Part shown: piece after piece, positions 1 to 64,000 of the stretch
How positions within the stretch are numbered: position 1 is the first letter of the stretch
How the letters are laid out: every line of letters starts with the position of its first letter
Origin: [Limnothrix rosea] IAM M-220
GTDB taxonomy: Bacteria; Cyanobacteriota; Cyanobacteriia; Cyanobacteriales; MRBY01
DNA length: 64,000 nt
Direction of reading: 5' to 3'
NCBI RefSeq assembly: GCF_001904615.1
Contig: NZ_MRBY01000011.1
Location: forward strand, 1 to 64,000
Notes under the pieces: generated by a model
What the model was told of the DNA's origin: nothing
Database searches by the model: none
Seen by the model: only the letters and a program-made list of their open reading frames with translations
Translations under genes and position numbers: made by a program

Positions 1-73
1 TAGGGAGTTTATTTGTTTTTCTCCTCTCCTTCGCTATATTTATATCAGTCTTTTTTGTGACCGTAAAATTATT
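1..73. other. 5' flank of the first gene
   Basis: AT-rich sequence upstream of the GGDEF-EAL gene. No feature is called; a promoter is likely but not resolvable. Confidence 0.3.
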
Positions 74-2224
74 ATGTCTGATTCTCTGTCTAAGGATTTA
101 AGGGTTGCTGAATTGGAGTGTCGAATTGAGCATTTGCAGAGGGAGCAAGAAAATTTTAGACAGATTACAGATAGCATCAAAGAAGTATTTTTTTTGATAG
201 ATTCTGATACGGATAAAATCTTTTATGTTAGTCCGGCGTATGAAAAAGTTTGGGGAAGGAGCTGTGAAAGTTTATATTTGGAACCTCAATCGTGGTTGCT
301 AGCTATACATCCTGATGATTGTTCCCGTGCGATGGGAACTTTAGAGACGCAGTTTAGAACTGGTGAAGAGTTTCAAGAAGAGTACAGGATTATTCGCCCT
401 GATCAATCAATTTGTTGGGTTCGAGTGCAGGCTTTTCCTGTTAGAGATAATAACGATAAGGTATATCGTTTTGTTGGGATTGCAGAGGATATTACGCAAA
501 GAAAAAAAACAGAAAAAAGTTTGCATAAAAGTGAGGAGCACTTTAAGTTGATTTTTGAGCAAGCTCCGATTGGTATCGCTGTCACTAATCTTAAGGGAGA
601 ATTTGAACAAGTTAATCCGGCTTTTTGTGAGATTTTGGAATATAAGTCATCTGAAATATTATCTAGTAGAATTTTTGATGTATTTCATGCTAATGACACT
701 TCAGAAAGTGAGTTGCTTTTTGTGGAAAAGCTGTTTGAAAATAATGAATCGGAATTTCAAATTGAACTTCAATGTGAAACTAAAAATAATCGACAAATTG
801 ATGTCATTTTAAAAGCGGTTATTGTTTTTGATGAATTTGATGATCCGGTTAATTGTCAGTATCAACTTCTTGACATTACTGATCGAAAAAGTATGGAGAG
901 ACAGCTAATTCATGATGCTCTTCATGATCCGCTAACGCAGTTACCTAATCGTACTCTTTTTACTGATCGCTTGAAAGCGGCGATCGCCTGCAGTAAGAAA
1001 TCACGGGATTATCAGTATGCTGTGCTTTTTCTTGATGTTGATAGATTTAAAATAATTAATGATAGTTTGGGTCATTTACTGGGTGATAAGTTGTTAATTG
1101 AGATTGCCCAAAGGTTACAAGAAGAGATAGGTGGAAAAAATACAATTGCTCGTTTTGGGGGGGATGAATTTACGGTTTTATTGGATAATATTTCTGATTT
1201 TAGTGTCGCGATTCAGGTTGCTAATAAGATACAACATAGACTCCGCGATTATTTTGATATTGATGGTAATCGTATATTTGTCAGTGCCAGTATTGGAATT
1301 ACTTTATGTGATTATCAGAATGATAAGCCGGAAGATATTCTGCGGGATGCTGATGCCACTATGTATAAGGCGAAGGAGAAAGGACGAGCTTGTTATGAAG
1401 TTTTTGATAAGTCTTTGAGATTGGCTGCTTCAAATCGTCTTAAGTTGGAGACGGAACTGCGCTCTGGAATTTTTGAAAAACAATTTTGTCTGTTTTATCA
1501 ACCGATTGTTAATTTGAGTGCTTCTAAGATTGAAGGTTTTGAAGCTTTATTGCGATGGAATCACCCCACGAAAGGTTTAATTGGTCCACATCTTTTGATT
1601 CCGGTTGCGGAGGAGACTGGTTTGATTTTGAGTTTAGGTGAAATGATTTTTGAGTTGGCGTTTAAGCAGTTAGCAAAATGGCAATGGCAAGGAAAGGATT
1701 TGACTGGTTTTAAGCTTAGTATTAATTTATCTGGTAAACAGTTGATGGCACCAGATCTAATTCCTATTATTAATCGTTTGTTGTCACGAATTAATGTTGA
1801 TCCTCGGATGATTAAATTGGAAATTACTGAAAGTGTTCTTTTAGAAGAGGATTATGATGCGATTAGTGTTTTAAAGCATCTACGAAATTGTGGGTTTGGG
1901 ATTAGTTTGGATGATTTTGGTACTGGTTATTCTTCTTTAAGTTATTTGCAACGGTTACCTATTGATACGCTGAAGATTGATCGGTCTTTTATTCAAAAAA
2001 TTCAGAGGGATGAGGATAATAAAAATTTGGCCATTGTTCAGTCAATTATTACTTTGTCTCATGCGATTGGTTTGAGTGTGATTGCTGAGGGGGTAGAGAC
2101 TAAGGAGCAGTTGGTGAAGTTGCAATCGCTGGGTTGTGAGTCTATTCAGGGTTATTTGTTCTCGCCTCCTGTGGATGAGGTTGCTGCATCTGATTTTTTA
2201 GGGAAACGTATAATCGATCTGTAG
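74..2224 (+). CDS. PAS-PAS-GGDEF-EAL cyclic-di-GMP signalling protein
   Basis: Predicted soluble c-di-GMP turnover enzyme of 716 aa; no membrane segment or signal peptide is visible. Two PAS sensor domains (about residues 24-145 and 150-275) precede a GGDEF domain (about 278-440) with an intact RFGGDEF active-site motif and an EAL domain (about 455-705). The EAL domain has the EALLRW motif, LEITES, the DDFGTGYSS loop, KIDRSF and AEGVET, so all usual metal-binding and catalytic residues appear present. The RxxD product-inhibition site before GGDEF is absent (G and N at the two positions). Both activities look possible; which one dominates in the cell cannot be read from sequence. The ATG start fits a full PAS domain. 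A GAF-PAS gene follows after only 3 bases, suggesting co-transcription and a related sensing role. Confidence 0.93.
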   Translation: MSDSLSKDLRVAELECRIEHLQREQENFRQITDSIKEVFFLIDSDTDKIFYVSPAYEKVWGRSCESLYLEPQSWLLAIHPDDCSRAMGTLETQFRTGEEFQEEYRIIRPDQSICWVRVQAFPVRDNNDKVYRFVGIAEDITQRKKTEKSLHKSEEHFKLIFEQAPIGIAVTNLKGEFEQVNPAFCEILEYKSSEILSSRIFDVFHANDTSESELLFVEKLFENNESEFQIELQCETKNNRQIDVILKAVIVFDEFDDPVNCQYQLLDITDRKSMERQLIHDALHDPLTQLPNRTLFTDRLKAAIACSKKSRDYQYAVLFLDVDRFKIINDSLGHLLGDKLLIEIAQRLQEEIGGKNTIARFGGDEFTVLLDNISDFSVAIQVANKIQHRLRDYFDIDGNRIFVSASIGITLCDYQNDKPEDILRDADATMYKAKEKGRACYEVFDKSLRLAASNRLKLETELRSGIFEKQFCLFYQPIVNLSASKIEGFEALLRWNHPTKGLIGPHLLIPVAEETGLILSLGEMIFELAFKQLAKWQWQGKDLTGFKLSINLSGKQLMAPDLIPIINRLLSRINVDPRMIKLEITESVLLEEDYDAISVLKHLRNCGFGISLDDFGTGYSSLSYLQRLPIDTLKIDRSFIQKIQRDEDNKNLAIVQSIITLSHAIGLSVIAEGVETKEQLVKLQSLGCESIQGYLFSPPVDEVAASDFLGKRIIDL

Positions 2225-2227
2225 TTC

Positions 2228-3190
2228 TTGGGGCTACTCTGGCTAATGAATTTAGAGTCTAATATTTCTGGCGATTCTGCTTATTTTGAAAGGTTGCAGC
2301 GGTCTTGTGAATTACAGGATGGTCTAATGCTTACTTTTCTGTCGATGGTAACGAGGTCTTCGGGGAAGTTATTGTTGCGCTCGATGTTGCGTCAGACTTT
2401 AGAGGGGCTTGCGAAGTTGACGTTTGCTGAGGAGAGTAGTCTATTTTGGCTGGATGATCAGGGTTATGTGACGGAAAGTATTTTGGCGCGGGGTATTGCT
2501 ATTCGGGAGCAGAAGGAAACGGTTGTTGGTCAGGTTTTAGAAGGTGGGTTGGCTGGTTGGGTTTATCGTCAGAGAAAAACTGGGGTTATTGAGAATACGG
2601 AAACGGATGAGCGTTGGCTTGAGTTGCCTTATCAACCTTATGTGGCGAAATCGATTCTTTGTGTGCCGATTATTCGGGGGACTCATTTGTTGGCGATCGC
2701 CACATTAATGCATTCGGAGATTGGTTTTTTTGATCTGGAGAAGGTTCAGTTGGTAGAGCTTTGCGCCGTGAAGTTGGGGATGGTTTTAGATCTGCTGCGT
2801 GTGCAGATTTCGTCAGCGCCGAAGGCAGTGCTTGATTCCAAGGCAACAAAGCTTGATATGGGTAGTCAGGAAGAGTTTAAAGGAATTAGTCAGTTTATTT
2901 TGTCGGAGGGGGGTAAGTTAATTTCGGCTGATCCGCGTTTGGCTGAGTTGTTTAATTATGAGCCGGACGAATTGGTTCAACTGGATTCATTTTTTAGTTT
3001 AGTGGCGGATACTCACCAAGATATTTTTGCGAAAAAGGTGGCGCAGTGTTTGGAAGGGGTGCAGTCTCAATTACTGGTGACATTTCGTGGGGTGACGAAA
3101 GAGGAGCGATCGTTAAAAGTTGAGTTTTATGGTTATCAAACTAGGTTGTTTGGCAAGGTTGTGATGGTATCGCGTGTCAGGGTGTTGTAA
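2228..3190 (+). CDS. GAF-PAS sensor protein without output domain
   Basis: Protein of up to 320 aa with an N-terminal GAF domain (about residues 35-190, with the typical SILCVPII strand and a GGLAGWVYRQRKTGVI segment) and a C-terminal PAS-like domain (about 210-318). No kinase, GGDEF, EAL or DNA-binding domain is present. It begins 3 bases after the upstream c-di-GMP enzyme, so the two are probably co-transcribed, and it may supply a regulatory input to that enzyme (inference). The longest frame starts at a TTG; an ATG at 2246 (MNLESNIS) is the more likely start. Its last 14 bases overlap the 3' end of the convergent ubiA gene. Confidence 0.8.
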   Translation: MGLLWLMNLESNISGDSAYFERLQRSCELQDGLMLTFLSMVTRSSGKLLLRSMLRQTLEGLAKLTFAEESSLFWLDDQGYVTESILARGIAIREQKETVVGQVLEGGLAGWVYRQRKTGVIENTETDERWLELPYQPYVAKSILCVPIIRGTHLLAIATLMHSEIGFFDLEKVQLVELCAVKLGMVLDLLRVQISSAPKAVLDSKATKLDMGSQEEFKGISQFILSEGGKLISADPRLAELFNYEPDELVQLDSFFSLVADTHQDIFAKKVAQCLEGVQSQLLVTFRGVTKEERSLKVEFYGYQTRLFGKVVMVSRVRVL

Positions 3191-4067
3191 GTAGGGAACC
3201 GAGAATCATACCGGCTAATAAGATGAAGCCAATGGTGACATTTTGTTCGAACATTTGGCCGTATTTAAAGCGGGGTATATGGTTGCGTCGTAGTTGCCAG
3301 TATTGGTAAAACCAGAGGCCGACGGCGATCGCCCACGCAATTCCATAAATAGTCAGATTTAAATCTAAGTTGCGACCAAGAATGGCGAGACATATTGCTG
3401 TACCAGCAAAAAATAAACCCACTGCCTCAGGGGCAAATTTGCCAAAGAAAATGGCGCTGGAGTTGATGCCAATTTTGAGATCATCTTCTCGATCTGAGAG
3501 GGCGTAAATGGTGTCGAAGCCTAATGTCCAAAGTACTGTCGCGCCCCATAGTAACCACGTTGGCGTACTTAAATCTTTGGTAACCGCGCTCCAACTAATC
3601 AGTACTGCAAAACCCCAGGCGATCGCCAAAACCAATTGCGGCACAGGAAAAAAACGCTTAGCGAGGGGATAACAAACAATCACCGGAACAGCACCAACAC
3701 AAAGCCAAAAACTTAAAGGATTTGTCCAAGGATTAAAATAAAAAGCCAAACCCGCCGCCGTCAGCATCGAAACAAAAGCCGTGGCAATCCCCACTTTGAC
3801 CGTTAAAGCCTTAGCAGCAAGGGGGCGAACTTTCGTCCGTTCCACTTTGGGGTCAATATCACGATCCCACAAGTCATTAATCACGCAGCCCGCAGCACTG
3901 GTGGTGATGGCACCGAGAATAATCACGACAACAAGTAGGGGATCGGGTTGCGCATCGGCGGCTAAAAAAACAGCCCAGAGTGCCGGAATGATTAGAATAA
4001 GACGACCAGCAGGCTTATCCCACCGCAGCAGACGAATAATTTTTTGCCATGTCGGTTCTGTCGCCAT
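3177..4067 (-). CDS. ubiA: 4-hydroxybenzoate polyprenyltransferase (UbiA family)
   Basis: Integral membrane prenyltransferase of 296 aa, the usual size for UbiA. It carries both aspartate-rich motifs that bind Mg-prenyl diphosphate: NDLWDRDID near residues 64-72 and SDREDDLKIG in the second half, with about eight hydrophobic segments between and after them. In cyanobacteria this family member acts on 4-hydroxybenzoate in the plastoquinone pathway (established for the family; substrate here inferred). The ATG start gives a short N-terminus with the typical LLRWDKPAGRLIL entry into helix 1. It is transcribed divergently from the Ppx/GppA gene with 89 bases between the starts. Confidence 0.93.
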   Translation of the reverse strand: MATEPTWQKIIRLLRWDKPAGRLILIIPALWAVFLAADAQPDPLLVVVIILGAITTSAAGCVINDLWDRDIDPKVERTKVRPLAAKALTVKVGIATAFVSMLTAAGLAFYFNPWTNPLSFWLCVGAVPVIVCYPLAKRFFPVPQLVLAIAWGFAVLISWSAVTKDLSTPTWLLWGATVLWTLGFDTIYALSDREDDLKIGINSSAIFFGKFAPEAVGLFFAGTAICLAILGRNLDLNLTIYGIAWAIAVGLWFYQYWQLRRNHIPRFKYGQMFEQNVTIGFILLAGMILGSLLTTP

Positions 4068-4156
4068 AAAACTTAGCAGGAGAGATAGGTGAAAAGGGTC
4101 GAAAACATAGGTTAATCCCTAATAATAGAGATTAGCAACCTACTGTATGACAACCT

Positions 4157-5797
4157 ATGGCGACTTCCACTTATCAACTCCGGGCAAATTCGCAGCAGTT
4201 TAAGAAATTTGCGCAGGGTGAGGACTGTACCTTGGCGGCAATTGATATTGGGACAAACTCGATTCATATGGTTATCGTCAAAATTCAGCCGAGCTTGCCT
4301 GCTTTTGAGATTATTGCCCGGGAAAAAGACATTGTACGGCTCGGTCACCGCGATCGCCATACAGGCAGATTAACCGATGAAGCAATGGAGCGTTCTTTAA
4401 AAGCCCTACGCCGTTGCCAAGCCCTGGCCAATAGTTTTCAGGTGGATTCATTAGTTGCTGTGGCTACCAGTGCCATGCGTGAAGCACCCAATGGTCGAGA
4501 CTTTCTCCAGCGCATCAAAACAGAATTGAATTTAGATGTTGATTTAATTTCTGGTCAAGAAGAAGCTCGACGGATTTACCTTGGTGTCCTCTCCGCTGTT
4601 GATTTTAACCAGCAGCCCCATCTGCTTATTGACATCGGTGGTGGCTCTACGGAAATTAGTTTGGTGGAAACCCACGAAGCACGTTTTCTGAGTAGTACGA
4701 AAGTGGGGGCTGTCCGTTTAACCCAAGATTTTGTCTCTTCGGATCCCATTACAGACCGAGAATTTATTACTTTACAGGCCTATATTCGTGGCAGATTAGA
4801 GCGCCCCATTGAAGAATTACGGGAATATATTAAGCCGGGTGAAGCCGTCAAAATGATTGGTACTTCGGGCACAATTGAGACCCTAGCGGAAATGCTCGCA
4901 ATGGCAGAACTTGGGTCAACGCCAAATCCATTGCATGGCTATTCCTTTACCTTGAAAAATTTGGATCGCCTCATTAAACAAATGCGGAAACTGGATTATG
5001 AGGAGCGGTCAGATTTGCCGGGCATGTCCGAAAAGCGTGCGGAAATTATTTTAGCTGGTGCGATTATCCTACGGGAGGCGATGGATTTGCTCGGTGTTTC
5101 AGAGATTATGCTTTGTGAGCGGGCGCTACGGGAAGGGGTTATCGTTGACTGGATGTTGTCCCATGGCTTTATTGAAAGTCGGTTGTCCTACCAAAGTTCG
5201 ATTCGGGAACGGAGCATCATGGCGATCGCCAAAAAGTACCGTGTCAATATGGATTGTTGCCAGCGAACCGCAAAATTTTCGTTACAGATTTTTGATCAAC
5301 TGCAAGGCGTTTTACACAATTGGGATACTGAAGCCCGGGAAATGCTGTGGGCTGCGGCTATCTTGCATAATTGTGGTCTGTACATCAGTCACTCCGCCCA
5401 CCACAAACATTCTTACTATCTAATTCGACATGCTGAATTGCTGGGCTTTAACGAGACCCAAGTGGAAATTGTCGCCAATCTTGCCCGCTATCACCGTAAA
5501 AGTAAGCCTAAAAAGAAACATACAAATTATCAAAATCTTATTCACAAACGTCAACGGCAAATGGTGAGTGAGCTGAGTGCGATTATGCGTCTCGCGGTGG
5601 CATTAGATCGTCGGCAAATTGGGGCGATCGCCCATGTAGATTCCGTTTATGAGCCTGACCAAAAACATGTAACGTTAAAGTTAATCCCCACCCATAGTGA
5701 TGACTCCTGTGAGCTGGAATTGTGGAGTTTACAGTACAAAAAAGCAATTTTTGAAGAAGAATTTGATGTGACCGTTAGTGCCACATTATTAATTTAA
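4157..5797 (+). CDS. ppx: exopolyphosphatase / guanosine pentaphosphate phosphatase (Ppx/GppA)
   Basis: Cytoplasmic phosphatase of 546 aa from the ASKHA superfamily. The N-terminal actin-like fold shows the phosphate-1 loop AAIDIGTNSIHMVIV (about residues 30-44) and the second phosphate loop LLIDIGGGSTEISLV (about 155-170). The C-terminal third is an HD-type all-helical domain (AAILHNCG followed by SHSAHHKHS). This combination is the Ppx/GppA long form, which degrades polyphosphate and may hydrolyse pppGpp. Which substrate predominates cannot be decided from sequence. The ATG at 4157 is the first in frame. The gene is probably monocistronic, with thrC starting 140 bases downstream. Confidence 0.93.
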   Translation: MATSTYQLRANSQQFKKFAQGEDCTLAAIDIGTNSIHMVIVKIQPSLPAFEIIAREKDIVRLGHRDRHTGRLTDEAMERSLKALRRCQALANSFQVDSLVAVATSAMREAPNGRDFLQRIKTELNLDVDLISGQEEARRIYLGVLSAVDFNQQPHLLIDIGGGSTEISLVETHEARFLSSTKVGAVRLTQDFVSSDPITDREFITLQAYIRGRLERPIEELREYIKPGEAVKMIGTSGTIETLAEMLAMAELGSTPNPLHGYSFTLKNLDRLIKQMRKLDYEERSDLPGMSEKRAEIILAGAIILREAMDLLGVSEIMLCERALREGVIVDWMLSHGFIESRLSYQSSIRERSIMAIAKKYRVNMDCCQRTAKFSLQIFDQLQGVLHNWDTEAREMLWAAAILHNCGLYISHSAHHKHSYYLIRHAELLGFNETQVEIVANLARYHRKSKPKKKHTNYQNLIHKRQRQMVSELSAIMRLAVALDRRQIGAIAHVDSVYEPDQKHVTLKLIPTHSDDSCELELWSLQYKKAIFEEEFDVTVSATLLI

Positions 5798-5939
5798 ACC
5801 CACCATTTTCTACGGACTTTGTCATTAACCAAAAATAAATAAATATCAGGCGATCGCCATTTCGCTGGCGGCAAAGAACCCCTTGCTGTTAACCTTTAGG
5901 GAGATTTCGTCTGATTGAATACACTTTAAGAATAAAATT

Positions 5940-7055
5940 GTGGTTCTTAGTACTCCAGCATTAAATTTGAGCAACCAAGTATTTCCGACACAGCCCGCCG
6001 CTCAATGGCCCGGTTTGATTGAAGCCTATCGTCAATATCTGCCCGTTACCGAGAGCACACCAGTTGTGACGCTACTCGAAGGCAATACCCCCCTCATTCC
6101 CATTCCAAGTATTGCGGCGGAGATTGGGCGCGATGTTCAAGTTTATGCAAAATATGATGGTCTAAATCCGACCGGTAGCTTTAAAGACCGTGGCATGACC
6201 ATGGCCATTACGAAAGCGAAGGAAGCTGGGGCGGAAGCGGTGATTTGCGCCAGTACGGGTAATACTTCCGCTGCTGCTGCTGCCTATGCTCGTCGTGCCG
6301 GATTGCGGGCTTTTGTCTTAATTCCCGATGGTTATGTTGCCCTAGGCAAATTAGCCCAAGCTCTTCTCTATGGCGCTGAGGTGATTGCCATTGAAGGGAA
6401 TTTCGATGATGCCCTGACCATTGTGCGTCAAATGTCTGAAAATTACCCTGTGACCCTCGTAAATTCGGTTAATCCCTTCCGTTTACAGGGACAAAAAACA
6501 GCAGCTTTTGAAGTTGTCGATAATCTCGGTGATGCTCCTGATTGGCTCTGTATTCCGGTTGGTAACGCGGGGAATATCACTGCCTACTGGATGGGTTTTT
6601 GTGAATATCATGAGCTGAATAAAACAACAAAACTACCGAAGATGATGGGTTTCCAAGCATCTGGCGCTGCACCCTTTATCCAAGGTTCGCCTGTGAAGAA
6701 TCCAGAAACCTTAGCGACAGCGATTCGTATTGGTAACCCGGTGAATTGGGATAAAGCTCAAGGGGTTCGGGCTGCCAGTCAAGGAGAATTTAACGCTGTA
6801 ACGGACGAAGATATTGTCGAAGCTTACCGCAAGCTGGGGTCTAACGAAGGGATTTTTTGTGAGCCTGCGAGTGCGGCTTCTGTGGCTGGTTTGCTGAAGG
6901 TAAAGGATCAAGTGCCTGCTGGGGCAAAGGTTGTTTGTGTTTTGACGGGTAATGGTTTAAAGGATCCTGATTCGGCGATCGCCCATAGCCTTAGTAAAGG
7001 CAAAACAGGTATTCCTGCTGAGCTAGAAGCCGTTGCAAAATCCATGGGATTTTAA
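5940..7055 (+). CDS. thrC: threonine synthase
   Basis: PLP-dependent enzyme of 371 aa that converts O-phosphohomoserine to threonine, the last step of threonine biosynthesis. The PLP lysine sits in [11 protein letters not shown] (near residue 82), the substrate phosphate region in [19 protein letters not shown], and the PLP phosphate cradle in IPVGNAGN. Length and motifs match the short bacterial and cyanobacterial class rather than the long plant or yeast forms. The start is a GTG; no better ATG lies upstream in frame. It is one of four aspartate-family genes scattered over the window (with asd, dapA and lysC). Confidence 0.95.
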
Positions 7056-7158
7056 TTCTTTTGCCTGCGGAAAATATTGATAAATCTCTCTCTGAAAATT
7101 TAACGTTGGAGGGGGATTTTCGTTATTATTGTGCCAACCTCTCTTTTCTTTGTTGTCC

Positions 7159-7725
7159 ATGATGTACTGGTCTCGATTGTTGCGACGGTGTTCTGCTTTA
7201 TCTTTGCTGGCGATCGCCACAGCGTTGCCCATTAATCCTGTACGGGCAGACTCAATCTTTGACCCCTACAAACAGACAATTCGCGAACAGATTCCCATTG
7301 GCTTGTCGTTACGCTTACCTGAGCAGATCTTGTTAAGCGCAGCCGAAGAACAAAGCATCGAAAATTTTACTGTGCGAGTCTTTGTCAGCCAAAATCCGAG
7401 CCGCCTCACCTTAAGTTTGCATTCCTGCACAGAAAGTAATCAACCCTGTTTGCTCGGTAGCTTTGTCACAGAAAACGCTAACAACCAAGCAGCACAGGCA
7501 GAACTAAACCGCCATCAAAACCAAGGTGCACGGCTGACCCTCAAAGATGGTCTTTTCGGTTATGTTGTCGATAGCGATCGCCCCCAAGCTGCTGACTCCT
7601 TTGCCACAATGATGTGGTCCCAAGACAACATGATCCATACCCTCAGTTTTCCCCAGAGTGAACGGCAAAACATGATGTATATGGCTGTATCCATGGCTAG
7701 ATCCGACTCTATTTTCCGCCCATAA
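7159..7725 (+). CDS. secreted or periplasmic protein of unknown function
   Basis: Protein of 188 aa from the ATG at 7159. A TTG 30 bases upstream is also open, but the ATG yields a textbook signal peptide: RLLRR basic region, hydrophobic core LSLLAIATALP, and a VRA cleavage site before DSIFDP. The mature part has a predicted beta-rich segment (FTVRVFVSQNPSRLTLSLHSC) with two cysteines near CTESNQPC that could form a disulfide. I do not recognise a family. It is followed after 13 bases by a JAMM peptidase gene, so the two may be co-transcribed. Confidence 0.75.
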   Translation: MMYWSRLLRRCSALSLLAIATALPINPVRADSIFDPYKQTIREQIPIGLSLRLPEQILLSAAEEQSIENFTVRVFVSQNPSRLTLSLHSCTESNQPCLLGSFVTENANNQAAQAELNRHQNQGARLTLKDGLFGYVVDSDRPQAADSFATMMWSQDNMIHTLSFPQSERQNMMYMAVSMARSDSIFRP

Positions 7726-7738
7726 GCTAGAGCTTGTA

Positions 7739-8221
7739 ATGCTTCACTTGACTGCCCTACACCTAGAGCAACTTCACCAGCACGCTTTAAAGTGTTATCC
7801 CGAAGAATGTTGTGGCTTATTATTAGGCAAGAGTTTAGGCGACTCAGCACAGGTGACTGAGATTTGGTTAACCCCAAATAGTTGGACTCCTGATTTTCTG
7901 GCATCCCCTCCCATAGAAAATAACCCTGACCCAGAAAATGTCGTCAGTGAAGCTTCTCGTCTAAATCATTTTGCGATCGCCCCCATAGAACTACTGCGAG
8001 CCCAAAAGTATGCTCGTTCTAAAGCATCAGATATCGTGGGCATTTACCATTCCCACCCCAATCATCCCGCCGTTCCCTCAGAATATGACCGCCGTATTGC
8101 TTGGTCTCAATATTCCTATCTCATCATGGCTGTGGTTGGCGATCAAATCACGAAAACCCGGAGCTGGAAATTGTCCGGCGATCGCCAGTTTCTTGAAGAG
8201 TTAGTGACGATTACCCATTAA
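7739..8221 (+). CDS. Mov34/MPN/PAD-1 (JAMM) family metallopeptidase
   Basis: Protein of 160 aa with the complete zinc-binding JAMM signature: catalytic Glu in PEECCGLLLG (near residue 22) and HSHPNHPAVPSEYD (about 103-116), that is HxHP followed by S and D at the correct spacing. Bacterial members of this size cleave C-terminal tails from ubiquitin-like sulfur carriers (ThiS/MoaD type) or isopeptide/Cys adducts, and are often linked to sulfur or cofactor metabolism (family knowledge). No sulfur-carrier gene is next to it. The ATG lies 13 bases after the previous stop, which supports co-transcription with the secreted protein upstream. Confidence 0.9.
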   Translation: MLHLTALHLEQLHQHALKCYPEECCGLLLGKSLGDSAQVTEIWLTPNSWTPDFLASPPIENNPDPENVVSEASRLNHFAIAPIELLRAQKYARSKASDIVGIYHSHPNHPAVPSEYDRRIAWSQYSYLIMAVVGDQITKTRSWKLSGDRQFLEELVTITH

Positions 8222-8314
8222 TCACCTATTTTTAAAACCAAATTTCTACAATAGAAAAAGCAATTCTAGTAATTCTTTTTAGGTTTGTCCTTCAGGTTGA
8301 CGAGCATTTAGACT

Positions 8315-8878
8315 ATGAGACCATCTCGGCTATTACGGCTTTTTATTCCATTAATCATCTTTTTTGGAAGCCGCATTGCACTAAATCAAAGTGAGCCATC
8401 CCAAACGCCCCAACAGCCCACACCACCGCCAGTCGTTTCCGCTCCCCAGCCCCCATCTCCCGTTGCCCGGGCTCCAAAACCTTCGACAGAGCAAATTGAA
8501 ACAGAAATTCACGCACAAATTAATACCTACCGCCAAAGCCGTGGCTTAGAGCCCCTAACACTGGACTATCGTATTACCGAGGAGTCGCGAAAATTTAGTG
8601 CAAAAATGGCCTCTGGAGCCGCAGAATTTTCCCATGATGGATTTGATGAGCGGGCAGAAAATCTTGAAAAAAAAGCTTTAAAATACGCCACCGTGGGTGA
8701 AAATCTAGCACTGCTCCAAGGCTACGATGACCTCGCAACGACTGCCGTAGAAGGCTGGATTGACAGTCCCGGTCACCACGAAAATATTATTGGCGATTAC
8801 GATTTGACCGGTATCGGCGTGGTTAAAAACGAAGAGGGTGTTTACTATTTCACACAGCTTTTCCTGAAGCGCCAGTGA
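8315..8878 (+). CDS. CAP (SCP/PR-1-like) domain extracytoplasmic protein
   Basis: Protein of 187 aa. Residues 1-22 form a signal peptide or anchor (RLLRLFIPLIIFFGS), followed by a proline-rich linker (about 28-55) and a CAP domain (about 65-185). CAP hallmarks visible are INTYRQSRGLEPL, SHDGFDERAENL, GENLALLQG, and GWIDSPGHHENIIGDYDLTGIGV. The role of bacterial CAP proteins is largely unknown; they are secreted and may bind lipids or act at the envelope. It lies alone between the JAMM gene and a glycosyltransferase-like gene. Confidence 0.9.
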   Translation: MRPSRLLRLFIPLIIFFGSRIALNQSEPSQTPQQPTPPPVVSAPQPPSPVARAPKPSTEQIETEIHAQINTYRQSRGLEPLTLDYRITEESRKFSAKMASGAAEFSHDGFDERAENLEKKALKYATVGENLALLQGYDDLATTAVEGWIDSPGHHENIIGDYDLTGIGVVKNEEGVYYFTQLFLKRQ

Positions 8879-8933
8879 TTTTTGGGTAAATAAAACTACC
8901 TCTTTTCCCAAGTTTATATTTCCAAGTTTATAA

Positions 8934-9968
8934 ATGTTGACTCCCCATTGTTTGGCGGCAGATAAGCAAGTTGAGTTTACGATTGTTGCTTTATTTCAAC
9001 CCTGCCTAAAAAAGTCAGAAACTTGGTTGCAAAGTTTGTTGAGACAAGGTCATCGATGTAGAACCGAAGTGTTACTCGTCTTACCGCCCCTTGCTAATAG
9101 GGTGGACTATAAAAGATTGTGGCAACAGCTTTTGGAAGATTATCGAGAAGTGATTGTGCGATCGCCTTATTCTTTTGCTTACCAAAGAGCACCGGATCTG
9201 GATTATCCCATAGCCTTTAATCGAGCCTTGAATCAAGCTGTTTGTGTCGCTAATGGTGAATGGATTTATTTATCTCCCACCGATAATCAGCTAACAAAAT
9301 CGGCTTTTTTCGAATTTACAGCAGTGCTGAAAGACTGTCCCGATGTGGCCTTGATTTCTGGGCGTTTTAATCGCTTAAAAGAGAATCAACAAGTATTAGA
9401 AAAATCGCCAATTTTAGAGCCGGAAGGAGTTGTTGCGAATACGTTTAAATATCATTTCCTCTATCAAAATCCTTTAAATTTTGGCTCAACAATCTTTCGA
9501 AAATATTTGTGGCAAAAAAGTGGCGGCATTAAACCTGAGTTAGCGCAATCTGCTTTGTGGGAGCTATTTCGACGACTATCCCATGGCTATTTTCGTTGGT
9601 ACTATGTGCCACGTTGTATTTGTAATATTGACCTGAGTGAAGAGATTGGTCAGCTGTTTAACAATAAGGGGCAATTATCGCCTTCTTTTCTGCAAGTTAT
9701 CGTCATAAAACATGCTTGTTATTCTTATCAAGAAATTCTCCGGGCACAGGAGGCGATCGCCCGCCAACTTTTTCAATATATTAATGATTGTTTTCAAGAT
9801 GATCGCTATGCCCAAGGTTATCTAGTGATTGTTGAATTCTTGAAGTGTATTAATTTAGGTGATCGCCTCTGGCTAGAATATTTGCGTAAAATGGATCAAA
9901 CACAAATCACCTACAAACAGGAAATATTTAATATTATTCAGCTCGTCAAACAACGATGTTTAGTCTAA
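8934..9968 (+). CDS. glycosyltransferase family 2-like protein
   Basis: Protein of 344 aa from an ATG start. The first half resembles a GT-A fold: an initial EFTIVALFQPCLKKSETWLQSLL strand-helix, then RALNQAVCVANGEWIYLSPTDNQLT, which matches the GT2 segment where the metal-binding DxD normally lies. Here that position reads SPTDN, so only one Asp is clear and catalysis is uncertain. The second half is helical with no recognised motif. The substrate cannot be inferred, and the neighbours give no polysaccharide context. Confidence 0.65.
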   Translation: MLTPHCLAADKQVEFTIVALFQPCLKKSETWLQSLLRQGHRCRTEVLLVLPPLANRVDYKRLWQQLLEDYREVIVRSPYSFAYQRAPDLDYPIAFNRALNQAVCVANGEWIYLSPTDNQLTKSAFFEFTAVLKDCPDVALISGRFNRLKENQQVLEKSPILEPEGVVANTFKYHFLYQNPLNFGSTIFRKYLWQKSGGIKPELAQSALWELFRRLSHGYFRWYYVPRCICNIDLSEEIGQLFNNKGQLSPSFLQVIVIKHACYSYQEILRAQEAIARQLFQYINDCFQDDRYAQGYLVIVEFLKCINLGDRLWLEYLRKMDQTQITYKQEIFNIIQLVKQRCLV

Positions 9969-10009
9969 AAATAAACTATTACTAAAAATAGAAAAAAATA
10001 AAATCCTAC

Positions 10010-12019
10010 TCAAGAAACCGTTAAATCAATTTTGTCTGACGGTAAGGTGACTCCCGCTTCTGGCTCTGAAAATTCTGTTTTTACCGCCGATAACTCAAAC
10101 CAAAAAGTCGTACCAATACCAACTTCGCTAATGAGGTGAATACGGCTGTTATGTTTATCAATAATATTTTTTACAATCGATAGACCTAAACCAGTTCCCT
10201 CAAGGGTATGAACGCGATTTTCAACCCTAAAGAAACGCTCAAAAATAGCCTCTTGGTCTTCTGGATCAATGCCAATGCCTGTATCAGAAATTTCAATTCT
10301 AATAGTTTCACTAGATGGTTCAAGGGTATAGGCATGGATAATCACTTTGCCCCCTGCCTTGGTGAATTTAAGGGAGTTACCGACTAAATTGGTGAGAACT
10401 TGCAACAGTAAATCGTAATGTCCTAAAACTTGGGGTAAATCAGGATCAACGTCATAGCTTAATTCGATTTCTTGATCCCGGGCGTTGAGTTGATAAGTAC
10501 GCAAGGTTTGCTCAATCGGTTGCACAATATCAACGGCTTCTAAATTGTAAATACGGGAAGATTCGAGGCGAGATAAATCAAGGACATCATTGACTAAACG
10601 TGTGAGGCGATCCGTTTCGTGATTGGCTGTTTCTAGAAATTCTTGCTTTTCAGTTTCAGATAGGTCTTCGCCGTATTCGTGGAGGGTCTCAATGAAAGAT
10701 TTGATATTAAATAAAGGGGTGCGTAGTTCGTGGGAGACGTTGCTAATGAACTGACTTTTGGCTTTGTTGAGTTCTGCTTCTTTGGTGATGTCTTGGACTG
10801 TCATGGCAATGCCTCGCACGTTGCCTTTTGTTTGGTCAATCACTTCGGTCAATAAAATCCGTACCGTTTTCGGATCAATGCCTGACCCTAAATCGTCGAG
10901 GGTTACTTTAAATTCGTTGCCTCGAATATTTTCGGAACCGTCTTGGGGAATGGCATGGTGCTCGATGGCGAAATCGGAATGGGGATCTTCCCCGGCGGCT
11001 AGTTGATAGAGGGGCTTGGTGATTTGAGTGGTAACGGATGCTGGCAAGTGGTGCAGGACAATCCCTTCGGCGATCGCCTGATCATCCCATTCGAAAATTC
11101 TTTTAGCAGTGGGGTTAACCAAAATAACCTTAAGACTCGTATCAAGGAGCACTGCACCGTCGGCGATCGTTGTGACGAGGGTTTCGAGCTTGGCTTTTTC
11201 TGACGTTAGTTCGTCAATATTCTGTTCTTGATAACTTTCGAGACGTTCTGCCATCTCGTTAAAATTCGTGATTAATTCACCTAATTCACCGCCGAAGGGA
11301 AGATCAATGCGCTGCTGAAAATTTCCCGTGGCAATATTTTTAACGCCGTCCAATAGCTCTTTAATCGGACGGGTAATGGTTAAAGCATTAAATACGCCTC
11401 CGAGGATGACCATCACCCAAATAAAGACAAAGACAGCAAGGGTGACATCGCGGGTGAGGTTTGAAGAGGCCACAACCGTGGCGTTTGGATTAATGCCGAC
11501 CACCAAAATACCTAAGTACTCGTCATTTTGGTGCAGCGGTACAAAAACATCTGTAACTTCCCCATTGGGAGTCGTATGCTGTTTGGAGATTGGTCGATGG
11601 CTTGCCGGATCGTAACCTTCTGGCGGTGTGATACGGCGGGAAATGGTCAGGCTATTTTGAATTTCTGCCTCGGAATAGGGAATGCCATAGAAAATATCGC
11701 CATCGACATTGGCATAAATTAAGTAGCGGACACTTTCTGTGTTGTTATAAAACCGCCTTGTAAAGCCTGCTAGTTCGTTAACGTTCCCTGATGCGACTAG
11801 GGGTGAAACATTGGCTTCAAGGAGCAGCCCTAAATCACTCCCAAAACGAGTGTCATTAAGCTTGGCATCCTGCTGGATGGAGTTGACTGCCCAAAAGGTA
11901 AACCCGCTCATCAGCAGCGATACGGCAAGGGTTGCTGCCGCCATAAGTTTGGTCTGAAGGGTAAATTCTGACCACCAGCGGGAAATGATATCGCGGAGTT
12001 TGGTGATGAGGGTTAGCAA
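10010..12019 (-). CDS. nblS: NblS/Hik33 (DspA)-type membrane sensor histidine kinase
   Basis: Sensor kinase of 669 aa with the architecture of the cyanobacterial NblS/Hik33/DspA family: TM helix near residues 22-45, an extracytoplasmic sensor region, a second TM near 190-212, HAMP (about 213-265), PAS (about 275-395), HisKA with the phospho-acceptor H430 in VSHELRTP, and HATPase with N-box GNSLKFT, DTGIGI and GTGLGLSIVKN. In studied cyanobacteria this kinase signals through RpaB and controls high-light, nutrient-stress, cold and osmotic responses (family knowledge). It lies immediately downstream of purD on the same strand, 59 bases apart, and may be co-transcribed with it. Confidence 0.93.
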   Translation of the reverse strand: MLTLITKLRDIISRWWSEFTLQTKLMAAATLAVSLLMSGFTFWAVNSIQQDAKLNDTRFGSDLGLLLEANVSPLVASGNVNELAGFTRRFYNNTESVRYLIYANVDGDIFYGIPYSEAEIQNSLTISRRITPPEGYDPASHRPISKQHTTPNGEVTDVFVPLHQNDEYLGILVVGINPNATVVASSNLTRDVTLAVFVFIWVMVILGGVFNALTITRPIKELLDGVKNIATGNFQQRIDLPFGGELGELITNFNEMAERLESYQEQNIDELTSEKAKLETLVTTIADGAVLLDTSLKVILVNPTAKRIFEWDDQAIAEGIVLHHLPASVTTQITKPLYQLAAGEDPHSDFAIEHHAIPQDGSENIRGNEFKVTLDDLGSGIDPKTVRILLTEVIDQTKGNVRGIAMTVQDITKEAELNKAKSQFISNVSHELRTPLFNIKSFIETLHEYGEDLSETEKQEFLETANHETDRLTRLVNDVLDLSRLESSRIYNLEAVDIVQPIEQTLRTYQLNARDQEIELSYDVDPDLPQVLGHYDLLLQVLTNLVGNSLKFTKAGGKVIIHAYTLEPSSETIRIEISDTGIGIDPEDQEAIFERFFRVENRVHTLEGTGLGLSIVKNIIDKHNSRIHLISEVGIGTTFWFELSAVKTEFSEPEAGVTLPSDKIDLTVS

Positions 12020-12078
12020 GGTACTTTTTAGAAAATGTTGTTATTTATATTAAATACAATGTAACGTTTTGTTGCAAA

Positions 12079-13344
12079 CTATGCCTTTTTGAGGCGATGT
12101 CCGATATCCCGCCGATAGTATATACCGTCAAATTTGATGGATGGCATGGCATCGTAAACGTTGGCGATCGCCTCATCGAATGTTTTACCAAGGCAGGTGA
12201 CACCAAGGACGCGTCCACCATTCGTTACAAGGGTTTCTCCTTCTAATTTTGTCCCAGCATGGAAGATTGTCGCCTTAAGACTTTCTGCTTCTTTTAAACC
12301 TGTGATGGCTTTGCCTTTGTCGTAGGGGCCAGGATAACCAGCCGAGGCCGCAACGACACAGACGGCACTACCGTCATACCACTGGAGCGGGGGCAGGTCA
12401 TTGAGGGTTTGGTTGATACAAGCTAAGAGAACTTCATCGAGGGGGGTTTCAAGGAGGGGGAGGACAGCTTGGGTTTCTGGATCTCCAAAGCGACAGTTAA
12501 ATTCGAGTACCTTGACAACCCCTTCAGGGCTAATCATTAAGCCCGCGTAAAGAATGCCGCGATAGTCAATGCTCCGGGCTTGGAGGGTTTTTAAGGTGGC
12601 CTCAAGTACTTCGGTTTGCACTTGTGCCATCACCTCAGGTGGTGCGAGGGGAGTCGGGGCGTAAACGCCCATGCCGCCAGTATTTTCGCCGGTATCTCCT
12701 TCGCCAATTTGTTTGTGGTCTTGGGAGGGTAGGAGAGGTCGGATGGTTTTGCCATCGCAGAGTGCTAGTACTGAAACTTCTTGGCCAAGGAGAAATTCTT
12801 CCACCACAAGGGTGTCATAGCCTTGTTCCCAAAGTTTATCGACGGCGGCGATCGCCTCCCCTAGACTGTCGGCTACGATCACCCCTTTACCGGCGGCAAG
12901 ACTATCGGCCTTGACGACAATGGGAGCACCTTGTTTCTGGATATAATCTTTGGCTGCTTGGGGATCGGTGAATGTGCCCGATGCTGCGGTGGGAACACCT
13001 GCTTCATCCATCAGCGCCTTCGCCCAGGCCTTACTCGCTTCAATCATCGCCCCTGCTTTTTTCGGGCCAAAAACCGGAATCGAGCGCTCCGCGAGAAAAT
13101 CAGCCAAGCCCATGGCGAGGGGAACCTCTGGCCCCACAACAACAAAATCAGCTTTGTGATCAGTACAGGCTTGCGCGATTCCGGTAAAATCATCGACGGC
13201 GATCGCCACATTTTGGCAATGCTTCAGCGTGGCAGTGCCGCCATTCCCCGGCGCACAAATAACCGTCTTTACGTTGGGTGACTGGAGAAGTTTCCAGGCG
13301 ATCGCATGTTCTCTTCCACCACTACCTACCACTAATACATTCAT
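12079..13344 (-). CDS. purD: phosphoribosylamine-glycine ligase
   Basis: ATP-grasp enzyme of 421 aa catalysing the second step of de novo purine synthesis: phosphoribosylamine + glycine + ATP to GAR. Visible hallmarks are the N-terminal VLVVGSGGREHAIAWKL, the ATP-binding IVVKADSLAAGKGVIV, the LCDGKTIRPLLPSQDHK region, and the metal-binding LEFNCRFGDPETQ. Length is normal for the family. The ATG start is at the conserved N-terminus. It is upstream of nblS on the minus strand. Confidence 0.97.
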   Translation of the reverse strand: MNVLVVGSGGREHAIAWKLLQSPNVKTVICAPGNGGTATLKHCQNVAIAVDDFTGIAQACTDHKADFVVVGPEVPLAMGLADFLAERSIPVFGPKKAGAMIEASKAWAKALMDEAGVPTAASGTFTDPQAAKDYIQKQGAPIVVKADSLAAGKGVIVADSLGEAIAAVDKLWEQGYDTLVVEEFLLGQEVSVLALCDGKTIRPLLPSQDHKQIGEGDTGENTGGMGVYAPTPLAPPEVMAQVQTEVLEATLKTLQARSIDYRGILYAGLMISPEGVVKVLEFNCRFGDPETQAVLPLLETPLDEVLLACINQTLNDLPPLQWYDGSAVCVVAASAGYPGPYDKGKAITGLKEAESLKATIFHAGTKLEGETLVTNGGRVLGVTCLGKTFDEAIANVYDAMPSIKFDGIYYRRDIGHRLKKA

Positions 13345-13825
13345 TTTGAACCGATTACCTTTGTATCCAAAAATTGCCCAATCTATATTACCGAAGGACT
13401 TGCCTGATACCGTAGAATTACCATTGTAAGTAACGTAAAACGTGAATTTTAATTACAGTTCTTGACTTTGCTAAAAGCGACACATCATCCTTTTCGATGT
13501 TTTTTTGTATCGATAAAGCAACTTTTTGCATCAACTAGGTAGAGAGATTCCCGATGACCAAAGAAAATCAATGGAATTGTGGTGTTTTTTTTAGGCATCA
13601 AAACTGAGCCATGGACTGTTTCTGGCCTAGGAGCAAAGGCATAATTATTTTTCTGAGTCATCTCCTAGGATCGGGGTCGCAGTTTATGTCATGGTGATTC
13701 TTGGGAGCTTAACTTTTGCCCTGATATTTAACGAACTTGGCAAGATTTGAGAAGCGATCGCCGATCAAGACGGTAGCGAACTGCACCAATAGATTTATCC
13801 AAACAAAAATTATTTACAAGTTGAA
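13345..13825. other. 481-bp intergenic region, purD / Hpt gene
   Basis: Divergent promoter region. It contains a short 5-bp hairpin followed by seven T residues on the plus strand at about 13486-13509, which could end a small transcript but has no gene before it. It also contains a short frame at 13631-13750 encoding a hydrophobic stretch. Neither is strong enough to call as a gene. Confidence 0.5.
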
Positions 13826-14188
13826 ATGTTTGATGATTCACGACTAGCTGCCGAAATTAGCCTAGATGACCTCATGGAAATCGTTAGCGACGATGTCGAA
13901 GTCCTAAAGGATGTCCTCAAGTCATTTCTGGAGGATGCTCCAAAACTACTTCAGGAGATGCAAAATGGTTTGCTGTCTCAAGATCTAGAGACAATTGAAC
14001 GTAATGCCCATACACTCAAATCAAATAGTCGTCTTTTTCGGGCAAAAATCTTTGCTGAACAATGCCAAGCTTTGGAAGATAATGCGAGACAGTCGAATTG
14101 GTCATCTGTGACAGTTCAAGTGCCAAAACTTTGTCAAAATTTTCAAGTCATTGCACGGGTTCTGACGGCAAAATTAGAACAGCTGTAA
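13826..14188 (+). CDS. stand-alone histidine phosphotransfer (Hpt) protein
   Basis: Protein of 120 aa consisting almost entirely of one Hpt four-helix domain. The phospho-accepting histidine is in ERNAHTLKSNSRLF (near residue 73), with the characteristic lysine three residues later. No kinase or receiver is attached. Such proteins shuttle phosphate between hybrid kinases and response regulators. No partner is adjacent; the hybrid kinase at 37.7 kb in this window carries its own Hpt domain. The ATG start is unambiguous, and the next gene starts 3 bases after the stop (or 54 bases with its preferred ATG). Confidence 0.85.
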   Translation: MFDDSRLAAEISLDDLMEIVSDDVEVLKDVLKSFLEDAPKLLQEMQNGLLSQDLETIERNAHTLKSNSRLFRAKIFAEQCQALEDNARQSNWSSVTVQVPKLCQNFQVIARVLTAKLEQL

Positions 14189-14191
14189 CTT

Positions 14192-15760
14192 TTGGGTTTA
14201 CGGTGGCACATCATTCGGGCAATTTATAAATTGTTGTTGGGTATGGCTAAGTCACAAGGTTTGTTGCAAAAGCGATTTATTTCGGTCGGTCATCTTGGTT
14301 TGTGGTTTGTCTGTGGCCTAATGACACCCTATGTCAGTTTTGCCTATGAACCGCTGGGTCATCAGTCTGATTTGCAGCCGGAACGTCCCCCTGTTGATCT
14401 TGCAAAAGAACAGCTACGCATTGGCGATCGCCTATGGACTAGCGGAGATAAAGCAGCCGCCCGGCACTATTACCGCACAGCGAAACCCGCTTTTGATGAA
14501 CAGACAACGGGAGAAATTCTTGAGCCCACCAGTGATGTAGCAGCCTTATCCCCCGGTGGACGGGTGTATTGGCGTAATGCCCAAGAAGGTTTAGAGCAAG
14601 GCCTAACACAAAAAACGCTCATTTCTTTAGACCTGCTAGTGGCCGAATCTCCCCATTTCATTCCCGGACGCATTGTTCAAATTCAACAACTGCTAGCAGC
14701 AGACAATGTCGAAGGGGCAACGGCAGCCCTCGGTAATGCATTAAGCGGCTATGGTCGTTCCACCGAGTTGATGACCTATGCCATTGAGTTTTATCACCAA
14801 ACGGAACAATGGCTAGCGGCTTCCCTGGCGGCGCGTCAGTTTGCCCTGTTACATCCGGAACACCCCCAACAGGAAGAGTTTACGGCTCTCGCAGATGAGT
14901 ATTGGGAAGAATATCAGTCAGATTTACGGGCAGAGATTCGCGGTAATACCTTTGCAAATTTCATTACTGGGGCGGTCGGTTTCGTCCTAACGGGGAGTCT
15001 TGTCGGCCCCATTACAGCCCTTGAGAGTTCTGTCCTGTTGCTCCAGGGGGAGGAAGCTGTTGGTAATCGGATTAGTGAAAATATTCAGGAGGTTGCGCCG
15101 ATGCTTGAGGATGAGACGGTGCTAACCTATGTCCGAGAAATGGGCGATCGCCTCACGACTTTCGTGGGTCAAGATCGATTTAACTACGAATTTTATGTGA
15201 TTCTCAATGAAGAACTTAACGCTTTTGCCCTACCCGGCGGCAAGATTTTCCTTTATGCTGGCGCGATCCTTGCGGCACGTTCCGAGGCTGAATTAGCAGG
15301 GTTATTGTCCCATGAGATCGCCCATGCGGCTTTATCCCATGGATTTCAGTTAGTCACAGAAGGTAATTTAACCGCAAATATTACAAGCACTTTACCCTTT
15401 GGGCGCATTGCTGGCAGCCTAATTGTTATGAACCATAGTCGCGAGATGGAGCGGCAAGCTGATGCCCTAGGCACACAAATTTTAGCCGCTAGTCCCTACG
15501 CTGCCGATGGTTTGTACAACTTAACGGTGACATTGGGTAATGACGAAGGGCGGGATGTGCCACCAACATGGCTATCCACTCATCCGGGCATTGAGGAGCG
15601 AGTCGAAAATATTAAAACTCAAATTGTGGGTCAAAATTATGACCGCTACACTTTTGAAGGAATCAGTCGCCATGAAGAAATTCAAGGAATTGTTCGGCAA
15701 CTGATGGCGGCAGAGGAAACTAGACTCGCGGAAGACGCTACTGAACGGGAAAACGATTGA
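14192..15760 (+). CDS. M48-family zinc metalloprotease, exported
   Basis: Protein of 522 aa from a TTG, or 505 aa from the more likely ATG at 14243 (MAKSQGLL). The N-terminus has a hydrophobic segment (VGHLGLWFVCGLMTPYVSFA) that is probably a signal peptide. A helical, TPR-like region spans about residues 55-240. The peptidase domain carries LSHEIAHAALSHG (HExxH) and the third zinc ligand in EMERQADALGTQIL, followed by the STHPGIEERVENI segment usual in M48 (BepA/LoiP-like) proteins. Relatives act in outer-membrane protein quality control (family knowledge). It is tightly linked to the upstream Hpt gene. Confidence 0.88.
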   Translation: MGLRWHIIRAIYKLLLGMAKSQGLLQKRFISVGHLGLWFVCGLMTPYVSFAYEPLGHQSDLQPERPPVDLAKEQLRIGDRLWTSGDKAAARHYYRTAKPAFDEQTTGEILEPTSDVAALSPGGRVYWRNAQEGLEQGLTQKTLISLDLLVAESPHFIPGRIVQIQQLLAADNVEGATAALGNALSGYGRSTELMTYAIEFYHQTEQWLAASLAARQFALLHPEHPQQEEFTALADEYWEEYQSDLRAEIRGNTFANFITGAVGFVLTGSLVGPITALESSVLLLQGEEAVGNRISENIQEVAPMLEDETVLTYVREMGDRLTTFVGQDRFNYEFYVILNEELNAFALPGGKIFLYAGAILAARSEAELAGLLSHEIAHAALSHGFQLVTEGNLTANITSTLPFGRIAGSLIVMNHSREMERQADALGTQILAASPYAADGLYNLTVTLGNDEGRDVPPTWLSTHPGIEERVENIKTQIVGQNYDRYTFEGISRHEEIQGIVRQLMAAEETRLAEDATEREND

Positions 15761-15847
15761 TAATCACAATAATTTGACCGTGGGCGATCGCCGCGATATG
15801 TAGCCGAGACTTCCCAAAACTATCCCAACCAATAGGACTCAAACTTT

Positions 15848-16297
15848 ATGGCCGACACAGCAATTATTCTGACCCAAAAAACAAACGATGCCAACGTCAA
15901 TATCGACTTCACCTTAGCCTTGACTGCTGAGCAACGCGCCAAGCCGCGCCAACGTATCGAGTTAGCCGACGGTAAAGTGATCCATGTACAACTGTCTCGC
16001 AATGCCCATCTTCATGCCCAAGACTATTTGCAAACCGAAAAAAAAGACCTAACAGTTCAAGTGTTGGCTCAAGCCGAACCCGTGGTCACAGTCACATCAG
16101 GCGATCGCCTCGCCCTCCTCAAAGCCGCCTATCACCTCGGTAATCGCCATGTGCCCCTAGAGGTAAATCTTCACTACTTACGATTTGCGCCCGACCACGT
16201 CTTAGAAACGATGCTGCAAAACTTAGACGTTGAAATCAGCCACGAAGTCGTACCTTTTTTTCCAGAGCATGGCGCTTATGGCGGTCATCACCACTAA
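15848..16297 (+). CDS. ureE: urease accessory protein UreE
   Basis: Nickel metallochaperone of 149 aa that delivers Ni to apo-urease with UreDFG. Both UreE domains are visible: the N-terminal peptide-binding part (TLALTAEQRAKPRQRI, then a DGKVIHVQLSRNAHLHAQDYL strand) and the C-terminal metal-binding domain with AAYHLGNRHVPLEV, where the conserved His sits. The tail HGAYGGHHH is a short His-rich nickel tail. No other urease gene is in the window, in line with the dispersed urease genes of many cyanobacteria. Confidence 0.95.
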   Translation: MADTAIILTQKTNDANVNIDFTLALTAEQRAKPRQRIELADGKVIHVQLSRNAHLHAQDYLQTEKKDLTVQVLAQAEPVVTVTSGDRLALLKAAYHLGNRHVPLEVNLHYLRFAPDHVLETMLQNLDVEISHEVVPFFPEHGAYGGHHH

Positions 16298-16421
16298 AGC
16301 CTTTTTTTCCGATAAAGCCAGATAACATAGCAGAAAGCAATTGATGCTGAGATTGTTTCCCCACCATGGGATCGCAAGTTTTATACTGATATATGGACTT
16401 GTTTTGAAGTAAGCCGAGCCA

Positions 16422-17771
16422 ATGCCAACGGAAACAGAATTACCCCTCCCAGAAGATACAAAAAATCAATCCTCGGCAACAACGGCACAGACAATTGATG
16501 GTTTCATGCCAGTCCTTAAAAACCCTCGGTTTTTGGTGTTGTGGAGTGGTCAAATTTTTTCACAACTTGCCGATAAGATTTATCTCGTTTTAATGATCGC
16601 TTTGGTTGCCAGTAACTTTCAGGCAGTTGATCAAAGTATTAGCGGTTGGGTATCGGCGATTATGATCGCCTTTACCGTGCCGGCAATTTTATTCGGTTCC
16701 ATTGCAGGTGTTTACGTAGATCGCTGGTCAAAGAAGCGAGTGTTGGTCATTTCAAATTTACTGCGGGGACTCTTTGTCCTGTGTGTGCCGCTATTTCTCT
16801 GGTTGGTAGAGGTGAAAAATGAAGTTTTTGGTCTACCCCTAGGCTTTTGGTTTTTATTGGGAATTACCTTTGTGGTGTCCACCCTTACTCAGTTTTTTGC
16901 GCCAGCGGAACAGGCTGTCTTACCACTGATTGTTAAAAATAAAAATTTATTGGCGGCAAATTCCCTCTACACCACCACCATGATGGTGTTGGTGATCGTT
17001 GGTTTTGCAGTGGGAGAACCGCTTTTGGGGCTGACCGATAAGTTGCTAATCGCCATTGGCTTAGATTGGTCGTTTGGCAAAGAATTATTGGTGGGGGGAG
17101 CCTACGGGATCGCTGGGCTCTTGCTTATTGCCCTCAAAACCGATGAAAAACTTGAAGATGTGCAGTTACAACAACCACATGTGTGGGCTGATATTAAAGA
17201 AGGTATTCGGTATCTCCAGAAAAATGAGCAGGTGCGTAATGCCCTGATTCAGCTCGTGATTTTGTTTAGTGTGTTTGCGGCGCTGGCTGTTTTAGCGGTG
17301 AGTCTTGCGGCTCAGATTCCGAGCTTAAAGGCAGAACAGTTTGGTTTTTTATTGGCTGCTGGTGGTGTGGGGATGGCGATTGGTGCTTTTTTCCTAGGCA
17401 ACTGGGGTGAAAATTTGTCCTATCGACTGCTCAGTTTGTGGGGATCTTTCGGGATGGCGATCGCCCTGATTGCTCTCTCCTTTTCAACCTATAATCTCCC
17501 CTTGACATTGTTTAGCGTCGGCAGCTTAGGTATTTTTGCGGCTCTGATTGGTATTCCGATGCAGACCACTATTCAAGGGGAAACCCCCCCTGTAATGCGC
17601 GGTAAAGTATTCGGTTTGCAGAATAATGCTGTTAATATTGCTCTATCTCTGCCCCTCGCGCTTGCTGGTGTGGCAGAAACATTCTTTGGGTTGCAGCCTG
17701 TTTTACTCGGACTATCGGGGTTGGCGATCGCCGGCGGAATGATGAACTGGTATATTTCAGTCAAAACGTAA
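16422..17771 (+). CDS. major facilitator superfamily transporter
   Basis: Membrane protein of 449 aa with about 12 hydrophobic segments in two halves. The first half starts with LWSGQIFSQLADKIYLVLM and contains AGVYVDRWSKKRVLVISNLLRG, the MFS A-motif loop between helices 2 and 3. A cytoplasmic loop (KTDEKLEDVQ...WADIKEGIRYL) joins the halves. The organisation is that of the EntS/macrolide-efflux-like branch (MFS_3), so efflux of a small molecule is plausible; the substrate is unknown. The ATG start gives a 25-residue polar N-terminus before helix 1. Confidence 0.88.
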   Translation: MPTETELPLPEDTKNQSSATTAQTIDGFMPVLKNPRFLVLWSGQIFSQLADKIYLVLMIALVASNFQAVDQSISGWVSAIMIAFTVPAILFGSIAGVYVDRWSKKRVLVISNLLRGLFVLCVPLFLWLVEVKNEVFGLPLGFWFLLGITFVVSTLTQFFAPAEQAVLPLIVKNKNLLAANSLYTTTMMVLVIVGFAVGEPLLGLTDKLLIAIGLDWSFGKELLVGGAYGIAGLLLIALKTDEKLEDVQLQQPHVWADIKEGIRYLQKNEQVRNALIQLVILFSVFAALAVLAVSLAAQIPSLKAEQFGFLLAAGGVGMAIGAFFLGNWGENLSYRLLSLWGSFGMAIALIALSFSTYNLPLTLFSVGSLGIFAALIGIPMQTTIQGETPPVMRGKVFGLQNNAVNIALSLPLALAGVAETFFGLQPVLLGLSGLAIAGGMMNWYISVKT

Positions 17772-17792
17772 ACAATCTCTGGATGCGTCTAC

Positions 17793-18962
17793 ATGCACAT
17801 CGCTTGGCTTGGTAAAAAATCCCCCTTTTGTGGCAACGTCACCTATGGCAGAGAAATCACAAACCATCTCCTCGACCGGGGCTATCAAGTTAGTTTTTTG
17901 CATTTTGCCCAGCAGGAAGAATGTGATCAAAAATGGCGCGACTGTCCAGAAGTATTTTTACCATTCCTCTACAAATCCCAGATTTATACCATCCCAAGCC
18001 CTAAATCTAGCCATGTTTTAATGGGAGCGCTGCGGGAATTTCAGCCGGATTTGGTCCATGCCTCCTTGACTTTATCCCCCTTGGATTTTCGCTTACCAGA
18101 TATTTGTCGCGAATTAAAAATTCCTTTAGTTGCCACATTTCACCCGCCCTTTGACAGCAAGCTCCGTAACCTAAAATCCAGCACCCAGTATCTAACCTAC
18201 CAACTCTATGCCCCCTGCTTAGCAAATTACGATCAAGTCATCGTTTTTTCTGAAATCCAGAAGGATATGTTAGTTAAATTGGGAGTGCCTCCGGGAACTG
18301 TCAAAATAATTCCCAATGGCGTTGATCAAGTTAAATATTCTCCTGCCCATAGCTCTGTAGACCAAAACATTAGTGCTAAGCGGCTATTTGTTTACCAAGG
18401 GAGAATTGCGCCCGAAAAGAATGTTGAAGCCCTCCTAAAGGCATGGCGACTCGCCAAAATGGGTGACGATTGTAAGCTCCTCATTATCGGTGATGGCCCC
18501 TTAAAGTCCTCTTTAGAACTTCTGTATAACGAAGATTTAGGCATTGTTTGGCTCGGTTTTATTGGTGATGAAACACGACGAATCCAGATATTACAGTCCG
18601 CCGATGTGTTTGTTTTACCTTCCCTTGTGGAGGGCTTATCTTTGTCTCTACTAGAGGGGATGGCCTGCGGATTGGCTTGTGTTGCTACGGATGCCGGCGC
18701 TGATGGTGAGGTTTTAAATTATGGTGCTGGCATCGTTCTCGATACCCAGGGGGTAACAGGCCAACTTAAAACGTTATTACCTTTGCTACGGGATCAGCCG
18801 GAATTCGTAAAATTACTAGGCCGTAAGGCGAGGGAACGTGTGCTTGAACGATATACCTTGACCAATAATATTGCTCAACTGGAGGGACTCTACCGAGCCC
18901 TTTGTTCCCATGCTTCATTTGGGTTGCCGATTCAACCTAATTTACAGGCAAAAATGTCCTAG
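17793..18962 (+). CDS. GT4-family glycosyltransferase
   Basis: Protein of 389 aa with the GT-B fold of glycosyltransferase family 4. It shows an N-terminal Rossmann-like domain, then IIPNGVDQVKYSP at the domain junction, LFVYQGRIAPEKNVEALLKAW, and the donor-binding SLVEGLSLSLLEGMACG with the E-x7-E arrangement, followed by VATDAGADGEVL. It starts 21 bases after the MFS gene and is probably co-transcribed. Acceptor and donor sugars are unknown. Confidence 0.9.
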   Translation: MHIAWLGKKSPFCGNVTYGREITNHLLDRGYQVSFLHFAQQEECDQKWRDCPEVFLPFLYKSQIYTIPSPKSSHVLMGALREFQPDLVHASLTLSPLDFRLPDICRELKIPLVATFHPPFDSKLRNLKSSTQYLTYQLYAPCLANYDQVIVFSEIQKDMLVKLGVPPGTVKIIPNGVDQVKYSPAHSSVDQNISAKRLFVYQGRIAPEKNVEALLKAWRLAKMGDDCKLLIIGDGPLKSSLELLYNEDLGIVWLGFIGDETRRIQILQSADVFVLPSLVEGLSLSLLEGMACGLACVATDAGADGEVLNYGAGIVLDTQGVTGQLKTLLPLLRDQPEFVKLLGRKARERVLERYTLTNNIAQLEGLYRALCSHASFGLPIQPNLQAKMS

Positions 18963-19397
18963 GACATTGCTATGTCATCACAGGGCGATCGCCACTTTTT
19001 CGGCAAATCATACATTAAAGCCAAAATAAGTTTAGGACGACAAAATTGAGAATTTGCGAAATTCTAGCGAAGTATAGTCGTGGTCAGCAAGATTGGTAGG
19101 GGTTTGAACCTTTCCATGACTGTTGCTTTGCCACGATTTCATTCCTATTAACTCGTTTTCACCGTTCCTGAAGTTGAACCAATAAACATGTTAAGCCCTT
19201 ACAAAATAAGGCTTTAAAGCCGATCAAATGTCTTAAACTTATCGCCTTTGACTATAAACAAAACCGTTTGAAAAATTTCCGACTGTTGAACCCCAAGGTT
19301 TATGCACTAATCTTGCTCACCTTGGCTATAAAAAAGGGACTCAAACCCAATTGAATCCCCTAATCACTAATTTTTGACTTATCTAAGCCTAGAGAAA
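18963..19397. other. 435-bp intergenic region between convergent GT4 and tig
   Basis: No gene is supported here. Two inverted repeats are visible: about 19191-19219 (AAGCCCTTA / TAAGGCTTT, loop AAAA-like) and about 19298-19329 (CCAAGGT / ACCTTGG, 7 bp perfect, 19-base loop). The first could serve as a weak bidirectional terminator. Neither is followed by a long T run. The region lies between two convergent genes, so it probably holds their 3' ends. Confidence 0.45.
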
Positions 19398-20771
19398 TTA
19401 CTCTTCTTCAGAAGTGGATTCCTCCTCGTCCTCAGCTTCAGGCTCTAGGGTACCAGCCGGAACAAACTCGATGTCAGATTGCTCTTGGAGCCAGTCGAGG
19501 GTTGCTTCCATAACAAGCTCTTCTGTAATGGCTTCCTTCAGGCGCTCTTCATCATATTCTTGTTCAAACTCAGCTTTCGCTTCCTCAAGACGAGTATTGA
19601 ACTTTTCCTCGTCGGCTTCGATCTTTTCGACCTTCGCAATTTCTGTGAGGATTAAAGAATTACCGAGACGTTGCTCTGCTTCAGGGCGTGCATTTTCCCG
19701 TAGCTGCGGAATCATATCCTTTGTAAAAATACGATTAACGTCAATGCCCATGCGGCTAAATTCCATCATTTGCTGGGTTAATACAGCTGTGATTTCTTCA
19801 TTGACGCTAACTTCGGGTAGATCTACCTCATTATTTTCACTGAGGAGCGTAAGCATTTGCTGGCGCACGCTATTTTTGGTTGTGATTTCCGCATTTTCTT
19901 TGAATTGCTCTTCGAGGCTGGCTTTCCAAGCATCGAGGGTTTCAAATTCTTCGTCTGTAATTTCAGAGGCGAACTCATCGTCTAATTCTGGGAGTTCCCG
20001 TTCTTTTAGCTCCTTGAGGGTGGCGGTAAAAGAAACTGCTTTGCCGGCCATTTCTTCATTGCCGTACTCTTCGGGGAAAGTAACAACAAATTTTTTGGTT
20101 TCTTCGGGCTTCATGCCAATGAAACCTTCGATAAAGCCGGGCACGAAACGACCCTCTTCCATTTCAATGGAAAAGTCTTCTGCTTGGGTTCCGGGGATAA
20201 TGTCGCCTTCCTCTTCGCCAGCGTCGTTAACATAGCGGCCTTCGTAGTCGGCGATCGCCACATCTCCCATTTGTGCGCCACGGTCTTCTACAGGGACAAG
20301 AGTTGCTGCCTCAGTGCGCTTTTTCTCAATAAATTCTTCCAGCTGGGCAGGGTCATAATCCGTTTGCTCGGCTTTAAAGGACAAACCCTTATAGGTACCA
20401 AGGGTGACGCTAGCAGGAACGTCAACAGAAGCCTTAAAGGTGAAGGTGGAGCCGGGTGTGTAATTGGCGATGAGTTCTTCAAAAGAAGATGTCAGCTGGT
20501 AGTTTCCTAAAGCCTCAATTTTCTCTTGCTCAATTGCCGCCTTTAAACTCTCGTCAATGAGTTCTTCAAGCACCGTTGCTTTGATCCGACCCGAACCTAG
20601 ACGTTGAATCAAAATTTGTTTGGGCACTTTTCCTTTACGGAAGCCCGGCAAATTTACGGTGCGGGCAAGCTTATTTACTGCGTTGTCATAAGCTTTCTGG
20701 GTTTTGTCAGCAGGGACTTCAATTTCTAACCCAATTTGACTGGCAGGAAGCTTTTCCTGAGTAACTTTCAT
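19398..20771 (-). CDS. tig: trigger factor
   Basis: Ribosome-associated chaperone and peptidyl-prolyl isomerase of 457 aa. The ribosome-docking signature is GFRKGKVPKQ (about residues 43-52). An FKBP-like PPIase domain follows (about 155-245), then a helical C-terminal substrate cradle and an acidic tail (EPEAEDEEESTSEEE). Length is normal for cyanobacteria. It is divergent from asd with 363 bases between them; tig next to asd-dapA-rnj is a familiar cyanobacterial neighbourhood. Confidence 0.96.
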   Translation of the reverse strand: MKVTQEKLPASQIGLEIEVPADKTQKAYDNAVNKLARTVNLPGFRKGKVPKQILIQRLGSGRIKATVLEELIDESLKAAIEQEKIEALGNYQLTSSFEELIANYTPGSTFTFKASVDVPASVTLGTYKGLSFKAEQTDYDPAQLEEFIEKKRTEAATLVPVEDRGAQMGDVAIADYEGRYVNDAGEEEGDIIPGTQAEDFSIEMEEGRFVPGFIEGFIGMKPEETKKFVVTFPEEYGNEEMAGKAVSFTATLKELKERELPELDDEFASEITDEEFETLDAWKASLEEQFKENAEITTKNSVRQQMLTLLSENNEVDLPEVSVNEEITAVLTQQMMEFSRMGIDVNRIFTKDMIPQLRENARPEAEQRLGNSLILTEIAKVEKIEADEEKFNTRLEEAKAEFEQEYDEERLKEAITEELVMEATLDWLQEQSDIEFVPAGTLEPEAEDEEESTSEEE

Positions 20772-21134
20772 CGATGTTTTAAGGCTCTAAATATATAAAT
20801 TACAACTAGGTCAACTAGGCAAAAGGATGGCCAATCTCTCTTTATTGAGCAGGATTTGAACGCTCCGTGATATCCTAGTGGAGCAATCCGCATGTGCTAT
20901 GTTTCCAAAGCAGTTTGGAACAGTTTTAAGCGTTTATCTGTCGGTTTGCCTTACTGATAATAGTATAGTTAGAGTCTTTGCGTATACCGTTTTGTCTTTG
21001 CTAAGCCGTTAGCCTGATTGAGTCCCAAATCGCGGCGATCGCCCCCTACGCAGCACTATGACAAGCAATTGAACATTTATATAAAGTTTTTTGTCCACCT
21101 ACATTAAGTTCACATCTAATCGGAGGTTTCGTCG
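20772..21134. other. 363-bp divergent promoter region, tig / asd
   Basis: Intergenic region that must hold promoters for both tig and asd. A perfect 7-bp inverted repeat, TTCCAAA-GCAG-TTTGGAA, lies at 20903-20920 and could be an operator or hairpin. A HIP1 site is at about 21034-21041. No RNA gene is recognised. Confidence 0.5.
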
Positions 21135-22178
21135 TTGTCAAAATCAGTAAATGTTGCCATTTTAGGGGCAACGGGGGCTGTCGGAGCTGAGCTGCTCCAG
21201 CTTCTTGAAGAACGTGATTTTCCAGTAAAGAATTTAAAATTACTTGCCTCGCCCCGTTCAGCTGGCAAAACCTTAAGGTTTAAGGGTGAAGATATTACGG
21301 TTGAGGTGGTTTCTGCTGAAGCTTTCCAAGGCGTTGATATTGTTTTGGCATCTGCGGGAGGGTCGACTTCTAAGGAATGGGCGGCGATCGCCGTTGCAGC
21401 TGGTGCTGTTGTTATCGACAATTCCAGTGCTTTTCGGATGGATCCCGAAGTGCCTTTGATTGTGCCAGAAATTAATCCAGAGGCAGCAAAAGACCACAAA
21501 GGTATCATTGCCAATCCCAACTGCACAACGATTTTGATGGGGGTCGCCATTTACCCATTACATAAGGTGCAGCCGATCAAGCGTATCGTTGTTTCCACAT
21601 ACCAATCCGCTAGTGGTGCTGGTGCTCGGGCGATGGCAGAGGTGAAGCAACAAACCGAAGCAATATTAGCTGGTGATGCGCCTAAAACTGAATCTTTCCC
21701 CTACCCCCTAGCATTCAATCTTTTCCCCCATAATTCTCCCCTCGACGATCAAGGTTATTGTCAAGAAGAGATGAAGATGGTGAACGAGACACGCAAGATT
21801 TTTGGAGAGCCCGACTTAAAGATTTCTGCAACTTGTGTGCGTGTTCCCGTACTACGGGCTCACTCAGAAGCGATTAATCTAGAGTTTGAAGCCAATTTTG
21901 AGCCTGCTGCTGCTAAAGAGGTTTTGGCGACAGCTCCCGGCGTGACAGTTGTGGAAGATTGGGAAAAGAATTATTTTCCAATGCCTATTGATGCGACGGG
22001 TAAAGATCCTGTACTTGTCGGTCGCATTCGTCGGGATATTTCTCAAGATCATGGCCTTGAATTATGGTTGTGTGGTGACCAAATTCGTAAAGGCGCAGCT
22101 CTTAATGCAGTGCAAATTGCTGAGTTGCTTTGTGAACAGGATCTTTTGCAATCGAACGCGGTTGCAACAGCGGTCTAA
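21135..22178 (+). CDS. asd: aspartate-semialdehyde dehydrogenase
   Basis: NADPH-dependent enzyme of 347 aa converting aspartyl phosphate to aspartate semialdehyde, the branch point to lysine, threonine and methionine. It shows the nucleotide-binding VAILGATGAVGAELLQLL, the catalytic cysteine in IIANPNCTTILMGVA, the conserved STYQSASGAG, and RVPVLRAHSEAINLE. The start is a TTG; a strong Shine-Dalgarno GGAGG at 21122-21126, 8 bases upstream, supports it. It is followed by dapA with only 16-37 bases between, so the two form an operon for diaminopimelate synthesis, probably with rnj downstream. Confidence 0.97.
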   Translation: MSKSVNVAILGATGAVGAELLQLLEERDFPVKNLKLLASPRSAGKTLRFKGEDITVEVVSAEAFQGVDIVLASAGGSTSKEWAAIAVAAGAVVIDNSSAFRMDPEVPLIVPEINPEAAKDHKGIIANPNCTTILMGVAIYPLHKVQPIKRIVVSTYQSASGAGARAMAEVKQQTEAILAGDAPKTESFPYPLAFNLFPHNSPLDDQGYCQEEMKMVNETRKIFGEPDLKISATCVRVPVLRAHSEAINLEFEANFEPAAAKEVLATAPGVTVVEDWEKNYFPMPIDATGKDPVLVGRIRRDISQDHGLELWLCGDQIRKGAALNAVQIAELLCEQDLLQSNAVATAV

Positions 22179-22215
22179 GTCCGTAAGATATTAGGTGTGT
22201 TGTGTCGATTCTTTT

Positions 22216-23106
22216 ATGACAAATACAAGATTTGGTCGAGTAATCACCGCAATGGTGACACCCTTCACGGAAGAAGGTCAGGTAAATTATGCAATGGCAG
22301 AGAAACTTGCTGCTCATCTCATTGATCATGGGAGTGATGGTCTTGTCGTCTGCGGCACAACTGGTGAATCACCGACTTTGACTTGGGAAGAGGAACATGA
22401 TCTGTTTCGGGCTGTTCAGAGTGCTGCTGCTGGTCGTGCGGTAGTGATTGCGGGGACTGGTTCTAACTCGACCAGTGAGGCGATCGCCGCCACAAAAAAG
22501 GCAGAAGCGCTAGGCTTAGATGGGTCATTACAGGTTGTTCCCTACTACAATAAGCCGCCCCAAGAAGGTCTTTATCACCACTATCGGGCGATCGCCGAAG
22601 CCTGCCCTGATATTCCATTGATGCTATATAACGTTCCTGGACGAACCAGCTGCAATCTTATTCCGGAAACAGTTGTTCGCCTAGCGGAAATTGACAACAT
22701 CATTGCAATTAAAGAAGCCAGTGGTAACGTTGACCAAGCTGCCCAGATCCGCTGTGCCGTCGGTGACGACTTTGCCATCTATTCCGGTGACGATAGCCTA
22801 ACAATGCCCCTAATGAGTGTGGGTGCTCAAGGCGTAGTTAGCGTTGCGAGTCACCTTGTGGGCGAACCCATGCAACAGATGATTCAAGCCTTTCTGGCCG
22901 GGAATAATCAAGAAGCGATTGACCTACACCTAAAGTTGTTCCCTTTATTTAAAGTCCTGTTTTGTGACACCAACCCATTACCTGTCAAAACAGCTTTAAT
23001 TTTACAAGGCTGGAGTCTCGGTAGTTTTCGACCCCCTTTGTATCCCCTCGACCCCAACCGCACCAAGCAGCTAACCCAGGTGCTCAAAGATCTCACTTTG
23101 CTCTAG
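22216..23106 (+). CDS. dapA: 4-hydroxy-tetrahydrodipicolinate synthase
   Basis: Class I aldolase condensing aspartate semialdehyde with pyruvate, the first committed step to diaminopimelate and lysine. Visible motifs are [43 protein letters not shown], and the Schiff-base lysine in [11 protein letters not shown] (near residue 167). The longest frame begins at a GTG at 22195, but the ATG at 22216 gives the conserved N-terminus ([13 protein letters not shown]) and is preferred; 296 aa then. It directly follows asd, so substrate and product enzymes are co-expressed. Confidence 0.96.
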
Positions 23107-23108
23107 GC

Positions 23109-23126
23109 ATTCACACCGATGTGAAT
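23109..23126 (+). repeat. perfect hairpin just after dapA
   Basis: ATTCACA-CCGA-TGTGAAT, a perfect 7-bp stem with a tetraloop, starts 3 bases after the dapA stop codon. There is no T run after it, so it may be an mRNA 3'-end stabiliser or processing element rather than a terminator. Confidence 0.5.
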
Positions 23127-23169
23127 CTAGACAAGTTTGACAACCAAATATTGCGATTTGACAGACCAG

Positions 23170-23198
23170 AGGGACACCCAGCTGGCTAGTCCCCCTTT
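23170..23198 (+). terminator. candidate rho-independent terminator after dapA
   Basis: A GGGAC / GTCCC stem with a partly self-complementary loop (CCAGCTGG) is followed by CCTTTT. It lies between dapA and rnj. The T run is short, so read-through into rnj is possible. Confidence 0.45.
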
Positions 23199-23248
23199 TC
23201 GCATTACCCAGTTTTTTCCGTTTTTACTTCAACCTAGTTAGGAAATTT

Positions 23249-25057
23249 ATGAATAATAACAAGCCCAAGCTCGTAGCCAAAAAAACAAATAATGCTTCCC
23301 AAATTAACAGCAGTGGCGAAGATTCCATTAAGATCATTCCCCTCGGTGGACTCCACGAAATTGGGAAAAATACTTGTATCTTCGAATATGACGACGAGAT
23401 TGTCTTGCTTGATGCCGGACTTGCCTTTCCCACAGATGGAATGCATGGTGTAAATATCGTTTTGCCAGATACAACTTATCTTCGTGAAAATCGCCACAAG
23501 ATTAAAGGCATGATCGTCACCCACGGTCATGAAGATCACATCGGTGGCATTGCCCATCACCTGAAGCAGTTTGATATTCCTGTGATTTATGGCCCTCGTT
23601 TAGCGATGTCTCTCCTCAGCGACAAGCTAGATGAAGCTGGGGTCAGCGATCGCACGAAGCTCAATAGTGTGATGCCCCGCGATATGGTGCGCATCGGTAA
23701 GAATTTTGTTGTGGAATATATTCGCAATACCCACTCCATTGCTGACAGTTTTACTGTGGCGATTCACACTCCTTTAGGTGTGATTATCCACACCGGTGAC
23801 TTTAAAGTGGATTACACACCCGTCGATGGTGAGCATTTTGATTTTCAGCGTTTAGCTGAGCATGGCGAAAAAGGTGTGTTGTGTTTGTTGAGTGATTCGA
23901 CAAATGCCGAGGTTCCCGGTCATACGCCTTCTGAAGCTTCTGTTAAACCGAATCTTGACCGTATTTTTGGTCAGGCCAAAGGTCGTCTACTCGTCACAAC
24001 ATTTGCTTCTTCGGTACACCGCGTCAATATTATTTTGCAACTGGCTGAAAAGCATAATCGCAAAGTGGCGATCGTTGGGCGCTCTATGCTGAACGTCATT
24101 TCCCACGCGCGAAACCTTGGCTATATCAAGTGTTTAGATAATCTATTTATTCCGCTACGCCAAGTTAAGAGTATGCGTGATGAAGATGTTCTAATTTTAA
24201 GTACTGGCTCTCAGGGTGAATCGTTGTCGGCAATGACTCGGATTTCCAAGGGTGAACATCGCCAAGTCAAAATTAAGGAAGGTGATACTGTCGTCTTCTC
24301 GGCAAACCCAATTCCCGGTAACACTATTGCTGTTGTGAATACCATTGACCGTCTGATGATGTTGGGCGCAAAGGTTGTGTATGGCAAGCGCGAAGGGATT
24401 CACGTCTCTGGTCACGGTTCTCAGGAAGAGCATAAGATGATGTTGGCATTGACGAAGCCAAAATTCTTTGTTCCATTCCACGGTGAACACCGTATGCTTG
24501 TTAAACATGCTCAGACAGCCCAATCAATGGGTGTGCCTGAAGAGAATATTGTCATTATCGACAATGGCGACATTGTAGAACTCACTGAAAATTCGATTGG
24601 TGTTGCGGGCAAGGTCGAATCTGGTATTGAATTGGTAGACCGTTCTGGCATCGTTCATGACAATGTTCTTCAAGATCGTCAACAACTCGCTGAGCAGGGT
24701 GTGATCACTGTTGCTGCGGCAATTACTAAGGATGGTACTTTGGTTGCGCCGCCTGAAATTCACATCCGTGGTGTTGTTACTTCTGCTAACAATAAGCTAT
24801 TGCATCAACTCATTCAGAGAAATGTTGATAGTACAATTAGCGATCGCCTTGCGGAATATAAAGAAAATGGTAAGCGCTCTAAGGAAGAAATCGACTGGAC
24901 AGATATTCGTATTGAAGTCGAGCAATCTCTGCAACGTCTTGCCCGCCGTGAACTGCAAAGCCAGCCACTGATTGTCTTTTTGATGCAGGTGAGCGAACAG
25001 GTTGGTACGCGGGCGCAGCGCCGTCGTCGCCGTCCTACTGCGGTTGCTGCTTCGTAG
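23249..25057 (+). CDS. rnj: ribonuclease J
   Basis: Metallo-beta-lactamase/beta-CASP ribonuclease of 602 aa with endonuclease and 5'-3' exonuclease activity in mRNA decay and rRNA maturation. The zinc site is visible as VTHGHEDHIGG (HxHxDH) near residue 92, with RNTHSIADS, IHTGDFKVD and, in the beta-CASP part, SSVHRVNIILQ and PFHGEHR. A C-terminal domain ends in an Arg-rich tail (RAQRRRRRPTA) that may bind RNA. The asd-dapA-rnj order is common in cyanobacteria. A strong terminator follows. Confidence 0.96.
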   Translation: MNNNKPKLVAKKTNNASQINSSGEDSIKIIPLGGLHEIGKNTCIFEYDDEIVLLDAGLAFPTDGMHGVNIVLPDTTYLRENRHKIKGMIVTHGHEDHIGGIAHHLKQFDIPVIYGPRLAMSLLSDKLDEAGVSDRTKLNSVMPRDMVRIGKNFVVEYIRNTHSIADSFTVAIHTPLGVIIHTGDFKVDYTPVDGEHFDFQRLAEHGEKGVLCLLSDSTNAEVPGHTPSEASVKPNLDRIFGQAKGRLLVTTFASSVHRVNIILQLAEKHNRKVAIVGRSMLNVISHARNLGYIKCLDNLFIPLRQVKSMRDEDVLILSTGSQGESLSAMTRISKGEHRQVKIKEGDTVVFSANPIPGNTIAVVNTIDRLMMLGAKVVYGKREGIHVSGHGSQEEHKMMLALTKPKFFVPFHGEHRMLVKHAQTAQSMGVPEENIVIIDNGDIVELTENSIGVAGKVESGIELVDRSGIVHDNVLQDRQQLAEQGVITVAAAITKDGTLVAPPEIHIRGVVTSANNKLLHQLIQRNVDSTISDRLAEYKENGKRSKEEIDWTDIRIEVEQSLQRLARRELQSQPLIVFLMQVSEQVGTRAQRRRRRPTAVAAS

Positions 25058-25100
25058 CACTCAGCTATTAAGCCGTCGGGTAAAACAACGTAAAAATTAG

Positions 25101-25127
25101 AAAGGAGGATGTAATATCCTCCTTTTT
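25101..25127 (+). terminator. rho-independent terminator of rnj
   Basis: AGGAGGAT - GTAAT - ATCCTCCT, an 8-bp perfect stem, followed by TTTTT. It lies 44 bases downstream of the rnj stop codon. Confidence 0.85.
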
Positions 25128-25155
25128 GCTGGGCGTTTATTGAGTTTTTATTAAT

Positions 25156-25370
25156 TAACGTGAGTTTTGCTTAAGCATGCTCGGAAGTACGACGCGGTGA
25201 ATGGGAGAGCGAGAGATCGGGAGATGTTTCTATGCAAACAATCCTACTAGCTTTCAAAAAATGCAAATTTTCGTTGCTTCCCCGTGTCTCTCCCTCTCCG
25301 TGTCTTTCCCTCTCCGCGTCTCTTTTTCTCTAGAGAATTTTGGCTACATTCTGATCCATAACTGACGTTA
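25156..25370 (+). mobile_element. MITE-like element, copy 1 (215 bp)
   Basis: Non-coding element bounded by TA dinucleotides and imperfect terminal inverted repeats: left TAACGTGAGTTTTGC, right (reverse complement) TAACGTCAGTTATGG. The interior has a purine-rich stretch (GAGAGCGAGAGATCG) and a complementary-looking pyrimidine-rich stretch (repeated CCGTGTCT / CCCTCTCC units). It is almost identical to copy 2 at 35373-35565 apart from about 22 extra bases in the pyrimidine-rich part, and clearly related to the inverted copy at 57632-57811. No ORF is present, so mobilisation would require a transposase in trans. TA borders and TIRs point to an IS630/Tc1-mariner-type MITE (inference). Confidence 0.8.
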
Positions 25371-25382
25371 ATTATGTTGGTT

Positions 25383-25802
25383 TTAGTTTTGGGCTGGCGT
25401 TGTGTCTGGTTCTACCCAAATGATACGTTTTTCTAGAATATCAACTTTTTCGCTGTGTTCGCGAATGAGGTCTGGGGATTCGTGGGCATCAAAATTTTGG
25501 CTGAAGTCTTCTCGTAGTTGATTGACTCGATATTCTGCTTCGGCGACTTCGGCGCGGATTTCACTAATTCTTTCTTGTTGGGAGAGGTGATGGGGTAAAA
25601 GATTGGCGATCGCCGTCACTGCAACACCAATGAGGACACAGTTAACCGTTGTTTGGAGACTCAGCTCAATGAGGACGGCACGGTTACGACGGGATTGTTG
25701 TACCTTGCGCTGCTGTCGCTGGCGCGTTTGGGAGGGGCGACGTACCTTACGACGAGGCTGAGGCGATAGCTGTGTTTGCCGTTGGGGTTGATAGGCGTGC
25801 AT
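25383..25802 (-). CDS. small single-span membrane protein with coiled coil, unknown function
   Basis: Protein of 139 aa. Residues 1-45 are extremely basic and glutamine-rich (RRKVRRPSQTRQRQQRKVQQSRR). One transmembrane helix follows (about 47-70, LSLQTTVNCVLIGVAVTAIANLL), then a coiled coil (about 75-110, ERISEIRAEVAEAEYRVNQLRED) and a polar tail. The basic N-terminus predicts a cytoplasmic start with the coiled coil outside. This topology resembles FtsL/FtsB-like divisome proteins, but I see no diagnostic motif and do not assign that function. It sits between the MITE copy and dnaB. Confidence 0.75.
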   Translation of the reverse strand: MHAYQPQRQTQLSPQPRRKVRRPSQTRQRQQRKVQQSRRNRAVLIELSLQTTVNCVLIGVAVTAIANLLPHHLSQQERISEIRAEVAEAEYRVNQLREDFSQNFDAHESPDLIREHSEKVDILEKRIIWVEPDTTPAQN

Positions 25803-26119
25803 GAAAATTAGGGTTGATTATCAAAAGAAATTGGAAAAGTGAGTGAAATTTCCTGACTAGGACGGAGCGATAAAATTAATAGATTATTTTGTTGTTCTAT
25901 TCCTGACAAAAGGCAGTTGACGGTGGTGCGTAGATCGAGATTTTAAGCTCAAGCTAACACGCAATTAGAGCTGACATTAGCAGAATCTTAGCATCCGACT
26001 CGAAAAATCACTGATCTTATTAATAAAATTCCCGCAAAATAGCCTAGGCTCTGCAATGGTACTCGCTAATCCAAGGGTTGACTTTGGAAAATTATGGAAT
26101 AAGCATTAGTGGCATGTCA
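25803..26119. other. 317-bp intergenic region downstream of dnaB
   Basis: Lies between the stop of dnaB and the start of the small membrane protein gene, both on the minus strand. I see no gene, RNA or strong hairpin. It presumably carries the dnaB 3' end and the promoter of the small gene. Confidence 0.4.
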
Positions 26120-27484
26120 TTAATAAGCTTCCGCATAACTATTGCCTGCATTAGCCAAGTTAAGGAATTTAGTGAGCTCTGGTTGGAAAATAAGTTTCAC
26201 AGTCCCCGTCGGCCCGTTACGGTGCTTGGTGATAATCACCTCGGCAATATCGTGATCCGGTGAATCAGGATTGTAATAGCTGTCGCGATACAACATGATA
26301 ATGAGGTCTGCGTCTTGCTCAATAGAGCCAGATTCCCTCAAGTCCGACATCATAGGACGTTTATTTGTGCGAGCTTCAACGCCACGACTAAGCTGGGATA
26401 ATGCCAAAATTGGAACATTGAGTTCTCTGGCAAGACCTTTTAGGGCCCGTGTGATTTTTGAGATTTCTTGGACACGATTGTCGCCGCCGCCTTCCATAAG
26501 CTGGAGGTAGTCGAGCATAATTAAACCCAGTTTACCGCCCTGTTCCGCCTGTAGCTTCCTAGCTTGGGAGCGCATCTGTGCCACGGTTAAATTTGCGGTA
26601 TCGTCAATGAATAGAGGGACGTTTGATAAGGATTCCACTGCATTAATTAATGGCTCCATGTCGGTTTGGGTAAGGCGGCCGGCACGTAAGCGGTTACTTT
26701 CAATTTGTGCTTCTCCTGCCAGTAGTCGTTGTACGAGCTGTTCCTTGGACATTTCTAGGCTAAAGATGGCGACGGGGAGCTTGTGGGTTGTGGCGACATT
26801 AACGGCGACATTGAGTGAAAAGCTTGTTTTTCCCATGGCTGGACGACCGGCAATAATCACGAGGTCAGAACGCTGGAAACCGCTGGTCATGGCATCAAGA
26901 TCGTAAAAACCGCAGCTTAAGCCCGGCAGCGTAATTTCTTGGTGTAAATCCTCAATATTGTTAAAGGTTTCGACAATGGTTTCGGCGATCGGCGTTAAAC
27001 CTTCTTGGGGGCGCTCTTGGGTGAGTTTGAAAATCTTTTGCTCGGATTCGTCGAGAACGTCTTCTAGGGGGGTGGTGGTGTCGTAGCCGAGATCAATAAT
27101 TTCATTGCCTCCGCTAATGAGTTGGCGACGGATATATTTATCCATCACGAGCTGGGCATAACGGTCGATGTTTACGGCTGAGACTGTGCGGTCAACAAGA
27201 CTTGCTAATTTTGCTGTGCCGCCTATTTTTTCAAATAGTTTTTGATCCTGTAGCCAGGAGGTAAGGCTGACTAAATCTGTCGGTTTACCTTGGGCATGGA
27301 GAATTAAGAGTCCTTTGTACAGATCGCGGTGGGCTTGGACGTAAAAGGCATTGGTGACTAGGATATCCACCACCCGTCCCATGGCTTCTGGATCTAACAA
27401 AATACCGCCCAGAATCGATTCTTCGGCATCAAGGTTTTGAGGTGGAATAGAACGGTTAGAAAATGTTGGCTTGTTATCTGCCAT
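26120..27484 (-). CDS. dnaB: replicative DNA helicase DnaB
   Basis: Hexameric 5'-3' replicative helicase of 454 aa. The N-terminal primase-interacting domain begins RSIPPQNLDAEESILGGILLDPEAM. The RecA-like domain shows Walker A GRPAMGKTSF, Walker B LIMLDYLQLM, the conserved LSQLSRGVEARTNKRPMMSDLRESGSIEQDAD segment, and DRDSYYNPD-like and TKHRNGPTG loops. No intein interrupts the Walker or C-terminal motifs, although inteins are frequent in cyanobacterial DnaB. It is divergent from ruvA. Confidence 0.97.
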   Translation of the reverse strand: MADNKPTFSNRSIPPQNLDAEESILGGILLDPEAMGRVVDILVTNAFYVQAHRDLYKGLLILHAQGKPTDLVSLTSWLQDQKLFEKIGGTAKLASLVDRTVSAVNIDRYAQLVMDKYIRRQLISGGNEIIDLGYDTTTPLEDVLDESEQKIFKLTQERPQEGLTPIAETIVETFNNIEDLHQEITLPGLSCGFYDLDAMTSGFQRSDLVIIAGRPAMGKTSFSLNVAVNVATTHKLPVAIFSLEMSKEQLVQRLLAGEAQIESNRLRAGRLTQTDMEPLINAVESLSNVPLFIDDTANLTVAQMRSQARKLQAEQGGKLGLIMLDYLQLMEGGGDNRVQEISKITRALKGLARELNVPILALSQLSRGVEARTNKRPMMSDLRESGSIEQDADLIIMLYRDSYYNPDSPDHDIAEVIITKHRNGPTGTVKLIFQPELTKFLNLANAGNSYAEAY

Positions 27485-27601
27485 AGTCCAAGGGGTGGGG
27501 AATATCTTAGTTTAACTGTACTGTTCTCTTCTGTCCTGCGGTGGGGATTGGGAGAATTGCTGTGGCGTGGCAGGATAGGGCTAGTTTGTTGTCGGGAAGT
27601 T

Positions 27602-28231
27602 ATGTTTAGCTATTTGAAAGGTCGGGCGATCGCCCTGCAAAAGAATTTACAGAATAGGACATTTTTAGTGCTGGAGGTGGGCGGTATTGGCTATGAAGTG
27701 CAAATTTCTAGTCGCTTTGCCCTTGAGATTAATCTCGCAGAAGAAAAGATATGTCAGGTGTTTATCCATTACCAACAGCGAGAAGATCAAGTCATTCTGT
27801 ATGGTTTTGAGTCTTTTGCGGAACGGGATTTATTTCGACAGTTAATTGGTGTGAGCGGCATTGGGGCACAGTCGGCGATCGCCCTGCTGGATACCCTGAC
27901 CTTACCGGAATTGGTGCAGGCAATTGTGAGCGAAAATCATAAACTTTTGGCTAAAGCGCCGGGTATCGGCAAAAAAACGGCAGAAAGATTAGCACTCGAA
28001 CTTCGCACAAAATTAGCGCAATGGCGAGATCAAACAGGTTTGCCCCAAGCGGATGTAAACACGCCCCAGGCTGGAATCTATGAAGACCTCGAAATGACCC
28101 TTCTTGCCCTCGGTTATGATGACAGCGAAATTCGTCGCGCCATCGGAACTCTTTCTCAAGATTCTCTCTTGGCTCAAAACCCCAATGCTGATGAATGGAT
28201 CCGACAGGCGATCGCCTTCCTCAGCCGTTAA
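27602..28231 (+). CDS. ruvA: Holliday junction branch migration protein RuvA
   Basis: Protein of 209 aa that binds Holliday junctions and loads RuvB. Domain I begins MFSYLKGRAIALQ with LEVGGIGYEVQIS; the tandem HhH motifs are GVSGIGAQSAIALLDTL and KAPGIGKKTAERLALEL; the C-terminal RuvB-contacting domain follows a linker from about residue 148. A longer open frame extends upstream to 27437, but it overlaps the 5' end of divergent dnaB and has no RuvA similarity, so the ATG at 27602 is used. RuvB and RuvC are not nearby. Confidence 0.95.
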   Translation: MFSYLKGRAIALQKNLQNRTFLVLEVGGIGYEVQISSRFALEINLAEEKICQVFIHYQQREDQVILYGFESFAERDLFRQLIGVSGIGAQSAIALLDTLTLPELVQAIVSENHKLLAKAPGIGKKTAERLALELRTKLAQWRDQTGLPQADVNTPQAGIYEDLEMTLLALGYDDSEIRRAIGTLSQDSLLAQNPNADEWIRQAIAFLSR

Positions 28232-28249
28232 AATTACGAGCCGTTTAAA

Positions 28250-28283
28250 CAAAAAATCTTCTAGCAACTAAACCAGAAGATTT
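28250..28283 (-). terminator. rho-independent terminator of rpiA
   Basis: Perfect 9-bp stem AAATCTTCT / AGAAGATTT with a 12-base loop. Read on the minus strand it is followed by TTTTTTG, so it ends the rpiA transcript. It may also work weakly for convergent ruvA. Confidence 0.75.
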
Positions 28284-28305
28284 CCCAAAATATAAAAAAC
28301 AAAAT

Positions 28306-29007
28306 TTAGTTGATCGTGCGTACCTTGGGTTCACCGTCAATAATTTCGCCGACAAGAATGGTGTCCGCCACACCGACAAACAAACCATTCTCCAGAACAC
28401 CGGGAATATTGTTGATTGCAATTTCTAAAGCAGCCGGATCTTTAATTGCTTCAAATTTGAGGTCAACAACTAAATTACCTTCGTCGGTGACGACAGGACC
28501 AGCTTTCTTCACGCCCATCCGCAACTCAGGCTTACCACCGAGCGCTTCTAGTTGACGCATGACAGGGGCGATCGCCATCGGAATCACTTCAACAGGCAAC
28601 AAGAAAGTAGATCCCAAAACATCTACCATTTTGCCGCTATCGACGACCACAACAAATTTATTCGCGAGGGCATCCACAACCTTTTCGCGAGTGTGAGCCG
28701 CGCCGCCACCTTTGATCAAATTTTTGTTCGGGTCAACCTCATCCGCCCCGTCAATGGCGAGATCAATATGATCTACTGCATCAAGACTAGTGAGGGGAAT
28801 ACCGTACTGCTTCGATAAAACTTCAGCCTGAAAAGACGTGGGAATACCAACAATATTTTCAATCTCACCCGCTGCGAGGCGATCGCCAATAAATTGGATG
28901 GCATAAGCCGTTGTGGAACCCGTTCCTAGACCCACGATGGTATTAGACTCCACCATGGCAGCCGCTGCGCGACCGACCTCTTGTTTCATCACCTGAACCG
29001 CATCCAT
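28306..29007 (-). CDS. rpiA: ribose-5-phosphate isomerase A
   Basis: Enzyme of 233 aa interconverting ribose 5-phosphate and ribulose 5-phosphate in the Calvin cycle and pentose phosphate pathway. Visible motifs are [13 protein letters not shown], the [25 protein letters not shown] catalytic region (Asp, Glu and Lys residues of the active site), and [11 protein letters not shown]. Full length. It has a good Shine-Dalgarno-like GGAGGGAATAA just before the ATG (minus strand). The RRM-protein gene upstream on the same strand is separated by a terminator. Confidence 0.97.
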
Positions 29008-29056
29008 GATTTATTCCCTCCTTGCTACTATCAATCAAATAAAAATGGGTAAATAC

Positions 29057-29087
29057 AGAAAATCCTGCCACAAAGAATGTAGCAGGA
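29057..29087 (-). terminator. rho-independent terminator of the RRM gene
   Basis: On the minus strand a TCCTGC / GCAGGA stem with an additional inner ACA/TGT pairing is followed by TTTTC. It lies 20 bases past the RRM-protein stop and before rpiA. Confidence 0.7.
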
Positions 29088-29106
29088 AAAATTCATCTAA
29101 AAAGCT

Positions 29107-29553
29107 TTAAACGTTTGTGGTTTGCTTTTGGAGCATATCCTTGAGCTTTTCGAGTTCGCTAGCCCAACGGGGGTCAGGCTGAGCAGAGTTAGAACCGCCA
29201 CTGCTGTAAGTCATGGGCTTTTTGCCGCCACCACCACTACGCTTGCGCTTACCGCCTTTGCTGGGAGCTGCACTGGCGGTGCTGGGAGCATCTTCAGATT
29301 TGGAGCGGGGGAGTGCCTTTTCGATTTTGAGTTCGCTGTCCATGAAGGACTGACCATTGTACTTTTCGATAAAAGCATCTGCTTCTTCGTCAGTGGGAAC
29401 AGTTACGAAGGCAAAGCCCCGGCACTTACCGGTTTTGCGATCTTTAATCACTTTGGTGCTAGCATTTTCGCCTGCGTCTGCGAAAAAGGTTGTGAGTGCG
29501 TCTTTTTCGACGACATCTTTGGGTAGGTTACCGACGTATAAACGAACAGACAT
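29107..29553 (-). CDS. RRM-domain RNA-binding protein
   Basis: Protein of 148 aa with a single RNA-recognition motif at residues 1-82: RNP2 as LYVGNLPKD and RNP1 as KCRGFAFVTV. A glycine/serine/lysine-rich C-terminal extension follows (SKGGKRKRSGGGGKKPMTYSSGGS). Cyanobacterial Rbp proteins of this type are cold-induced or help target photosystem mRNAs to thylakoids (family knowledge). The C-terminal tail is longer than in the shortest Rbp forms of about 100 aa. It has a strong Shine-Dalgarno (AGGAGG) before the ATG and a 627-bp upstream region shared with lysC. Confidence 0.93.
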   Translation of the reverse strand: MSVRLYVGNLPKDVVEKDALTTFFADAGENASTKVIKDRKTGKCRGFAFVTVPTDEEADAFIEKYNGQSFMDSELKIEKALPRSKSEDAPSTASAAPSKGGKRKRSGGGGKKPMTYSSGGSNSAQPDPRWASELEKLKDMLQKQTTNV

Positions 29554-30180
29554 AGAAAAACCTCCTAGGGGGTGGTGTGTTCAAGAAAAATCTGGGGTTT
29601 CGGTACATAGAAACGCTGAAAAGGGCGGTCAAAAGCTTGTTTGCTGCGATCGCCTTTGACTGTGCCTATAGTGTTTAACTGTAGAAATATTTGTCATTCA
29701 GTGTTGCTTATACCCTGAGTTGATTCAGAAGACTTACTACCTGGCTCTGCAAGCAACAGTTTCTTCCTTTTATCCATGCTGCGACACGGAAACTATGGTG
29801 CGGTAATGCTTATCGATAACATTACAAAATGTATCACACTACCGAGTGCAACATTATCAGCTAAAGGGATTAGAAATACAAGGGATTTAAGATTTTCTTT
29901 TGTTTATTTTTATGGATGTGCGCTAAACGGAGATGATTTGTGGAACGACTGCAATGGTCTTAAAAGCGACAATGGGTTTGTCTATAAGCCTTGTAAAACT
30001 GGGCTTTGGCAGAAAATCACAATCTGGAGATAAGTCAGGATCAGCTGAAAATAGATTATTTAAAACAACGGAGTGTGAAGGATCTATCAGAAAAGTCTAT
30101 AGGATTTGATACAGTGGATTTCCAATTTTCCGTAAAGTGGAAGGTAATTTGTAGGAATTTGGGGAGTAAAGAGCAGAGCC
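29554..30180. other. 627-bp intergenic region, RRM gene / lysC
   Basis: Divergent promoter and leader region, AT-rich with only one HIP1-type site (about 29648). The longest open frame (85 codons, 29776-30033 plus) has no recognisable domain and no convincing ribosome-binding site, so I do not call it. Long 5' leaders are usual for cold-regulated rbp genes, which may explain part of the length. Confidence 0.5.
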
Positions 30181-31995
30181 ATGGCAATGATTGTGCAGAA
30201 ATACGGCGGAACTTCTGTCGGTTCAGTCGAACGAATTCAGGCGGTTGCTAAGCGCATTTATCAGCGGGCGCAGGCGGGTAATCGATTGGTCGTTGTGGTT
30301 TCTGCGATGGGGAAAACGACAGATACCTTGGTGCAGTTAGCGAATGAGATCAGTGCGAATCCGAGTCGCCGGGAAATGGATATGTTGCTTTCGACGGGGG
30401 AGCAGGTGTCGATTTCGCTCTTGAGTATGGCGTTACAGGAACTGGGTCAGCCTGCGGTGTCTTTAACGGGTGCTCAGGTGGGTATTGTGACTGAGGCAGA
30501 GCATAGTCGTGCTCGTATTCTTGAGATTAAAACGAATCGTCTCGAAAAGCATTTACGTCAAGGACAAGTAATTATTGTTGCTGGTTTTCAGGGGGTTAGT
30601 AATAGTACGGAGCTGGAAATTACGACCTTAGGGCGTGGTGGTTCGGATACGTCTGCGGTGGCGATCGCCGCGGCTTTAAAAGCGTCCTATTGCGAAATTT
30701 ATACCGATGTGCCGGGGATTTTAACGACAGACCCGCGTATTGTGCCGGAAGCGCAATTGATGCCGGAGGTAACGTCTGATGAAATGCTGGAGTTGGCCAG
30801 TTTAGGGGCAAAGGTTTTACATCCCCGTGCGGTGGAAATTGCGAAAAATTATGGTGTTCCCCTTGTTGTGCGCTCAAGTTGGACTGAGGATCCGGGCACG
30901 AAAGTAACGTCGGCGGCGGTAGATGATCGCCCATTGGTGAATCTCGAAATTGCCAAGGCGGTTGATGGGGTGGAGTTTGATACGGATCAAGCCCGTATTG
31001 CCATGTTGCGTATCCCGGATCGTCCGGGTGTGGCGGCCAAGTTATTTGGTGAAATTGCCACTCATAATGTGGATGTGGATCTGATTATTCAATCGATTCA
31101 CGACGGTAACAGCAACGATATTGCCTTTACGGTGACGGAAAAGGCGGCTAGCCAAGCCCAGTCTATTGCTGAGGCGATCGCCCCAACCCTATGTGAGGCG
31201 GATATTCAAAGCCTAGAAGATGTTTCTGTGATGACGGCTAACGACATTGCCAAAATTACAATTTCTGGGGCGGGTATGATCGGCCGTCCGGGGATTGCGG
31301 CAACCATGTTCCAGAGTTTGGCCGATGCGGGTATCAATATTGAAATGATTTCCACCTCTGAGGTGAAGGTGAGCTGCGTTATTCAGCAGACAGATTGTGA
31401 TCGGGCGATCGCCACCCTGTGTGAAGTCTTTGACATTGCCTCATCCTCCATGGCCATGGCTCCAACCGCTTTAAACGCTGAACAACATCCACCTGTGCGG
31501 GGAGTGGCACTAGATCTCAAACAGGCTCAATTAGCCATTCGTCATGTGCCGGATGCGCCGGGGATGGCGGCTAAAATTTTTACCCTCCTCGCTCAGCAAA
31601 ATATTAGTGTCGACATGATTATTCAGTCCCAACGCTGTCGTGTGAACAATGGCATTAACACTCGCGATATTGCCTGTACCGTTGCCCAGAGTGATGCTGA
31701 GGCCGCGCGTCTTGCCTTGAGCGGTATTGCTGAACAGCTTAATTTTGGGGAAATTGAAGTAAATCCGGCGATCGCCAAAGTGAGTATCGTTGGCTCTGGC
31801 ATGATTGGTGCTCCCGGCATCGCAGCAAAATTTTTCCAAGCCCTTGCCGACGACCGAATCAATATCCAAATGATCACCACATCAGAAATCAAAATTAGTT
31901 GTGTTGTACCCGAAGAACAGGGAAAACAAGCCCTGAAATTAGTCCATGATGCGTTTAATTTAGCCGGTGCTGCCAAAGTTGAAGTGCCCGCCTAA
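30181..31995 (+). CDS. lysC: aspartate kinase with four ACT domains
   Basis: Enzyme of 604 aa phosphorylating aspartate, the entry step of lysine, threonine and methionine synthesis. The kinase domain opens with MIVQKYGGTSVGSVERI and has FQGVSNSTELEITTLGRGGSDTSAVAIAAAL and YTDVPGILTTDPR. Two tandem pairs of ACT domains follow (about residues 265-425 and 440-600), seen as the paired repeats GAGMIGRPGIAATMFQSLADAGINIEMISTSEVKV and GSGMIGAPGIAAKFFQALADDRINIQMITTSEIKI written here only as positions about 361-395 and 538-572. This duplicated regulatory region is the long cyanobacterial form; E. coli-type enzymes have one pair. Lys/Thr feedback inhibition is expected. Confidence 0.96.
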   Translation: MAMIVQKYGGTSVGSVERIQAVAKRIYQRAQAGNRLVVVVSAMGKTTDTLVQLANEISANPSRREMDMLLSTGEQVSISLLSMALQELGQPAVSLTGAQVGIVTEAEHSRARILEIKTNRLEKHLRQGQVIIVAGFQGVSNSTELEITTLGRGGSDTSAVAIAAALKASYCEIYTDVPGILTTDPRIVPEAQLMPEVTSDEMLELASLGAKVLHPRAVEIAKNYGVPLVVRSSWTEDPGTKVTSAAVDDRPLVNLEIAKAVDGVEFDTDQARIAMLRIPDRPGVAAKLFGEIATHNVDVDLIIQSIHDGNSNDIAFTVTEKAASQAQSIAEAIAPTLCEADIQSLEDVSVMTANDIAKITISGAGMIGRPGIAATMFQSLADAGINIEMISTSEVKVSCVIQQTDCDRAIATLCEVFDIASSSMAMAPTALNAEQHPPVRGVALDLKQAQLAIRHVPDAPGMAAKIFTLLAQQNISVDMIIQSQRCRVNNGINTRDIACTVAQSDAEAARLALSGIAEQLNFGEIEVNPAIAKVSIVGSGMIGAPGIAAKFFQALADDRINIQMITTSEIKISCVVPEEQGKQALKLVHDAFNLAGAAKVEVPA

Positions 31996-32100
31996 ACATC
32001 TTTAACGACCATCACTAGGACAACAAACATGATGGCGATCGCCGCCAAAATTATCAGTACATACCATTTGCTTCCCCAAAAAAGACAGCTGTGATTAGCC

Positions 32101-32151
32101 TAGCCAAACTTAGCACCTCAGGCCAAAATCTTGGGTGCTCAGCTTTGGCTA
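32101..32151. repeat. large two-step inverted repeat after lysC
   Basis: Outer arms TAGCCAAA (32101-32108) and TTTGGCTA (32144-32151), inner arms AGCACC (32112-32117) and GGTGCT (32134-32139), with 3-4 unpaired bases between the steps and a 16-base loop. It lies 105 bases after lysC. It may act as a terminator or processing hairpin, or be a small palindromic repeat; there is no T run directly after it. Confidence 0.55.
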
Positions 32152-32189
32152 ATTTAAAAGTTACCAAATATCAATAAATTCAATAAATA

Positions 32190-32218
32190 TAAAAAGACCC
32201 ACAAAATCTGTAGGTCTC
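32190..32218 (-). terminator. rho-independent terminator of tRNA-Phe
   Basis: On the minus strand the stem AGACCTACA / TGTGGGTCT (one mismatch) is followed by TTTTT. It starts about 14 bases past the tRNA 3' end. Confidence 0.7.
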
Positions 32219-32231
32219 TCAAAAAATCAAG

Positions 32232-32304
<73 letters not shown>

Positions 32305-32419
32305 GTTTTGCGCACAAGTTCAAATATAGCAAAGCAAATATCGATTGGCAAGCCCTTTTTTTGATCTTTTTTTTCGATGCCCAATGGCACTATTGAGAAT
32401 TTAATTGAGAACCCAATCA

Positions 32420-33013
32420 CTACTGCTCAATGGCAATACGACCTTGGCGACCGAGACGAAAAACAAGGAAAGACAAAAGGTAAATAACATAAACGATCAA
32501 GCCCGTTGCCCCCAGAAAACCAAGGAAGCCGGGAGTCGAATTAGCATGCAACATCTGCTGATAACGACTAGGAGCTTCCAGCCAAACCTGACAATAGGCT
32601 CCTTGCCTTGTGGTCGCGGAAAAGGCACAAGTGATAAACGGTAAATTGACCAATGCTCCCAAGGCGCAGTAGACCGTCATTGCCCAACGCCAAGAGGTAA
32701 AAGCGAGCTTCAGCTTACTAGCTGGCTGGTCACGGATTTCTTCATTTAAATCAATCCAAAACCACAGGCTAATGGGGATGAGAATACGGGACAAAAGCCC
32801 TGTCAGATAACCGACCGACCAACTAGGAATCATCAAATACACTGTGATCATCAGTAAACTGGCAACTTTCCAGTAAATTCCGAGGAGGCGCTGCATGGAT
32901 TCGACCTTGCTGACAAGGCTCCAAATCAAAAGCACGATGGGAATGATGACAGTGAAAATAACGGCAAGGCGATAATCCATCCAAGCCAACTGCCGAAATA
33001 AGGCTTCATCCAT
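32420..33013 (-). CDS. DUF3177-like multi-span membrane protein
   Basis: Protein of 197 aa starting at an internal ATG (MDEALFRQLAWMDYRLAV). The frame is open further upstream to 33124, but those extra 37 residues are Cys-rich and not hydrophobic in the family-like way. Five or so transmembrane helices are visible (AVIFTVIIPIVLLIWSL, VASLLMITVYLMIP, ILIPISLWFWIDL, WAMTVYCALGALVNLPFIT, GFLGATGLIVYVIYLLSFLVF). It resembles the cyanobacterial DUF3177 family (from memory), whose function is unknown. Confidence 0.8.
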   Translation of the reverse strand: MDEALFRQLAWMDYRLAVIFTVIIPIVLLIWSLVSKVESMQRLLGIYWKVASLLMITVYLMIPSWSVGYLTGLLSRILIPISLWFWIDLNEEIRDQPASKLKLAFTSWRWAMTVYCALGALVNLPFITCAFSATTRQGAYCQVWLEAPSRYQQMLHANSTPGFLGFLGATGLIVYVIYLLSFLVFRLGRQGRIAIEQ

Positions 33014-33222
33014 AGTTTTACAGGGTGTTGTAGGGTCGATTTTTAATTGTTTTAGTATACACAAACCAAAACAGCGGCACTCGCAAAAGTTACCACTGTT
33101 TAAAGGCTTGATCAGAAAATTCAAGTTATTAATGATTTAAGAACTTTATAATCTGATTAGTTAATGTGTCGTTGCTTTGGTACTGAATCGTAAAGGCCAA
33201 AGGGCGATCGCCTCAATACCAA

Positions 33223-33470
33223 ATTGACATCCTCTCCCAGCCACCCTAGCGGGTATGCAGAGAGATTCCCTGGGTCGCCCCAAAGATTTCCTGTTTCACT
33301 GCCAGTTGGCCAGACACCGCTACCGATGCCCCCGCTACCTCGACTCCACAGGCATTTTCTATTTCCCGTTGCCCACGGGTACTCATGACTTGAGCAGCCG
33401 CCATATCACGAGGCTTAACTGACCCGCAGTTGGCTCTAGCTTGAATTCCCATGTCATATTAGGCCTGTCT
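33223..33470 (-). pseudogene. IS200/IS605-type tnpB remnant with right end
   Basis: Minus-strand fragment encoding the C-terminus of a TnpB/OrfB protein: a last zinc-ribbon cysteine (CGSVKPRD), then RDMAAAQV, which matches the final RuvC catalytic Asp segment RDxxAAxx, and RGQREIENACG with the low-complexity tail ending in AVKQEIFGATQGISLHTR. Immediately after it, the plus-strand sequence TTGACATCCTCTCCCAGCC with a small CCC/GGG hairpin (33224-33256) has the look of an IS605 right end. The N-terminal nuclease region and a tnpA are missing and the reading frame shifts near 33440, so it is inactive as a protein. Confidence 0.65.
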
Positions 33471-33576
33471 ACAGAATAAAAACATCGTGTAAACTGCTCA
33501 CTGTGTTCACGCTTCGCTACACCACCAACCAAGCTTTCACCTATGGTCGAAGTACTGCGAAGTTCTTCTGATAAAA

Positions 33577-33798
33577 TCAGTCTTCGTAAATACGGCACTC
33601 ATCAGCATCTGGATTTGCATCACAGAACTTGTCGAGCTCACTCTTTTCTGGTTCCTGTTGGCGCTGGTGAGAAGCTTCTGCCTGAAGTTCTTCTACGGCA
33701 TCCCAAGCTGCTGCACATTCAGCGGAGCTAGCATTAGTACTGCAAGCCTCACGTGCTGCATCGCGCTCTTTTTCAATTTTTTGTTGGATGTTAGTCAT
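33577..33798 (-). CDS. cp12: CP12, redox regulator of the Calvin cycle
   Basis: Protein of 73 aa, the normal length of free-standing cyanobacterial CP12. It has the N-terminal cysteine pair (EACSTNASSAECAAAWDAVEEL, with the AWDAVEEL core), and the C-terminal pair in KFCDANPDADECRIYED. These cysteines form disulfides in the dark, letting CP12 bind GAPDH and phosphoribulokinase into an inactive complex. Intrinsically disordered, cytoplasmic. It ends just upstream of the tnpB remnant and is divergent from dnaN across 401 bp. Confidence 0.97.
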   Translation of the reverse strand: MTNIQQKIEKERDAAREACSTNASSAECAAAWDAVEELQAEASHQRQQEPEKSELDKFCDANPDADECRIYED

Positions 33799-34199
33799 GA
33801 ATCTTCTTTATTTATGTTTGCTATTTTAATTTAGTGCGTTTAGCTAGATACTGAGACCTTGTTTCGACTTTAATTACTTTAATGAATTATGAAAGAGAAA
33901 CAACAGCATCAACTGAAGTGTAGGAGTAAGTCCATTTTGCCCTTAACATCTTGCAAATAGATCCATGTATCAGCAAGTCAGTAGAGCGTAAATTAACTTA
34001 GCTTTACTTTCCTACAAGTTCAATTGTACAGCAGGAATTCGGGAGTGATTGTTCCGTCGAGACTCGTGATCACCGTACCGAGAAAGACCTTGGAAATTTG
34101 GGCGAGAAATCCTGAAAACGAATATGTTTGAGTTTCGTATGATCTGGAGAATCTTGTAGTAGGATCTAGCTGCTCTGTTTGATGATTTCCCCGTACGCT
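33799..34199. other. 401-bp divergent region, cp12 / dnaN
   Basis: Holds the promoters for cp12 (minus) and dnaN (plus). I see no RNA gene or convincing operator. A minus-strand open frame (34020-34220) runs over the dnaN start and has no recognisable family. Confidence 0.4.
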
Positions 34200-35375
34200 A
34201 TGAAGTTTGTTTGCAGCCAAAGCGATTTAAATAGTCAACTTTCTCTCGTGAGTCGGGCTGTTCCTTCACGTCCCACGCATCCAATTTTGGGGAATGTACT
34301 TTTAAAGGCGGATGTGGCTCACCATGAAATTCAGTTAACGGCTTTTGATTTGAGTTTGGGGATTCGTACTAGTTTTCCGGCTCAGGTGATTGAGGGGGGC
34401 ACTTTAACGCTTCCTGCAAAATTGCTTAATGATATTGTGTCTCGTTTACCGGAGGGGGAGGTTTCCCTGAGTTGCCCCCAAGAGGCTTTAAGGGAAGGGG
34501 ATGCCCTCGCAACTTTAACGGCTGCTGGGAGATTTCAAATTCGTGGCATGGGCGCGGAGGAATTTCCTGAGTTGCCGACTATTACGGAAGGGACAAAGTT
34601 GATGTTGCCGGCGATCGCCCTCAGTGAAGGTTTGCGGGGCGTTTTATTTGCTGCAAGTGCCGATGAAACAAAGCAAGTCTTAACGGGCGTACATTTGACC
34701 CACAAACAGGATTGTCTTGAATTTGCAGCCACTGACGGCCACCGTTTAGCTCTAGTAGAAACCAGTGACCAAGCGGAGCAAGAAGAAACAGAAGAAGGTA
34801 AATTACCTGCTCCAGAGCTAGAGGATTTTGCCCTAACCATTCCAGCGCGAGCACTGCGGGAACTTGAACGGATGCTCACGACTGCCAATGAATCTGATTT
34901 GGTGGCCTTACATTTAGACGAAGGTCAAGTAATTTTTGAGCTGAATGATCAGCGTTTAACAAGCCGTAAGCTAGAAGGGGCTTATCCGGCATACCATCAG
35001 CTCATTCCCCGTCAATTTAACCGTCAAGTCACTTTGGAGCGCCGTGGTTTGGTGAGTGCCATTGAGCGTGTTGCGGTGTTGGCTGATCAAAAAAATAATA
35101 TTGTCAAATTTCGTCTAGATACTGAAAGCCAAAAGCTGCATTTATCTGTGGAAGCCCAAGATGTGGGTAGCGGTGATGTTGCCCTAAATGCTCAGGTGAC
35201 TGGTGACAGCTTGGAAATTGCGTTTAATGTGAAATATTTGCTAGAGGGTCTTAAGGCCTTGCCTAGTAATGAAATTCAGATGCAACTGAACGAAAATAAT
35301 CAGCCAGTCATTTTTACTCCCCTAGGGGCTATGCAGATGACTTATCTAATCATGCCTGTTCAAATTCGTAACTAA
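34200..35375 (+). CDS. dnaN: DNA polymerase III beta subunit (sliding clamp)
   Basis: Ring-shaped processivity clamp of 391 aa. The conserved N-terminus MKFVCSQSDLNSQLSLVSRAV fixes the start at 34200; an upstream ATG at 34179 adds seven unrelated residues. Three clamp domains are visible: PILGNVLLKA (domain 1), LRGVLFAASADETKQVLTGVHL with TDGHRLALVE (domain 2), and the C-terminal LEIAFNVKYLLEGLKAL and YLIMPVQIRN (domain 3). The TAA stop codon at 35373-35375 coincides with the first three bases of the MITE-like element, so the insertion defines the end of the protein. Confidence 0.97.
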   Translation: MKFVCSQSDLNSQLSLVSRAVPSRPTHPILGNVLLKADVAHHEIQLTAFDLSLGIRTSFPAQVIEGGTLTLPAKLLNDIVSRLPEGEVSLSCPQEALREGDALATLTAAGRFQIRGMGAEEFPELPTITEGTKLMLPAIALSEGLRGVLFAASADETKQVLTGVHLTHKQDCLEFAATDGHRLALVETSDQAEQEETEEGKLPAPELEDFALTIPARALRELERMLTTANESDLVALHLDEGQVIFELNDQRLTSRKLEGAYPAYHQLIPRQFNRQVTLERRGLVSAIERVAVLADQKNNIVKFRLDTESQKLHLSVEAQDVGSGDVALNAQVTGDSLEIAFNVKYLLEGLKALPSNEIQMQLNENNQPVIFTPLGAMQMTYLIMPVQIRN

Positions 35376-35565
35376 CGTGAGTTTTGCTTAAGCATGCTCG
35401 GAAGTACGACGCGGTGAAGGGGAGAGCGAGAGATCGAGAGATGTTTCTATGCAAACAATCCTACTAGCTTTCAAAAAATGCAAATTTTCGTTGCTTCCCC
35501 GTGTCTCTCCGTGTCTCCTTTTCTCTAAAGAATTTTGGCTACATTCTTATCCATAACTGACGTTA
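35373..35565 (+). mobile_element. MITE-like element, copy 2 (193 bp)
   Basis: Same orientation as copy 1 and nearly identical to it, with TA-bounded imperfect inverted ends (TAACGTGAGTTTTGC left; TAACGTCAGTTATGG as reverse complement of the right). It lacks one pyrimidine-rich unit of about 22 bases present in copy 1. It directly abuts dnaN and contributes its stop codon. High identity to copy 1 suggests recent transposition or conversion (inference). It may also serve as a dnaN 3' hairpin, since its purine and pyrimidine tracts could pair. Confidence 0.8.
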
Positions 35566-35698
35566 ACTCAGCTTTATTGATGTTGATCGTCGTTTTAAAA
35601 AGTGATGGGATCGCTCCAAAAACTTAAGTGCCTCTTTCAAAGGGGGGTTTAGGGGGAGTGAATATTTTGAACTCAAGGGAAAAGACCCTAAGCCGATG

Positions 35699-37015
35699 TT
35701 AATCAGGTTCTGGAAATGAAGCTGTTTCTAGGGGTTTATCTGAATTGTTTGGGTCGGCGGGAGCTGGTAATGGTGTTTGCTCTTGTTCTAGGTATTGATA
35801 AAATTGGCGACCAATTTGGTGAAGTAGTTCGCGGCCTTTTTCGGCATTGTAGGGGCGTTCTACGAAAATTGACGCAATGTAGCGTTTGCCGTTGGGCATG
35901 TCGACAATGCCTGCATCGCCAATAATAAAGCCAATATCTCCTGTCTTGTGGGCGATCGCCGCCCCTTGACCCAGGCTCTGGGGTAATAGTCGATTGTTGC
36001 TGGTTGCGCTCATGATTCGCATGAGGCGATCGCGGGAGCGAGTCGACAAAATATTGCCCTGATTAATTTTCGCTAAAAGAAAAGCCAGATCCCTTGCCGT
36101 GGTTTGATTTGTCCCTTCAAGATCCGGCAATAGCTCGTTAAGCTGCGTTTGCTTTAACCCCCAACGCTGAAACTTTAGATTGAGGGTCTCAAAACCGCCG
36201 AGCTGCTCAATAATCATATTGGTGGCCGTATTATCGCTGTTGATACTCATTTCAGAGGCCACAAACAAGGCAGAAAATTGTGTGCCATTGTCTTTATATT
36301 GCAGATTGCCGGAGCCGCCACCTTTGACATTTTCTGTAATCATCAGCTGTTCTTTGAGCTGAACTTCGCCTTGATCGACGGCTTCTAGAAACGCAACCAG
36401 CACTGGGATTTTAATCGTACTCGCGGCGGATACACTTCTTGAGGCAGCCACATCGAGATACTCTCCTGTATCTAAATCCACAAATAATAGTGTGGCATCT
36501 AACTCTGGATCGGCGGCGATCGCCGTTTGCACCGACTCCCGCATTGCAGTTAGGGGTGTCGTGAGGGGCAACGGATTTGGCGGCTCCTCGGATGCAAAGG
36601 ATTCACTGCGCTGCTCCGTATCCTGCGTCACATTGATATAAGGGCGGGAATTTGAAATTGCTAATAATGTGCCAATAAACGCGCCGATACCAATACCGAC
36701 AATGGCAAAGCGAATCGGGTACAAAATTGGTTTTGGCAGTTTGAGTCGTAGGCGACGAGCCTGACGGGAATTTTGTCCGCTCCTCGTAGTGGCAGGCCGC
36801 CTAGTTCTGCGGGTTGTTTTCTGAAGCTGGACTTTAGTGGCAGTTGACGCTGCTGTTTCTGCTTTTCTTGATTTTTTTCTGGGACGGAGATTATTGGTTT
36901 TCGGCGTAGCGCGACGACGGGAGGACAAAGATACAACTTTGCCGCCAGATTGGGGATTCTGGGACTGGGCAGAAATCTTTCTTTTTCGTTTAGAACGACG
37001 TGATTTCTCAGCCAC
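35699..37015 (-). CDS. membrane-anchored class A beta-lactamase-like serine hydrolase
   Basis: Protein of 438 aa. Residues 1-95 are strikingly basic (many RR, KK and KR runs) and would be cytoplasmic. One TM helix lies near 103-122 (IRFAIVGIGIGAFIGTLLAIS), then the extracytoplasmic serine-hydrolase domain (about 155-415). The class A beta-lactamase motifs are all visible: STIK (Ser and Lys of SxxK), SDN in MSINSDNTATN, a Glu in LLPDLEGTNQTTARDLA at the omega-loop position, and KTG in AHKTGDIG. It may hydrolyse beta-lactams or act on peptidoglycan peptides; anchoring and the basic tail are unusual for a resistance enzyme. Confidence 0.85.
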   Translation of the reverse strand: MAEKSRRSKRKRKISAQSQNPQSGGKVVSLSSRRRATPKTNNLRPRKKSRKAETAASTATKVQLQKTTRRTRRPATTRSGQNSRQARRLRLKLPKPILYPIRFAIVGIGIGAFIGTLLAISNSRPYINVTQDTEQRSESFASEEPPNPLPLTTPLTAMRESVQTAIAADPELDATLLFVDLDTGEYLDVAASRSVSAASTIKIPVLVAFLEAVDQGEVQLKEQLMITENVKGGGSGNLQYKDNGTQFSALFVASEMSINSDNTATNMIIEQLGGFETLNLKFQRWGLKQTQLNELLPDLEGTNQTTARDLAFLLAKINQGNILSTRSRDRLMRIMSATSNNRLLPQSLGQGAAIAHKTGDIGFIIGDAGIVDMPNGKRYIASIFVERPYNAEKGRELLHQIGRQFYQYLEQEQTPLPAPADPNNSDKPLETASFPEPD

Positions 37016-37657
37016 TGGCTTCTCCTAATAATCTAAATCTGCAAAAAAACATTTTCTTATTATGCCTGATGTTTTGAGTATTAATGGCCACATTCGTGCC
37101 AAAGACACCGCTTCCACTCCCTCGGCTTGGGAGAAAAAGTCTTAAGAAAATCTTTAAAGCTCAATATAAACAGTCTTTTTTTTTTGAAAATCGTTGAATA
37201 TAAAGGGGCTTTGCTAGTCGTTATCTTTCTTAAGATATAACAACAAAACTTACTGCCGGCTAATTTTCTTGCTCGCTTTATTGCCGAGTGTTGCAAAATC
37301 TCTGCATTGAAGGTTTGTCTTGATTGGTTGTTTTAATAAGCTGGTTTTGTGACCACCTGATGGGTTTTCCTTGCTATTTGGGCGTTTAGACAGTCTTTAT
37401 TATCAGTTGCAGATGTCTGTTGTGCTGCTGATCGCGTCACGCACATTGTGAGATGGTGAAGTTCAATGAAAAATATAAATAAAATATTAAAGCGCCAGGC
37501 TGTTTGGTCAATCGCCCGAAATAGTTGTTAACAATGGTAAGAGTACTGAGTCTGTCATCCCTCTATGGACATAGCTGTTTGTTTTCTTTAGGGGGGATTT
37601 TAGGTGGCTATGAGGTTTGGTTTGTTTAGATCATTCCCATTCGGGGGGTTGCATTAG
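37016..37657. other. 642-bp divergent intergenic region
   Basis: Between the beta-lactamase-like gene and the hybrid kinase gene. AT-rich, with no supported ORF, tRNA or strong terminator. A short G-rich stretch (37591-37597 GGGGGGA) and a GGGGGG at about 37641-37646, some 10 bases before the kinase ATG, may be the kinase ribosome-binding region. Confidence 0.4.
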
Positions 37658-40600
37658 ATGCAAAAAGTATTGTTATCGAATTTAGGGGATTGGCGATCGC
37701 CATTGCGCGAGAGTTTTTTTGCGCCTTTTAGTGCAGATGACCCGATGTCTGGTGGGCTGTTAGGTCTTCATGTTGTTGCAAATTTACTGACGGCGATCGC
37801 CTACTTTTCCATCCCGTTAATGCTCATTTATTTTGTCAGAAAGCGCCACGGTACCCCTTTCTCCCAAGTCTTCGTTTTATTTAGCGCCTTCATCATTGCC
37901 TGCGGTGTTGGGCATTTTCTTGATGTCCTGAAAATTTGGGCTCCCCTCTCTCAACTATCCGTCTTTGAACATGCCCTAACCGCCGCTGTTTCCTGCTACA
38001 CAGCCATAGAACTATATTTTTTGTTGCCTCAGTTTTTAAGCCTAAAAACACCTCAAGAACTAGAGGAAGTCAACGAAAAATTGCAGCTAGAGATGCGTGA
38101 ACGACAGAGCGCCGATAAAGTACTCAACGATATCGTTGAAGCCACAGCTCCTGTTACGGGTCAAGATTTTTTTCCTGCCCTTGTGGAAAAGTTGACCTTG
38201 GCTTTAAATGTCAAGCAAATCCAAATTGCTGAGATTCTGAACTCCCAAGACCCAGAGCTGTCAGAGACTCTGACCCTTGCTGCATGGTCTAACCCAGCCT
38301 TTGCCGAAGATGTGGCCACCATTAACGAAATAGACGATCCAGCCCAGCCCACAACCTCTTACTTGCGCGTACCAATCTTAGATCGCAACCAGCAAGCGAT
38401 TGGCATATTAAGAGTGTTTCACTCTGAGCCGACGATTAATCGCGAACAGGCAACCAAAATTATCACCGTATTTGCGTCGCGTGCGGCTGCGGAAATTGAA
38501 CGCAAGCGCGCCCTTGAAAAGCTCAACGAAGCTAACACCCAGTTGGCAAATCTCAATAGCCAACTTGAACAGAAAGTCACTGAACGCACAGAGACCCTAG
38601 AAACTGTCAATAGCTCACTCCAGGAGAAAATTAAACAAAGCCGCCTGACAGAACGGGCGTTAAGGGAAAGCGAAGATCGTTTTCGTAGTCTTTTGCTAAA
38701 TATTCCGGGAGCTGTTTTTCGTTGTTTTCCTGACGAATACAGAACGATGGAATTTTTGAGTAACCGTATTGAAGACATTACTGGCTATGCTGCAACGGAT
38801 TTTTTAAATAATCGTGTTCGCGCCTTTAATGAACTTGTTTATGCTGACGATTTACAGCAGCTTCAGGCCGTGGCGGCAAATCTTTCGGCAGCGAATGCGA
38901 CTTACCAAGTTGAATATCGTTTGACTCGCTGTGATGGTCATCTAGCTTGGGTGTTTGAGCGAGGCACTGGGGTTTTTGATGCGAATGGTCAGATCCTCTA
39001 CCTTGAGGGGGTCATGGTTGAAATTACCGAACGTAAGATTGCGCTTCAGTCTTTAGAGCAGGAACGCCGTCAACTGCGACAGCTGATTCAAAATATGCCT
39101 GTGGCAATGGCCATGTTTGATACTCAAATGCGCTACGTCGCATATAGTGATCAATGGTCGCAAGATTATGATCTTGGTGCGGCAGATCTGGTCGGGCGAT
39201 CGCACTATGAGCTGTTTCCAGAGCTACCTGAGCAATATAAAAAAATTAACGAACGTGGTTTAGCGGGCGAGGTGATTAAATCTGACGAGGATATTTTCGT
39301 GCAGAGGGATGGGCAAGTTCGCTATCTCAAATGGGTATTACAGCCTTGGTATTACAGTCAGGATGAGGTTGGCGGTGTTGTTATTGTTTCTCAAGATATT
39401 AAGGATCTCGTCCTTGGCCGGGAAGCTGCCCTTGAAGCGTCGCGTCTGAAATCGAGTTTTTTGGCGAATATGAGCCATGAGATTCGGACACCAATGAATG
39501 GCATTTTAGGCATTGCCGAACTGCTAAAAAATACGAAGTTATCATCTCAGCAGCAAAATTTTGTACAAACGCTCAATAACAGTGCGCAACATTTGCTCTA
39601 TTTGATTAATGATATTTTGGATTTCTCGAAGCTAGAAGCAGGGGAAATGCGGTTAGAGAAAACTGCTCTTGATATTGTGGATTGTGTGGAATCTGTGGCG
39701 GCATTGTTGGCTGTTCAAGCGCACAATAAGCGGGTAGAACTACTTACTTTTGTGGATCCACAATTGAATCAAATTTTGATTGGTGATCCGGTGAGGTTGC
39801 GGCAAATTTTGACCAATCTCGTGAATAATGCCATCAAGTTCACGCCGGAAGGCTCGGTTGTTGTGCGGGCCATTTTGGTTGATTTTGGACAAAGTCCAGA
39901 GGGTGAGTCTGAAGTTACGGTACGAATTGAAATTACGGATACGGGGATTGGGATCAAATCAGAGGATCGCCATAGATTGTTCCAGTCGTTTTCTCAGGTT
40001 GATCCTTCAACAACGCGTCAGTATGGTGGTACGGGTTTAGGGTTGGCGATCGCCAAGCAATTAGTGACGCTAATGGAAGGCGAAATTGGCATAGACAGCA
40101 ATGCTGGTGAAGGCTCAACCTTCTGGTTTACAGCTGTATTTAAGGGTCTTGATGCCGTTTTAGGTCAGCCGGATTTAGAGCTTAGAGATATCCTCGTCAT
40201 TGATGCCCTAGAGGTTTCGCGGGAGCTGATCGTGGAATACTTAACGGCTTACGACATGTCGGTGGATAGTTCCTCAGATTTGATTGAAGGGTTAGTTCAA
40301 ATTGAACAACATCAAAATTATGATTTGGTGCTGTACTCATTACCAATTTTCTGCGGTCAACAGGAGCAAATTCGTACTGTTTTAAATCGCCTTAAGGATG
40401 TGCTCCCTCGAGAACAGCTCGTCGTGGTGATTTCCCAGGTCGATTATCCTAGCCTAAAAGATTGGCTACATAAGCAGAAAATTCGTCATTTGATCAAGCC
40501 TCTACAGCAGCAATCTCTCTGGCGTTTATTGCGCAATCTTGATCGAGCGGAAACGATTGCACCGGAGGAGAATAATCTTTCTCTGGCTTCCCAAAGATTT

Positions 40601-41446
40601 GTGCGGCGATCGCCGGAAATTAAAATCCTGTTAGCGGAGGATACTCCGGTTAACCAACTGGTGATTACCAATCAGTTAGAGATTTTAGGGTTTAAAAAAA
40701 TTGATTGTGCCAGTAATGGTAAAGCCGTCCTGGAGATGTTGCAGGCGAAACCCTATGACTTGATTTTGATGGATTGTCGGATGCCAGAGCTAGATGGTTA
40801 TGACACGACTGGAGCGATTCGCAAACAAGAAAAAGAAGGGGAGATGCCTGTTGTGATTGTGGCAATGACAGCCAATGCTTTAGAAGGTGAACGTGAAAAA
40901 TGTTTATCGGTAGGGATGAATGATTATATTTCCAAGCCAACGACGATTGAGACTTTGCGAGTTGTCCTAGAGCGTGTTTTGGATAACTATTTTCCCGAGG
41001 ACGAGGAATTGGCGATCGCCACGGAGTCAGACCAGCAAGACGAGGATGCCAACAAGTCGGACAAAAAAGACGTGGATCCTCAGCAACAAGCGGCCACGAC
41101 CCAAAACTCTCCCATTGACTTTCAGCGATTAAAGCATTTTTACGGTGAAGATATTGCGTTCCATCGCGTGATGTTTAAACAGTTAATGTCGAGTTTACCT
41201 CAGTATCTGAGCGGTCTAGAGGTGGCCGTAGCGGAGGAAGATCTGGGGCAAATTTTGTATGAATCCCATCGTTTGCGGGGCTCCGTGACGACTGCCAGCA
41301 TCAAAAATATTCCTGTACTGTGTAATGCCATTGACGATGCAGCCCATGACGAAGATATGGGGCGGATTAAAATCCTGCTCGCTGATCTAAAAGAAAAACT
41401 GAATAATGTCCTGCAATTTCTTGAGGATTATTTGACAGACGAGTAA
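37658..41446 (+). CDS. hybrid histidine kinase with ethylene-receptor-like sensor domain
   Basis: Protein of 1262 aa. Three TM helices (about residues 36-60, 68-90, 104-126) form a domain matching the plant ETR1 ethylene-binding domain without gaps at an offset of 17: Tyr49, Ile52, Pro53, Cys82 and His86 correspond to ETR1 Y32, I35, P36, C65 and H69. ETR1 D25 is Asn42 here and E38 is Met55. Then come a GAF domain (about 150-285), a coiled coil (about 285-340), two PAS domains (about 340-590), HisKA with H607, HATPase ([17 protein letters not shown]), a receiver-like domain with Ser894 in place of the phospho-Asp, a true receiver with D1039 ([15 protein letters not shown]), and an Hpt domain with H1204 (SHRLRGS). 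A phosphorelay H607-D1039-H1204 is plausible. The ligand is uncertain. Confidence 0.9.
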
Positions 41447-41473
41447 ACCATGAATGAAGTGCTTTTACTTCTG

Positions 41474-42214
41474 TCATTCTGTGAGTTTGTCTGGGTGGGC
41501 GATCGCCCATTCAACTTGCCGCAAAATGCCCCTGAGCATCGACGTTTCCGCTTGGGTAAGTGCATTACGGTTGTATAAACTCCGAAACTTATTCATACGA
41601 GCAGCGGCGGTATGTTCGTGCAAATAACCAATTTTTAGTAAAAGTCTTTCTAAATGCTGATAGTAACCCTCTAAATCCTTAAGATCTGCCAAATCTTGAT
41701 GTGCTGGAGCATGCGATATTTCTGCCGTTGTACTGAGGCTCTTCAGCTCATAACAGCAAACGGCGATCGCTTGGGCGAGATTAAGAGAAGTATACTGATC
41801 ACCCGTTGGGATACAAAGAAACCTCTGAGCATGATTGAGCTCCGTATTGGTGAGGCCATTATCTTCCCGACCAAAAATAACCGCACCCGGAGCATCATCT
41901 TCTAATAACCACGGCAAAACCTGCTTGGGAGCTTCCATCTGTGTCGGTAATTCCCTTGGCTCCCCCGTGGTGGCGATCGCCTTTTGACAACCCTCTAAAG
42001 CCTCCGGCAAAGTCTGAACGACCATCGCATTTTCCAAGATTTCCGGCGCACGGACAGCCATTAAACGAGCCTCCTCACCCAGATGATCACAACGGGGACT
42101 AACCAGCACCAACTGCGACAACCCCATATTTTTCATCACACGCGCCACAGAACCCACATTTAAAGCACCAGCAGGCTCCACCGCAACAATGCGAATATGC
42201 TCAAGACTTTTCAA
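41474..42214 (-). CDS. trmJ: SPOUT-class RNA methyltransferase (TrmJ/TrmH family)
   Basis: AdoMet-dependent 2'-O-ribose methyltransferase of 246 aa. Family motifs are IVAVEPAGALNVGSVARVMKNMGLSQLVLVSP (motif 1 region, Asn and Arg conserved), PGAVIFGREDNGLTNTEL (motif 2) and CIPTGDQYTSLNLAQAIAVCCYEL (motif 3, the trefoil-knot AdoMet site). Length and the C-terminal helical extension (ERLLLKIGYLHEH...RSLYNRNALTQAE) match TrmJ, which modifies position 32 of tRNAs; a TrmH-type assignment cannot be excluded. It lies convergent with the hybrid kinase gene. Confidence 0.87.
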   Translation of the reverse strand: MKSLEHIRIVAVEPAGALNVGSVARVMKNMGLSQLVLVSPRCDHLGEEARLMAVRAPEILENAMVVQTLPEALEGCQKAIATTGEPRELPTQMEAPKQVLPWLLEDDAPGAVIFGREDNGLTNTELNHAQRFLCIPTGDQYTSLNLAQAIAVCCYELKSLSTTAEISHAPAHQDLADLKDLEGYYQHLERLLLKIGYLHEHTAAARMNKFRSLYNRNALTQAETSMLRGILRQVEWAIAHPDKLTE

Positions 42215-42272
42215 AGGATGTTGACCTCAGCTACATACTTGCCGTTGTTAATTGTGCCGCCAAACGTTCTGT

Positions 42273-42659
42273 CTAGAGTAATTTATCAAACGGACTACTA
42301 AACTCTTGGATATAACCACAATAAATGCAGCGGTGATGTTTCCCCTCAATGCGCTGGAGCGGACGCTCACATTGCGGACAACCTTGAGCCTTCGGTTTTG
42401 TCGCTAATTTTTGACGAGACTTCACAATATCAAACTTTTTCTGTAAATCAGCCTCAGTCAGTGCTGTGGTCTCTTCCAACAGTTCCCACACCGAGCGACT
42501 GAGACAATAAAGCTCTGCATATTTTTCCGTCAGTTTTTCCAGCTTGTCCTGTACACTATCCTTTTCATCTCGACCAGCCGTACTGCCCGGCGATCGCCCC
42601 GGTTCCCCCAACTGCTGCGCCATCGCATAAACATCAATTTCATTGGGATTCTCAGACAT
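42273..42659 (-). CDS. small zinc-ribbon protein, unknown function
   Basis: Protein of 128 aa starting at MSENPNEID; a start 9 bases further upstream is also open. The N-terminal part is polar and helical (QDKLEKLTEKYAELYCLSRSVWELLEETTAL). The C-terminus carries a zinc ribbon: CPQCERPLQRIEGKHHRCIYCGY has two CxxC pairs separated by 15 residues. It probably binds nucleic acid or protein; no family name is recognised. It is 58 bases upstream of the methyltransferase gene on the same strand, so co-transcription is plausible. Confidence 0.75.
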   Translation of the reverse strand: MSENPNEIDVYAMAQQLGEPGRSPGSTAGRDEKDSVQDKLEKLTEKYAELYCLSRSVWELLEETTALTEADLQKKFDIVKSRQKLATKPKAQGCPQCERPLQRIEGKHHRCIYCGYIQEFSSPFDKLL

Positions 42660-43012
42660 AACTAGCAAAAAGTAGGGCGATCGCTATTTCTTACGGCAGA
42701 TATCACTATTTATAATCACCACAAGATAATTTACAATCTGTAATGTTGCCATCGTGACCCGCAAGGATTTTAATATTCTTTGCTGCTGCCAAAGATACAG
42801 TTCAGGCAGAACACAATCGGCAGCTTATACAAAACAAAAGAGTGACACTTATAATACAAAGAAGTGTTTTAATTGCTACACTCAAACGCCTTCGGTCTGG
42901 AGATTTGCTCTAAAACAGGTCGCGAGTCGTTCAAATGTACATTAAATCAAACGTAAAAGTGATCACCCTAGTAAATCGTAGTACTTAAATTTTATAGAGC
43001 GAACATAAACCT
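42660..43012. other. 353-bp divergent region upstream of EF-G gene
   Basis: Promoter region for the zinc-ribbon gene (minus) and the EF-G gene (plus). A GTA-N8-TAC sequence at 42971-42984 matches the NtcA consensus, but it is only 28 bases from the EF-G start codon and not followed by a properly spaced -10, so I do not claim a functional site. No RNA gene is seen. Confidence 0.4.
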
Positions 43013-45103
43013 ATGAAAGACCTGACCAAATATCGTAATATCGGTATCTTCGCTCACGTCGATGCGGGTAAAACCACCACCACCGAGCGTATCCTGAAGT
43101 TAACCGGAAAAATCCACAAAATCGGAGAAACCCACGAAGGTTCCGCCACCACCGACTTCATGGACCAAGAGCAAGAACGCGGCATTACTATTCAATCCGC
43201 GGCAACCAGCTGCTTTTGGAAAGATCACCAACTCAACATCATCGATACTCCCGGTCACGTCGATTTCACCATCGAAGTTTATCGTTCGCTAAAAGTACTT
43301 GATGGCGGCGTGGGTGTCTTTTGCGGTTCCGGCGGCGTAGAGCCCCAATCCGAAACAAACTGGCGCTATGCTAACGATTCCAAAGTAGCCCGAATTATTT
43401 ACGTTAATAAACTTGACCGTCTTGGTGCAGACTTTTATAAAGTTGTAGATCAAGTAGACAATATCCTTGATGCACGACCCCTCGTAATGGTGTTGCCTAT
43501 CGGTCGTGAAGAAGAGTTTGTCGGCGTGGTTGATCTCCTCACCGAAAAAGCTTGGATTTGGGACGAATCTGGCGATCCCATGAACTATGAGATCACAGAT
43601 GTGCCTGAAGACATGGCGGACAAGGTTGCTGAATACCGCGAAAAGCTCATTGAGACTGCGGTAGAGCAAGACGATAACCTCATGGAAAAATACCTTGAAG
43701 GCGAAGAAGTTTCCATTGACGAAATCAAAGAATGTATCCGTAAAGGAACGCGTAACCTCGATTTCTTCCCCACTTACTGCGGTTCTTCCTTTAAAAACAA
43801 AGGTGTACAGCTAGTCCTCGATGCAGTTGTTGATTATCTCCCGAACCCTAAGGAAGTCAATCCGCAGCCTGAGACTGACGAAGAAGGTAATGAAACTGGC
43901 AAATACGCAATTGTTGATCCTGAGAAGCCGCTTCGCGCTTTGGCATTCAAGATTATGGATGATCGCTTCGGTGCGTTGACCTTTACTCGGATCTACTCCG
44001 GTACCCTCAACAAAGGTGACACCATTCTCAATACAGCAACAGGTAAAACTGAGCGTATTGGCCGTATGGTCGAAATGCATGCTGATTCCCGTGAAGAAAT
44101 TGACACCGCGCAAGCTGGTGACATCATCGCGATTGTGGGGATGAAAAATGTCCAAACGGGGCACACACTTTGTGATAAAGACAATCCGGCAACTCTTGAG
44201 GCGATGGTCTTCCCTGACCCTGTAATCTCTATCGCTATTTCTCCTAAGAATAAAGGTGGTAACGAGAAGATGGGTGTTGCCCTCGGTAAGATGATGAAAG
44301 AAGATCCTTCTTTCCAAGTTGAAACCGATTCTGATAGTGGCGAAACTATCATCAAGGGTATGGGTGAGTTGCACCTAGATATTAAGGTGGATATTCTTAA
44401 GCGCACCTATGGCGTTGAAGTTGAAGTGGGTAAGCCTCAGGTCGCATATCGCGAATCGATCACGAAGCAACTTTCTGATAGTTATACCCACAAGAAGCAG
44501 TCTGGTGGTTCTGGTCAATTCGGTAAGATCGACTACATTATTGAGCCGGGTGAACCGGGTTCTGGCTTCCAGTTTGAGTCTAAGGTGACTGGTGGTAATG
44601 TGCCTCGTGAATTTTGGCCTGCGGTTGAGAAAGGCTTTGCGCAATCTATCGAGAAGGGTGTTTTGGCTGGGTTCCCTTGTGTTGATCTAAAGGTCACATT
44701 GATGGATGGTTCTTTCCACCCTGTAGATTCTTCGGCGATCGCCTTCGAGATTGCAGCAAAGAGCGGATACCGTCAGTCTGTCCCTAAAGCTGCCCCTCAA
44801 ATTCTTGAACCGATCATGAAGGTCGATGTGTTCACTCCCGACGATTATGTGGGTGATGTCATTGGTGACCTAAACCGTCGTCGTGGCATGATCCAAGGTC
44901 AAGATGCTGCATCTACCGGTGCTCGCATCAAAGCAGAAGTCCCCCTTAGCGAAATGTTTGGCTACATCGGTGACTTGCGTACAATGACCTCTGGTCGTGG
45001 TCAGTTCTCTATGGAATTTGATCATTACGCACCTTGTCCTAAGAATGTTGCGGAAGAAGTGATTAAAGAAGCGAAAGAGCGTGCTGAAGCTAAAGCTAAG
45101 TAA
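43013..45103 (+). CDS. elongation factor G paralogue (EF-G2/FusB type)
   Basis: Translational GTPase of 696 aa with all EF-G domains. G-domain motifs: [12 protein letters not shown] (P-loop), GITIQSA, DTPGHVD, and [10 protein letters not shown] (the NKxD element). The sequence differs from the canonical cyanobacterial str-operon EF-G, which reads [19 protein letters not shown] and NKMDRTGADF (from memory), and matches instead the second EF-G (FusA2/FusB) of gammaproteobacteria ([46 protein letters not shown]). It stands alone, with no rpsL, rpsG or tuf nearby, and has its own terminator. A role in elongation, ribosome recycling or stress translation cannot be told apart by sequence. Confidence 0.92.
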
Positions 45104-45155
45104 AACCATTATGGCGCTCTGATTACTGACTATTTTGTCACTGGGATTTTAAATA

Positions 45156-45194
45156 ATAAAAAAGCCGATTAGTTTTATACTGATCGGTTTTTTC
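45156..45194 (+). terminator. rho-independent terminator of the EF-G gene
   Basis: CCGATTAG / CTGATCGG stem with one G-T wobble, preceded by a run of A and followed by TTTTTT. It starts about 50 bases after the EF-G stop. Confidence 0.8.
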
Positions 45195-45231
45195 TTGAGT
45201 CACTATTAACGCAATAAATGTCTGAGATGTA

Positions 45232-45696
45232 ATGAATCCTAATGGTCATATTTCAGTTTTAGAAATTGATCATGGTCAATATTTAACAGGATCAAATGCC
45301 ATTTTATTTTACCTAAGTCAAGGTATAAAATTCTTGCCGGTTAATACTTGGCAGCAAGCTCAGATAATGCAATGGTTATTTTTTGAGCAATATAGTCATG
45401 AATCAAATATTGCGACATCGCGGTATTGGCTATCTATTTTAAAGGAATCAAAAAAGCAGAAAGATACCCTAGAGCAAAAGCAGAAAGCTGGTTACGCTGC
45501 GCTAGGGGTCACGGAAAAGCATCTTGCTCAGTATGATTTTTTTGTAGGTAATCAGTATTCGATCACAGATATTGCGCTCTATGCCTATACCTATGTCGCC
45601 CATGAGGGAAACTTTGATTTAGGCTCCTACTCTAATATTTGTATATGGTTAAAACAGGTGAGTGAACAACCGCGATACCTTAGAATATCGGCCTAA
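45232..45696 (+). pseudogene. N-terminally truncated glutathione S-transferase
   Basis: Encodes 154 aa. It begins at NPNGHISVLEIDHGQYLTGSNAILFYLSQG, equivalent to the second half of the GST thioredoxin-like domain (the cis-Pro region and the S residue that binds the gamma-glutamyl group), followed by the all-helical C-terminal domain with AQYDFFVGNQYSITDIALYAYTYVAHE, including the N-capping S/T-x-x-D motif. The first 45 or so residues, including the catalytic Ser/Cys/Tyr, are missing; the sequence upstream is the EF-G terminator and has an in-frame stop. Probably a decayed gene, though a short product could be made. Confidence 0.7.
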
Positions 45697-45739
45697 ATTT
45701 GTCGCTAATAGTTTGATCTTTTAAGCACTAATTACGATG

Positions 45740-45952
45740 TTAATCATCGGGATAGACTTTTTCGTAAGCTGACATTTCATCTTCTGAAACGAGATGTTTG
45801 AGGGCATCTAGGCGGGAATTTAATAGGAGCTGAGTTACTTTTGCTGCATCGCCTTCTTTAATTTTAGCGTCGGCTAATTTGTCAAAGAGTTGGTGGTAAA
45901 ACTTATCAAGTTCATGGTGTAAGTGAAAACGAATTTCAGAGGTGTCACGCAT
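45740..45952 (-). CDS. small conserved-looking helical protein, unknown function
   Basis: Protein of 70 aa, acidic, soluble and mostly helical (IRFHLHHELDKFYHQLFDKLADAKIKEGDAAKVTQLLLNSRLDALKHL written in segments: helix 1 about residues 5-26, helix 2 about 34-55). No cysteine, no motif, no TM. I do not recognise the family. The ATG start and a coding-like amino-acid composition support a real gene. It is convergent with the truncated GST. Confidence 0.6.
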   Translation of the reverse strand: MRDTSEIRFHLHHELDKFYHQLFDKLADAKIKEGDAAKVTQLLLNSRLDALKHLVSEDEMSAYEKVYPDD

Positions 45953-46188
45953 AAAATAGTTTATTTTAAAAATTAGTTACTCTTTTTAAATAACATGAAC
46001 TTCTGTATTGGGTCTCAAAAAAGATACATATTTTCGAAATCACTGTACTTTAAAAATAACGAGATGGCGATCGCCGGATAATAAAGCATAAAAAAAGACG
46101 CTAACGCGCCGTCACTACAGAAAAATAAGCGGATTGTCTTAAGGAAATCAAATAAAATTATAGGGTATAAAACAAGGATAAACTCTGA

Positions 46189-46569
46189 TTAGTTAGCTGC
46201 ATAAATGCGTTTGAGGCTTTGCCCCTGACACCAATCGGTAAAGCCATTGACCGTAAAGGTGACGTATTCGACACCATAGGCTGTCCAATAATCCGTAACC
46301 ACACCTTGCTTTTTTTCTGGGTCATCACGGCGCTGAACCGTAGAGCCAAGGGGGAAAAGTTGAGCAATCTCGCTATCTTTCCACTTTTTGAGCTTTAAAA
46401 TATGTTGTTGCTTATCTTCCGTCAGGAGCTGCCACGCTTCAACCTTTAAATGTGCAAATGCAGCTGTTAGTCGTTCGATTTCTGACCAAGTTTCAGCTTG
46501 AGATAAATATTCTGCCAGTTGCTGTGCTGTATCTATTTGGAAATCTGGAACTAATTCGGTACTCATCAC
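46189..46569 (-). CDS. hypothetical soluble protein
   Basis: Protein of 126 aa (second ATG three bases downstream). It has a helical N-terminal two thirds (AQQLAEYLSQAETWSEIERL) and a C-terminal beta-rich module (FPLGSTVQRRDDPEKKQGVVTDYW, then YGVEYVTFTV), which resembles a small SH3-like barrel of the kind that reads GxVxxxW. Function unknown. It stands alone between two AT-rich gaps. Confidence 0.65.
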   Translation of the reverse strand: MMSTELVPDFQIDTAQQLAEYLSQAETWSEIERLTAAFAHLKVEAWQLLTEDKQQHILKLKKWKDSEIAQLFPLGSTVQRRDDPEKKQGVVTDYWTAYGVEYVTFTVNGFTDWCQGQSLKRIYAAN

Positions 46570-46746
46570 ACAAACACCAAATATGGTGTTTTAAAACGCA
46601 GGATTGCTAGGGACACATACCAAATATAGGAAATAATTGAGGCGATCGCAAATCGCAAATCTCCCCATTAAAGATAGAATTACTCCCTCTAGGATTCGTT
46701 TTCTGGCAAAATCACTTCTAGTTGCCCAGATTACACGGCGATCGCC

Positions 46747-47724
46747 CTAACGAGACTGAAACGGATTCTGAACCATCGTTTTTGTCACCTGAGCCGCTTC
46801 CTGATCCAAAGCCTCAACTTCAGCGACCGCCAGCTTCCAGCCCAAAGCACCAGCATTTTCCTGCGCTTGCTTTAACGTTTTTGCACCAGGTATAGGCAAA
46901 GCCCCCTTACAAATGCACCAATTCAAAGCAACCTGGGGAATCGTTTTACGATGGAGCATCGCCAACTCCCGCAAACACCCCTGCAACCCTTGCATCCGAG
47001 GCAAAACTTGCTTAAAAACCCTGCGCCGCAATCCCTTTGGTAACGGCCGATCAAGACTATATTTTCCCGTCAGTAATCCCAGCGCCAATGGACTATAGGC
47101 AATTAACCGAATTCCCAACTCATCACACACATCTTTAACCGATAACCTTGTCACCGGATCAGTCGATAACAAAGAATATTGCACCTGAAGCGTAGCAATT
47201 GGCACTCCCCACCCTTGAAACCACGCATAAACCTTACGGAGACGTTGTCCACCAAAATTAGAAACGCCAACCCCTCGAACCTTTCCCGATTCATAAAGCT
47301 CCGCCAGCCCACGCAATAAAGATTTTTCTTGCCAAGGCGCATAATTCGCCGTTGACCAATGTAGCTGCACCAAATCCACAGGGCGTTGTAGCCGTTCAGA
47401 AGACGCTATATAGGCTCGCTTCATAGAATTAGCCGTTAATCGCCAAGGATAAGGAGCTAACTTTGTTGCCAAGACAATGTCATCCTTGCAAGCACCGCTA
47501 TAGTCTCGGGAAAATTCACCCAAAAGACTTTCACTACGACCATTGAGACGACCTGTACCATAGGAATCACCAGTATCAAATAAAGTAATCCCTTGAGACA
47601 CACAAAAATTGAAAACTTGCTGCAGTTCTGCATCCATCACCGGCGAATAGTCCCAGAGAAGTCGATTTCCCCAAGCCCAAGTTCCACAGCCCATCTGGGG
47701 CAATCTCAAATCTTCCATCATCAC
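46747..47724 (-). CDS. aldo/keto reductase
   Basis: NADPH-dependent oxidoreductase of 325 aa with a TIM barrel. Catalytic residues visible are Asp and Tyr in GITLFDTGDSYGTGRLNGRSE, Lys in IVLATKLAPYPW, and His in VDLVQLHWS. NADP-binding elements are GVSNFGGQRLRKV and the C-terminal PIPGAKTLKQAQENAGAL. The plant-type chloroplast AKR-like branch is common in cyanobacteria. Substrate unknown. Three ATG codons in a row make the exact start uncertain by two codons. Confidence 0.93.
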   Translation of the reverse strand: MMMEDLRLPQMGCGTWAWGNRLLWDYSPVMDAELQQVFNFCVSQGITLFDTGDSYGTGRLNGRSESLLGEFSRDYSGACKDDIVLATKLAPYPWRLTANSMKRAYIASSERLQRPVDLVQLHWSTANYAPWQEKSLLRGLAELYESGKVRGVGVSNFGGQRLRKVYAWFQGWGVPIATLQVQYSLLSTDPVTRLSVKDVCDELGIRLIAYSPLALGLLTGKYSLDRPLPKGLRRRVFKQVLPRMQGLQGCLRELAMLHRKTIPQVALNWCICKGALPIPGAKTLKQAQENAGALGWKLAVAEVEALDQEAAQVTKTMVQNPFQSR

Positions 47725-48140
47725 TTAAATAAACCTTAAAGCCAACACTCGCCTTCGAATAGCATCCCTCTCAAAACCAAGTTTTAGTTACGACTAAAAA
47801 CCTACCAGCAAACAAGCAAAGCCACCCCAAAGTAAGCGAAAATACTTAACCAATCCAATCATGAGCTCCCAGTGATCTCCGTATCCCCTACCCAAAGCAT
47901 ATACGTAAAATCACCAAGAACCGACGCCATAGCCATCAACTTTTCAGCATATTCAAAAATTTCTTTAATTATCCCTAGAACTGATTTTGAATGGCGATCA
48001 TCATCAGAAGTTTCTATTGAATTTTTGTGACTACAGCGTGATATGATTGCACGTGGTTTGATGGCACGTCCTTGATTTCAGGGAGTAAACGATAGCTTTT
48101 AAACTTGATCAATTATGTTGGTCTCCAATCATAACTAAGT
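47725..48140. other. 416-bp divergent region upstream of the atp operon
   Basis: Contains the promoter of the ATP synthase operon. A TATGAT hexamer at about 48041-48046, with TTGAAT 19 bases upstream, is a possible sigma-70-type promoter with a long spacer. No RNA gene or large repeat is recognised. Confidence 0.4.
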
Positions 48141-48587
48141 GTGAATTCACCTAATTCTCCAGATACACCAATTGATTCAGATTTATCTGAAACAGGCGAA
48201 TCTAGAAAATCGATGGAAGAGTACTACTTGCTCAAAAAATCGATACTAGTTTTAGCCGTATCTATGACGGGGATCATTTTTCCCGTTGTTTGGATCTCAT
48301 TATCTTTCGATACCGCAGTAAGTTACCTACTTGGTGCCACAGTCGGAATAATTTATCTGAGAATGCTGGCGAAGGATGTAGAAAAGATTAATACTAATGA
48401 AACTCGGGGTGCTTCCGGACGCTTGGCAATATTTGCTGGAGTTATCGTGTTAGCCGCTCGCGTTGATAAGTTTTCGATTCTACCTGTTTTTCTTGGCTTT
48501 TTAACCTACAAGGTTGCCATTGTTTTCTATGTACTGTTCACCAGTGTAGTTCCAATGTTTAGCCAGAAAGCAAATAATTCACAGTAG
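48141..48587 (+). CDS. atpI: ATP synthase accessory subunit I (Atp1)
   Basis: Small membrane protein of 148 aa at the head of the ATP synthase operon. It starts with a GTG and has four hydrophobic segments ([70 protein letters not shown]). Its gene is called atp1 in cyanobacteria and acts in assembling the c-ring (family knowledge). It is followed 38 bases later by the a subunit gene. Confidence 0.93.
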
Positions 48588-48625
48588 TTAATTTTCTTGT
48601 TGAAGAACTGGGGAAAGATCATCGC

Positions 48626-49366
48626 ATGCAGATGTTCGATAGTTTATTGTCACTTCAATTTTTTCCCCTCGCTGAACTAGAAGTCGGTAAGCACCTTTAT
48701 TGGGAATTCGGCGGTCTTCGTGTCCATGGTCAGGTTTTTCTGACATCCTGGTTCGTTATCGCAATTCTCCTTGTTGCTTCTTTTCTCGCAAGTAAAAATG
48801 TTCAGCGTATTCCTAGCGGTCTTCAGAACCTAATGGAATATGTACTAGATTTCTTGCGTGACCTAGCGAAAAATCAAATTGGGGAAAAAGAGTATCGTCC
48901 TTGGGTTCCCTTTGTCGGTACTTTATTCTTATTCATTTTTGTGTCTAATTGGTCTGGCGCACTTCTCCCATGGAAACTTATTGGTCTTCCAGAAGGAGAA
49001 CTTGCAGCACCAACTAATGACATCAATACAACAGTTGCCTTGGCACTGTTAACATCCCTTGCATATTTTTATGCTGGCTTCAAGAAGAAAGGATTAGGCT
49101 ACGTCTCAAAGTATGTTCAACCTACTATTGTTTTGTTGCCCATCAATATTCTTGAAGATTTCACCAAGCCTTTATCCCTGAGTTTTCGTCTTTTCGGAAA
49201 CATACTAGCTGACGAACTAGTAGTAGGAGTACTGGTATTATTGGTGCCTTTATTTATTCCTGTTCCTGTAATGGCTCTAGGCTTATTTACCAGTGCTATC
49301 CAAGCATTAGTATTTGCCACATTAGCGGCTGTATACATTGGTGAAGCTCTCGAAGATCACCACTAA
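48626..49366 (+). CDS. atpB: ATP synthase subunit a (Fo)
   Basis: Fo proton channel subunit of 246 aa (atpI in the older cyanobacterial naming). The conserved helix with the essential Arg is seen in [21 protein letters not shown], and the final helix in [43 protein letters not shown] is the typical cyanobacterial N-terminal region. Membrane protein with about five helices. It lies 38 bases after atpI and 195 bases before the c subunit gene. Confidence 0.97.
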
Positions 49367-49540
49367 ACAACATATAAATTGATTAGGCGAAATGGTGTGA
49401 GACAAGTTAATCACTTACTTCTCTTTTGCTACTTCGCTTAACTTCATAGCCAAAAAATTACTGGTAATAGTATTTTTTAGGCATTTTCTGTTAACTTTTG
49501 TGTTGGGAATCGTCATCCCAAGTTCTTGTAAACTTTTTAA

Positions 49541-49807
<267 letters not shown>

Positions 49808-49932
49808 ATTTTGGTGAAGGCTCGGGCCATGTTCAATTGGCCTGAGTTTGCTTTGGTTTCCGAAGTTTAGGAGTAATTCTCTAAAATATACAAACCGATT
49901 CATAGACCCAAATACGGTGGGGTCAAGTAATA

Positions 49933-50418
49933 ATGACGCACTGGACACTTTTTTTAGCAACAGAAGCAGTGGAAAAAACCGCAGAGGGTGGTCTTTTCGA
50001 TTTTGATGCAACTCTGCCTTTGATGGCAATTCAAATTCTTGTATTGGCTGCTGTCCTGAATAAGCTCTTTTACAAGCCTATTGGTGAAGTAATTGATGAG
50101 CGTTCGGATTATATCCGAACAAATTTATTAGGAGCGAAAGAGCGCCAAGAAAAGGCAGAAAGCCTTGCTATTCAATATGAGCAAGAATTGCGTGATGTTC
50201 GTCGAGAGGCTCAAGAAGTGATCGCGGCGGCTCAGGCAGATGCTCAAAAAGTTGTAGCTAAGGAAATGAAGCTTGCTCAGGAGCAAGCTTTAGCTGAACG
50301 AGAAAAGGTTGCCTTAGAAATTGAAGCGCAGCGCAAGTCTGCATTTGAATCCTTAGAGCGAGATGTCGACGGGCTGACTAGTCAGATTGTTGAAAAGCTC
50401 ATTGGAGCTGGATCTTAA
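49933..50418 (+). CDS. atpF2: ATP synthase subunit b'
   Basis: Second, divergent peripheral-stalk subunit of 161 aa (called atpG in cyanobacterial naming). One N-terminal TM helix ([19 protein letters not shown], about residues 29-47) is followed by a long charged coiled coil to the end. The heterodimeric b/b' stalk is characteristic of photosynthetic organisms. It is adjacent to the b gene. Confidence 0.95.
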
Positions 50419-50559
50419 GACTTTGCTTCGAGTAAGTTCATAGGTTTTTTTCGCTGCTGAGATGGAAGCCTGTTGAAATTTAGTTTCAATTGAGTGGTTA
50501 TCCATCGCTTTTTAGATGTACACACCGTAAGCAAAATAACGCTGAGGTAGAGCGATATC

Positions 50560-51087
50560 ATGGGATTTTTTTCCTATTTTGCCACCGCATCAGAGGGTGG
50601 TTTTCATTTAAACTTCGATATTTTTGAAGCGAATCTTGTCAATCTTGGGATTATCCTTGTGCTTCTTTTCGTTTACGGACGGAAGTTCATTAGCAATCTT
50701 TTAAATGAGCGTAAAGCAAAAATTGTTGCTGACTTAGAAGATGCAGAAACTCGCATGAATAGTGCGAAAGCTGCGTTGACTAAGGCGCAAAAGGATCTTG
50801 AGCAGGCTCAACAGCAGGCTCAGGTTATCCGTGAGGAAGCACAAGTTTCGGCTGAGAAAGCTAAGTCTAATGTTTTAGCTCAAGGACGTGAAGAAATTGA
50901 GAAACTTAAGGCTAATGCTGTTAAGGAGCTTGATAACGAGCAGGCAAAAGTAATTGCTGATCTGAAGCAGCGTATTGCACAGCTTGCTTTAGAAAGGGTT
51001 GAGAGTGAATTGCGAGATCGCCTTGATGATGCTTCCCAGTCGAAACTGATTGATCGTAGTATTGCTCAGCTAGGAGGTAACTCATGA
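50560..51087 (+). CDS. atpF: ATP synthase subunit b
   Basis: Peripheral-stalk subunit of 175 aa with an N-terminal TM helix (NLVNLGIILVLLFVYGRKFI, about residues 25-44) and a long coiled coil, followed by the C-terminal delta-contact region. The GGFHLNFDIFEANLVNL stretch is typical of cyanobacterial AtpF. Its TGA stop overlaps the ATG of the delta gene by four bases (ATGA). Confidence 0.96.
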   Translation: MGFFSYFATASEGGFHLNFDIFEANLVNLGIILVLLFVYGRKFISNLLNERKAKIVADLEDAETRMNSAKAALTKAQKDLEQAQQQAQVIREEAQVSAEKAKSNVLAQGREEIEKLKANAVKELDNEQAKVIADLKQRIAQLALERVESELRDRLDDASQSKLIDRSIAQLGGNS

Positions 51088-51641
51088 AAGGAAGTGCAAT
51101 GAGTGCTCAATTGGTCGAGCCTTATGCTGAGGCGTTAATGTCTCTGGCGAAGGATATAGGCAAAGTGGATGACTTTGCTGACTATTCCCGGTCTTTTCTC
51201 GCTGCATTTAAGGAATCAGAGGAATTCCGCTCTTTTATCGTTAATCCTCTGCTTGATGCCGAAGACCAAAAAGGTATTTTGGCGAGCATCTGCGGTAAAG
51301 ATGTTGACGCTTATTTTTTAAATTTTCTATTCTTGTTGGTGGATCGCCGTCGCATTGCTTTTGCGGAGGCTCTTTTTGAGCGGTTTATCGCATTACAACG
51401 AGAGTTGAAAAATATTGTTTTAGCTAAAGTCACTTGTGCAACGGCTTTAAACCGTGAACAAGAGGATGCGATTGTCGATCAAGTTAAATCAATAACTGGT
51501 GCGAATAATGTAGAACTAGACATCACGACTGATGCCAGCTTGATTGGTGGCGTGATTATTAAAGTTGGTTCTCAGGTATTCGATGCCAGCCTGAAAGGGC
51601 AACTTCGACGGATTGGCATGGGTTTATTAAGTACAAATTAA
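51084..51641 (+). CDS. atpH: ATP synthase subunit delta
   Basis: Protein of 185 aa connecting F1 to the peripheral stalk (atpD in cyanobacterial naming). It has EPYAEALMSLAKD at the N-terminus, FLFLLVDRRRIAFAEALFERF in the middle and a C-terminal DASLIGGVIIKVGSQVFDASLKGQL. Two starts are possible: the ATG at 51084, which has a strong GGAGG 8 bases upstream and overlaps atpF, and an ATG at 51099 (MSAQLVEP). I keep the first. Confidence 0.96.
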   Translation: MKGSAMSAQLVEPYAEALMSLAKDIGKVDDFADYSRSFLAAFKESEEFRSFIVNPLLDAEDQKGILASICGKDVDAYFLNFLFLLVDRRRIAFAEALFERFIALQRELKNIVLAKVTCATALNREQEDAIVDQVKSITGANNVELDITTDASLIGGVIIKVGSQVFDASLKGQLRRIGMGLLSTN

Positions 51642-51745
51642 TATTTTCCATTGCTCCCTAGGTAGGGCGATTCTATGAAACTCCTTGAGTTTAAAGTGTC
51701 TCTATAGACTGTCCCTCAAATTAACCGTTATATAGCAGTATAGAC

Positions 51746-53263
51746 ATGATTAATATTAGACCCGACGAAATTAGTAGTATTATTCGTCAACAAATTGAGT
51801 CTTATGACCAAAAGGTTCAAGTCGATAATGTAGGAACCGTGCTTAAAGTCGGTGATGGCATCGCCCGTATCTACGGTCTTGAGCAAGCTATGTCAGGCGA
51901 ACTTCTTGAGTTTGAAGATGGCACAGTTGGTATCGCCCTTAATCTTGAAGAGGATAATGTGGGTGCGGTATTGATGGGCGATGGCCGTGATATTCAGGAA
52001 GGTAGCAATGTTAAAGCTACTGGTCGTATTGCTGAAATCCCTGTTGGTGATGCCATTGTTGGTCGTGTTGTCGATGCCCTTGCTCGTCCGCTCGATGGTA
52101 AAGGTGACATTGCCGCAACTGATAATCGCTTGATTGAGTTCATGGCGCCTGGCATTATTGATCGCCGTTCTGTTCATGAACCAATGCAGACAGGTATTAC
52201 TGCGATTGATGCGATGATTCCGGTTGGTCGTGGACAGCGTGAACTTATTATTGGTGACCGCCAAACTGGTAAGACTGCTGTTGCTGTTGACACTATCATT
52301 AACCAAGCTGATCAAGATGTGGTTTGTGTCTATGTTGCAGTTGGTCAAAAGGCTTCTACTGTTGCGCAGGTTGTTGCAACTCTTGAAGCTAAAGGTGCTC
52401 TTGACTACACTGTTGTGGTTGCGGCTAATGCTAATGATCCTGCCACTCTTCAATATCTCGCGCCTTATACTGGTGCGGCGATCGCCGAGTACTTTATGTA
52501 CAAAGGCAAAGCAACACTTGTGGTTTACGATGACTTGACGAAGCAAGCACAGGCTTACCGTCAAATGTCTCTCTTGCTCCGTCGTCCACCCGGACGTGAA
52601 GCATATCCTGGTGATGTCTTCTATCTGCACTCTCGTCTTCTTGAGCGTGCTGCAAAGCTCAGCGATAAGCTCGGTGGTGGTAGTATGACGGCATTACCGA
52701 TCATTGAGACCCAAGCGGGTGACGTATCGGCGTATATCCCGACAAACGTTATTTCGATTACTGACGGTCAAATCTTCTTGTCTTCTGACCTCTTTAATGC
52801 TGGTTTCCGTCCTGCAATTAACGCGGGTATTTCTGTTTCTCGTGTCGGTTCTGCGGCACAAACGAAAGCCATGAAGAAGGTTGCCGGTAAGTTGAAGCTT
52901 GAATTGGCTCAATTTGCTGAACTGGAAGCATTTGCACAGTTTGCCTCTGATCTTGATGCTGCGACTCAGAATCAGTTGGCTCGTGGTCAGCGCCTACGTC
53001 AAATTCTTAAGCAGCCTCAAAATTCTCCTCTCTCTGTTGCTGAGCAAGTTGCTATTGTTTATGCTGGCTTGAATGGTTACCTTGATGAGATTCCTGTTGA
53101 TCAGGTGGTTGAATTCACTACTGGCCTACGTCAATATTTAGCGACGAGTAAAGCTAAGTATGGTGAAATTATTGCGGCTGAAGCGAAGCTCACTGATGAG
53201 GCAGAAACTCTCCTCAAAGAGGCGATCGCCGAGCAAAAGCAAGCTTTCTCTGTTTCTGCATAA
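51746..53263 (+). CDS. atpA: ATP synthase subunit alpha
   Basis: F1 alpha subunit of 505 aa. It shows [15 protein letters not shown], the P-loop [13 protein letters not shown], and the conserved [41 protein letters not shown] segment that carries the alpha-type Arg finger; the signature [17 protein letters not shown] is also present. Length is normal. The spacing of 104 bases after the delta gene is larger than elsewhere in the operon, with no terminator visible. Confidence 0.98.
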
Positions 53264-53335
53264 CTATTAATGGGTCACCTACCTTTGGCATAAATAAAGG
53301 TGGGTGACTTGGGGTCGAACTAAGGGATATTAACT

Positions 53336-54280
53336 ATGCCAAACCTAAAGGGAATTCGTGACCGAATCCAATCGGTGAAAAACACCAAAAAAATTACCGA
53401 AGCGATGCGTCTGGTTGCGGCTGCAAAAGTCCGCCGGGCACAAGAGCAGGTAACCTCGACTCGTCCTTTTGCCAATACATTATTACAAGTTTTGTATGGT
53501 CTAAAGAGCCGTCTGCGTTTAGAAGAAGCAGATTTGCCTCTTTTAAAACAACGCGATGTTAAGTCTATTGGTTTACTTGTGATTACAGGCGATCGCGGAC
53601 TATGTGGTGGTTATAACGCTAACATTATTCGTAAAGCAGAACAGCGCGCTAAAGAGCTAGAAAAACAAGGGATTAAATATACTTTTGTGCTCGTTGGTCG
53701 TAAGGCAGTTCAGTATTTCCAAAATCGAGATGTACCTATCAGTAAAACCTATGCTGGTTTAGAGCAGATTCCGTCTGCCTCTGAAGCTTCACAAATTGCT
53801 GACGAATTATTGTCTCTATTTTTGTCTGGTAGTGTCGATAAGATTGAATTGATCTACACACGATTTGTTTCGTTGATTACTTCTCAACCTGTTATTCAGA
53901 CTTTGTTGCCTCTGATTCCAGAAGCTCTAACAAATACTGATGATGAGACATTTAATCTGGTTACCCGTGGTGGTAAATTTCAAGTTGAACGTTCCACCGT
54001 TCAGGCTGAGCTAAAGGAATTATCGAAGGACATGATCTTTGAGCAAGCTCCCCAAGATATCTTGAATGCTTTGTTGCCTTTGTATCTCAGTAATCAATTA
54101 TTACGAGCTTTACAAGAAGGGGCTGCTAGTGAGCTAGCTGCTCGAATGACTGCCATGAATAATGCTAGTGAGAATGCTAGTGAGTTAATGAAAGATTTGA
54201 CTCGTTCTTATAACAAGGCTCGTCAAGCGGCAATTACTCAAGAACTAGCTGAAGTTGTTGCAGGTGCTAATGCTTTGTAA
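53336..54280 (+). CDS. atpG: ATP synthase subunit gamma
   Basis: Central-stalk subunit of 314 aa (atpC in cyanobacterial naming). It has the N-terminal helix [36 protein letters not shown] (shown only by position, residues 1-36), [10 protein letters not shown], and the C-terminal helix [19 protein letters not shown]. In chloroplasts a nine-residue redox insert with two cysteines is present; the middle region here has no such Cys pair, as expected for cyanobacteria. A terminator follows. The beta and epsilon genes are not in the window, in keeping with the cyanobacterial split of the atp genes. Confidence 0.97.
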
Positions 54281-54312
54281 GTTTTGAATGCCAAGTTTTA
54301 TTAATTTTAAGG

Positions 54313-54337
54313 GAGTGGTTTCGGCCACTCTTTTTTT
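54313..54337 (+). terminator. rho-independent terminator of the atp operon
   Basis: GAGTGG - TTTCGG - CCACTC stem followed by TTTTTTT, 32 bases after the gamma subunit stop codon. Confidence 0.85.
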
Positions 54338-54486
54338 ATGGAAAATAATTATTTTGTTGTGGCAGAAATAAAACAAGTTGAGAGCTTATTTAGCAAAATA
54401 AAATTTTAATTAAAGTCATTTACCTTGGCAAATCCCTCTGAAAACGTAACAATATATTATTGAACTATCAGCTTAGGGTTTTATTC

Positions 54487-55227
54487 GTGAGTCAAATTCG
54501 TACAGTTTCTGATGCCAAGCGGGATTTTTATCGTCAGCATAACCGCCCAATTAACTCGATTTTCCGTCGGGTGGTAGAAGAGCTTTTGGTGGAAATGCAC
54601 TTAGTTTCGGTCAATGTTGATTTTCGTTATGACCCTTTTTTCGCCCTTGGGGTAGTAACGTCCTTTGAACGATTTATGCAAGGCTATCGCCCTGAGTCTG
54701 ATAAGGCTTCTATTTTTAATGCGATGTGTCAGGCTGTTGGTGATGCGCCAGAAACCTATAAGAATGATGCTACTGCTCTGGTGGAGTTGGCAAAACGGTG
54801 TTCTGGTCAACAACTGATTGATTGTTTTAGCCGGGATAATCCTCCTGAGGGTGCTGGGGAGCTGTGGTCAAAGGTGGAGGCGATCGCCAAGAATGAGAAA
54901 TTCAAATATAGTCGCTTGTTTGCGATTGGACTGTATACATTTTTAGGTGAGGCTGAGCCGGCTCTGATCGAAGATGCTGATAAGCGAGATGAGATGCTTT
55001 CCACACTAACCGAGGCGATGAATTTGCCCGGTGAAAAAATGAAAAAAGATCTTGATCTTTACCGTAGTAATCTTGAAAAAATGACGCAAGTTTTAGCTGT
55101 CATTGAGGATGCTTTAGTTGCTGAGCGTAAGCGTCGTGAAAAGGCGGAGGCAGAGGCCAATAAGCCAGCAGACAATGTTGAAGAAACCCAACCGAAAGCT
55201 GAGGTTACAGATTCTCCTGCGGAGTAA
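54487..55227 (+). CDS. psb29: Psb29 / Thf1 photosystem II biogenesis factor
   Basis: Protein of 246 aa from a GTG at 54487 (SQIRTVSDAKRDFYRQHNRPI); a TTG at 54460 adds nine residues without family similarity. The family signature is RRVVEELLVEMHLVSVNVDFRYDPFFALGVVTSFERFMQGYRP (about residues 24-66), and a coiled coil lies near the C-terminus (ERKRREKAEAEANK). Psb29/Thf1 associates with FtsH and is needed for PSII repair and thylakoid biogenesis (family knowledge). It follows the atp operon terminator and is transcribed separately. Confidence 0.95.
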   Translation: MSQIRTVSDAKRDFYRQHNRPINSIFRRVVEELLVEMHLVSVNVDFRYDPFFALGVVTSFERFMQGYRPESDKASIFNAMCQAVGDAPETYKNDATALVELAKRCSGQQLIDCFSRDNPPEGAGELWSKVEAIAKNEKFKYSRLFAIGLYTFLGEAEPALIEDADKRDEMLSTLTEAMNLPGEKMKKDLDLYRSNLEKMTQVLAVIEDALVAERKRREKAEAEANKPADNVEETQPKAEVTDSPAE

Positions 55228-55287
55228 ACTGCTGCGACTAGCCTAATCCTAATTTTAAAACTCTAAGCTCTTGAGATGCCTTGGGTT

Positions 55288-55824
55288 CTATTTTTTATTG
55301 TTTTCTTTGTGGGGCAATAGGTAGGACTCAAGGTTTAGTTTTTTCGGTGGCTTGGTTTCATTGATTAGCTGGGGCTCGTTATCGGTGGGTGTAAAGGTTT
55401 CACTCTCGGCTATAAAGATTTCGCCAAAGTTACTGCTCTCTACCTGCAAATTGTGAAATTCGAGTTGTCCCCCCACTTGAATTTTTGTGCCGGATGCTGG
55501 TGGTGAAGTTTCTGTAATGACCCAAATGCTGCCAGTGGAATCTGTGATTTTGTAGGCTCCTCCTCTAATGAAAGGGGCAATTTGAGCAACGGTGCCTTGA
55601 ATTCTGATTTCTGTACCTTGTTCTAAATTTTTCAGGGAGGCGATCGCCGCTATGGAGGCATTACCGTTGCGGGCGACACGAAGCGGTGGCGGATCATCCT
55701 GTTGGGAAAAAGCGGTCCAGGGATTACAACTGACTAAACTTCCAGCAATTGAAAACGCGCATACCCAGCGACCTAAGTGACTAGCCATTGTGATTACAGA
55801 TTTATAACGAGCAAAACAAGACAT
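55288..55824 (-). CDS. lipoprotein with OB-fold-like domain
   Basis: Protein of 178 aa, or 166 aa from a second ATG at 55788 (MASHLGRWVC). That second start yields a classic lipoprotein signal: hydrophobic AFSIAGSLVSC with the lipobox LVSC. The mature part has an OB-fold-like pattern (GTEIRIQGTVAQIAPFIRGGAYKITDSTGSIWVIT, by position about residues 71-106 of the long form; then KIQVGGQLEFH), close to the tRNA_anti/BOF-type OB domains found in several cyanobacterial envelope proteins. Function unknown. Confidence 0.75.
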   Translation of the reverse strand: MSCFARYKSVITMASHLGRWVCAFSIAGSLVSCNPWTAFSQQDDPPPLRVARNGNASIAAIASLKNLEQGTEIRIQGTVAQIAPFIRGGAYKITDSTGSIWVITETSPPASGTKIQVGGQLEFHNLQVESSNFGEIFIAESETFTPTDNEPQLINETKPPKKLNLESYLLPHKENNKK

Positions 55825-56015
55825 GAATCTCTAGTGTATCCGACGTACAGCTTTCTTTTTTGATAGCCGATCGCCGGAATTTTTGGGCAAACTGTTACCA
55901 ATTAACAATTAGTTTAAATAAACATCTCTAATGTTTTTGTTTCGAGACCTCCTGACCAAGGGAGATGACGACAGTTGTTAGAATTAACTCCATTCTTTTG
56001 GTAGTAGGGCGGTCT

Positions 56016-57629
56016 ATGGCTAGTAATCAAGGGGTTTGGATTTATGATACAACGCTACGAGATGGCTCCCAGCGCGAGGGTTTATCGTTATCCTTTGAAG
56101 ATAAAATTCGTATTGCCCAAACCTTGGATGACATGGGTGTGCCTTTCATTGAGGGGGGCTGGCCGGGAGCAAATCCGAAGGATGTCCAGTTCTTTTGGCA
56201 TTTGCGGGAAAATCCCCTGAAGCAGGCTCAGGTTGTGGCCTTTTGTTCGACTCGTCGTCCCCAGCTCGCGGCTCAGGATGACAAGCTTTTAAAAGCAATT
56301 TTGGCTGCTGAGACTTTGTGGGTGACAATTTTTGGGAAGTCTTGGGATCTACATGTCACGGAAGGTCTGCACACTAGCCTTGAAGAAAATTTAGCGATGA
56401 TCGACGATAGTATCCGGTTTTTGAAAGGTCAAGGTCGTCGGGTAATTTATGATGCGGAACATTGGTTTGATGGTTACAAAAATAATCCTGAATATGCGCT
56501 GCAAACGTTAAAAACGGCGGCGATCGCCGGGGCTGAGTGGCTTGTTTTATGTGATACTAACGGCGGCACATTGCCCCATGAGGTGACCGCAATTATTGTA
56601 GAAATTCGTGAAAAATTACCGGATCTAGAAGTGCCCTTAGGGATTCACACCCACAATGATGCGGGCATGGCAGAGGCTAATGCGGTGGTGGCGGTGCAGG
56701 CTGGTGCGACGATGGTTCAGGGAACCATTAATGGCTATGGTGAACGGTGTGGTAATGCCAATCTCTGTACGCTCATCCCAACGTTACAGCTTAAGCTTAA
56801 CTACCAATGTTTGGAGACCGCTGCCTTAGGGCGTTTAACTGCGACTAGCCGTTTAGTGAGTGAAATTGCGAATCTTGCGCCCAATGAACATGCGCCTTAT
56901 GTGGGGCGATCGGCCTTTGCCCATAAGGGTGGCATCCATGTGTCGGCGGTGCAAAAAAATCCGTTGACCTATGAGCATATCCCACCGGAATCGATTGGTA
57001 ATGAACGGCGGATTGTGATTTCGGATCAGTCGGGGCTGAGTAATATTTTGTCGAAGGCGCGGAGTTTTGGTATTGAGCTGGATAAGGATAATCCTGAATG
57101 TCGGGCAATTCTCCAGCAGCTTAAGGATTTGGAGCATGAAGGTTATCAATTTGAGGCGGCGGAGGCGAGTTTTAAGTTACTGATTCGGTCGGCTTTGGGG
57201 CAACGGCAGGAGTTCTTTTCTTTGCAGGGGTTCCATGTGAATTGTGATGTGGGGGATGGTGCGAGTCTGGCGATCGCCACCATTAAGTTGGAAGTTCACG
57301 GTAAAAAATTACTAGAGGCGGCGGAAGGGAATGGCCCTGTTGCGGCGTTGGATTCGGCTTTACGTAAGGCTTTAACGAAATTTTATCCGGCGATCGCCAC
57401 CTTTAGTTTGACCGATTACAAAGTGCGGATTTTAGAGGGGGCGGCAGGCACTGAGGCGAAAACGCGGGTGTTGGTGGAGTCGAGCGATGGCCAAACCCGG
57501 TGGACAACGGTGGGGGTGTCAAAGAATATTTTAGAAGCATCCTATCGTGCTGTGGTGGAGGGCATCGAATATGGCTTGTTGATGCATTCGCCCTATCCGT
57601 CTGTGCCTTTACCTGTCCATTCGCTGTAG
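56016..57629 (+). CDS. cimA: (R)-citramalate synthase
   Basis: Claisen condensing enzyme of the DRE-TIM metallolyase family, joining pyruvate and acetyl-CoA to citramalate for the threonine-independent isoleucine pathway; 537 aa. Motifs: DTTLRDGSQREGLSLS (DRDG-type catalytic start), IEGGWPGANPKDV, CDTNGGTLPHEV, HTHNDAGMAEANA, and GTINGYGERCGNANL, then the C-terminal LeuA-type regulatory domain. The GGWPGANPKD pattern separates CimA from LeuA. The frame is open from an ATG at 55965; the ATG at 56016 matches the family start. The MITE-like element begins 3 bases after the stop. Confidence 0.92.
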   Translation: MASNQGVWIYDTTLRDGSQREGLSLSFEDKIRIAQTLDDMGVPFIEGGWPGANPKDVQFFWHLRENPLKQAQVVAFCSTRRPQLAAQDDKLLKAILAAETLWVTIFGKSWDLHVTEGLHTSLEENLAMIDDSIRFLKGQGRRVIYDAEHWFDGYKNNPEYALQTLKTAAIAGAEWLVLCDTNGGTLPHEVTAIIVEIREKLPDLEVPLGIHTHNDAGMAEANAVVAVQAGATMVQGTINGYGERCGNANLCTLIPTLQLKLNYQCLETAALGRLTATSRLVSEIANLAPNEHAPYVGRSAFAHKGGIHVSAVQKNPLTYEHIPPESIGNERRIVISDQSGLSNILSKARSFGIELDKDNPECRAILQQLKDLEHEGYQFEAAEASFKLLIRSALGQRQEFFSLQGFHVNCDVGDGASLAIATIKLEVHGKKLLEAAEGNGPVAALDSALRKALTKFYPAIATFSLTDYKVRILEGAAGTEAKTRVLVESSDGQTRWTTVGVSKNILEASYRAVVEGIEYGLLMHSPYPSVPLPVHSL

Positions 57630-57631
57630 GC

Positions 57632-57811
57632 TAACCTCAGTTCGGGTTAAGGATTTCGCCTCAATGCTTCAGAGAAAAGGAGACACGGGGAATCAACTGC
57701 TACTCGCATTTTTTGATCTCTACAATTGTTTGCATGAAAAATCTCCCCATCACTCGCTCTCCCTTTCACCGCGTCGTCATTCTAGACCATTCCTAAACCG
57801 AACTTAGGTTA
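57632..57811 (-). mobile_element. MITE-like element, copy 3, diverged (180 bp)
   Basis: Inverted relative to copies 1 and 2. It has longer and better-matched inverted ends: TAACCTCAGTTCGGGTTAAGG on the left and TAACCTAAGTTCGGTTTAGG as reverse complement of the right. TA dinucleotides border it. Its minus strand shares with the other copies GACGCGGTGAA, GGGAGAGCGAG, ATGCAAACAAT, TCAAAAAATGC and CCCCGTGTCTCC in the same order. It fits exactly into the gap between convergent cimA and the permease gene. It may act as a bidirectional 3' hairpin there. Confidence 0.75.
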
Positions 57812-57813
57812 AG

Positions 57814-58893
57814 TTAGATCGAGCGGTGGCGGCGTAAAATAATGGCCATGACAATGGGTGCACCGAAAAGGGCTGTCACGGTATTGAGCGGTAACGTGAG
57901 TTGGCTACCGGGCAGCTGGGCGATGATGTCGGCGAGGAGGGCAAGGCTGGCTCCCATGAGGGCGATCGCCGGAATGAGCAGGCGATGATTAACGGTTTTG
58001 AGCAAATAGCGACAGAGGTGGGGAACCGCTAAGCCAATAAAGGAAATCGGGCCACAAAATGCCGTGACAGTCCCCGATAAAATAGCGGTACTAATGATAA
58101 TTTGGCGACGGGTTTTTCTAATATTTAAACCCAAGCTTTGGGCATATTGTTTGCCTAATAAAAGGACATTTAAAGCCTTGGCTGAACAGTAGGCCATAAT
58201 GCCACCCAAAAAAATCAAAATCGAAAAAATTGGTAACTGCTCCCGCTGAATTTGAGCGAAACTACCAAATGTCCAACTAAGATAAAGACGCATGGCTTCA
58301 CTAGGGCTAAAATGCAGCAGCATTGTGACTAAAGAATTACTGACATAGCCTAACATTAATCCCAAAATTAATAGGGTGGCATGGTGGGGAACGCGGCGGG
58401 CGATCGCCAACACTAAACTCAATACGGCGATCGCACCCAAACTGGCGGCAAGGGCAATACTAAAACTACCCACGACACCGCCAACAAAACCACTGCCGAG
58501 AATGACAAGGGCAACGCCCAAACCTGCACCAGAGTTGATGCCCAGCACAAAGGGTCCCGCTAGGGGATTATTAAATAAAGTCTGCATTTGAATGCCGCCA
58601 ATCCCTAAAGCAGCTCCAGCAAAAGTGGCGGCGATCGCCCGGGGAAATCGCAGTTGCCAGATGATTTGTTGCCAAACTTCCGTTGATTCAGTCGGTCGAA
58701 AAAAAATGATTTCCAACACATGATGCATCGGAATCGTGACAGAACCCAAACATAAACTGACGCTAAACAAACAAAACCATAGGCCTATTAATCCCCCTAA
58801 AATTCCCATATAGGAAGAAGATCGCCACTGTAATAAATTAACTAAAACTGTTAGCTGACGAACAAAAAAAGATTGTTGGAGCGGGACTTTCAC
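57814..58893 (-). CDS. btuC: FecCD/BtuC-type ABC transporter permease
   Basis: Membrane permease of 359 aa with about ten TM helices. Family motifs include WQLRFPRAIAATFAGAALGIGGIQMQTLFNNPLAGPFVLGINSGAGLG (by position about residues 80-127), GLMLGYVSNSL, SWTFGSF, and CGPISFIGLAVPHLCRYL, the EAA-like ATPase contact. Iron-siderophore and vitamin B12 permeases share this fold; the riboswitch and operon partners point to cobalamin. It starts 6 bases downstream of the binding-protein gene. No ATPase gene (btuD) follows in the window. Confidence 0.9.
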   Translation of the reverse strand: MKVPLQQSFFVRQLTVLVNLLQWRSSSYMGILGGLIGLWFCLFSVSLCLGSVTIPMHHVLEIIFFRPTESTEVWQQIIWQLRFPRAIAATFAGAALGIGGIQMQTLFNNPLAGPFVLGINSGAGLGVALVILGSGFVGGVVGSFSIALAASLGAIAVLSLVLAIARRVPHHATLLILGLMLGYVSNSLVTMLLHFSPSEAMRLYLSWTFGSFAQIQREQLPIFSILIFLGGIMAYCSAKALNVLLLGKQYAQSLGLNIRKTRRQIIISTAILSGTVTAFCGPISFIGLAVPHLCRYLLKTVNHRLLIPAIALMGASLALLADIIAQLPGSQLTLPLNTVTALFGAPIVMAIILRRHRSI

Positions 58894-58898
58894 AAAGA

Positions 58899-60155
58899 TT
58901 AATCAAGTTGACGATAATAAAAAAGATCGTGGTCGGGTAATAATTCTGGATGGAAAATTTTAATCAGATCAGCAAGGATAATATCTGGATTTGTTGTGCC
59001 ACTTTCCCAAAAATCATTGCCCCCTTCGGGATTGAGGCGGGCGTTGGCAATATAAACTTGCTTGGTTTGACTCGCCTTTAACAGGTCGTAGCGACGATCT
59101 TCCCTGAGTAAATCGGCTTTTGTGCGCCAGTCTTGGTTGGGATTTAGCCAAAAATCAGCGTCTTTTGCCTTTGCTAAAACGGCTTCGTAGTCGAGGGGTA
59201 AACTGAGGCGCGAATCGGAATCTTGCCAGAGATAATCTGCCCCGGCATCCCGGAAAAATTGTGCGACATAGCTTTTCCCGGCGGGCATATACCAAACGCC
59301 TTGAAAGGGGGAGCCACTAAATGCTGTCGGTAACTCTGTCAGTGTCGCCGTTTTATTGACTAGCTCTTGGTAACGTTGGGCGATCGCCGCAAATTCTTGA
59401 TTTGCTTTGGCTTCTTGATTAAACAATAATGCCGTAAATTTGAGCCATTCCGCGCGACCGAGGGGCGTTGATTCGAGGTGGGCAGCATCAAGCACAATAG
59501 TTTGCTCAAGGGATTTTAGGGTTTCGAAACGGCTATTTTCACCGTCATCGAGGCGATAACTTAAGATGACATCGGGTTGTAGATTTAAGACTTTTTCCGC
59601 GTCAGGTTGTAAATCGCCCACTTCTTGGATTGCTCCTGCGACGATTTTCTCGCGGATTACTTCGCTGTAAATTAGACGGCGATCGCCCACTCCGACTAGG
59701 GCATGGAGTTGCCCCAGCTTTTCGATGTGGGGCAAATAGGTAGTGGACATAGCCAAAACCCGTTGGCTCGGAATTTCAACGATAGTTGCCTCAGGATAAT
59801 GGGTCGGTGCAGGTGTGCCACATTGGACAAAAACATAGTTTAAATCGACAGCGGCTTCTTCCCAGGGCTGTTTGACTGTGACGAGCTTGTAGTTGGGATG
59901 ATACTCGACAGTAAATCCTTGGGCATAATACGGCTCAACTTTTTCTGGAAAATAGTCAACAGTGGCATCGAACTCCTCAACGCAATGGTCATGGGCACTC
60001 AGGGTTGGTTTTTCTGTTGCTGACTGGCAAGCTGATAATAAAATGCCAAAACTAATAATAATTAAAGCCGTTTTAGAAGGCCAAAAATATTGTTGCTTTG
60101 GAATCAGTAATTGAGGCGATCGCCAACATTTTAAAAATGTAAAACTTAAAACCAT
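58899..60155 (-). CDS. btuF: BtuF-like periplasmic substrate-binding lipoprotein
   Basis: Solute-binding protein of 418 aa. An N-terminal signal ends in the lipobox LLSAC (near residues 40-44). The clamshell binding fold shows QRVLAMSTTYLPHIEKLGQL, EVGDLQPDAEKVLNLQPDVILSY (the ABC iron/B12-binding family signature), and VYIANARLNPEGGNDFWE. It starts with ATG overlapping the end of the phosphoesterase gene by 10 bases, so the two are translationally coupled. Cobalamin is the inferred ligand, from the riboswitch; a siderophore cannot be excluded from the protein sequence alone. Confidence 0.85.
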   Translation of the reverse strand: MVLSFTFLKCWRSPQLLIPKQQYFWPSKTALIIISFGILLSACQSATEKPTLSAHDHCVEEFDATVDYFPEKVEPYYAQGFTVEYHPNYKLVTVKQPWEEAAVDLNYVFVQCGTPAPTHYPEATIVEIPSQRVLAMSTTYLPHIEKLGQLHALVGVGDRRLIYSEVIREKIVAGAIQEVGDLQPDAEKVLNLQPDVILSYRLDDGENSRFETLKSLEQTIVLDAAHLESTPLGRAEWLKFTALLFNQEAKANQEFAAIAQRYQELVNKTATLTELPTAFSGSPFQGVWYMPAGKSYVAQFFRDAGADYLWQDSDSRLSLPLDYEAVLAKAKDADFWLNPNQDWRTKADLLREDRRYDLLKASQTKQVYIANARLNPEGGNDFWESGTTNPDIILADLIKIFHPELLPDHDLFYYRQLD

Positions 60156-60910
60156 TGAATGCGCTGTACCTCCGTCGTAACTGCTCCATTATCTTTAAGG
60201 TCAATTACTCTAAATCCCGGTTGTTGCCAAAGCTGAATTTCGCCTTCGATCTCCCTACAGTGGGCTGGAGTGACCTGTGTGCAGGTGGCAGGAGTCCCGA
60301 AAAAATAAATGCCATTTTGCCTCACCGTCAGCTGATGGTGGATATGTCCAAAACAAACAACTTTTACTTGGGGATATTGTCTGATTATCTCGTGAAAAGC
60401 TGACGAATTTAAAACAGACATTTGTTCTAGCCAATCAATGCCGGTATCGACGGGGTGGTGATGCAGGGCGATCGCCGTTGGTTTTCCCCTATGGGCGTTA
60501 AGTTTATCTACGAGCCAATCAAGTTCTGTTTTTGCCAAAGTCCCTTCACCATATTGAGCATTTTCTAGGCAAGAATTTAAGAGAATAAAACACCAATTTT
60601 TGTGCTGAAAACACTTTTGCGCATGAAGATATTGGCTGGATAATGCAGACTGCATCCGCTGAAAATTATCATGATTTCCCGGTAGCCAGTAAGCCGGAAT
60701 TTTCGTCTGATCAATTAAATTTTTGAGGTGTTCATAGGCTGCTTTTTCACCATTGTGGGCTAAATCTCCAGTTAAAAGAATTAGTTCCGGTACTACTTTT
60801 TTTACTGTCTTTAAAACTTTTTCTAGTGAGTACCAAGTTTGGACACCTCTCATGGCATCTTCCTTATCAGCAAGGAGGTGAGTATCTGTGATTTGGGCAA
60901 TTTTGACCAT
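60146..60910 (-). CDS. cpdA: CpdA-like calcineurin-type metallophosphoesterase
   Basis: Binuclear metallophosphoesterase of 254 aa. All five family motifs are visible: DTHLL (Asp, His), LLTGDLAHNG (GDxxxxG), LPGNHDNF (GNHD), HHHP (GHxH-like, here ALHHHPVD) and FGHIHHQ. A TTG upstream at 60934 is open, but the ATG at 60910 (MVKIAQITDTH) is the family start. The closest type is the class III cAMP phosphodiesterase CpdA. Its place between the TonB receptor and btuF under a B12 riboswitch suggests a role in cobalamin use, perhaps dephosphorylation, but no substrate is known to me. Confidence 0.88.
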   Translation of the reverse strand: MVKIAQITDTHLLADKEDAMRGVQTWYSLEKVLKTVKKVVPELILLTGDLAHNGEKAAYEHLKNLIDQTKIPAYWLPGNHDNFQRMQSALSSQYLHAQKCFQHKNWCFILLNSCLENAQYGEGTLAKTELDWLVDKLNAHRGKPTAIALHHHPVDTGIDWLEQMSVLNSSAFHEIIRQYPQVKVVCFGHIHHQLTVRQNGIYFFGTPATCTQVTPAHCREIEGEIQLWQQPGFRVIDLKDNGAVTTEVQRIQWF

Positions 60911-60978
60911 GTTATTTAACCCAGAGAAAATCAAGTGCCACTCACCATGCTAGCAAGTGACATTTTGACGATTTTTAC

Positions 60979-62982
60979 TTAGCGAAACGTTGCATTAACG
61001 CCAATTTGGAAGCGACTGCCGACACCGGGAAAATCTCCAGAGAAACCAGAAAAAGTAATGTAGTCCTCTGCGAGGATATTTTCCCAACTAGCTGTGAGAT
61101 TAACATTGTCAGTAATCGCGTAACGGGTACGAAGATCAACCGTTGTATAGGATTCTAGAGATGCTGTATTGGTGTTATTGGTTAGGCGATCGCCAACATG
61201 TTTGACAAAAAGTCCAGCATAAAAACCCTGTGGATTTTCATAGGCAATACCAATGTTAAAAAAATCAGTGCCCGCAAATCTCACTTCATTACCGATCACT
61301 GAAGCATTCGAATCCTCAAGAATCTTAGAGTTATTCATTGTGTAATTAGCAAACGCATACACCGAATTTGACAATTGGACAGTAAGTTCAGCTTCTAATC
61401 CTTGGTTACGGGCTTTACCTAAGTTAAAAGGTGTAAAGGTTGGGTCTAAAACAATGGCATCATCAATCGTGTTGTTAAAATACGTTAAACGGAGCAAAGC
61501 ATTGCGACCAAACTTTTGATCAATACCAATATCAAAGCTATTGCCAATTTCAGGTTTTAAATTGGGGTTTGCACTGCCGGGAAAAAATAAATCGGTAGAA
61601 GTGGGGGTACGAAAGTTCCGTGCATAATTAGCTCGGATACTTGTGTTTTCTCCTGCTTGCCACAGTAGACCGGCACTTGGGGAGGTAAAGGATCCTTCAG
61701 CCAAGCTGTTGAAATCTTGTCTTAAACCAAGAGTTGTTGTGAGTTCTGGCGTTATTCCGGCAGTATAGTTGGCAAAAATTGCCCCTTGACTTAAGTTGCC
61801 GTCATATAAAGTCCCAAAGGCATTTTTCGCGACGATGTCTTCAGAACGGTAATCAAAGCCGTAGGTGATATTTTGATTTTTTGCAAATTGCCAATTGTGC
61901 TGAATTTGTCCCCCAAAAGATTCATTTTCAGTGATAAAGGTGAAGGGGAAAGGACCCGCTGGATTTTTATCTAGATTATCTGCAAAATCTGCAAAAATTC
62001 TCGTGATTAATGTGGAGTCATCACCATTTCCTAAGCGTGAGTCTAACTGGAGTGAAAGTAACCAATTTTCCACTTCAGCAAATTGCTCAAGGGCTGGGTT
62101 GGGAAAGCCTCCCGGCACACCAATATCTTTGTCTGTGTAAAGACCGTTAAAGCTGAGTTTATGGCGATCGCCGAGTAGACTTGTCGCTTGAAAATTGAGA
62201 TTTTGAATCTCTGCTTGGGCATTTTCCCTAGTACCAGATAAACCCAAATTTTCTAATTTAAAATCAAAATCATTTTCTGCTGCAGTGCGATTATAAGCGA
62301 GACGAACTGTAGATTTTTCACCACCATAATTAACCGCAACTTCTTGGTTGTTGTAGCCTAGTGTGCCGATTTCACCGCCAATTGTTGCGCTCCATCCCCC
62401 ATTCAATTCAGGCTGACGGGTGACAATATTAATAACACCACCGATTGCACTAGAACCGAATAAAGTCGAACTGCCGCCAGGCAGTAACTCGATGCGCTCA
62501 ACGTTGCTAGTGGTTAAATTTGAAAGATCAAATGTCCCTACATTAAAAGTATTAATGGGACGACCATCAAGCAAGATCAGAGTTTGAGAATTTGAATTAG
62601 CGCCCCTGAGTATCTGGGCACTCTGTGCGCCAAGCTGAACTCCTGCGGTACTGTCAACAAAAACGCCGGGAAAATATTTCAAAGCTTCATTGACAGTGCG
62701 ATAGCCTTGAGCTTCGATCTGTTCACGATTGATTACATATGCGGGGCGGCTAGAATCTTGGACGGTTCCTTCTTGACGGAAAGGTGCGTAAATGGGTTGG
62801 TTAAGAATTTCATCGATAATCGAAAACTCGAAATCGAAGTTCTCTGCTTCATTGATGGGAATAATCTGGACTCCTTCTGGGGTCTCATCAACTAGAATTT
62901 CTGGGGTTTCGGTCTGGGCGATCGCCGCGACATTACTTGCTACAAGAATAAGAGTCGCAAGGGGTAAAGATTTGATTTTCAT
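60979..62982 (-). CDS. btuB: TonB-dependent outer-membrane receptor (BtuB-like)
   Basis: Outer-membrane active transporter of 667 aa. A signal peptide (LPLATLILVASNVAAIAQ) is followed by a short acidic segment, a plug domain (about residues 75-190: YVINREQIEAQGYRTVNEALKYFPGV, ILRGANSNSQTLILLDGRPIN, and VERIELLPGGSSTLFGSSAIGGVINIVT by position) and a 22-strand barrel ending in the terminal aromatic motif NATFR. There is no N-terminal STN signalling domain, so it is not a FecA-type transducer. It heads the operon behind a cobalamin riboswitch, so B12 is the inferred cargo. Confidence 0.9.
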   Translation of the reverse strand: MKIKSLPLATLILVASNVAAIAQTETPEILVDETPEGVQIIPINEAENFDFEFSIIDEILNQPIYAPFRQEGTVQDSSRPAYVINREQIEAQGYRTVNEALKYFPGVFVDSTAGVQLGAQSAQILRGANSNSQTLILLDGRPINTFNVGTFDLSNLTTSNVERIELLPGGSSTLFGSSAIGGVINIVTRQPELNGGWSATIGGEIGTLGYNNQEVAVNYGGEKSTVRLAYNRTAAENDFDFKLENLGLSGTRENAQAEIQNLNFQATSLLGDRHKLSFNGLYTDKDIGVPGGFPNPALEQFAEVENWLLSLQLDSRLGNGDDSTLITRIFADFADNLDKNPAGPFPFTFITENESFGGQIQHNWQFAKNQNITYGFDYRSEDIVAKNAFGTLYDGNLSQGAIFANYTAGITPELTTTLGLRQDFNSLAEGSFTSPSAGLLWQAGENTSIRANYARNFRTPTSTDLFFPGSANPNLKPEIGNSFDIGIDQKFGRNALLRLTYFNNTIDDAIVLDPTFTPFNLGKARNQGLEAELTVQLSNSVYAFANYTMNNSKILEDSNASVIGNEVRFAGTDFFNIGIAYENPQGFYAGLFVKHVGDRLTNNTNTASLESYTTVDLRTRYAITDNVNLTASWENILAEDYITFSGFSGDFPGVGSRFQIGVNATFR

Positions 62983-63252
62983 TAATACAGAATAGAAGCT
63001 AAATATTGATTTTTGACTAGGGCATTCCGACTCACCTAAAACATCTTTTTCACCTAAGCTCTAAATAGAACAAAAGTAAAAAAAACGAGATGATAAAAGA
63101 AAAATAAAGATAAAATTCTAAATGTTTCTGGAATTAAAAACGACAGCAGAAACGCGATTCAGAATCATAAATTGTCAAAAAAAGTCGTACTTGCAATGGC
63201 ATGCAATAAGAGTATTTCATCCGTACCTCGCAGATGGGAATAAATAATATGT
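62983..63252 (-). promoter_or_regulatory. leader between B12 riboswitch and btuB (expression platform region)
   Basis: About 270 bases of untranslated leader on the minus strand. Right after the aptamer (63176-63212) there is a TTGCA / TGCAA hairpin followed, six bases later, by seven T residues, which could be a weak intrinsic terminator formed when cobalamin binds. I cannot show the competing antiterminator by eye. Confidence 0.4.
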
Positions 63253-63395
63253 ATGGGTCTCTCGGCGGGCATCCTGACTTAGAAGCTAGCATCGCTAATC
63301 TTCCTTACAGTTGCGGGACAGTGACGGATTTGCACCGTGCTTTCCCCTTTACTTTTGCCGACTGATCCTCGACAAAACCGATGAAGCCATTATTA
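63253..63395 (-). ncRNA. cobalamin (AdoCbl) riboswitch
   Basis: On the minus strand the aptamer has the highly conserved core of the cobalamin family: GGGGAAAGCACGGTGCAAAT, TCCGTCACTGTCCCGCAACT, GTAAGGAAGATTAGCGATGC and the closing AAGTCAGGATGCCCGCCGAG (B12-box region and P1/P2 arms). It lies upstream of the TonB receptor gene, in the same orientation, at 271 bases from its ATG. Binding of cobalamin should switch the uptake operon off. This is one of the most secure non-coding calls in the window. Confidence 0.95.
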
Positions 63396-63581
63396 TACAG
63401 TAGGCGATCGCCTTTTTTTGAAAATCCCAGTTTAAGAGAGATGTAGAAGCGAAATATTTTTTCTCTAAATAAATCGCCACCTTCATTAAATATAAAAAAA
63501 CATCAGATCCTTTTATCGAAATCAATCATGCCAGATTGAAACCATTTGCTCTTTAGACTAGATACCAAACTATTATTAAAA
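63396..63581. other. region between the riboswitch and the EAL gene
   Basis: Holds the promoter of the B12 operon (minus strand, upstream of the aptamer) and the 3' end of the EAL gene. A HIP1 site is at about 63404-63411. No terminator with a clear T run is seen for the EAL gene. Confidence 0.35.
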
Positions 63582-64000
63582 TTAGATTTTATCCCGTAGA
63601 AAATTCGGCACTTTTTTTCCCTCTAAAGGCCGACTAAACAAATAGCCCTGCGCCACATCACAACCTAATTGACGGAGCATCTGAACTTGTTCTACCGTTT
63701 CTACGCCTTCCGCAATAATGCCATGGCCTAGATTATGTCCCATATCAATCATTGACCTCAATAAAACTTGAGATTTGCGATCAATAGCCATGTCGTCAAT
63801 AAAATATTTATCAAGCTTGAGATAGTCTACGGTGAGATGTTTTAAAGAGGCAAAGGATGAAAAACCCGTACCAAAGTCGTCAATGGCAATGGAAACACCT
63901 AAACTTTTTAGCTGCTGGAAAACTTCTAGGTTTTTAGGATTTGTTTGGACAACGCTTTCTGTCACTTCTAAATTTAAATGTTTGGCCTTTATTTTTGTCT
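63582..64000 (-). CDS. EAL-domain protein, C-terminal part (runs off the window)
   Basis: The frame is open through the right edge, so only the C-terminal 139 or so residues are seen. They are the second half of an EAL phosphodiesterase domain: KAKHLNLEVTESVVQ, IAIDDFGTGFSSFASLKHL, YLKLDKYFID, IIAEGVETVEQV and GYLFSRPLE. The DDFGTG loop and the Lys, Glu and Gln residues of the active site are present, so it is probably an active c-di-GMP phosphodiesterase or the tail of a GGDEF-EAL protein. Upstream domains are outside the window. Confidence 0.92.
   Translation of the reverse strand, partial: TKIKAKHLNLEVTESVVQTNPKNLEVFQQLKSLGVSIAIDDFGTGFSSFASLKHLTVDYLKLDKYFIDDMAIDRKSQVLLRSMIDMGHNLGHGIIAEGVETVEQVQMLRQLGCDVAQGYLFSRPLEGKKVPNFLRDKI

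Follow-up and report, generated by a model that had tools for sequence, protein, structure and literature searches.

A short leader reading frame at the kissing-loop hairpin of cobalamin riboswitches ahead of cyanobacterial B12 uptake and metE genes

The cobalamin uptake operon of [Limnothrix rosea] IAM M-220 carries, between its riboswitch aptamer and its receptor gene, a predicted leader ORF of 28 codons (MKYSYCMPLQVRLFLTIYDSESRFCCRF; 63134..63220, minus strand) that was overlooked in the first-pass annotation and whose Shine-Dalgarno sequence and start codon sit on the kissing-loop hairpin 3' of the aptamer. We consider it probable that the operon is controlled indirectly, with B12 blocking translation of the leader ORF and leader translation deciding whether the operon is transcribed. 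The uptake system is known, the operon type having already been described in Synechococcus PCC 7002; the expression platform is apparently undescribed. Coordinates refer to the window, by which we mean the whole 64,000-nucleotide stretch of DNA that was analysed.

The uptake operon and its riboswitch leader

The aptamer (63247..63397, minus strand) is a full-length match to the RF00174 covariance model, scoring 67.1 bits (E 2.1e-14) where the gathering score is 31.5, and the cobalamin aptamer proposed earlier to precede the TonB receptor thus withstands the Rfam check. A TATAAT at the 5' edge of the match (63392..63397, minus strand), which is the same in all six genus leaders, is a possible promoter -10 element. 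On the other side of the aptamer, the predicted P13-L13 hairpin (63218..63236, minus strand) has a loop, UGCGAGG, complementary to L5, so that by base complementarity the window leader has the L5-L13 kissing loop of RF00174, and the GAGG within this loop stands 5 nt ahead of the leader ORF start codon. Corrinoid binding and repression are the predicted functions that this riboswitch should have. The receptor gene begins 151 nt past the leader ORF stop. A terminator scan of the window leader found no sites (0.5 expected by chance), and a hairpin search returned only A+T-rich hairpins and no canonical terminator; a candidate among these (63114..63166, minus strand; -12.7 kcal/mol), which has a T-rich tail and a loop that contains the stop codon of the leader ORF, was not called by the terminator scanner. 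Compared with shuffled sequences, the leader fold has no excess structure (z-score -0.21).

Downstream of the aptamer and all on the minus strand are, in order, genes for a BtuB-like TonB-dependent receptor (667 aa, 60979..62982; Pfam TonB receptor barrel and plug), a CpdA-like class III phosphodiesterase from a clade linked to B12 (262 aa, 60146..60934; Metallophos), a BtuF-like periplasmic binding protein (418 aa, 58899..60155; Peripla_BP_2) and a BtuC-like FecCD permease (359 aa, 57814..58893; FecCD), each above its Pfam cut-off and in agreement with the co-directional four-gene set proposed in the first-pass annotation. The tight packing it described is exact as to a 10-base overlap, and its 6-base gap is one of 5 bases, between the binding protein and the permease. 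The gene order is identical in all six genus genomes examined. Because the phosphoesterases of relatives open with MV(R/L)IAQ, the start of this gene may be the ATG at 60910, not the mechanical TTG at 60934.

No operon protein attains a B12-specific NCBIfam cut-off. The receptor scores 168.6 bits against the TonB-B12 model TIGR01779 (cut-off 599.7), and is named BtuB-like because of its gene context; the permease scores 214.4 bits against the BtuC model PRK03784 (cut-off 334), still its best NCBIfam match; the binding protein matches no BtuF model, its sole NCBIfam match being IsdE at 19.6 bits; and the phosphoesterase, at 208.6 bits, is under the cut-off of 225 for the CpdA model PRK11148. 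The phosphoesterase has the metal-site motifs D-x-H, GD, GNHD, HH and GHxH of class III phosphodiesterases, which occur in 16 of the 17 entries in its clade, the exception (L172) being truncated by a contig end; the regular expression used, which was untuned for entries outside the clade, matched 42 of 66 overall. This clade recurs in B12-riboswitch operons, once together with metE.

The btuB-cpdA-btuC-btuF operon of Synechococcus sp. PCC 7002 (PMC8123684, PMC5668215) has the same four gene kinds and a cobalamin riboswitch, with btuD not among the genes named there, which supports the earlier claim of a riboswitch-controlled cobalamin uptake operon resembling it; the window operon, with its riboswitch, btuB, cpdA, btuF and btuC and without btuD, is of this type. 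A leader ORF goes unmentioned in the descriptions of the PCC 7002 operon in those two sources. In the Btu system of Anabaena sp. PCC 7120, the cobalamin riboswitch, btuB2, btuF and btuC are in one transcript (PMC10878165), and the cluster as described there includes btuD and a ferredoxin-like gene but names no phosphoesterase, whereas the window operon is without btuD.

Leader ORFs in other cobalamin-riboswitch leaders

We compared 76 cobalamin-riboswitch leaders. The sampling of relatives in this study covered the first 63 entries of one longer list and, from the matches of another, 60 places made up of the 57 best after the G000 and G003 matches and three second copies picked by hand (one in G099 and two in G014). 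The L13 loop is complementary to L5 in 71 of the 76. In these 71 motif leaders the successive P13 stem positions are paired in 71, 68, 59, 48 and 23 cases, and the stem is 76% paired at the right register versus 22-60% when slid. An L5-L13 covariation, from C-G to A-T, is seen in two leaders of one genus (G188 and G027). In the classification used here, the second of two, 47 leaders have a short ORF, in 24 the hairpin leads directly into the gene and 5 have neither (49, 23 and 4 in the first); five CbtB-like ORFs and L193, which has a broken btuB, were set aside by eye from the 47 to leave 41. The one CbtB-like ORF that was scored fell just under the cut-off (25.5 against 27).

A leader ORF is present in all 10 of the genus leaders, in all 15 metE leaders and in 10 of the 12 btuB leaders having the hairpin, the two others being G008 and, by eye, L193. 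All 25 of these metE and btuB leaders (15 and 10) have an ATG or GTG 5-8 nt after the Shine-Dalgarno sequence, against a background of 8.5%; for G167, where the nearest ATG is directly followed by a stop and gives a mechanical one-codon start, the GTG was chosen by hand. The ORFs are at least 18 codons long in all 25, compared with 12.2 +- 2.5 leaders under a Markov null (maximum 21 in 2000), with a length range of 19-40 codons that was picked after seeing the data; for the 16 remaining leaders with a short ORF the result is less clear (13 versus 7.5 +- 2.0, maximum 14). Frame +2 is likewise open for at least 19 codons in 10 of the 25. The gap from leader stop to gene is at least 58 nt, with a median of 193 nt.

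Proposed control by leader translation, and alternative explanations

With corrinoid bound, L5 would kiss L13, which holds the Shine-Dalgarno sequence, and the leader ORF would stay untranslated; with corrinoid absent, ribosomes would translate it. A ribosome on the leader ORF would then prevent premature ending (or decay) of the transcript, and the operon would be expressed. We infer this guarding role because the receptor starts as far as 151 nt past the leader stop and because cyanobacteria are without Rho (PMC13289151). Both the btuB-cpdA-btuF-btuC uptake operon and metE, each behind a class-I cobalamin riboswitch, should be turned off by B12, and the PCC 7002 switch has been termed a transcriptional attenuator or terminator (PMC8123684). 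As a general statement we regard the chances as evenly balanced that cyanobacterial metE and btuB riboswitches mostly gate leader ORFs, some 18-38 codons long, whose translation sets RNA polymerase read-through without Rho, with the cbiM and hupE types using the hairpin as their own ribosome-binding site.

Two systems of M. tuberculosis offer partial precedents. The ppe2 cobalamin riboswitch, a proposed class IIb variant, has a uORF whose start region, like that predicted in the window, is within the L13 hairpin, and translation of this uORF is required for expression of the downstream gene (PMC11260477). However, the ppe2 uORF overlaps its gene by 4 nt and acts mainly by termination-reinitiation, whereas the cyanobacterial leader ORFs are separated from theirs, and the 151-nt gap in the window leaves no such stop/start overlap; the absence of Rho from cyanobacteria is a further difference. 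The Mbox riboswitch also governs a short upstream ORF, via a translational expression platform (PMC12810186), as proposed for the window system, but it senses Mg2+ and involves Rho-dependent termination.

The leader ORF could instead be a passive relic, with L13 kept for kissing L5, and with control exerted between the aptamer and the receptor gene by an undetected transcription terminator or through the stability of the RNA, leader translation being unneeded. We judge this unlikely, while noting that the L13 GAGG is partly dictated by its pairing with L5, that leader peptides look unconserved, that in several leaders the stretch from leader ORF to gene contains A+T-rich hairpins followed by T-rich tails, and that, of 38 cobalamin riboswitches that proved functional in B. 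subtilis tests, 37 had predicted intrinsic terminators (PMC9600662). A clear overlap of the ORF with a strong terminator-like hairpin is limited to G188 and G027, where the ORF extends into the 5' arm of such a hairpin (-23.4 and -17.6 kcal/mol, respectively), with a T run after it. A relic would not be expected to have a rightly spaced start codon in every one of the 25 metE and btuB leaders and ORF lengths exceeding the null; moreover, in 24 of the 71 motif leaders this hairpin and its start codon serve the gene directly, for example cbiM or hupE.

That the leader ORF product is a small protein or a stalling peptide, regulatory in its own right, seems improbable to us. The peptide is nearly unchanged in close relatives, with 5 differences over 96 sites for L241 and L248 and 4 over 99 for G002 and G003. 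In favour of the main reading, the ORF varies less than its 3' flank in eight of nine leader pairs (205/852 versus 375/1020 sites), a pattern that could stem from RNA structure instead. One pair varies slightly more within the ORF, and one has an indel not divisible by three. The excess of changes at third codon positions is weak (p 0.008 in the six pairs first pooled, absent in the three others and p 0.09 over all nine), and comparison by eye across clades reveals no common peptide. Least probable of all, and hardly credible in our opinion, is that the operon imports iron or heme and not B12. The lack of any B12-specific NCBIfam assignment, and a receptor score of 183.0 bits with a siderophore model, higher than with the TonB-B12 model though both are under cut-off, point in that direction; against it are the cobalamin riboswitch in all six genus genomes, the riboswitch-linked relatives in other families, and the transport role of the PCC 7002 genes, which is reported as demonstrated (PMC5668215).

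B12 dependence and the missing ATPase

The first-pass annotation also proposed that the organism imports B12 and probably depends on it. The genome encodes MetH (1602.9 bits), as do all six genus genomes, and corrin-ring methylases for de novo B12 synthesis appear to be absent, because a PF00590 search yields only three proteins, judged by eye to be SUMT, a fusion of SUMT with HemD, and RsmI; these features fit the proposal. Its dependence part is weakened by metE (959.4 bits), which has a second cobalamin riboswitch ahead of it on a different contig, absent from the earlier description. With metE present, obligate dependence is unsupported, as MetE should substitute for MetH when B12 is absent. 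Every one of the four metE-bearing genus genomes has a cobalamin riboswitch for metE; no metE match is seen in G002 and G005, which agree better with obligate dependence than the metE-bearing members do. A riboswitch-controlled metE was reportedly used by Perez et al. in 2016 to complement PCC 7002, and that gene resembles the one here in being a cyanobacterial metE behind a cobalamin riboswitch; a leader ORF is not known to have been described for it. PCC 7002 itself is described as having metH without metE, to which the present genome adds its riboswitch-controlled metE. A class II ribonucleotide reductase (NrdJ) was considered and rejected, all TIGR02504 matches in the six genomes being under cut-off; the genome's own enzyme is class I NrdA by TIGR02506 (581.8 versus 341.05 bits).

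Strain PCC 11901 carries metE and metH and yet requires B12 (PMC7205611), a caution that metE may be silent, which would favour the dependence claim. Because CobQ and CobS are reported for the same strain (PMC7205611), the phosphodiesterase may conceivably process imported corrinoids.

The ATPase gene, which the first-pass annotation placed elsewhere, is indeed not among the operon genes, and none of 59 matches in the genome is above the cut-off for a dedicated BtuD. Two candidates, both under cut-off, are an ATPase in a heme-type locus (269 bits with the FecE model) and one beside a fur-like gene (191 bits), the neighbor likewise being under the cut-offs of the Fur models. The same Fur-like neighbor adjoins the equivalent ATPase in all five genomes where it is listed; in G005 a search at E 1e-30 gives no counterpart. 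Another ATPase considered, on contig C37, proved to be LptB.

The host cyanobacterium probably uses scavenged B12 for MetH, with MetE kept as a backup, and members of the genus can be sorted into those that hold this backup and those without it. The recurrent phosphodiesterase clade flags an unexplained member of the B12 regulon. For B12-repressible expression tools in cyanobacteria, trimming the leader after the aptamer would remove the leader ORF. If the proposed control by leader translation is correct, a single conserved RNA module would act in two ways, controlling translation directly in some leaders and working by leader-ORF attenuation in others. Transcription ending in bacteria without Rho is poorly understood (PMC13289151), and such control would account for the way transcript levels in them can change through a riboswitch that masks a ribosome-binding site.

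The cobalamin uptake operon and its leader

A covariance-model search gives a full-length RF00174 (cobalamin riboswitch) match of 67.1 bits at 63397-63247 on the reverse strand, and genes for a TonB receptor, a calcineurin-like phosphodiesterase, a binding protein and a FecCD permease follow 3′ on the same strand; the aptamer proposed in the first-pass annotation ahead of four co-directional genes is thus matched over the whole model. This four-gene order behind an RF00174 match is common to all six genomes of the family in the collection analysed, which all belong to one genus. PMC8123684, citing Perez et al. 2016, describes control by a riboswitch for an operon of the same gene kinds, btuB-cpdA-btuC-btuF, in Synechococcus PCC 7002, which is auxotrophic for cobalamin, and PMC5668215 states that the transport role of these genes was demonstrated, in line with the likeness to PCC 7002 noted in the annotation. 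The operon type is therefore already known, and the window operon is a new member. None of its four proteins reaches the NCBIfam cut-offs for BtuB, BtuC, BtuF or CpdA, so the btu and cpdA names rest on the riboswitch, the gene order and the PCC 7002 precedent. Upstream of the riboswitch, on the same strand, an ORF at 63582-63998, which looks EAL-like by eye, runs off the window end.

Shortly 3′ of the aptamer lies CATCTGCGAGGTACGGATG, which in an alignment of the six genus leaders is identical in five and has three changes in the sixth (genome G005). It is a P13-like hairpin whose loop, UGCGAGG, is complementary to L5 (CCCGCA) and contains GAGG five bases 5′ of an ATG. This ATG, at 63220 on the reverse strand, opens a leader ORF of 28 codons whose stop ends at 63134, 151 nt from the receptor gene. 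Leader ORFs of 21–38 codons are carried by all ten genus leaders, six ahead of btuB and four ahead of metE.

Leader ORFs across the class

RF00174 matches are present in 182 of the 194 genomes of the class, and we surveyed 76 leaders, 60 of the first 63 matches listed plus 16 from other parts of the analysis. Of these 76 leaders, 71 carry the L13 loop; in 69 a C of L5 faces a G as the last base of L13, and in two (genomes G188 and G027, of one genus) A and T take their places. Classified mechanically, 24 leaders have a start codon that opens a long gene (the direct type) and 47 one that opens a short ORF, the motif being absent in five. The two direct-type genes tested are CbiM and HupE/UreJ, and one further, in G008, is the receptor. 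All 15 leaders with MetE as the next long ORF are of the short-ORF type, a count that leaves out L242, where another ORF comes first, and the motif-less L132 of genome G099; so are 10 of the 12 btuB leaders, and by eye the type also includes five CbtB-like proteins and a broken btuB (L193). Behind cobalamin riboswitches with a leader ORF we also note a fatty-acid-desaturase-like gene (by eye; L216, L233, L238) and, several hundred bases past the riboswitch, a DUF1636 protein (L201, tested; L247, by eye).

All 25 metE and btuB leaders of the short-ORF type have an ATG (23) or GTG (2) 5–8 nt past the SD, against a background of 8.5%. ORFs of at least 18 codons likewise occur in 25/25, compared with 12.2 ± 2.5 under a first-order Markov null (maximum 21 in 2000 trials), although the strict count is 24/25, since the first ATG of G167 is followed by a one-codon frame and a GTG was picked there by hand; with near-duplicates removed, the same null gives 9.1 ± 2.1 (maximum 16) against 19/19. 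For ORFs of 19–40 codons, a post hoc range, the figures are 24/25 and 7.0 ± 2.3 (maximum 15 in 1000 trials), and the 16 other short-ORF leaders are weaker, at 13/16 against 7.5 ± 2.0 (maximum 14). The ORF's own frame (frame 0) stays open for longer than frame +2 does (p 0.005), yet frame +2 reaches at least 19 codons in 10 of the 25; frame +1 is mostly closed at once, because ATGATG contains TGA. The ORF is less changed than its 3′ flank in eight of nine leader pairs (205/852 versus 375/1020 sites). These comparisons argue that a start codon and an open stretch are kept in these metE and btuB leaders. Changes by codon position are 28/34/50 in the six first-pooled pairs (p 0.008), 32/33/28 in the other three and 60/67/78 in all nine (p 0.09), and these counts give no firm sign of constraint on the peptide.

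In direct leaders the hairpin holds the gene's own SD, and translation would be blocked by L5-L13 kissing, which is well established for cobalamin riboswitches (PMC9600662); the window leader has this module attached to the leader ORF instead of the gene. Reinitiation at the receptor across 151 nt seems unlikely; the uORF of M. tuberculosis ppe2 is described as overlapping its gene (PMC11260477), whereas the window ORF lies 151 nt away. Rho-dependent polarity is unavailable, since cyanobacteria are described as being without Rho (PMC13289151). The G188 and G027 leaders each have a hairpin (-23.4 and -17.6 kcal/mol) that takes its 5′ arm from the ORF end and encloses the stop codon; a T run follows, and a ribosome at the ORF end would block that hairpin. 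The window counterpart is A+T-rich (-12.7 kcal/mol); a terminator scan of the window leader did not call it, and the region folds no better than shuffles. A literature search covering few subscription journals found no report of leader ORFs behind cyanobacterial cobalamin riboswitches.

The CpdA-like phosphodiesterase

Protein search finds relatives of the window phosphodiesterase at E 1e-20 in 129 of the 194 genomes. In a tree of 60 loci among the matches listed and six genus sequences, with the surroundings of all 60 scanned with Rfam, it falls in a 17-row clade (support 100/98). RF00174 lies nearby in 12 of these rows (six genus, six others) versus 0 of the remaining 49, although contig ends truncate some of those rows. 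With 13 rows labelled 'linked', L148 among them, the label takes 4 changes on the tree versus 12.1 in shuffles, with 0/500 as low; a single origin of the label was not recovered on this tree.

Five of the six RF00174-linked rows outside the genus are clusters with a receptor, binding protein and permease in which the phosphodiesterase lies between binding protein and permease. In L148 the cluster is rearranged and lacks an RF00174 match, L131 adjoins a binding protein and permease on the opposite strand near a contig end, and no B12 link was seen in the phosphodiesterase surroundings of L140, L169 and L172. Btu clusters of other families encode a DUF7676 protein between receptor and binding protein (L133:6194-7066, L141:3136-4017, L148:3321-4208), and the window operon lacks such a gene. 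Because the G099 locus L132:3971-8195 runs riboswitch, methyltransferase, MetE, phosphodiesterase in that order, with transport genes absent, gene context indicates that the clade is tied to the B12 regulon beyond transport alone. The other phosphodiesterase of G099 (L171) is unlinked. By default, members of the family would act on cyclic nucleotides, and cleavage of a corrinoid phosphodiester is a speculative alternative; among the papers listed by our literature search, only PMC8123684 has cpdA in a cobalamin context, as an account of the PCC 7002 operon.

Candidate partner ATPases and B12 economy

The operon lacks an ATPase gene, which the annotation expected elsewhere. A BtuD-model search of the window genome (4.07 Mb, 92 contigs, completeness rated 100%) gave 59 matches, none over cut-off, with candidates outside the operon. 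The best, a FecE-like ATPase, adjoins the genome's only other FecCD permease over cut-off, in a heme-type uptake locus (L022:4976-13984, contig C38) that also has a TonB-family protein, a TolQ/ExbB-like protein below cut-off, an IsdE-like binding protein and a TonB-hemin receptor, whose 405 bits exceed the cut-off; this locus begins about 8 kb from metH. A second candidate adjoins a Fur-like gene. Of the six genus genomes, four have a FecE-model match of about 270 bits, four have one of about 340 bits, and five have the Fur-side match. The heme-locus and Fur-side ATPases are thus both candidate partners of the operon permease.

The window genome encodes both metH and metE, whereas PCC 7002 is listed in PMC5668215 with metH and without metE. 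Its metE starts 498 nt past an RF00174 match of its own (49 bits). Within the genus metE is found in four of six genomes, each with an RF00174 match ahead of it, and metH in all six, in two pieces in G005; there the pieces overlap, with one in-frame TGA (contig C22:8257-11756; L042, L043), perhaps an assembly error, and no metE match is found. Overlapping the window genome's metE end, L003:7442-7894 (contig C7) encodes a 150-aa protein without a Pfam match; in L204 the cobalamin riboswitch has a relative (37% identity) as its first long ORF, as by eye in L237, and these proteins make up a family of the B12 regulon that has no name.

The three PF00590 proteins of the window genome read by eye as SUMT, a SUMT-HemD fusion and RsmI, with no corrin-ring methylase of de novo synthesis among them, so the genome appears to lack these methylases; its ribonucleotide reductase match belongs to class I. 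Given this and the presence of metH and metE, MetH is the probable user of B12, with MetE sparing it. PMC7205611 describes strain PCC 11901 as carrying metE and metH yet requiring B12. The first-pass claim of B12 dependence thus keeps the support of metH and of the apparently missing methylases, but metE behind its own RF00174 match counts against it, and by gene content the organism is probably a facultative B12 user rather than a demonstrated auxotroph.
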